This document shows positions 1 to 34,577 of a stretch of 34,577 nucleotides of DNA, piece after piece (within the stretch, counting starts at the first letter, position 1; every line of letters starts with the position of its first letter). Source of the stretch: Nitrospirota bacterium (GTDB taxonomy: Bacteria > Nitrospirota > Thermodesulfovibrionia > SZUA-242); the NCBI GenBank assembly GCA_016212095.1, contig JACRHH010000033.1:1-34577 (forward strand). Direction: 5' to 3'. A program made the position numbers and the translations under genes. The notes under the pieces were generated by a model. The model was not told the DNA's origin. It ran no database searches and saw only the letters and a program-made list of their open reading frames with translations.

Positions 1-289
1 CACGCCACACACGAAGTTCAAGGCCGAGATATACGTGCTTTCGAAGGAAGAGGGTGGGCGTCACACGCCGTTTTTCAGCGGTTATCGTCCGCAGTTCTAC
101 TTCCGCACAACAGATGTGACGGGCTCGCTCAATCTGCCCGATGGCGTTGAGATGGTTATGCCCGGCGATAACATAACGATTAGCGCCGAGCTTATCGGCC
201 CGATAGCGATGGAGAAGGAACTTCGGTTTGCCATCCGCGAGGGCGGTCGCACGGTCGGCGCTGGCGTCGTAACCGAGATAATTCAATAA
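1..289 (+). CDS. tuf: Elongation factor Tu, C-terminal part (5' truncated)
   Basis: EF-Tu delivers aminoacyl-tRNA to the ribosome as a GTP complex. Only the last 95 codons are in the window, read in the frame starting at base 2. They cover the end of domain 2 and domain 3, the beta-barrel that contacts tRNA and EF-Ts. Diagnostic strings are [20 protein letters not shown], the VMPGDN turn, and the ending [16 protein letters not shown]. The GTPase domain lies upstream of the window. The stop TAA is at 287-289, and rpmG begins 42 bases later, the usual tuf-rpmG-tRNA-secE-nusG order. Identity is very secure; the missing 5' end is only the window edge. Confidence 0.98.
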
Positions 290-331
290 AGGCAATCAGG
301 TTCTGTCGGAATTTACTGGAGAAGGTAGGCT

Positions 332-484
332 ATGAGAGACATAATTTTGCTCCGCTGCGATGAGTGCAAGGAGCGCAACTATTCGACGATGAAGAACAAG
401 AAGAACACTACCGAGAAGCTGAACCTTAAAAAGTATTGCAACCGGTGCAGGAAGCATACCGCGCACAAGGAAACAAAGGCCTAG
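332..484 (+). CDS. rpmG: 50S ribosomal protein L33
   Basis: A 50-residue protein starting [17 protein letters not shown] and ending in a basic tail. It carries two CxxC pairs (C9/C12 and C36/C39), so it is the zinc-ribbon (C+) form of L33, a small protein near the E site of the large subunit. The start ATG at 332 has a GAGAAGG Shine-Dalgarno just upstream. Length is normal for the family. It sits between tuf and tRNA-Trp, the conserved position in many bacteria. Confidence 0.96.
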
Positions 485-522
485 GCGCATCGGAGTGTTG
501 GTGGTGCTTGTTTTTAGCGCGC

Positions 523-598
523 AGGCCAGTAGCTCTAACGGTAGAGCATCGGACTCCAAATCCGAGGGCTGGGGGTTCAAATCCCTCCTGGCCTGCCA
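523..598 (+). tRNA. tRNA-Trp (anticodon CCA)
   Basis: A cloverleaf can be folded by hand. The acceptor stem AGGCCAG (523-529) pairs with CTGGCCT (588-594), followed by discriminator G595 and an encoded CCA (596-598). The D arm contains AGCTCTAACGGTAGAGC. The anticodon stem TCGGA/TCCGA encloses a loop with anticodon CCA at 556-558, and the T arm contains GGGTTCAAATCCC. A Trp tRNA between rpmG and secE is common in this operon and is probably co-transcribed with it. Confidence 0.97.
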
Positions 599-665
599 TT
601 TGCCGGTTGCCGGCATTGCTTCCGGCAAGATTTCGGAAATTCTTGTTCATTAAGGACTGACAGTT

Positions 666-851
666 ATGCTCGAAAAGCTGAAGGCCTTTTTCCGTGAGGT
701 TAAGGTTGAATTGACGAAGGTGGTCTTCCCGTCGAGGGAGGAAGTTATCGGTTCCACCTGGGTTGTGATTATTGCTTCCGTGGTGGTTGCCGGGTTGCTC
801 GGCACGGTCGATATAGTGCTTTCGAAGCTTGTCGGCTTCGCCCTGAAGTAG
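666..851 (+). CDS. secE: Preprotein translocase subunit SecE
   Basis: A 61-residue single-span SecE, the clamp of the SecYEG protein-conducting channel in the inner membrane. The N-terminal amphipathic helix carries the family signature (FFREVKVELTKVVFPSREEV, residues about 8-27). One transmembrane segment follows (about 31-55, WVVIIASVVVAGLLGTVDIV). This is the short form typical of most bacteria; E. coli SecE has two extra spans. ATG at 666 has AAGGA upstream. nusG starts 8 bases after the stop, the usual secE-nusG pairing. Confidence 0.97.
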   Translation: MLEKLKAFFREVKVELTKVVFPSREEVIGSTWVVIIASVVVAGLLGTVDIVLSKLVGFALK

Positions 852-859
852 GTGAATTA

Positions 860-1378
860 GTGGACTGGTACGTTGTTCATGCATATTCGGGGTTCGAGGA
901 GAAGGTCAGGCAATCCATCATAAAGGAGGCCGAACGGCTTGGTCTCCAGTCGAAGATAGCCCAGATACTTGTTCCTACCGAGCGGGTCATAGAGGTTCGC
1001 GCCGGAAAGAAGCGGGAAACAGACCGCCAGTTTTATCCCGGATATGTGCTGGTTCAGATGGAGCTTAGCGACGATACCTGGCATCTGATAAAAAGCGTTC
1101 CGCGTGTAACCGGGTTTGTCGGGGGCGCAAAGCCTGCCGCGTTGCCTGCCGAAGAGGTGGAGCTTATCGTGCGCCAGATGGAGACCGGCCCCAAGCCGCG
1201 AATCCGCGCGCAGTATCAGCGTGGCGAGAGCGTGCGCATCACCGACGGGCCGTTTGGAAGCTTCATGGGGCTTGTCGAGGAAGTCGATACCGAGCATGGC
1301 AAACTCAGGGTGATGGTTAGCATATTTGGCCGCCAGACGCCTGTCGAACTGGAATTTTTCCAGGTCGAGAAAGAATAG
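860..1378 (+). CDS. nusG: Transcription termination/antitermination protein NusG
   Basis: A 172-residue NusG, which binds RNA polymerase and links it to Rho or to the ribosome through S10. The N-terminal NGN domain has the hallmarks WYVVHAYSGFEEKV and FYPGYVLVQM, and the C-terminal KOW domain has GESVRITDGPFGSFMGLVEEV. Translation starts at GTG 860 (MDWYVV), where the family normally begins, 8 bases after secE. Length is normal. About 120 bases separate it from rplK. Confidence 0.97.
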   Translation: MDWYVVHAYSGFEEKVRQSIIKEAERLGLQSKIAQILVPTERVIEVRAGKKRETDRQFYPGYVLVQMELSDDTWHLIKSVPRVTGFVGGAKPAALPAEEVELIVRQMETGPKPRIRAQYQRGESVRITDGPFGSFMGLVEEVDTEHGKLRVMVSIFGRQTPVELEFFQVEKE

Positions 1379-1418
1379 CCGGAATTTTTTCGGTGCAATG
1401 GGACATGGCTGATTTCAG

Positions 1419-1439
1419 ATTCCGGGGTGACGCCGGAAT
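1419..1439 (+). promoter_or_regulatory. Inverted repeat in the nusG-rplK spacer
   Basis: ATTCCGG (1419-1425) and CCGGAAT (1433-1439) form a 7-bp stem around a 7-base loop in the 120-base nusG-rplK spacer. No T-run follows, so it is not a clean terminator. The spacer is where the L11-L1 operon leader, translationally controlled by L1 in E. coli, would lie. It could also be a small dispersed repeat. Function is inferred only from position. Confidence 0.4.
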
Positions 1440-1498
1440 GATGGTTTGTGAAGCGTAAAATATCGGAATAGTTTCCGTTTGGAGGTTTTTACTTAGAC

Positions 1499-1927
1499 AT
1501 GGCGACAAAAGAGGTTAAGGCTTTGGTGAAGCTCCAGATCGTGGCGGGCAAGGCGAATCCGGCTCCGCCCATCGGCCCGGCGCTTGGCCCGCACGGCGTG
1601 AACATCATGGAGTTCTGCAAGCAGTTCAACGCCAAGACGCAGGGTTTGGGCGATACGATTGTGCCGGTGGTGTTGACGATTTTCAAGGATCGCACATTCA
1701 CCTTCATCACCAAGACGCCTCCGGCGTCGCAGCTTGTCAAGAAGGCTGCTGGAGTGATCAAGGGCTCGGCTGTTCCGAACAGGGACAAGGTCGGAAAGAT
1801 CACGATGGAGCAGGTTCGCCAGATTGCGGAGACGAAGCTTCCCGATCTGAACGCGTATGATTTGAAGGCGGCGGAGGCGATTATCGCCGGAACGGCCCGA
1901 AGCATGGGCGTGGACGTCATTGACTAA
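1499..1927 (+). CDS. rplK: 50S ribosomal protein L11
   Basis: A 142-residue L11, the base of the large-subunit GTPase-associated centre. The N-terminal domain has [20 protein letters not shown] with the proline-rich hinge, and the C-terminal 23S-binding domain holds [20 protein letters not shown]. The ending [12 protein letters not shown] is typical. ATG at 1499 has GGAGG at 1481-1485. rplA follows 31 bases downstream, forming the L11 operon. Confidence 0.98.
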
Positions 1928-1958
1928 GACTGCTGATTGATTCATTAGGGAGAAGGCG

Positions 1959-2657
1959 ATGGGTAAGAAATTTGATGCCGCAGTAAAGAAGGTTGACGAT
2001 ACCAGGCAGTACGCTCTTGGCGATGCGCTTGCGCTTGTGAAAGATTGCGCCTGGGCGAAATTCGACGAGACTGTCGATATATCGATGAATCTTGGAGTCG
2101 ATCCCCGCAAGGCCGACCAGATGGTTCGCGGCACGGTCTCGCTTCCGCATGGAACCGGCAAGGTGGCGCGCGTGCTTGTTTTCGCGAAGGGCGACAAGGA
2201 AAAAGAGGCGCTTGAGGCCGGAGCCGATTTTGTTGGCGCCGAGGACATGGTTGAGAAGATTCAGAAGGGCTGGCTCGATTTCGACAGCACTGTTGCAACG
2301 CCCGACATGATGGGCGTTGTCGGCAAGCTCGGCAAAGTGCTCGGCCCGCGCGGCCTCATGCCGAACCCGAAGCTCGGAACTGTCACGTTCGATATTGCCA
2401 AGGCTGTCAAGGAGATCAAGTCGGGCAAGGTCGAGTATCGCGTTGAAAAGGCTGGAATCGTGCATGTTCCGGTAGGCAAGCTGTCGTTCGAGACCACGCA
2501 GTTGCAGGAAAATGCCGTAACCGTTATCCGGGCGATTCTCAAGGCCAAGCCGACAACGTCAAAGGGCAAGTATCTGAAGAAGGCAAACCTGTCATCCACA
2601 ATGGGGCCGGGTATCCCTCTCGATACTAACGCTCTATCCGTAGAGTACGGGAAGTAA
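1959..2657 (+). CDS. rplA: 50S ribosomal protein L1
   Basis: A 232-residue L1, the mobile stalk that helps release deacylated tRNA from the E site and, in E. coli, represses its own operon. Recognisable blocks are the N-terminal [13 protein letters not shown], the [16 protein letters not shown] block, and the L1 signature region [23 protein letters not shown] at 1959 has AGGGAGAAGG upstream. Length is normal for bacteria. A 217-base spacer follows before rplJ. Confidence 0.98.
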
Positions 2658-2874
2658 CCGAATTATTTGCTTTTCAAGCCGGTATTGCCGGTTGTTATAC
2701 ACTGGTCAGAGACAATGGGTGAACGATGCAGCTACTGTGTCGTTCTCAATCTGGATTGCATCAGGCCCATCGAGACCGGGATTATGAGTTCTAAACTGTA
2801 TTGGATAGCGTATCAATTGCACGGTTTATGGCTCAGTCCATTGTCGTCTCTGCCTCTAGAAAGGGGGGAGAACA
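2658..2874 (+). promoter_or_regulatory. L10 operon leader region
   Basis: A 217-base non-coding spacer lies between rplA and rplJ, where most bacteria carry the L10(L12)4-binding mRNA leader that represses rplJL. It ends in a strong purine-rich ribosome-binding site (AAGGGGGGAG, 2861-2870) before the CTG start of rplJ. I could not confirm a detailed L10-leader fold by eye, and no promoter in it is convincing. The assignment rests on position and length; a covariance-model search would decide. Confidence 0.55.
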
Positions 2875-3405
2875 CTGAAAAACAGGGAAGATAAGGCCAA
2901 GATCATCGGCGACCTGAGCGACCGCTTCGCGCGTGCGAAGGGAGCCGTGGTGGCAGAGTACAAGGGCCTGACTGTTGAGGACATCACCAATCTCAGGGTT
3001 AGTCTGAAGAAGACCAACCTCGATTTCAAGGTGGTGAAGAACACCCTTGCGAAGCGGGCGGCTGAAGGAACAGCGCTTGCAAAGCTTGGGGACAGCCTCA
3101 GCGGACAGGTCGGCATTGCCATCGGATATGATGATCCCGTTGCGCTCACCAAGGCAGTCCTGGATTACGCCAAGACAAAACCCGACAAGTTCAATATCCG
3201 CGCGGGCATTATCGAAGGCGGATTGTGCGGCGTCGAGGATTTGAAGTCTGTCGCATCGTTGCCGGGCAGGGAAGTGCTGCTTGGACAGATTGCCGGCGCT
3301 CTGCAGGCTCCGACACAGAAGATGGCCGGACTGCTTGCAAATACCGTCACCAGATTCGCATTCGCTCTCGAAGCCCTGCGCGCTCAAAAAGAAGCGCAGG
3401 CTTGA
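2875..3405 (+). CDS. rplJ: 50S ribosomal protein L10 (apparent CTG start)
   Basis: L10 anchors L7/L12 dimers to the large subunit. From CTG 2875 the protein is 176 residues. The N-terminal rRNA-binding domain includes AKGAVVAEYKGLTVEDITNL and FKVVKNTLAKRA, and the C-terminal helix that binds L12 includes KMAGLLANTVTRFAFALEAL. The frame is closed by TAG at 2857-2859. The only codons between that stop and the conserved N-terminal helix are AAA GGG GGG AGA ACA CTG, so no ATG, GTG or TTG is available. The GGGGGGAG site (2863-2870) is correctly spaced for CTG 2875. Starting at GTG 2947 would delete about 24 conserved residues and has no good ribosome-binding site. Confidence 0.95.
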   Translation: MKNREDKAKIIGDLSDRFARAKGAVVAEYKGLTVEDITNLRVSLKKTNLDFKVVKNTLAKRAAEGTALAKLGDSLSGQVGIAIGYDDPVALTKAVLDYAKTKPDKFNIRAGIIEGGLCGVEDLKSVASLPGREVLLGQIAGALQAPTQKMAGLLANTVTRFAFALEALRAQKEAQA

Positions 3406-3478
3406 CGGGAATTGTTATTTTCAGGCATTGAACAGTTAGATTGATTATTCAACAAGTATAGATTCAAGGAGGCCTTAA

Positions 3479-3856
3479 ATGGCGATATCGAAGGAAGATG
3501 TATTTCAGTTCATAGACAGCATGACAATTCTCGACATGTCCAAGTTTATCAAGGAGTTCGAGGAGCGTTATGGCGTCACGGCCGCCGCGCCGGTTGCGGT
3601 TGCAGCGGCAGCGGCCCCGGCGGCTGCTCCGGTCGAGGAGGAGAAGACCAGCTTCACGGTTGTCCTCAAGGCTGCCGGCGACAAGAAGATTCAGGTAATC
3701 AAGGTTGTGCGCGAGCTGACCGGTCTTGGCCTCAAGGAGGCGAAGGATCTGGTTGACGGCGCGCCGAAGGATGTGAAGGCTGATGTCTCCAAGGAGGAGG
3801 CCGAGTCGATCAAGGCCAAGCTTGAGGAACAGGGAGCTGCTGTCGAGATTAAGTAA
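3479..3856 (+). CDS. rplL: 50S ribosomal protein L7/L12
   Basis: A 125-residue stalk protein that recruits translational GTPases. The N-terminal dimerisation domain (about 1-35) is followed by an Ala/Pro-rich hinge (about 38-55). The C-terminal factor-binding domain contains [20 protein letters not shown] and ends [16 protein letters not shown] at 3479 has a strong AAGGAGG at 3466-3472, fitting the need for several copies of L12 per L10. A large hairpin lies just after the stop, before rpoB. Confidence 0.98.
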
Positions 3857-3870
3857 GTTCCGTGGTCAAT

Positions 3871-3918
3871 GAGACAGGCATGGAATCCGGCGATTCCGTG
3901 CCTGTCTCATAAATTTTT
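3871..3918 (+). terminator. Attenuator-like hairpin between rplL and rpoB
   Basis: The arm at 3871-3887 pairs with 3892-3908 to give a 17-bp stem with a single G-U pair and a CGGC tetraloop. After five bases (ATAAA) comes a run of five T (3914-3918). It begins 15 bases after the rplL stop and ends before the rpoB ribosome-binding site (3921-3927). This is the position of the partial terminator that lowers rpoBC relative to rplJL in E. coli. The A-rich spacer before the T-run suggests partial rather than full termination. Confidence 0.8.
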
Positions 3919-3931
3919 CTTGAGGAGACAT

Positions 3932-7861
<3,930 letters not shown>

Positions 7862-7863
7862 CC

Positions 7864-12042
<4,179 letters not shown>

Positions 12043-12080
12043 GGGCAAAGTGGCCCCGGACTGTCATTGCGAAAAATACT

Positions 12081-12109
12081 GTAAGGGCGAACCTTGTGTT
12101 CGCCCTTAC
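12081..12109 (+). repeat. Palindromic element after rpoC, likely terminator
   Basis: GTAAGGGCGAA (12081-12091) pairs perfectly with TTCGCCCTTAC (12099-12109) around loop CCTTGTG, followed by a T-rich stretch. The sequence closely resembles a palindrome type I recall as scattered through intergenic regions of many bacterial genomes (GGGGCGAACC-TTGTG-TTCGCCC style). Being 38 bases after the rpoC stop, it probably also ends rpoBC transcription. Copy number in this genome cannot be judged here. Confidence 0.65.
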
Positions 12110-12134
12110 GTCGTTTGTTGAGGGATCATAACTG

Positions 12135-13133
12135 GTGGAAGCCGACAGGAAACTGCAATATTCGGTTCTGGTTCTCTTTCTTGTGCTTGCAACCGGAACC
12201 ATCGGTTATCAACTGGTTGAGGGGTGGAACTTCCTCGATTCCCTCTACATGACGGTTATAACACTGGCGACAATAGGCTACCGGGAGGTTCACGAGCTTT
12301 CGACCGCCGGTAAAATATTCACGATGTCGCTTGTCTTCTTCGGCGTCGGCGCGATGGCCTACGCTCTGAGGAACGCAACGCACGTGATGCTTGAGGGCGA
12401 ACTGCGGCATGTGCTTGGGAGGCGCAAATTGAAAAGGACGCTGCGCGGGCTGAAAAATCATTACATCATATGCGGATTTGGCCGGATGGGCCGGATTATC
12501 GCCTCGGAGTTCAGGGAGGACGGCGTTCAGTTTGTCGTCATAGAGAACAAGCCGAGCGTGGTGGCGGGCATTGCCGACTCGAACATGCTGGTGATTCAGG
12601 GCGACGCCACCATGGATGCGGTGCTTCATGAGGCATCCGTCGGGGAGGCCAAAGGGCTGGTTTCGGTGCTGTCGTCAGACGCCGACAACCTTCTTGTCGT
12701 GCTTTCTGCCAGAAGCCTGAATCCGGCCCTTCGAATTGTTGCGCGGGCAAGCGCCGACGACATCGATGCCAAGCTCAAGCGTGCCGGGGCCGACAAGGTT
12801 ATCTCGCCGTATCACATGGGCGGCATCCGCATGGCGCACGCCATGCTGAAGCCGACCGTCACCGATTTTCTTGAGATTACGGTGCAGGACAAGACCGTCG
12901 ATCTCGATCTGGAGGAACTCTGCGTTGCCGAGGGATCGAAACTTGCCGGACGGGCGCTCAACGACAGCAACATCAGGCGCGATTACGGCGCGATTCTGGT
13001 TGCGCTCAAGCGGCGAAGCGGCGAGATGATATTTGCCCCCACAGGCGAAACGCGCATCGAGGCCGGTGATACGATGATAGTGCTTGGGCAGGTGAAACAG
13101 CTTGAAAAGATGGAGGATTTGACGAAGGGATGA
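12135..13133 (+). CDS. TrkA-domain potassium channel (GYR filter variant)
   Basis: A 332-residue inner-membrane channel with a cytoplasmic RCK/TrkA unit. TM1 is at about 9-27, the pore helix and filter at 35-52, and TM2 at 60-78. The Rossmann TrkA-N domain follows (GFGRMG, residues 114-119, nucleotide-binding turn), then a TrkA-C domain at about 245-330. The filter reads TIGYRE (46-51) where canonical potassium channels have TVGYGD, so the second filter glycine is arginine. Some TrkA-type bacterial channels may share this, but selectivity cannot be assumed. GTG 12135 is the start, with GAGGG upstream. It lies between two hairpins, so it is probably transcribed alone. Confidence 0.88.
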   Translation: MEADRKLQYSVLVLFLVLATGTIGYQLVEGWNFLDSLYMTVITLATIGYREVHELSTAGKIFTMSLVFFGVGAMAYALRNATHVMLEGELRHVLGRRKLKRTLRGLKNHYIICGFGRMGRIIASEFREDGVQFVVIENKPSVVAGIADSNMLVIQGDATMDAVLHEASVGEAKGLVSVLSSDADNLLVVLSARSLNPALRIVARASADDIDAKLKRAGADKVISPYHMGGIRMAHAMLKPTVTDFLEITVQDKTVDLDLEELCVAEGSKLAGRALNDSNIRRDYGAILVALKRRSGEMIFAPTGETRIEAGDTMIVLGQVKQLEKMEDLTKG

Positions 13134-13184
13134 TGCGGCGATTTTCAGCAGCGACATCAACAGCGGTATCGGAAGCGATATCGA

Positions 13185-13209
13185 CAGAGGGCTTCAGCCC
13201 TCTGTTTTT
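13185..13209 (+). terminator. Intrinsic terminator before gatA
   Basis: CAGAGGGC (13185-13192) pairs with GCCCTCTG (13197-13204) around loop TTCA, followed directly by five T (13205-13209). It is a textbook Rho-independent terminator for the channel gene. It ends 14 bases before the gatA start, almost touching its ribosome-binding site (AGGGAGA), so it could also influence gatA if transcription reads through. Confidence 0.88.
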
Positions 13210-13223
13210 CAGGGAGAAATAGC

Positions 13224-14684
13224 GTGAAACCATACGAAAAAAACATAAGCGAATGCCGCGACATGCTTCGAAGCGGCGAGGTCTCGTCGGTTGAGATCAC
13301 GAAATCGGTGCTTGAACGCATCGCGGAGGTTGACGGCAGGCTGAACGCCTTTATCACCGTCAACGGCGAAGCCGCGCTTGCCCAGGCCGAGGCAGCCGAC
13401 CGGCGGCGAGCCGGCGGCGAATCCGCGCCGCTTCTTGGCATTCCGCTTGCCATAAAAGACAATCTCTGCACCCAGGGCGTTCGAACCACATGCGCCTCAA
13501 AAATCCTCGATAATTTCATTCCGCCATACGAAAGCACCGCCACAGCGCTCCTTGCGAAGCAGGGCTACGTGCTTGTCGGCAAGACAAACATGGATGAGTT
13601 CGCGATGGGCTCTTCAACCGAGAATTCGGCGTTCGGTCCGTCGAAGAACCCTTGGAACACCGAATGCGCGCCCGGCGGAAGCTCCGGCGGATCGGCTTTT
13701 GCCGTGGCGGCGGATGAATGCATCGCGGCGCTCGGCTCCGACACCGGCGGCTCGATCCGCCAGCCTGCGGCATTTTGCGGCGTTGTGGGGATGAAGCCGA
13801 CATACGGACGGGTTTCGCGCTACGGCCTTGTTGCGTTTGCCTCGTCGCTCGACCAGATCGGCCCGATAACCAAGACCGTGAAGGACGCGGCGATTCTGCT
13901 TAGCGCCATTGCCGGGCCGGACAGCCACGATTCCACATGCGCCGCCAACCCCGTTGCCGATTACGAAGCGGCGATCGGGCGCGAGATAAAGGGACTGAAG
14001 ATAGGCATCCCCAGGCAGTATTTCATCGAGGGAATGGACGCGGAAGTTGAGGGATCGGTTAAATCAGCCATCGCCCAACTTGAATCCCTCGGCGCAGTGC
14101 CGGTTGAGATCGAGATGCCGCATACCGATTACGCGGTTGCGACGTACTATCTCATCGCAACATCCGAGGCCTCGTCGAACCTCGCCCGCTTTGACGGCGT
14201 GCGCTACGGCGCGCGGGTGAAGGGCGACGATCTGATCGACATGTACCGCAAAACGCGCTCGGCAGGGTTCGGCGCGGAGGTTAAGCGGCGCATAATGCTC
14301 GGAACATACGCGCTGTCGTCGGGCTACTACGACGCCTACTACCTGAAGGCGCAGAAGGTTCGCACGCTGATAAAACAGGATTTCGACATGGCGTTTAAGC
14401 AGGTTGACGTAGTCGTCTGCCCCACTTCTCCCATGCCGCCGTTCCGGATCGGCGACAAGATTGACGATCCGTTGCAGATGTATCTTGCCGATATTTTCAC
14501 CATCGCGCTCAACTTGGCTGGCGGGCCGGGAATTTCGGTTCCGTGCGGCTTCACGTCGTCGGGCCTGCCTGTTGGCTTGCAGCTTATGGGCCGTCCGTTC
14601 GACGAAGAAACGCTGTTTTCGGCGGCTCACGCATACGAACAGTCCGCCGGATGGACTTCGCGCAAGCCGGAGGTGGCGGCATGA
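13224..14684 (+). CDS. gatA: Asp-tRNA(Asn)/Glu-tRNA(Gln) amidotransferase subunit A
   Basis: GatA is the glutaminase of GatCAB, supplying ammonia to amidate misacylated Glu-tRNA(Gln) and/or Asp-tRNA(Asn). The 486-residue protein has the amidase-signature triad: K78 in LAIKDN, S153 in the GGSSGGS loop (151-157), and S177 in [15 protein letters not shown] 13224 is the start (MKPYEKNI). The stop overlaps the gatB start as ATGA, so the two are translationally coupled. No gatC was found in this window, although it usually precedes gatA. Length is normal. Confidence 0.97.
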
Positions 14685-16111
14685 AATACGAAGCGGTAAT
14701 AGGGCTTGAAGTCCACGCGCAACTGGCCACAAACACGAAGATATTCTGCGGATGCTCCACGCGTTTCGGCGCTGAACCGAACACCCAGACATGCCCCGTC
14801 TGCTCCGGAATGCCCGGCGCGCTGCCGGTGATGAACCGAAAAGTGCTTGAATACACGGTGAAAAGCGGACTGGCGATGAACTGCCGCATCTCGCCGCTTA
14901 GCGTCTTCGCGCGTAAAAACTACTTCTACCCCGATCTTCCGAAGGGCTATCAGATAAGCCAGTTCGACAAGCCGATCTGCGAGCACGGCCACGTCGAGAT
15001 TGTGCTGGACGGAGAAATCCGCCGGATCGGCATCACGCGCATCCACATGGAGGAAGACGCCGGGAAAAACCTCCACGAGGCCGCGCCGGGTTACAGCCTT
15101 GTTGACCTGAACCGCGCCTGCGTGCCGCTCATGGAGATCGTGTCGGAGCCGGACATCCGCACGCCGCGCGAAGCAGCGGTCTACATGAAAAAAGTGCGCA
15201 CGATTCTGCGCTATCTGGGCGTCTGCGACGGCAACATGGAGCAGGGATCACTGAGATGCGACGCGAACGTTTCGGTGCGGCCCGTCGGCCAGAAGGAATT
15301 CGGCACGCGAAGCGAGCTTAAGAACATCAACTCGTTCCGGTTTGTCGAAAAAGCGATCGAATACGAGATAGACCGCCAGATCAAGCTGATCGAAAGCGGC
15401 GGCAAAGTTGTTCAGGAGACGAGGCTTTGGGACGCCGCCGCAGGGCGCACGTACTCGATGCGCGGCAAGGAGGAGGCGCACGATTACCGCTACTTCCCCG
15501 ATCCCGATCTTGTGCCGATTGAGGTTGACGTGGCGTGGGTTGACGGCATTCGCGCTTCGATGGTGGAGCTGCCGGACGCGATGCGCGAGCGTTTCGTTTC
15601 GGAATTCGGCCTGCCGGAATACGACGCCGAAGTTCTTACCGCAGAGCGCAATCTTGCCGAATGGTTCGAAAACGTGGTTAAGGCTGGCGGCGCGCCGAAG
15701 GCGGCCAGCAACTGGATAATGGGCGACCTGATGAAGCTCCTGAACGAGGAGAACCGTTCGATAGACGACTGCCCGCTGAAACCGGCGCAGCTTGCGGCCA
15801 TGCTGAAACTCATCGACGAGGGCGTGATAAGCGGCAAAATCGCCAAGACGGTCTTCGATGAACTCTACCGAACCGGCAAGGAACCTGCTGAAATCGTGAA
15901 GGAAAAAGGGCTGGTGCAGATAAGCGACGAATCGGCCATCGAGGATGAAATCAGGCGGATTGTGGACGCAAGCCCGAAGGAGCTTGAGCGCTACCGCGCC
16001 GGCGACGTGAAGCTGATGGGCTTCTTCGTGGGGCAGGTGATGAAGGCCACGAAGGGCAAGGCGAACCCGAAGGTGGTGAACGAGCTGCTCAGGAAGGTGC
16101 TGGAGGGGTAG
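14681..16111 (+). CDS. gatB: Asp-tRNA(Asn)/Glu-tRNA(Gln) amidotransferase subunit B
   Basis: GatB binds the tRNA and carries the kinase/amidation site of GatCAB. The 476-residue protein starts at ATG 14681 ([15 protein letters not shown]), overlapping gatA by 4 bases. The zinc-binding cysteines appear in FCGCS and [21 protein letters not shown] and SRDANVSVR-type blocks (here [11 protein letters not shown]) belong to the catalytic cradle. The C-terminal YqeY-like helical domain ends [15 protein letters not shown]. The frame extends upstream inside gatA, but the conserved N-terminus and ATGA overlap fix the start. Confidence 0.97.
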
Positions 16112-16185
16112 GGGAATCTTAAAATAAGTAAAAGACGACAGATATTTCTGTCTATTTTGAAAACATACTCATAGGGGGATTATGT

Positions 16186-16689
16186 ATGAAATTAATGAAA
16201 CTGATTCTGGTCGTGTTTGTCGTTGTATCGCTTGCTTCATGTGCAACAGGCGTTCGGCTTTATCCAAAGTCACCCGACAGCAATTCTGTTGCTGAAGGTG
16301 TATATGACGTGATCCTGTACGGCATGGATGGGCCTAATGATGTTGAGACAGTAGCAATCCTTGACAGGACGGATGACTCGTACCGCCTAGTGTCGAAGTT
16401 CGGTTCGGAGCATTACAAAGTCTATTATGGTTTAAAGGCAGATCAAGCGGTTGAAAAGGCTTCTAATTTTCTCAAAGGCTTAACGATAGTGACTGCTATG
16501 GAAAGACGCATGATAACCGGGCCTAATGGGGAGCGTATTGGTTATGAGATCAGGCCAATATTTGATTCCTCTACCGTAATTAACAGCTATTTCGGTTGCT
16601 CATACAATCTTCAACCCAATAGCGATGTGGTTTTTAGTGTGATGTGGCAGGAGTTTTATAAGCCATTTTCGAGCCTGAATAAGCGCTGA
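16186..16689 (+). CDS. Small lipoprotein of unknown function
   Basis: A 167-residue protein that I do not recognise. It has a clear lipoprotein signal: basic start MKLMK, hydrophobic stretch 6-17, and lipobox L16-A17-S18-C19, so mature C19 should be lipidated. No D at +2 is seen (C19-A20), which in enterobacteria would favour the outer membrane. The rest is soluble and looks mixed alpha/beta. ATG 16186 has AGGGGG upstream. The gene is richer in A/T than gatAB and stands alone between gatB and a convergent gene, suggesting an accessory origin. Confidence 0.75.
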   Translation: MKLMKLILVVFVVVSLASCATGVRLYPKSPDSNSVAEGVYDVILYGMDGPNDVETVAILDRTDDSYRLVSKFGSEHYKVYYGLKADQAVEKASNFLKGLTIVTAMERRMITGPNGERIGYEIRPIFDSSTVINSYFGCSYNLQPNSDVVFSVMWQEFYKPFSSLNKR

Positions 16690-16754
16690 TAAAATCTGTT
16701 CAACATTGGTTGCGGTCTCTCAGTTCTTGTGTATGGAGATTTCTTAACTTGCCG

Positions 16755-18338
16755 CTACCGCCTCTCCGCCTCGCCCAGCGCCTTTGCCGCTTCCCTGTGC
16801 TCCGGATTTAACCGCAATTCCTCGCGGAAATGCCTGACAGCCTCGCCGGGGTTGCCCATCCAGAGAAGCGCCCGGCCAAGCTGGTAGTGCGCGTCGGGAA
16901 ATTGCGGGGCAATTCGCAGGGCTTCCGCAAACAGCGCGGCTGCGTCCGCGTCCCTCGACATCCGCAGCATTGACATCCCAAGGTGATAGCGAACATCCGG
17001 ATCATCCGGGCGGCTTTGCCGCGCCGCGTCGAAATGACGTTGAGCCCCTGCGATATCGCCCTTGTCCAGCATCTTGTTTCCAAGCGCGATATGCGCGAAG
17101 CCGTTTGCCGGATCGGTCTCGATCTCGCGCTCAAGAAGCGATGTTGCATCGCGCCAGTGCCGCATCTGCGCCGATGTGACCGCCGACATCGCCAATATCG
17201 CAATCATCGCCAATGCGGGAAGCGCAAACCGATGCAGGCGTATTTGGGCCGCAATCTCTTTTGCGCCCCATGCGGCTATGATGAAGATGCCGATTAGCGG
17301 AATGTATGTGTAGCGGTCGGCCCGCGCCTGAACGCCCGCCTGAAGAAAACCGATCACAGGAACCAGCGTGACGATGTACCAGAACCAGCCGAACGTAACC
17401 AGCGGCGCGTGATGCCGCAACCGGAATGCCGCAACCGAAGCCGCGATGATCGCAACCGTGGATGGGATGCCTTCAAGCGCGGAAACCGGCTTGTAAAGAT
17501 AGAGCGGCGAAAGTCCGGACGGCCAGAAGGTTTTTCCGATATACACGGCGTATGACCGGAATGCGTTCAAAACCCGATCGGCAACCGGCAGGGCGTCGAG
17601 CGTGGCGACGGCTCCGCCCTTTGCCTGCGCCGCAAGCGTGATGATGCCGACTGCAAGCGCCATCAGCAATAGCGGCGCTTTCTCAACAAAAGCCTTGCGC
17701 GTTTCCCCTTTCGCGAACCGGTTCAGCGGCCACCAGTCCAGAATAAGAAGCAGAAACGGCCATGTGACAAGCATAGGCTTCGACATCAGCCCAAGCGCAA
17801 GCAGAACAAGCACTGTCAGATAACGGCCTGCGGATTGCTGTTTTGCGTATCGGACGTATGCCGCAAGCGCAAGGAAGCCGAAGAAGGCGGACAGAACATC
17901 CTTCCTTTCCGACACCCACGCAACCGATTCCACATGCTGGGGATGCAGCAGAAACGCCGCCGCCACGAACGCGGCGGTTCCTGAACAGTTCAGCAGGCCA
18001 AGCAGCAGCAAGTAGAGAACAACGCCGTTTGCGGCATGAATCGCCACGTTTACAAGATGGTGGCCAGCCGGATTCATGCCGAACATCTCCGCGTCGGCCA
18101 TGTGCGAAAGCCATGTGACCGGATGCCAGTTGCCGAAATGCGGCGCGGAAATGGCCCGCGATGCCGATTGCCACGAGAGGCCGCCCTGCACCAGTTCGTT
18201 TTTGGTCACATAGTCCGGATCGTCGTAATCGACGAAACCGAATTTCGCAACCGGAGCGTAAACGGCAAGCGTCAGCAGAACAAGCGCGGCGCAGACGACC
18301 GCAGGATGAAAACGCTGCATTGCGCGGGCGCTATTCAA
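16755..18338 (-). CDS. Polytopic TMTC-like membrane protein with C-terminal TPRs
   Basis: A 527-residue inner-membrane protein. Its N-terminal half has the pattern of bacterial TMTC/glycosyltransferase-39-like proteins: FVDYDDPDYVTKNELVQGGL, then NWHPVTWLSHMADAEMFG, then LLHPQHVESVAWVSERKDVL, with about nine to ten hydrophobic spans. The last 125 residues contain about three tetratricopeptide repeats (ALGNKMLDKGDIAGAQRHFD and two more). Such proteins may transfer polyprenyl-linked sugars to exported proteins, but the substrate is unknown. The listed start is TTG 18338, overlapping the nitroreductase end by 8 bases. ATG 18320 (MQRFHP) is equally possible. Confidence 0.8.
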   Translation of the reverse strand: MNSARAMQRFHPAVVCAALVLLTLAVYAPVAKFGFVDYDDPDYVTKNELVQGGLSWQSASRAISAPHFGNWHPVTWLSHMADAEMFGMNPAGHHLVNVAIHAANGVVLYLLLLGLLNCSGTAAFVAAAFLLHPQHVESVAWVSERKDVLSAFFGFLALAAYVRYAKQQSAGRYLTVLVLLALGLMSKPMLVTWPFLLLILDWWPLNRFAKGETRKAFVEKAPLLLMALAVGIITLAAQAKGGAVATLDALPVADRVLNAFRSYAVYIGKTFWPSGLSPLYLYKPVSALEGIPSTVAIIAASVAAFRLRHHAPLVTFGWFWYIVTLVPVIGFLQAGVQARADRYTYIPLIGIFIIAAWGAKEIAAQIRLHRFALPALAMIAILAMSAVTSAQMRHWRDATSLLEREIETDPANGFAHIALGNKMLDKGDIAGAQRHFDAARQSRPDDPDVRYHLGMSMLRMSRDADAAALFAEALRIAPQFPDAHYQLGRALLWMGNPGEAVRHFREELRLNPEHREAAKALGEAERR

Positions 18339-18993
18339 TCCACTTCACGATATTGGCTGTTTCGTCCCTGTCGGAGCGGAACTTGTTGATTGGCGCGTTC
18401 ATGTCCGGATAGCCGATGGAGATGCCGAGCACCAACCGCTTCGATTCCGGTATGTCCAGAAACGCCTTGGTTTCCCTTGCGTAATCGGTGAGAAACGCCT
18501 GCGGCACGGTTCCCAAGCCGTGAGCGCGTGCGGCCAGCATCAGGGTTTGGGCGAACAGACCCATGTCGAAAAGCGACCACATCGAGAGCGAACTGTCCTG
18601 ATATAGAAAAATCGCGTGCGGCGCGCGGTAGAACGAAAAGTTCGCCTTTTTCGCCTTTATGACAATTTCCGGATCGTTCAGATCGATTCCGGTTGCCGCC
18701 CCGCGCAGCTTGAAAAGCCGCTCGATGCGCCCGGCCTCGGCATCCGGCCAACCCGACGGATGCGTGATGTCCGGCGTGAGCGGCGCGCGTTTTTCGAGAA
18801 GCCCGATCAGCAGTTCGGAAAGCTCGGCCTTCCTCCTGCCGGAAATAACCGCCGCTTCCCACGGCTGGCTGTTCTTGTACGACGGACTCCACTGCGCCGC
18901 CGCAATCACGGCATTTAGTATCTCCGCCGGAACCGGATCGGGTCTGAAAGCCCTGATGCTCTGTCGTGTTTTGATGCATTCGATTGCGTCCAT
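18331..18993 (-). CDS. Nitroreductase family protein
   Basis: A 220-residue FMN-dependent NAD(P)H oxidoreductase-like protein. The N-terminal IKTRQSIRAFRPDPVP holds the Arg residues that bind FMN phosphate, WSPSYKNSQPWEAAVISG is the family's second block, and LMLAARAHGLGTVPQAFL plus LGISIGYPDMNAPINKF form the C-terminal core. The physiological substrate is unknown. ATG 18993 (MDAIEC) is chosen because GGAGG lies 5 bases upstream; a TTG four codons earlier is also open. The following membrane protein overlaps its 3' end, so the two are probably co-transcribed. Confidence 0.9.
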   Translation of the reverse strand: MDAIECIKTRQSIRAFRPDPVPAEILNAVIAAAQWSPSYKNSQPWEAAVISGRRKAELSELLIGLLEKRAPLTPDITHPSGWPDAEAGRIERLFKLRGAATGIDLNDPEIVIKAKKANFSFYRAPHAIFLYQDSSLSMWSLFDMGLFAQTLMLAARAHGLGTVPQAFLTDYARETKAFLDIPESKRLVLGISIGYPDMNAPINKFRSDRDETANIVKWIE

Positions 18994-19023
18994 GATGGCC
19001 TCCAAACCGGCAATGCAAGTCTA

Positions 19024-19431
19024 TTATCTGAACGGATTTACGATGGCAAGTTTGTCGTTGACCCAATGTCCATCACGCAGGTCTTCCGTGTAAAGGATTG
19101 AACAGCCATTTTCGATGGCGGCGGCAATGATCTGGCTGTCCCAGAACGAATAGCCCGTTTCATTCTTTATCCGGACGGCTTCGCAGATTGTGTTTCCCGT
19201 AACCGGCGAAAAGCTGAATGCGTCCATTAAGTGGTTTATGAGCGGCAGAATTTCGTCGGCAGCAATGAGTTTCTTTGAATAACAGACGCTTACGAACTCG
19301 CTGACAACTTGGGAACTGACATGGACATTGTCGCTGGAAAATATGATGTCGCGAGCGAGTGACTTTTTGGCTTTGTCATCGCTGATGAAATATATAAGGA
19401 TATTTGTATCTACGAAAATCCTATCTGGCAT
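19024..19431 (-). CDS. PIN-domain toxin (VapC-like ribonuclease)
   Basis: A 135-residue PIN-domain protein, probably a magnesium-dependent endoribonuclease toxin. The expected acidic residues are present: D8 in FVDTN, E45 in VVSEF, D98 in SFWDSQ, and E116/D117 in YTEDL. ATG 19431 is preferred; it lies inside the last codons of the upstream antitoxin gene (11-base overlap) with GAAGAG before it. A further 6 codons upstream are open. The target RNA cannot be predicted. The overlap and order (antitoxin first) are those of type II toxin-antitoxin pairs. Confidence 0.88.
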   Translation of the reverse strand: MPDRIFVDTNILIYFISDDKAKKSLARDIIFSSDNVHVSSQVVSEFVSVCYSKKLIAADEILPLINHLMDAFSFSPVTGNTICEAVRIKNETGYSFWDSQIIAAAIENGCSILYTEDLRDGHWVNDKLAIVNPFR

Positions 19432-19612
19432 GAATCTCTTCCCTGTCAAACCTGTAATCAGTGGGAAGCGTTGCGTTGTATTTGTTGAAAACTTCCTCCA
19501 AAATTCCTTTTCTGTCTTTCGCTGCGCGGATTACCGTAATGGCTTCACCTTTAAAAGCCTGTCTGATTTTCTCGATCTCGCTGTCGTTTTCTATTTCGAT
19601 AATAACCTTCAT
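19421..19612 (-). CDS. Putative antitoxin of the PIN toxin
   Basis: A 63-residue acidic/basic protein starting MKVIIEIEND and ending TDYRFDREEIHAR. I recognise it as the kind of small protein that precedes PIN toxins, though no ribbon-helix-helix or AbrB fold is obvious. The C-terminal FDREEIHAR tail may be the toxin-binding segment. ATG 19612 has GGAGG at 19618-19622, and an extended -10 promoter lies directly upstream. Its 3' end overlaps the toxin start, so translation is probably coupled. Function is inferred from context. Confidence 0.75.
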   Translation of the reverse strand: MKVIIEIENDSEIEKIRQAFKGEAITVIRAAKDRKGILEEVFNKYNATLPTDYRFDREEIHAR

Positions 19613-19629
19613 TGTCAACCTCCAGAACG

Positions 19630-19638
19630 ATTATATCA
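19630..19638 (-). promoter_or_regulatory. Extended -10 promoter of the PIN module
   Basis: Reading the minus strand, TGATATAAT is a perfect extended -10 (TG at 19638-19637, TATAAT at 19635-19630). The predicted start is near 19623, giving a leader of about 11 bases that holds only the GGAGG site before ATG 19612. No good -35 is seen, as expected for extended -10 promoters. Confidence 0.7.
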
Positions 19639-19662
19639 CCTAGGGCGTTACAGTAGAGCGCT

Positions 19663-21660
19663 TCACCCCTCCACCCTCAGCCGTTTGGCCGCCCGGAGCC
19701 TGTCGCGTATCGCCGCCGCGTCTTCGAAACGCAGTTCCGCCGCCGCCTTTCGCATTTCGGCATCCAGCTTGATGATCGCCGCATCGTCAACGCCGTATTC
19801 CACCACGTCCTCGGAAATTACCGGCGGGGCGTAATAATCGCGCTCAGAAACGTCGTACCCCACAATCGGCGCTCCAACGGCGTGGATTATCGTGCGCGGC
19901 GTGATTCCGTGCTCGATGTTGTAATCCCCCTGGATTTTCCGCCGCCGCTCTGTCTCGCGCATCGCCGCCCGCATCGATCCGGTAATGGTGTCGGCATAGA
20001 AAATAACCTCGCCGTTCACGTTCCGGGCGGCGCGTCCGGCGGTCTGGATGAGAGACCGCTCCGAGCGCAGAAAACCCTCCTTGTCGGCGTCCAGCACCGC
20101 CACAAGCGACACCTCCGGCAGATCTAGCCCCTCGCGCAGAAGGTTCACGCCGATCAGCACGTCGAAGACGCCCTTGCGCAGATCGCGTATGATTTCAACG
20201 CGTTCCAGCGTGTCAACGTCGGAGTGAAGATACCTTGCCTTCACGCCAAGCTCCTCGTAAAACGTTGTCAAATCCTCGGCCATGCGCTTGGTGAGCGTTG
20301 TCACCAGCACGCGCTCGCCGCGTTCGGAGCGCGCGCGAATCTCGGCGTAGAGGTCGTCAACCTGCCCTGTAACCGGCTTCATCACGATTTTGGGATCCAT
20401 CAATCCGGTCGGCCTGATAACCTGCTGAACGGTTTCGCCGCCGCATTTCTCCATCTCGTAAGGGCCGGGCGTGGCCGAAACGTATATCGCCTGATTGACG
20501 CGCTCCTCGAACTCACCAAACCGGAGCGGCCTGTTGTCGAGCGCCGAAGGCAGGCGGAAGCCGTATTCCACCAAGGTTCCCTTGCGCGATTTGTCGCCCG
20601 CGAACATGCCGCCGATCTGCGGAATCGTCGCGTGAGATTCGTCGATAACCACAAGCAGATCCTTAGGGAAATAGTCGATCAGGGTGAACGGAGGATCGCC
20701 CGCCGCGCGGCCCGAAAGATGGCGCGAGTAGTTTTCGATGCCGTGGCAATAGCCGAATTCCTGCAAGGATTCCAAGTCGAACATCGTGCGCTGCTCAATC
20801 CGTTCGGCTTCAAGCGGCCTGCTTTCGCGCTTGAAATGTGTAATTCTTTCGCGCAGTTCCTCGCGAATCGTCTCGAACGCGGAGCGCAGCTTGGCGCTGG
20901 ATGTCACCCAGTGGCTGTTTGGAAAGATGGCCGCGCGCTCAAGCCGCCGGAAGGTTTTCATTGTGACCAGATCAAACTCGGTTATCGCGTCGATGTCGTC
21001 TCCGAAAAACTCGATGCGAATGGCGGTGTCCACCGAAAACGACGGCACGATCTCGACCACATCGCCCCGCGCCCGGAACGATCCGCGCTTCAGCTCGATG
21101 TCGTTGCGGGAGTATTGAATATCGATCAGCTTGCGCAGGAACGAATCGCGCTTGATGTGTTGGCCGACTTCCGCTACCAGATGCATGTCGAGGTATTCCT
21201 CCGGCGAGCCTATGCCGTAGATGCACGACACCGACGCCACCACGATCACGTCGCGCCGTTCAAGCACGGCGCGTGTGGCCGAATGGCGCAGGCGGTCTAT
21301 CTCGTCGTTTATGGCCGAGTCCTTGTCGATGTATGTGTCGCTGGACGGAATGTATGCTTCGGGCTGGTAGTAGTCGTAGTAGCTCACGAAGTATTCGACA
21401 GCGTTTTCGGGGAAAAAATCCCGGAACTCGGTGTAGAGCTGGGCGGCGAGCGTCTTGTTGTGGGCGATCACCAGCGTGGGGCGCTGTATGCGCTCGATCA
21501 CGTTTGCGATGGTGAAGGTCTTGCCGGAGCCGGTTACGCCGAGAAGCGTCTGGTGTGTTTTACCCGCGGCGATGCCGGATGTCAGCGCCTCGATTGCGGC
21601 TGGCTGGTCTCCGGCTGGCTGAAAGCCGGAGACAAGGCGGAATATCGAAGAACCGGACAT
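19663..21660 (-). CDS. uvrB: Excinuclease ABC subunit B
   Basis: UvrB verifies DNA damage and loads UvrC in nucleotide excision repair. The 665-residue protein has Walker A GVTGSGKT (41-48), the damage-binding beta-hairpin region with [20 protein letters not shown], the Walker-B box [12 protein letters not shown], and helicase motifs [20 protein letters not shown] and [15 protein letters not shown]. The C-terminal UVR motif [20 protein letters not shown] binds UvrC. Length is normal. ATG 21660 lies 6 bases after the higA stop with only a weak Shine-Dalgarno, so uvrB appears to be read as the third gene of the higBA operon. Confidence 0.98.
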
Positions 21661-21666
21661 GTCATA

Positions 21667-21969
21667 TCACGCAGCCATTTTTAGCGGAACCACTTCCTGT
21701 CGCAGTTTCAGGCCTATTCGGTCATCTGCGATGTCCATGTCGTAGCGGTTCTGCAGATTAATCCAGTATTGCGGACTCTGCCCGAAATACAGGCCGAGGC
21801 GAATAGCCATCTCGGCTGTAATGGGGCGGTTTCCCTTGATAATGTGGCTTATTCTCATCGCGGACACATGGATGTCCCTGGCCAGCCGGTACTGGCTCAA
21901 ACTCAATTCGTCAATTATTTCCCCAAGATACACTCCCGGATGAACCGGTGCTATACGATTATCTGACAT
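21667..21969 (-). CDS. higA: HigA-type antitoxin (helix-turn-helix)
   Basis: A 100-residue XRE-family protein of the HigA type. The family opening HPGVYLGEIIDELSLSQYRL is followed by the helix-turn-helix ARDIHVSAMRISHIIKGNRP and the HigA block MAIRLGLYFGQSPQYWINLQ. HigA binds and neutralises HigB and represses the operon through palindromic operators; one overlaps the promoter here. Gene order is toxin first, antitoxin second, as usual for hig loci. It starts 15 bases after higB and ends 6 bases before uvrB. Confidence 0.93.
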   Translation of the reverse strand: MSDNRIAPVHPGVYLGEIIDELSLSQYRLARDIHVSAMRISHIIKGNRPITAEMAIRLGLYFGQSPQYWINLQNRYDMDIADDRIGLKLRQEVVPLKMAA

Positions 21970-21984
21970 AATCAGGCCTCCTTG

Positions 21985-22266
21985 CTAATGGTAATCCACT
22001 ATCTCGACATCCAGAGCTTTTCCGTCTTGCCAAGCGAAGCAAATCCGCCACTGGTTATTGATGCGTATGCTGTATCGGCCTTCCCGATCTCCTGACAGCG
22101 CTTCCAGCCGGTTCGAGGGAGGGAAGTTTAAATCCTCAAGCCGCGTGGCCGAGTCAATGGCGTTCAGTTTCCGGAATGCTCGATCCTGTATCTCGTTCGG
22201 AAAACGGCGTGAATGGTCTCGGTGGAAAATGATTTCAGTTTCGCGACATCTGAAAGATTGAATCAT
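21985..22266 (-). CDS. higB: HigB/RelE-type toxin
   Basis: A 93-residue RelE-superfamily protein, a ribosome-dependent mRNA interferase in characterised relatives. Family features are the start [15 protein letters not shown], the central [20 protein letters not shown], and the C-terminal [14 protein letters not shown] and VEIVDYH. ATG 22266 has no Shine-Dalgarno, and the -10 box ends only 8 bases upstream, so the mRNA is probably leaderless. It forms a complete module with higA. Whether the toxin is active is not testable here, but no key residue looks lost. Confidence 0.93.
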
Positions 22267-22273
22267 AACTCAT

Positions 22274-22302
22274 ATTAAACAAAATGTTTACTGTCCTGTC
22301 AA
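22274..22302 (-). promoter_or_regulatory. Sigma70 promoter of higBA(-uvrB)
   Basis: On the minus strand a perfect -35 TTGACA (22302-22297) is followed after exactly 17 bases by -10 TTTAAT (22279-22274). The predicted transcription start is about 22267, one base before the higB ATG. There is no room for a ribosome-binding site, so translation would be leaderless. Confidence 0.85.
22276..22290. promoter_or_regulatory. Likely HigA operator
   Basis: TAAACA and TGTTTA form a perfect 6-bp inverted repeat around a 3-base centre. It overlaps the -10 box and spacer of the higBA promoter, where autorepression by HigA/HigBA would act. Position and symmetry support the call; no binding data. Confidence 0.65.
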
Positions 22303-22355
22303 GCTGGCTAATTCTCGCTAAAGTCCGTTCCCAAGCTGCCGAAAACAGTTAGTAC

Positions 22356-22372
22356 GTGACAAAACTTGTCAC
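22356..22372. promoter_or_regulatory. Palindrome upstream of the pilin promoter
   Basis: GTGACAA and TTGTCAC form a perfect 7-bp inverted repeat around AAC, about 90-105 bases upstream of the sigma54-like site. Together with CTGTCCTGTC at 22291-22300 it provides several TGTC motifs, the core of PilR sites in Pseudomonas. It may be an enhancer for a PilR-like activator or an unrelated operator. Confidence 0.4.
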
Positions 22373-22460
22373 CTTGCCGCCTGCAAAATGCGGCTGGATT
22401 ATCGAAAAATACCTGCTATGATGTTGTTACTTCGCGGAATTGTCGTTTCGTTGCGCATTG

Positions 22461-22475
22461 GGCATGGCGGTTGCA
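22461..22475 (+). promoter_or_regulatory. Sigma54-type (-24/-12) promoter for pilin 1
   Basis: GGCAT (22461-22465), a 5-base spacer, then TTGCA (22471-22475). The invariant GG and GC are 10 bases apart, matching TGGCAC-N5-TTGCA with mismatches at the first T and the last C of the -24 element. Transcription would start near 22486, about 125 bases before the pilin ATG. Major pilins are often sigma54/PilR dependent, which supports the call. Confidence 0.6.
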
Positions 22476-22513
22476 ATACATCTGGCCATCAACGGTTTTG
22501 AAGGGAGGTGGAG

Positions 22514-22561
22514 ATGAGACGGCTGACGAATATGAAACTTTTGGAGGAAAACCGGGTTTAA
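22514..22561 (+). CDS. Possible 15-codon leader peptide upstream of pilin
   Basis: A short reading frame encoding MRRLTNMKLLEENRV, with a strong GGGAGG site 6 bases upstream. It lies inside the predicted 5' leader of the pilin mRNA and ends 49 bases before the pilin start. It could be a regulatory upstream ORF or the remnant of a former gene. I know of no homologue, and it may not be translated. Confidence 0.35.
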   Translation: MRRLTNMKLLEENRV

Positions 22562-22610
22562 CGGTTGGACGGGCTAACGGCTCGCACCATATTTCAAGGA
22601 GGATAAGATT

Positions 22611-23276
22611 ATGTTTAGCATCATTAATGGCATGAAGACGAGGGACGAAAGAGGTTTCACGCTTATCGAGCTTCTGATCGTGGTTGCGATCATCGGCATC
22701 TTGGCCGCCGTTGCGGTTCCGGCGCTGCTTGGCACAAGGGAAAAGGCGAAGGTGAGCGCGCTCAAGGGCAGCGCAGAGACGGCGCAGAAGGAGCTTCAGG
22801 AGTGGATTAATTCTATGGCCAGCCAAGATCCTATAGTTTATATCTCTGCTGCCGCCGGCACAAGAACATGCGTTCCACATGCAAGCAGATTGAGGGTTGA
22901 TACTACTGGCGATGGTGCGGTAACTGGGGCTGATGCAGAAATTTGTCAAACCAGATTCGGTATTGACAACACCGGTACATATACTACTGCTGATGCGGCC
23001 GCTATGACGACGGTTCTCGGCTATTATGTTGCACAGGCGGTCGCAACCGGTAAGAACCTCAATTCATGGAACAGTTCCCTGCCCATGTTTGTGGCGACAA
23101 CAACCAATGCTGCAGCGGCTTGTCGGGTTAATCTTGTAGCGATCAATGGTCGCACTGCAAGGGTTATTGCCGCAACACCAAGCGCGGGCGAGGCGAGCAA
23201 CTGCGCGACAGCCGCCGCCGACAATGCAGGTACAACGGGCGAAATCACGACATCAATTACACTAAGCGCACTCTAG
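22611..23276 (+). CDS. Type IV pilin with EF-hand/dockerin-like loop
   Basis: A 221-residue type IV pilin. The leader ends in RG at residue 15 and is cut before F16 (RG/FTLIELLIVVAII), with Glu at mature position 5; the hydrophobic helix spans about 16-40. Residues 97-108, DTTGDGAVTGAD, fit the calcium loop DxxGDGxVxxxD seen in EF-hand and dockerin repeats. Four cysteines (C87, C112, C171, C198) could form two disulfides. ATG 22611 has AAGGAGG upstream. A strong terminator and a sigma54-like promoter frame it as one transcription unit. It is larger than the 150-160 residues of many major pilins, so major or minor status is uncertain. Confidence 0.92.
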   Translation: MFSIINGMKTRDERGFTLIELLIVVAIIGILAAVAVPALLGTREKAKVSALKGSAETAQKELQEWINSMASQDPIVYISAAAGTRTCVPHASRLRVDTTGDGAVTGADAEICQTRFGIDNTGTYTTADAAAMTTVLGYYVAQAVATGKNLNSWNSSLPMFVATTTNAAAACRVNLVAINGRTARVIAATPSAGEASNCATAAADNAGTTGEITTSITLSAL

Positions 23277-23292
23277 CCCAACCCGTATTCAA

Positions 23293-23326
23293 GCAAAACA
23301 GGGAGGCAGCCGCCTCCCTGTTTTGC
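23293..23326. terminator. Strong terminator after pilin 1
   Basis: GCAAAACAGGGAGGC (23293-23307) pairs perfectly over 15 bp with 23312-23326 around loop AGCC. The A-run and T-run lie inside the stem base, so it should work on both strands. It begins 17 bases after the pilin stop. Confidence 0.85.
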
Positions 23327-23353
23327 GTTTGGGGGGGCGGGTGAGGTGTTCGA

Positions 23354-23383
23354 TTGACACTTGCAGTGAATGTGCCTTATTGT
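23354..23383 (+). promoter_or_regulatory. Sigma70 promoter of the DUF4160-DUF2442 pair
   Basis: A perfect -35 TTGACA (23354-23359), an 18-base spacer and a weak -10 TATTGT (23378-23383). The start would fall at about 23389-23390, on the ATG of the next gene, which has no Shine-Dalgarno. This again points to a leaderless transcript. The -10 match is only 4 of 6. Confidence 0.5.
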
Positions 23384-23388
23384 GCTGT

Positions 23389-23625
23389 ATGCCGACAATA
23401 TTGAACTATGGGCCGTATCGTTTCTATTTTTACGCCGGAGACGGCGATGAGCCGCCCCATGTGCATGTTGAACGGGATGCGAATATTGCAAAGTTCTGGC
23501 TCGATCCCGTCAGGCTAGAAAACAGCGGGCGCTTTAGTCGCAAGGAAATCAACGATATTCTGGCGATAATCCACAAACGTCGAGACGAAATGCAGAGGAG
23601 TTGGGATGAGTTCTTTAGCCATTGA
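23389..23625 (+). CDS. DUF4160 protein (putative toxin-antitoxin partner)
   Basis: A 78-residue protein recognised as DUF4160 by MPTILNYGPYRFYFYAGDGD followed by EPPHVHVERD, and the ending RSWDEFFSH. Genes of this family are typically followed by DUF2442, as here, and the pair is widely suspected to be a toxin-antitoxin system. Its biochemical role is not established to my knowledge. The start ATG 23389 lacks a ribosome-binding site. The next gene starts 20 bases before its stop. Confidence 0.85.
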   Translation: MPTILNYGPYRFYFYAGDGDEPPHVHVERDANIAKFWLDPVRLENSGRFSRKEINDILAIIHKRRDEMQRSWDEFFSH

Positions 23626-23905
23626 AGTGAATGTTGCCAAGGTTCAGCAGGTTGTCGTCACGGAAGACACGTTGTCGGTTGATCTGGACGACGGGCGCAC
23701 AATATCGGTTCCTCTGGCATGGTACCCACGGCTGGTTAACGGCACACCCGCAGAGCGCAATAACTGGCGTCTGATCGGCTGCGGAGAAGGCATTCACTGG
23801 CCGGAACTTGACGAAGACATCAGTGTGGAAAACATGATATTCGGCAAGGCATCGGGCGAGAGCGGCCAATCGCTGAAGCGGTGGCTGGATAGGAGGGCGT
23901 TATGA
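23606..23905 (+). CDS. DUF2442 protein (putative toxin-antitoxin partner)
   Basis: A 99-residue DUF2442 protein. The opening strand block VQQVVVTEDTLSVDLDDGRT, then SVPLAWYPRLVNGTPAERNN, and WPELDEDISVENMIFGK are the family's signatures. Its start (ATG 23606, with AGAGGAG upstream) overlaps DUF4160 by 20 bases, implying coupled translation. By analogy with related pairs it may be the antitoxin or DNA-binding partner; this is inference. Confidence 0.87.
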   Translation: MSSLAIEVNVAKVQQVVVTEDTLSVDLDDGRTISVPLAWYPRLVNGTPAERNNWRLIGCGEGIHWPELDEDISVENMIFGKASGESGQSLKRWLDRRAL

Positions 23906-23943
23906 GTCGGAAGCGCAAGGGTTTGCGAAAGCTGCATAGCTGA
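23902..23943 (+). CDS. Possible 13-residue basic peptide or gene remnant
   Basis: ATG 23902 overlaps the DUF2442 stop as ATGA, has AGGAGGG at 23891-23897, and encodes MSRKRKGLRKLHS. The initiation signals are better than those of many real genes here, but the product is only 13 very basic residues. It may be a micro-protein or the 5' stub of a decayed third gene. Confidence 0.35.
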   Translation: MSRKRKGLRKLHS

Positions 23944-23962
23944 ATTGCGCCGAAAACCGGCG

Positions 23963-23971
23963 TGATATAAT
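23963..23971 (+). promoter_or_regulatory. Extended -10 promoter before the HicB-like gene
   Basis: TGATATAAT (TG at 23963-23964, TATAAT at 23966-23971) is a perfect extended -10, the same nonamer as before the PIN module. The start is predicted near 23978, giving a leader of about 22 bases with GGAGG before ATG 24000. No clear -35. Confidence 0.7.
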
Positions 23972-23999
23972 GTGACATTTCAGCTTGGAGGCGTAATTT

Positions 24000-24167
24000 A
24001 TGCACAACGAATTTACCGCAATTATAGAAAAAGACGAGGATTGGTACATTGCCTACTGCGCCGAGGTTCCGGGCGCGAACGGACAGGGGAAAACAAAGGA
24101 AGAATGCCTTCAAAATCTGGGCGAGGCTGTGGATTTAATTCTGGCAGACAATGAGAGGACGTTATGA
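24000..24167 (+). CDS. HicB-like antitoxin, solitary
   Basis: A 55-residue protein of the HicB_like antitoxin fold, MHNEFTAIIEKDEDWYIAYC followed by AEVPGANGQGKTKEECLQNL and a C-terminal helix. It is the short form without a DNA-binding tail. HicB normally pairs with the small RNA-binding toxin HicA, but no HicA is seen next to it. Instead its stop overlaps the start of a pilin gene (ATGA at 24164-24167). GGAGG precedes ATG 24000, and an extended -10 promoter lies upstream. It could be an orphan antitoxin or a domesticated regulator; the family call is firm, the role is not. Confidence 0.82.
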   Translation: MHNEFTAIIEKDEDWYIAYCAEVPGANGQGKTKEECLQNLGEAVDLILADNERTL

Positions 24168-24622
24168 CACTATCCGGTCACAGCAACAACAAAGGCTTCA
24201 CCCTGACCGAACTCATGATCACGGTCGCCATTATCGGCATTCTTGCGGGAATTGCCGTGCCGCTTTTTCTTGGCCAGCGCACCAAGGCCGCCCAGACCGA
24301 GGCGATAACCAACCTTGAATCGATCCGCCTGCTTGAAGAACAGTATTTCTCGGAGAATGGAAGCTACCGTCAGGTTGGCGGAGTAGCGACCGACGGAACC
24401 CTCAACTATACGACATCTGGCGGCGCGGTTACGGATGGCGGCATTCAAACATTGCTGCCGAATTTCAGGCCGGGCGTAAACCTGCTGTTCAATTACCAAC
24501 TCTTTGTCGAGACAAGAACCACGGCGGCTGACAGCTTCCGCGCCAGCGCCACCGGCAAGGCAGGCACCATTGTGGAAGGCAACATTTTCTGGATCAACTA
24601 CCGCAACGAGAAGAGCTGGTAG
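24164..24622 (+). CDS. Type IV pilin-like protein
   Basis: A 152-residue prepilin. The short leader is cut between G11 and F12 (KG/FTLTELMITVAIIG), with Glu at mature position 5. The hydrophobic helix is about 12-35, followed by the alpha1 extension RTKAAQTEAITNLESIRLLE and an EQYFSENGSYR segment, common in PilE/PilA-like pilins. There are no cysteines, unlike pilin 1. It starts within the last codon of the HicB-like gene, so its translation is probably coupled to that gene. The rest of the pilus machinery is not in this window. Confidence 0.9.
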   Translation: MTLSGHSNNKGFTLTELMITVAIIGILAGIAVPLFLGQRTKAAQTEAITNLESIRLLEEQYFSENGSYRQVGGVATDGTLNYTTSGGAVTDGGIQTLLPNFRPGVNLLFNYQLFVETRTTAADSFRASATGKAGTIVEGNIFWINYRNEKSW

Positions 24623-24653
24623 GCGATAACTGCAATTCCACATCTGTCGGGTT

Positions 24654-24659
24654 TATAAT
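24654..24659 (+). promoter_or_regulatory. Perfect -10 box beside a start codon
   Basis: TATAAT at 24654-24659 lies 5 bases before ATG 24665, with no Shine-Dalgarno between. If used, the transcript would start on or next to the ATG. No convincing -35 was found, so the promoter is tentative. Confidence 0.4.
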
Positions 24660-24664
24660 GTCTC

Positions 24665-24856
24665 ATGGATAGAGCGCGCAGGAAAGTGATAAGCCTCATC
24701 TTTGCCGATGCCGCCAAGTACACGCTCACGGCTGGAGCAGTCGGAGGCACGATGACAGGCAAGATGTCCACTGCAATGGGGCTGCTTCTTTCTTTTGTAT
24801 TTGTCGTCTTCATTCTGCTTGCCTACTTTATTACGCCGAAAGAAACGGAGGAATGA
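24665..24856 (+). CDS. Small membrane protein (DUF6722-like)
   Basis: A 63-residue protein with a basic start (MDRARRKVI), a segment AAKYTLTAGAVGGTMTGKMS reminiscent of DUF6722-type small membrane proteins, and a hydrophobic span at about 38-57 ending before a charged KETEE tail. Topology is at least one transmembrane helix, and the first half may form a second. Function is unknown. The next tiny gene starts 1 base after its stop, so they form a pair. Confidence 0.6.
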   Translation: MDRARRKVISLIFADAAKYTLTAGAVGGTMTGKMSTAMGLLLSFVFVVFILLAYFITPKETEE

Positions 24857-24857
24857 G

Positions 24858-24956
24858 ATGGAAGGGCTTTATATAATGTTCGGCATTGCTATTCTTGCTG
24901 GAATAGTGTTTTTGTTGGCGTTCAAAATTCAGGATCGACACAAGCACGGCCATTAA
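24858..24956 (+). CDS. 32-residue single-span membrane peptide
   Basis: ATG 24858 with CGGAGG at 24846-24851 encodes 32 residues: a hydrophobic helix (about 4-22, LYIMFGIAILAGIVFLLAF) and a basic, His-rich tail (KIQDRHKHGH). The strong ribosome-binding site and tight spacing after the preceding gene make it credible despite its size. It is probably a partner or subunit of that protein. I know of no function. Confidence 0.6.
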   Translation: MEGLYIMFGIAILAGIVFLLAFKIQDRHKHGH

Positions 24957-25007
24957 TACGGGCATTAACGATAAGGTCAGTGACGACAAATCTGCGTGTT
25001 TATCCCC

Positions 25008-25034
25008 TTCAGTTCCAATCCGGCCTGCCGAAAA
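25008..25034 (+). promoter_or_regulatory. Sigma28 (FliA)-type promoter of the CheW-CheZ gene
   Basis: TTCAGTTC (25008-25015), an 11-base spacer, then GCCGAAAA (25027-25034). Compared with TAAAGTTT-N11-GCCGATAA this matches 5 of 8 and 7 of 8 with exact spacing. The start would be near 25042, about 24 bases before the ATG. FliA control fits a chemotaxis gene that stands apart from other flagellar genes. Confidence 0.6.
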
Positions 25035-25065
25035 GAATCATAGTAAAATCCATGAGGAGAGCCGG

Positions 25066-26292
25066 ATGGAAAGCCAATACATAGGATTCATGCTGGGCGG
25101 ACGCGAGTTTGCCGTCGAAATAATATCGGTGCAGGAAATTATCCGGAACGTGACGCTCACGTCGGTTCCGAAGGCCGAGGAGTATGTCTGCGGTGTCATC
25201 AACCTGCGCGGACGCATACTGCCGGTAGTCGATCTCAAGCGCCGCTTCAACATGCCGGGCGAAGGCGCGACAGACGGCAGCATCATGGTTGTCAACGTAA
25301 ACGGGGCCACCGCCGGAATTCAGGTTGACAGCATCACTGGAGTGATACCGATTCCGTCAGACCGCATCGAGCCGATTACCGAACTTGGCGACAACATGGC
25401 ATCCACCGACATGTGGGGCGTGGCGCGGCTGGACGACAGAATCATTCTGATGCCGGATCTTGCGGCGATTCTGCCTAAGAAGACCCGCAATCAGCATGAA
25501 GCGAGCCTGACCGGCGAGTATCTGCGAAGCGAGATGGATGTTGTCGGCAGGGAGTTGGTTGCAAGGGCCGGCGATGAGCATGGAGCGGAGGACAACCGGA
25601 AGCTTATCGCCGAATTCCAGTCGCTTCTGGCATGTCTTGCCGGAGGCGATCTGCATGGCGCCGAGAAGTCGATCGAGCGGATCACGAGGCTCAGCGACAA
25701 GAAGGTTTACGACGAGGTCGGCACTGTCACGCGTCGTTTGCACGAGTCTTTGAAGGAGTTCCGCAGCGCGCTCGATCCGAGAATAAAGATGATGGCCACT
25801 CAGGACATGCCGGAGGCCGCCGACAGCCTTGAGCATGTCATAGACCTCACTGAGCAGGCCGCTGACAAAACAATGAGCATTGTTGAGGAGGCGATGGCCG
25901 ACAACGAACGCCTTGGCGGATTGGCCGACGACACGTTCGCCGTGATCGATGCGCTTGCGGATTATGGCGTGCCGCCGGACGCGATCGAGAGGCTGAAGTC
26001 GTTCAGGGGCAAACTGAACGCGCATATCGCAAAATCCACGCATGGCTGTAACGAAATACTGCTCTCCCAAGGCTTCCAGGATCTGACCGGCCAGATTATC
26101 AAACGAATAATAAAGCTGGTGCGTGAGCTTGAGGATCAGTTGATACATATAATCAGGAATTTTGGCGTCGAAGTGCAGGAAGAGGAAGCGAAGTCGCCAA
26201 CTGAGGCGGTCATGGATCTCAAGGGGCCGGCAAGCTCAACACGCGTTGATCAGGGCGAAATCGACGACTTGCTCTCATCGTTCGGGTTTTAG
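25066..26292 (+). CDS. CheW-CheZ fusion protein (coupling domain plus CheY-P phosphatase)
   Basis: A 408-residue two-domain chemotaxis protein. Residues 1-138 are a complete CheW, with FMLGGREFAVEIISVQEII, then VCGVINLRGRILPVVDLKRR and a C-terminal strand set. Residues about 150-408 are CheZ-like: long helices, the catalytic QDLTGQ at 338-343 (D339 and Q343 equal to E. coli D143 and Q147), and a C-terminal CheY-binding peptide VDQGEIDDLLSSFGF (394-408). CheW couples CheA to receptors; CheZ dephosphorylates CheY-P. The fusion would hold the phosphatase in the receptor array. ATG 25066 has GAGGAG upstream. No other che or fla genes are in the window. No frameshift is seen, so this is one continuous gene. 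Confidence 0.93.
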   Translation: MESQYIGFMLGGREFAVEIISVQEIIRNVTLTSVPKAEEYVCGVINLRGRILPVVDLKRRFNMPGEGATDGSIMVVNVNGATAGIQVDSITGVIPIPSDRIEPITELGDNMASTDMWGVARLDDRIILMPDLAAILPKKTRNQHEASLTGEYLRSEMDVVGRELVARAGDEHGAEDNRKLIAEFQSLLACLAGGDLHGAEKSIERITRLSDKKVYDEVGTVTRRLHESLKEFRSALDPRIKMMATQDMPEAADSLEHVIDLTEQAADKTMSIVEEAMADNERLGGLADDTFAVIDALADYGVPPDAIERLKSFRGKLNAHIAKSTHGCNEILLSQGFQDLTGQIIKRIIKLVRELEDQLIHIIRNFGVEVQEEEAKSPTEAVMDLKGPASSTRVDQGEIDDLLSSFGF

Positions 26293-26332
26293 CCGCCTGG
26301 CGTTGCCGTTAATATGACCGCACTTGCGGTGT

Positions 26333-26379
26333 ATTATTCGGTTGAATAATTTGACAATGCCGAGCGTTTTCGTTAGCAT
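26333..26379 (+). promoter_or_regulatory. infC promoter with upstream inverted repeat
   Basis: ATTATTC (26333-26339) and GAATAAT (26344-26350) form a 7-bp inverted repeat ending directly at a perfect -35 TTGACA (26351-26356). After 17 bases comes -10 TAGCAT (26374-26379, 4 of 6). The start is predicted near 26386, about 80 bases before the infC start. The repeat could be an operator or the terminator of the preceding gene. Confidence 0.6.
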
Positions 26380-26465
26380 TACGGGAACTATCTTCGGGTT
26401 TCCCGCAGGTTTTCAGCATCGCATTTAATACGGTTCAGCGCCGTCAAGGACGAAAGGGGAAAGAC

Positions 26466-27005
26466 ATCGTTAAGCAGCCAGTCAAGGGTCCGCCTTCCCG
26501 GACAGTCGATTCCACACGCATTAATCATCAGATCCGCTCGAAAGTAATAAGGGTTGTAGCCGATGAGGGCCAGGTCGGGATCATGGATCTTGACACCGCC
26601 ATCAGGCTTGCCAATGAGCGCGATATGGATCTGGTCGAAATAAGCCCTGACGCCAGCCCGCCCGTATGCAAGATCATGGACTACGGGAAGTTCAAGTTTG
26701 AAAAGGGCAAAAAGCTTCGCGAATCGAAGAAAAAGCAGGCCACCGTCAACATCAAGGAAATCAAGATGCGTCCGATGATTGACGACCACGATTACGAATT
26801 CAAGGTTCGTAACATCAGAAAGTTCATCGCGGACGGCGACAAGGTGAAGATCACGATTCGCTTCCGTGGCCGTGAGATGGCCAAGCCCGATCTCGGAATG
26901 AAGGTTCTGAACAGGCTGTCCGAGGAATTGAACGATGTCGCCAAGATAGAGTCCCAGCCGAAGCTGGAAGGCAAGCAGATGATAATGGTTCTGGCCGCCG
27001 TGTAA
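26466..27005 (+). CDS. infC: Translation initiation factor IF-3 (apparent ATC start)
   Basis: IF-3 keeps subunits apart and checks the start codon-initiator tRNA pairing. From ATC 26466 it has 179 residues, normal for the family. The N-domain begins INHQIRSKVIRVVADEGQVG and holds DLVEISPDASPPVCKIMDYG. The linker is Lys-rich, and the C-domain has IKEIKMRPMIDDHDY and VKITIRFRGREMAKP. Between the in-frame stop at 26352 and the internal ATG 26583 there is no ATG, GTG or TTG. AAGGGGA (26454-26460) is correctly spaced for ATC 26466. Rare start codons (AUU in E. coli, AUC in Myxococcus) allow IF-3 to autoregulate. rpmI and rplT do not follow. Confidence 0.95.
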   Translation: MVKQPVKGPPSRTVDSTRINHQIRSKVIRVVADEGQVGIMDLDTAIRLANERDMDLVEISPDASPPVCKIMDYGKFKFEKGKKLRESKKKQATVNIKEIKMRPMIDDHDYEFKVRNIRKFIADGDKVKITIRFRGREMAKPDLGMKVLNRLSEELNDVAKIESQPKLEGKQMIMVLAAV

Positions 27006-27035
27006 ATAGCAGGCCGGATTATTTATATAAATTGT

Positions 27036-27081
27036 TGTAGAGACGCAAAATCTTGCGTCTCTACAAAATCTTGCGTCTCTA
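27036..27081. repeat. Dispersed-type palindrome with a partial tandem copy
   Basis: The arm at 27036-27048 pairs with 27053-27065: a 13-bp perfect stem, loop AATC, core GAGACGCAA/TTGCGTCTC. I recall this TAGAGACGCAAAAT-type palindrome as scattered in many bacterial genomes. A 17-base stretch of it (27047-27063) is repeated directly at 27065-27081. The second copy supplies the stop codon of the minus-strand gene that ends at 27079. The hairpin may serve as terminator for infC and the convergent gene. Confidence 0.75.
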
Positions 27082-28260
27082 ATTTCCGCCCATTGTCTCC
27101 ACGAAATTCCACGCCTTGTTCTTCGTCTGATACAGCGTTATCGCGCCGCCCTTGAGGTCGCCCTTGTCGTCGAACCTGATCTGCGCCGTCACGCCGTTAT
27201 AGTCGGTTGCGGCGAGCGCGGGCATGTATTTTGCCGGTTCGGCTGAATTCGCGCGCGCCATGGCCGAGATCATCACGTTCACCGCATCGTAGCAAAACGG
27301 CGCGTAAAGCTGAATCTGGCCGTATTTGGCGGTGAACTTCTGCGCAAACGCCTTGCCGCCCGGCATCTGCTCAACCGGAATTCCCGGAAGCGAGCAGTAA
27401 GCGCCTTCCGAGGCGTCGCCCGCAAGCTTGATGAACTCCGGCGTGCATCCGCCGTCGCCGGTCAGGAACTTCGCCTTCAGGCCGATTGTGCGAATCTGCT
27501 TCATCATGGGGCCGCCCTGCGCGTCCATGCCGCCGTAAAAAAGAAGATCGGGCTGCTTGCCCTTGATGGATGTGAGAATCGCCATGAAATCGGTCGATTT
27601 ATCTGTTGTGAACTCACGCGCCACAATCGCCGCGCCAGCCGCCTTTGCCGCCTTTGCGAACTCGTCGGCCAAGCCCTGCCCGTATGCCGTGCGGTCGTCG
27701 ATTATCGCGATCTTTTTTGCCCCGGCCTTTTCCACCGCGAACCGGCCAAGCGCGCCGCCCTGCTGAACATCGTTGGCCATCACGCGAAACGCCGTCTTGT
27801 AGCCCTGCTGCGTGTACTTCGGATTGGTGGCAGACGGCGAAATCTGCGGCATTCCGGCGTCGTTGTAAATGCGCGACGCGGGAATGGTCGTGCCGGAATT
27901 AAGGTGTCCGATCACGCCGTGTACCTTCATGTCAACCAGTTTCTGCGCAACGATTGTTCCGTTGCGCGGGTCGGCCTGATCGTCTTCGCTCAGAAGCTCG
28001 AAGCGGGCCTTTTTGCCGCCGATCATGATTCCGGCGGCGTTCGCCTCGTCAACAGCCATGCGCACGCCGTTATCGTTATCCTTGCCCAGATGTGCCTGAG
28101 GCCCGGTGAGCGGGGCAACATGGCCGATCTTCACCACAATCTCCTCCATGGTTTTGCCGCCGGTTTTAACCGCCGGAGCCTCTTTGCCCTTCGAACACGC
28201 GGCGATGCCTGCGACAGCCAGAACCGCAAGACAGAATCCCATATGCTTGAACATCCCCAT
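27079..28260 (-). CDS. Branched-chain amino-acid-type ABC transporter substrate-binding lipoprotein
   Basis: A 393-residue periplasmic binding protein of the LivK/LivJ (type I fold, Peripla_BP_6) family. A lipoprotein signal is present: the hydrophobic core LAVLAVAGIAAC with lipobox I19-A20-A21-C22. Family blocks are VKIGHVAPLTGPQAHLGKDN, HLNSGTTIPASRIYNDAGMP, ISPSATNPKYT and DLLFYGGMDAQGGPMMKQ. The ligand may be an amino acid, amide or urea-type compound. No permease or ATPase genes are adjacent, so it is an orphan here. ATG 28260 has GAGGG upstream. Its stop lies inside the palindromic repeat copy. Confidence 0.92.
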   Translation of the reverse strand: MGMFKHMGFCLAVLAVAGIAACSKGKEAPAVKTGGKTMEEIVVKIGHVAPLTGPQAHLGKDNDNGVRMAVDEANAAGIMIGGKKARFELLSEDDQADPRNGTIVAQKLVDMKVHGVIGHLNSGTTIPASRIYNDAGMPQISPSATNPKYTQQGYKTAFRVMANDVQQGGALGRFAVEKAGAKKIAIIDDRTAYGQGLADEFAKAAKAAGAAIVAREFTTDKSTDFMAILTSIKGKQPDLLFYGGMDAQGGPMMKQIRTIGLKAKFLTGDGGCTPEFIKLAGDASEGAYCSLPGIPVEQMPGGKAFAQKFTAKYGQIQLYAPFCYDAVNVMISAMARANSAEPAKYMPALAATDYNGVTAQIRFDDKGDLKGGAITLYQTKNKAWNFVETMGGN

Positions 28261-28311
28261 GACAATCCCTCGCTTTCAGAAATAAAGGTTTTCTATCGTG
28301 TTTTTCGAGTT

Positions 28312-28317
28312 TATAAT
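28312..28317 (+). promoter_or_regulatory. -10 box for the phosphohexomutase gene
   Basis: A perfect TATAAT at 28312-28317 in the 147-base divergent spacer, oriented toward the phosphohexomutase. No strong -35 is seen (T-rich sequence near 28289). Start predicted near 28324. Confidence 0.4.
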
Positions 28318-28407
28318 ATCTGGAACCACGCAGCACCAAAGGTTATCGCAGGGGCTTGCGGGATGTCAATCAACCATCAAAATCCGCTTGAAGGGAATTA
28401 CTTAACC

Positions 28408-30039
28408 ATGACCGACAGTGTTTATTGTGACGCCGCATCCTGCTGGAAGGCGATTTTGGCCGACCATGCCTCAAACCGCCATCTGCTTGCCGACATCGAG
28501 CGTTTCACGCGCGAAAACCAGTCGCCGGCCACTGTGGTCTTCGGCACGTCCGGCTGGCGCGGCGAGACCGGAACCGACTTCACGTTCCGCAACCTCCGCG
28601 TGGTCACCGCGGCGATAATCGAGATGTTCAGGACTGCCGCGCCCGAAACCCGCGCCGCGCTCGGCGCGTCCGGTTTCGATGAGATTAAACAGCGCGGGGT
28701 GATTGTGGGCCACGACAACCGCTTTCTTGGGCCGGAGTTCGCGCGCGAGGTGATGAGCATGATGCGCGAGGCCGGAATTCGCGTGTTCTACGCGGGCGAG
28801 GCAACCACGCCGGAGCTTTCAGCCGCGATAGACCGCCTTGGCGCGGCCTGTTCCATTAACCTCACGCCGTCGCACAATCCGGCAAACTGGTCAGGTTTCA
28901 AGTTCAACCCGGCGGACGGCGGCCCGGCAGGCTCGGAGATAACCGGCGTGATCGAGTCGATAGCCAACCGCATGATGCCGGACGGCGCTCCGGCTATCGA
29001 GCCAGATTCATTGGAATCGTTCGAAACAATCGATCCGATGGCGCTGTACGAGGATTTTTTGAACAAGCGCGGCACGATTGACCTCGACGGCATTCGGGAT
29101 TTCATCGCCGGAAACGATTGCGTCATCGTTGTCGATCACGTTCACGGCGCAAGCAGAAATCGGCCCGAACGGCTTCTTGGGGCATCGCCGAAGCTTCGCG
29201 CGCTTCGCACCGGAGACGACGTCCTGTTTGGCGGAATCGCGCCGGAGCCGTCGGCCAAAAACATGGCGGCGCTTGTTGACATGCTGCGCGGCGAAAAAAA
29301 CCGTTTCAGGCTTGCCGTATTGATCGACCCGGACGGCGACCGGGTGCGTTTCACCGACGGCGCGCGCGACATATCGATGAACCACTTCGGCGCCATGGCC
29401 CTTCATTATCTGTACAAGCACAAAAACATCGGCGGCGTGCTGGTGAAATCGGTGGCGACATCGAACTTCGGCAACGCCATTGCCGAACGCCTCGGCATTC
29501 CGGTGCGGGAGCGCCCGGTCGGATTTAAAAACTTCCGCCCGTTCATGCTGCCCGATGCGCCGCAGCGCGCCATTGTGAGCTACGAGGAGAGCGACGGAAT
29601 TACCGGATTTAATAACACGCTTGAGAAAGACGCGACGTTCGGACTGCTTCTTGCCATCGAGATGATGGCGGCAACCGGCAAGAACCTGAGCGAGTATCTG
29701 GCCGATATCGAGGCCGAATTCGGCGCGTTCTATCCGGAGCGGGCGGCGATTGTGGTTGACAAGGCCATGGCCGGCCCGGTTCTGCTTGAAAAACTCGCTT
29801 CAATCCGCTCGGAATACACGGTTGGCGCAAGCGTGATAATTGGCGATTCGGCAAAAACAATAACCGACGTGATAACGATGGACGGCACGAAGATTGTGTT
29901 TGATGACGGCTCATGGCTGCTGATCCGCCCGTCGGGAACAGAGCCGAAGGTGCGGTTTTATATCGAAACCCGTTCGCCCGACGAACAGGCTGCGATGATA
30001 GAGACGGCGCGGCGGATGACTCTGGATGCGCTTGGGTGA
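28408..30039 (+). CDS. Alpha-D-phosphohexomutase (phosphoglucomutase/phosphomannomutase family)
   Basis: A 543-residue enzyme that interconverts hexose 1- and 6-phosphates through a phosphoserine. The N-terminal block VVFGTSGWRGE (44-53) is followed by the active-site loop TPSHNP with S155, the magnesium loop DPDGDR (307-312), the sugar-binding EESDG (393-397) and the phosphate-binding RPSGTEPKVRFYIE near the C-terminus. All four domains are present. Glucose versus mannose or glucosamine specificity cannot be decided from these motifs. ATG 28408 is chosen; ATG 28363 in the same frame is an alternative. It is divergent from the binding protein and convergent with the M50 gene. Confidence 0.92.
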   Translation: MTDSVYCDAASCWKAILADHASNRHLLADIERFTRENQSPATVVFGTSGWRGETGTDFTFRNLRVVTAAIIEMFRTAAPETRAALGASGFDEIKQRGVIVGHDNRFLGPEFAREVMSMMREAGIRVFYAGEATTPELSAAIDRLGAACSINLTPSHNPANWSGFKFNPADGGPAGSEITGVIESIANRMMPDGAPAIEPDSLESFETIDPMALYEDFLNKRGTIDLDGIRDFIAGNDCVIVVDHVHGASRNRPERLLGASPKLRALRTGDDVLFGGIAPEPSAKNMAALVDMLRGEKNRFRLAVLIDPDGDRVRFTDGARDISMNHFGAMALHYLYKHKNIGGVLVKSVATSNFGNAIAERLGIPVRERPVGFKNFRPFMLPDAPQRAIVSYEESDGITGFNNTLEKDATFGLLLAIEMMAATGKNLSEYLADIEAEFGAFYPERAAIVVDKAMAGPVLLEKLASIRSEYTVGASVIIGDSAKTITDVITMDGTKIVFDDGSWLLIRPSGTEPKVRFYIETRSPDEQAAMIETARRMTLDALG

Positions 30040-30055
30040 TTTAAAAAATACTCTC

Positions 30056-30904
30056 CTAAAACCCGCTGAACGGCGCGGGCGTAAAGGTGAGCGCGAAGAC
30101 GGCAAGCGATGCCCATCCGACATTGCGCCGCATAGGATCGAGCATGATCCACGGCAGTTCAACCGGCGGATGCTTGCGGCCAAGGATCATGAGCAGCGCA
30201 CCCCATACAGCCCATCCTGGCCAGAAGAAAAATCCGAGCACCAGCAGAACCGGAATCATCAGCTTCGAAATCTTCCCGTGCCGCTCAGGCCCGAAGAGCG
30301 CGTAGCATATGTGGCCGCCGTCGAGCTGGCCCACCGGCAGAAGATTGAGCGTCGTTATAAAAAAGCCTATCCAGCCTGCAAACGCAACCGGATGCAGCAT
30401 CACATCGTGCGTTGCCGGATCCACGCCAAGCACAAGCCATGTGAGAAGCTTGAAAATGAGCGAGTCGCCAAGATAGAACGAATCGGGCGGCGGCGCGCCG
30501 AAAGACAGCGATACCGGCGAATAGTTTAAACCGATAATCGTGGCGGCAATCGACACAACAAAACCGGCCAGCGGCCCGGCTGCGCCGATGTCCATAAGCG
30601 CCCGGCTGTGAATTATCGGCGGGCGCATTCGTATGACCGCGCCGAAGGTTCCAACCAGCGACGGCGCGGGGATGAAGTATGGCAGACTGGCGGGCGTTCC
30701 GTGGCGGCGCGACATGAGGTAATGCCCCATCTCGTGGGTGAGAAGTATCGTCATCAGCGAAACCGAAAACGGAATGCCCTTCACAAGCATACGCGGCGTT
30801 TGCCATGGAACCACTCCCTGCATCATAGCCCCGGCAACCAGCGTGGACAGGCAGGTTGCGATGAAAAGAACAACATGAAGCGGCGTAAGGCGTCCTTCAG
30901 GCAT
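30056..30904 (-). CDS. Site-2 protease-like M50 family membrane metalloprotease
   Basis: A 282-residue polytopic protein. The zinc motif HEMGH is at 57-61 (TILLTHEMGHYLMSRRHGTP), and the second metal motif is NLLPVGQLDGGH, with Asp as the third ligand, both inside hydrophobic segments. About six to seven transmembrane spans are visible. It resembles the short Sre2/plant EGY-like S2P group without a PDZ domain. Substrates are unknown; relatives cleave membrane-anchored regulators. ATG 30904 has AAAGGG upstream, 21 bases after the preceding ORF6N gene, as the last gene of a minus-strand run. Confidence 0.9.
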   Translation of the reverse strand: MPEGRLTPLHVVLFIATCLSTLVAGAMMQGVVPWQTPRMLVKGIPFSVSLMTILLTHEMGHYLMSRRHGTPASLPYFIPAPSLVGTFGAVIRMRPPIIHSRALMDIGAAGPLAGFVVSIAATIIGLNYSPVSLSFGAPPPDSFYLGDSLIFKLLTWLVLGVDPATHDVMLHPVAFAGWIGFFITTLNLLPVGQLDGGHICYALFGPERHGKISKLMIPVLLVLGFFFWPGWAVWGALLMILGRKHPPVELPWIMLDPMRRNVGWASLAVFALTFTPAPFSGF

Positions 30905-30925
30905 GATGTTCAGCCCTTTCAGTTG

Positions 30926-31492
30926 TTAATCGACATCGTTGCCGAATCCGATCTTCCGCTTCTTCTGTTCAGGAGGCGACATGATCTGTCGTATGGCATC
31001 AAACACAACCTTGAACTGTGAATCGTATTTCTTATCCATTTCTGCCAGCTTTTGCGCCAGTTCCTTGTTGGAGGCTATCATTAGACGCAGTCTGACAAAA
31101 GCTCTCATGATGGCAATGTTGACATCTATCGCCCTGTCGCTGTTGAGTATGCCGGACAGCATGGCAACCCCTTGTTCAGTAAAAGCAAATGGCGCTGTGC
31201 GTCGACCGCCATGCCCGGAACTTGAGGTCACAATTTGTGACTTCAAGTTGCCGCCATCCAGAAATGCCATAGACGCATGTTGCAACCTGAAAGCTGCAAC
31301 CTCCGCAGCTTCCTGTTCATTCAACTGAAACATGAAATCGTCCGGAAACCGCCTGGCGTTGCGCTTAACAGCCTGATTTAAAACCTTGGTGAGCACTCCG
31401 TACATCGCTGCCAGGTCTTCGTCAAGCATTACCCTGCACCCACGGAGCAGGTAAATCCTTCGCTCAATCATCTCCGCCGGAAAAAGATTCAT
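30926..31492 (-). CDS. ORF6N-domain protein
   Basis: A 188-residue protein with an N-terminal ORF6N domain: [40 protein letters not shown] and [14 protein letters not shown]. The middle holds [20 protein letters not shown], and the C-terminal helix ([20 protein letters not shown]) may be a coiled coil. ORF6N domains occur in phage antirepressors and in chromosomal DNA-binding proteins of unknown role. ATG 31492 has GGAGG upstream and overlaps the rimO stop (ATGA). Its operon position between rimO and a membrane protease is unusual and suggests a past insertion of a mobile gene. Confidence 0.9.
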
Positions 31493-32754
31493 CGCCCCTC
31501 CTTCGTGATAACTCCTGCAATATCGTAATCCTGCGCCTCGGTTATCCGCACCCGCGCGAAATCGCCAGCGCGGGCATTGCCCGCGCCATGCACAATCACG
31601 CCGCAGTCGATCTCCGGCGCGTCGGCGCATGTGCGGCCAATGGCGGTGTCGCCTTCGCGCTCGTCGATCAGCACATTGAGCGTTCTGCCGATCAATCCCG
31701 AATTGCGCTCGAAGGAAATCGCGGCCTGCGCGGCCATGAGGCGCTCAAGCCTGTCCTTCCTGCGCTTGGCTCCAATCTGCCCCTTCATGCGTGCGGCGGG
31801 CGTGCCTTCCTCCCTCGAATAGGCAAACGCGCCCACGCGGTCTAGCCGCGCCTCGCGCAGAAACGCCAGAAGCCCGTCGAATTCGGCATCGGTTTCGCCC
31901 GGAAAGCCGACGATAAACGTGCTTCTTATCGCAATATCAGGAAGTTTGCTCCTGATTTTCTCTATCAGCCGAAGCTGGCCGCCTTCAACAGGCCGCCTGC
32001 CCATGCGTTTAAGCACGCCAGCGTCCGAATGCTGAAGCGGCATGTCCAAGTAGGCGCATATGTTTCCCGCGCCGCGCATCACGTCGAGCAGCTCATCGGT
32101 AACCGCCTCCGGATATGCGTACATCAGGCGAATCCACGGGATGTCGAGCGCCGAGAGTTTTTCAAGCAAACCGGCAATGTTTTCGCCGATGTCACGCCCG
32201 TATGCGGTTGTATCCTGCGCCACGACGATCAGCTCCTTAACGCCGCTTTGCGCCAGAGCGCGCGCTTCCTGAAAAATTTCGGCGGACGGGCGGCTGATGT
32301 ACGGCCCGCGTATGGACGGAATCACGCAGTAGGTGCAGCGGTTGTCGCAGCCCTCGGCTATCTTCAGATAGGCGAAATGCGGGGCGTTTAGAAGCGGGCG
32401 GGATGACAATGTTTCGACTGCCGCCCCGGCGCGTCCCAACTGCTTGATTATGCGCTGGTTTTCGCCCACGCCGAAGAACGCCTCGATCTCCGGCATCTCG
32501 CGCGCAAGCTCGTCGCGGTATCGGGCCGGAAGGCAGCCGAACGCGATCACGCGCTTTCCGGTTGCGGCGGCCTCCAGAATGGTTTCAACAGACTCGGTCT
32601 TGGCCGATTCGATGAACGAGCATGTGTTAATCAAAATCACGTCGGCGTCTTCCGGAGCGGTGCGGGAATGTCCGGAAATGCCGAGTTGAAGGATGAGGTT
32701 TTCGGAATCGACCTGATTTTTCGGGCAGCCGAGGCTGACTATTGCATATTTCAT
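31489..32754 (-). CDS. rimO: Ribosomal protein S12 methylthiotransferase RimO
   Basis: RimO adds a methylthio group to the conserved Asp of ribosomal protein S12 by radical SAM chemistry with two Fe-S clusters. The 421-residue protein has the N-terminal UPF0004 cysteines C10 ([12 protein letters not shown]), C45 ([10 protein letters not shown]) and C74 (GCLPARY). The radical-SAM triad C136-C140-C143 lies in [17 protein letters not shown], and a C-terminal TRAM domain completes it. SLGCPKN and YCVIPSIRG favour RimO over MiaB. ATG 32754 lies 10 bases after the DUF2062 stop; an upstream open extension is not used. Confidence 0.95.
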
Positions 32755-32764
32755 GGCGCGTATC

Positions 32765-33211
32765 TCATGTTGCGTCCGGCTTTCTGTATCGAATGACTGC
32801 CTGTTTGAGCATAACGTATCCGGCCACTGCCGAAACGATTCCAACAACCGTTGTTCCGACCACGAACGGCAGAATAAGGTGGGCGCAGTCGTTCATGAGC
32901 GATTTAAGTGACAGGTTTCCCCAGTCGATAGCCGGAACTTTCGCGTCTCCGCCGGTGAACAGCAGGCCAATCCAGACGCAGAACGTGAAAATCGGCACCA
33001 TCGTCCACGGATTGTTCACGTATACGCCCACAAGCATAACGCGCTTGCTCAGGCGCATAAGGTGCGCTATCGCCAGACCAAGAATGGTATGCAGGCCAAG
33101 CAGCGCCGACATGGCGATGAAGACGCCTATCGCAAACGCAAGCGCAATGCGGTGCGGGGTGTCGTCAACAGCCAGCACCTGCCGGAGGCTTTCACGGAAA
33201 CGGCGTTTCAT
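32765..33211 (-). CDS. DUF2062 membrane protein
   Basis: A 148-residue inner-membrane protein of the DUF2062 family, recognised by HRIALAFAIGVFIAMSALLG, the NNPWTMVPIFTFCVWIG block (conserved Asn-Pro in a membrane segment), and a C-terminal hydrophobic span before a basic tail. Three to four spans are visible. The function is unknown. ATG 33211 is preceded by GGAAG. It is the first gene of the DUF2062-rimO-ORF6N-M50 run. Confidence 0.88.
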   Translation of the reverse strand: MKRRFRESLRQVLAVDDTPHRIALAFAIGVFIAMSALLGLHTILGLAIAHLMRLSKRVMLVGVYVNNPWTMVPIFTFCVWIGLLFTGGDAKVPAIDWGNLSLKSLMNDCAHLILPFVVGTTVVGIVSAVAGYVMLKQAVIRYRKPDAT

Positions 33212-33396
33212 GCTTCCGGGAATCGACTCCGGATTTGATTACGAATATTGATTTTGTAATGCCTTCGTTGCGCTGGATATCTTTCTGAACGGCTGTGGTT
33301 TCTTTATTTGGTAACGAAGAAAGCCTGTTGTACATGTCGGAATATTACCAGAAAACATTGGCGTCGGTCATGCTGTCCGGTGCATGCGCCGCCGAG

Positions 33397-33431
33397 CTCC
33401 TCGCGTTCAGGTTGCCCCGATTGTTATGCGC
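33397..33431. repeat. Left inverted repeat beside fic
   Basis: CTCCTCGCGTTC (33397-33408) and GTTATGCGC (33423-33431) recur in reverse complement beyond the other end of the fic gene (34279-34305). The inner 9 bases are identical; the outer block differs by one inserted base and the spacing differs. The inner part contains the fic stop codon. It could be the end of a small mobile cassette. Confidence 0.55.
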
Positions 33432-34263
33432 TATATTTTTGATTTAATTCTCGAACAATGACTTCCTGAGTGCCTATTAAAGAACTTGCCACGAAAGTTA
33501 CAAAAGGATGGATGTCACCCTTATCCGCCATGCCTAAAGATACAAGATATTGCCTACGGTCTTCTTTCTTGATAATGGCCGGAGGATAGCCCTTTTTTAT
33601 TAGAATCATATTCATTAGGATCCTTGCCCCACGCCCATTCCCGTCATCAAACGGATGGATTCTCACCATATTATAATGTGCAATTGCAGCCGCCACGACA
33701 GGATGGACACTATCAATATTATTTGCAATCCACTTGCATAATATTTCCATTTCATCCGGGACTTGAATTGGTTCTGTATGAAAATGTATCGTCCCATCTG
33801 GTTGCAGCACGTGATTAGGCAAGGATTTATATTTTCCTGGATGTGCAGCCTTCTTTATCTTTTTGCCATATTCATTAACCGCATCCGTGCAGTTTACACC
33901 TGACAAAAGCAGCGCATTGATTTCTTTAATAGTACCCTCTGAGATGGGCCTGTTGTCTTGTATTATTTCATAAAGATAATCAAGCGCTTCGGCATGGTTT
34001 CTGGCATCGAGAAAATCTTTGAAAGGCTTCCCTTCAACCGTCAGCCCTTCCTTTAGAAAAAATAAGGTTTCGCCCCTTGTTAGAGCGCTTCCTTCAATTG
34101 CATTAGAGCTATAAGTCCACTCGACACGCAATTTTTCCTGGATTGCAATCCAGCGTTCTTTTTGCAAAGGTTTATTCGTATCGATTTGTATTTTTAATTC
34201 ATCAATAGTCGCCAATAACGTTTCGAGATCGGGCGTTTTAATAATTTCGTAATACGTTTTCAT
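33424..34263 (-). CDS. Fic-domain protein (probable AMP-transferase)
   Basis: A 279-residue Fic protein. The active-site loop HPFDDGNGRGAR (203-214) is complete, with catalytic H203 and the anion-binding G208-N209-G210-R211. An N-terminal inhibitory helix SNAIEG (53-58, autoinhibitory E57) makes it a class II, self-inhibited form. Fic enzymes usually transfer AMP to a hydroxyl of a target protein; the target is unknown. A C-terminal helical extension follows. The gene is clearly richer in A/T than its neighbours and is flanked by imperfect inverted repeats, both pointing to horizontal transfer. ATG 34263 has AAAGGAA upstream. Confidence 0.93.
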   Translation of the reverse strand: MKTYYEIIKTPDLETLLATIDELKIQIDTNKPLQKERWIAIQEKLRVEWTYSSNAIEGSALTRGETLFFLKEGLTVEGKPFKDFLDARNHAEALDYLYEIIQDNRPISEGTIKEINALLLSGVNCTDAVNEYGKKIKKAAHPGKYKSLPNHVLQPDGTIHFHTEPIQVPDEMEILCKWIANNIDSVHPVVAAAIAHYNMVRIHPFDDGNGRGARILMNMILIKKGYPPAIIKKEDRRQYLVSLGMADKGDIHPFVTFVASSLIGTQEVIVRELNQKYSA

Positions 34264-34278
34264 TTTTCAATTCCTTTT

Positions 34279-34305
34279 GCGCATAACGCTGCGAATCGCG
34301 AGGAG
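34279..34305. repeat. Right inverted repeat beside fic
   Basis: GCGCATAAC (34279-34287) and GAATCGCGAGGAG (34293-34305) mirror the left repeat at 33397-33431. The repeat lies between the fic start and the group II intron. Its layout is compatible with integron attC half-sites or with terminal repeats of a small element, but the core does not match the attC consensus GTTRRRY exactly. Confidence 0.5.
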
Positions 34306-34333
34306 GCTTCCTGCCGATCCCGTGAATGATTTT

Positions 34334-34577
34334 GTGTACGCCCGGCATGGGCGTGAACTTATGGGGTGGAAGTCCCCTGTACGAGAACCGAAAGGTATTC
34401 ATTTAATTGATGGATGCTATCAAAAGTACGAGCCGGAGGCAAGGGCGTCTCTGCGAGGAGGTGTCTGAAGGAAGCCTGAGCGCAAAAGTGCGAGGCGACG
34501 AACAGAAACCGCATACAAGGCTTAGTCTCCGGGCGAGTTGGCACAACACAACGAAGCCCGCAGGTTCGGGAGACAGG
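34334..34577 (+). mobile_element. Group II intron, 5' part (domain I), truncated by window end
   Basis: From about 34334 the sequence has the start GTGTACG, close to the GUGYG 5' end of group II introns. The hairpin CGCCC-GGCAT-GGGCG follows, then GGGG-TGGAAGT-CCCC, CTGAAGGAAGCCTGAGCGCA, and CGACGAACAGAAACCGCATA, all typical of bacterial group II intron domain I. The reverse transcriptase/maturase gene would lie downstream, outside the window. The intron is opposite in orientation to fic and begins about 70 bases upstream of its start, so it may separate fic from an earlier promoter. The exact 5' boundary is approximate. Confidence 0.8.

Follow-up and report, generated by a model that had tools for sequence, protein, structure and literature searches.

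The window, by which we mean the whole 34,577-nucleotide stretch of DNA analysed here, carries a gene that joins a CheW domain and a CheZ domain in one reading frame, and this CheW-CheZ fusion is the standard CheZ of the bacterial class to which its host belongs. Judging from its sequence, the product is probably a CheY-P phosphatase equipped with a module of its own for docking to the array, and is in this way built into it. The frame at positions 25066-26292 starts with ATG and is open over 408 codons, and the 408-amino-acid product contains both full Pfam domains, as the initial annotation had claimed in describing a single uninterrupted CheW and CheZ frame. The gene and its parts are:

25054..25059, + strand: ribosome-binding sequence GAGGAG, 6 nt 5' of the ATG, read from the sequence
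25066..26292, + strand: cheW-cheZ fusion gene, 408 codons plus stop
25075..25476, + strand: CheW domain, residues 4-137, from Pfam; V22, E24 and R48 correspond to V36, E38 and R62 of E. coli CheW
25477..25575, + strand: linker, residues 138-170, of varying length and sequence among homologues, with low model confidence at about residues 140-152
25576..25701, + strand: N-terminal helical hairpin of the CheZ part, residues 171-212, from gamma-proteobacterial CheZ matches and model helices
25702..26289, + strand: CheZ domain, residues 213-408, from Pfam and PDB sequence match
26080..26094, + strand: DLTGQ with catalytic D339 and Q343, corresponding to D143 and Q147 of E. coli CheZ
26245..26289, + strand: C-terminal CheY-binding peptide VDQGEIDDLLSSFGF, from alignment to E. 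coli CheZ

An internal start that would yield a free CheZ was considered at M157 in the linker; this methionine is not conserved in the alignment of 28 fusions described below, and therefore such a start is unsupported as a general device.

Both halves of the protein match their Pfam families above the curated cut-offs, which settles the domain check in favour of CheW for the N-terminal and CheZ for the C-terminal half. PF01584 (CheW) covers residues 4-137 with 122.8 bits (E 1e-35, cut-off 23.5), and PF04344 (CheZ) is matched over profile positions 2-203 of 203 with 147.9 bits (E 4.8e-43, cut-off 30.7). The Pfam search of the 408 residues returned no family besides these two, and no Response_reg domain of the CheV type was matched. 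In a PDB sequence search, the CheW of Thermoanaerobacter (1.3e-22) and E. coli CheZ 1kmi (7.2e-19) were found, the latter for residues 213-408 and aligned through the last residue. E-values this low exclude a chance match. The NCBIfam equivalog for enteric-type CheZ (NF008368) was matched below its cut-off, with 105.9 against 257 bits, and the NCBI enteric CheW equivalog was likewise matched only below its cut-off. In a tree of CheW halves, the CheW half clusters with CheW and away from the P5 domain of CheA (support 100/100).

The AlphaFold model predicts the CheW fold with confidence (best Foldseek match TtCheW, E 1.5e-13), followed after the linker by a helical hairpin, two long antiparallel helices at residues 238-299 and 304-365 and, beyond a disordered stretch, a C-terminal helix at 396-405; a separate model of the CheZ half from 53 sequences kept this order of helices. 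Foldseek against the PDB returned only weak matches for the CheZ part and not 1kmi, whether the whole protein or the CheZ half was used, because long helices do not discriminate. The CheZ fold thus rests on sequence. The hairpin at residues 171-212 is common to gamma-proteobacterial CheZ proteins of about 240 amino acids, whose matches begin at query residues 173-187.

To the question whether the source genome holds a separate CheZ, the answer is that the fusion is the sole one, since no second CheZ was found in the 2.97-Mb genome. The architecture is also no single oddity, for it recurs across the class: CheZ lies above cut-off in 36 of 61 genomes, and every strong CheZ match in those 36 sits in a frame of 395-461 codons. 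All 28 proteins that were translated (27 relatives and that of the window) match both Pfam families, and all 27 relatives start with CheW sequence. Named bearers in the GTDB-based collection belong to the Nitrospirae/Thermodesulfovibrionia and include Thermodesulfovibrio and the magnetotactic Candidatus Magnetomicrobium. The chance that an assembly or annotation artefact has merged two genes is negligible, given the same architecture in the genomes of 36 relatives, some of which (G007, G017, G029, G031 and G038 among them) consist of a single contig; recurrence in independent genomes of this kind refutes an assembly error. In one record titled Deltaproteobacteria (L058), a fused gene is cut by the contig start, and the title may misclassify a Nitrospirota genome.

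The residues expected to carry function were compared in an alignment of the window protein with the 27 extracted relatives, whose identity to it ranges from 29 to 54%. The catalytic pair D339 (GAT, 26080-26082) and Q343 (CAG, 26092-26094), both within FQDLTGQ, is invariant in these 28 members, as are Q396, L402, L403 and F408 of the C-terminal peptide. The initial annotation had named this pair and an E. coli-like CheY-binding C-terminus; the positions proved correct, the DxxxQ motif is invariant, and VDQGEIDDLLSSFGF aligns with 1kmi to its end. In the CheW half, the motif VQEI...NLRG occupies the columns of E. coli CheW V36, E38 and R62, which read V, E and R in all 28 fusions. According to PMC4742279, the salt bridge between Arg62 and Glu38 is conserved universally, both in CheW and in the CheW domain of CheV.

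This conservation bears on the idea that the CheW half is a structural leftover which has lost docking, with a phosphatase as diffuse as stand-alone CheZ. A neighbouring group of genomes (f30) is in line with it, since the CheW half has decayed there while CheZ is intact, and Nitrospiria-like genomes of the phylum sample (f29) have a free CheZ of about 200-250 codons. The N-terminal ~150 residues of the four f30 proteins (L143, L144, L145 and L146) are CheW-like and lack NLRG and VQEI; Pfam finds CheW in two of the four (9e-5 and 3e-4) and not in the other two, and when their profile is compared with that of the fused family, the match extends over both halves with a probability of 99.1 percent. 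In this group, which at a guess is Leptospirillum-like, coupling was possibly lost after the fusion, as far as the sequences tell. We regard the leftover idea as unlikely for the fusion of the class, however, because a useless domain would not keep its coupling residues invariant across 28 members at this degree of identity.

Co-occurrence and gene linkage in relatives show that the fusion serves the flagellar pathway. Flagellated relatives are the ones that carry the fused CheZ: FliM is present in 36 of 36 genomes of the class with fused CheZ and in 2 of 25 without it (Fisher p 8e-15), and the fused gene lies at most 16 kb from fliM in 22 of the 36. In most of the relatives examined cheA adjoins cheWZ. 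The operon of a Thermodesulfovibrio sp. reads cheR-cheY-cheY-cheA-cheWZ-cheB, with cheWZ at the position expected for cheW, and the orders cheA-MCP-cheWZ-cheB and cheY-cheWZ-cheA-cheB occur as well. Of 16 relatives checked, nearly all encode a full-length stand-alone CheW as well, which in some is the immediate neighbour of cheWZ, so that the fusion is an added coupler and not the sole one. A 502-codon frame with three tandem CheW domains was seen in a relative with a single contig of 1.9 Mb (G017:C1:107012-108439).

In the window's genome the fusion gene is orphaned outside the che cluster, between pilin-type genes (pilin-like genes at 22611 and 24164, the type IV pilin just upstream) and infC; contig 29 carries both fliM and a cheA-cheB-MCP cluster. 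This genome encodes five to six CheA, seven stand-alone CheW, one CheV and homologues of CheC/CheX. The orphan position, the pilin-like genes and the several CheA systems are what would be expected if the target of the fusion were the response regulator of a chemosensory system other than the flagellar one, such as a system for type IV pilus motility. We consider this very unlikely, as the fused gene tracks FliM, with 23 of the 25 genomes without the fusion also being without FliM, and is physically close to fliM in the relatives counted above. Three further observations were made in this genome. Read from its ATG, the infC frame (window 26583-27005) leaves positions 1-22 of the IF3_N profile uncovered, and translation therefore probably begins farther upstream, at a rare codon of the sort that infC commonly uses. 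The CheV, a CheW plus receiver protein, is encoded on contig 2 (L138:6111-7046) alongside the CheW-CheZ fusion of the genome. On contig 32 (L135:11867-14722), a receptor of 952 amino acids has an MCP signalling domain joined to a phosphonate-type periplasmic binding domain at the C-terminus, which is an unusual order for a chemoreceptor.

A tethering and a phosphatase role can be soundly inferred: the equivalents of V36, E38 and R62 are retained, as are the catalytic D and Q, and in relatives the gene is linked to cheA and to flagellar genes. According to our proposal, the CheW half would take the place of a CheW in the receptor-kinase lattice, as its invariant coupling residues suggest. The CheZ half, held by a flexible linker of about 35 residues and a helical hairpin, would pair with that of a second molecule, and by analogy with E. 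coli CheZ the two halves would form a four-helix phosphatase. The C-terminal helix might catch CheY-P made by the neighbouring CheA, and D339 and Q343 would then speed its dephosphorylation as it leaves the kinase. The covalent linkage of CheW and CheZ would thereby co-localise phosphatase and kinase without CheA-short as recruiter. Another conceivable function is that of a chiefly CheV-like coupler, whose CheZ half would have little catalytic part and would serve to modulate the array or to sequester CheY-P. CheV itself joins CheW to a CheY-interacting or CheY-like module and is a possible phosphate sink (PMC4742279), and the presence of CheV in the same genome indicates that accessory couplers are in use. 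Such a coupler with little catalysis is nevertheless improbable, because neither the catalytic D and Q nor the motif around them varies in the alignment, and the fusion is the only CheZ of the window's genome.

The array-docked phosphatase that we favour resembles E. coli CheZ (1kmi, PF04344) in the catalytic D and Q, the C-terminal CheY-binding peptide and the whole CheZ profile. While E. coli CheZ is a free protein that is held at the array by CheA-short (PMC7750401), here a CheW domain is fused to it. E. coli CheA-short binds aromatic residues at the tip of the CheZ hairpin (PMC7750401); of these, the fusion lacks W94 and W97 in the 1kmi alignment, and F98 aligns with F. The hairpin is also about 20 residues shorter than in E. 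coli in most fusion-bearing members of the class. Counted between the conserved Thr and the catalytic Asp, it comprises 60 residues in most of them and about 70 in the families f12, f16 and f21; the window's family has 77, and beta/gamma-proteobacterial CheZ has 81. The short hairpin of most members fits independence from CheA-short; other causes for the loss of the tip are possible.

With CheV, the fusion shares the nature of an alternative coupler, a CheW domain with a second signalling module at the C-terminus; this module is a receiver in CheV but, as its sequence indicates, a CheY-P phosphatase domain in the fusion. The closest idea in the open literature is the class F1 CheA of Leptospira, a CheA-CheC/CheX fusion (PMC10782961), in which a CheY-P phosphatase is likewise joined to a core protein of the array. 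There, the phosphatase is of another family and is joined to the kinase rather than to the coupler (PMC10782961). A description of a CheW-CheZ protein was not found in the open full-text literature that was searched. As domain databases will list the combination of CheW and CheZ, the architecture may be known to specialists. CheA3 of Rhodobacter sphaeroides is said to be a bifunctional kinase-phosphatase that terminates the signal in the array; its phosphatase region is reportedly unrelated to CheZ, and it is not known to have a CheW-only anchor.

CheW-CheZ proteins also occur in three of the four genomes of f22, which is another Nitrospirota class, and in one genome of f25. The RIFCSPLOW2_12_42_9 record has the order cheY-cheY-cheWZ-cheA-cheB. 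The CheW motif in these other lineages reads IHEI..HLRD/QLRD in the f22 proteins L140, L141 and L142 and VHEI..DLRG in L070. Among 299 Pseudomonadota genomes, 93 have CheZ above cut-off, and no CheW half was found in the 14 long-frame cases checked from these 93. In one Pseudomonadota genome (L190), a CheW frame of CheV length (317 codons) adjoins cheZ as a separate gene.

In a maximum-likelihood tree of CheZ halves, the free CheZ of beta- and gamma-proteobacteria, that of E. coli included, branches from within the fused clade; its sister group (96/93) consists of the window's gene and the closest relative of that gene, and the magnetotactic families are adjacent (97/91). Repeating the tree with more taxa, and with neither the hairpin columns nor the rows of f22 and f30, did not change this placement. 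Forcing the fused CheZ together costs 4-8 log-likelihood units and is in no case rejected (AU p 0.13, 0.09 and 0.20), and in the CheW-half tree one clade for the fusions of different Nitrospirota is not rejected either (p 0.18). As the AU test does not reject a single fused clade, descent of the E. coli-type CheZ from a fusion is a possibility and not a result. We tentatively speculate that the free beta/gamma CheZ, including that of E. coli, may go back to a CheW-CheZ protein like that of the Thermodesulfovibrionia, which was transferred and shed the CheW half, and that docking to CheA-short in enterics later replaced the tether, a history we hold to be rather doubtful.

In E. coli, CheZ at the array beside CheA shapes the CheY-P gradient and needs a separate recruiter for this position. 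The class studied here seems to hard-wire the placement of CheZ into the coupling protein and to retain this arrangement wherever flagella are retained. The fusion is a natural experiment on the importance of array-bound dephosphorylation, and as a one-gene tether that can be cut at the linker it is also a tool ready for use. If the placement in the tree is true, it would also bear on the origin of E. coli CheZ.
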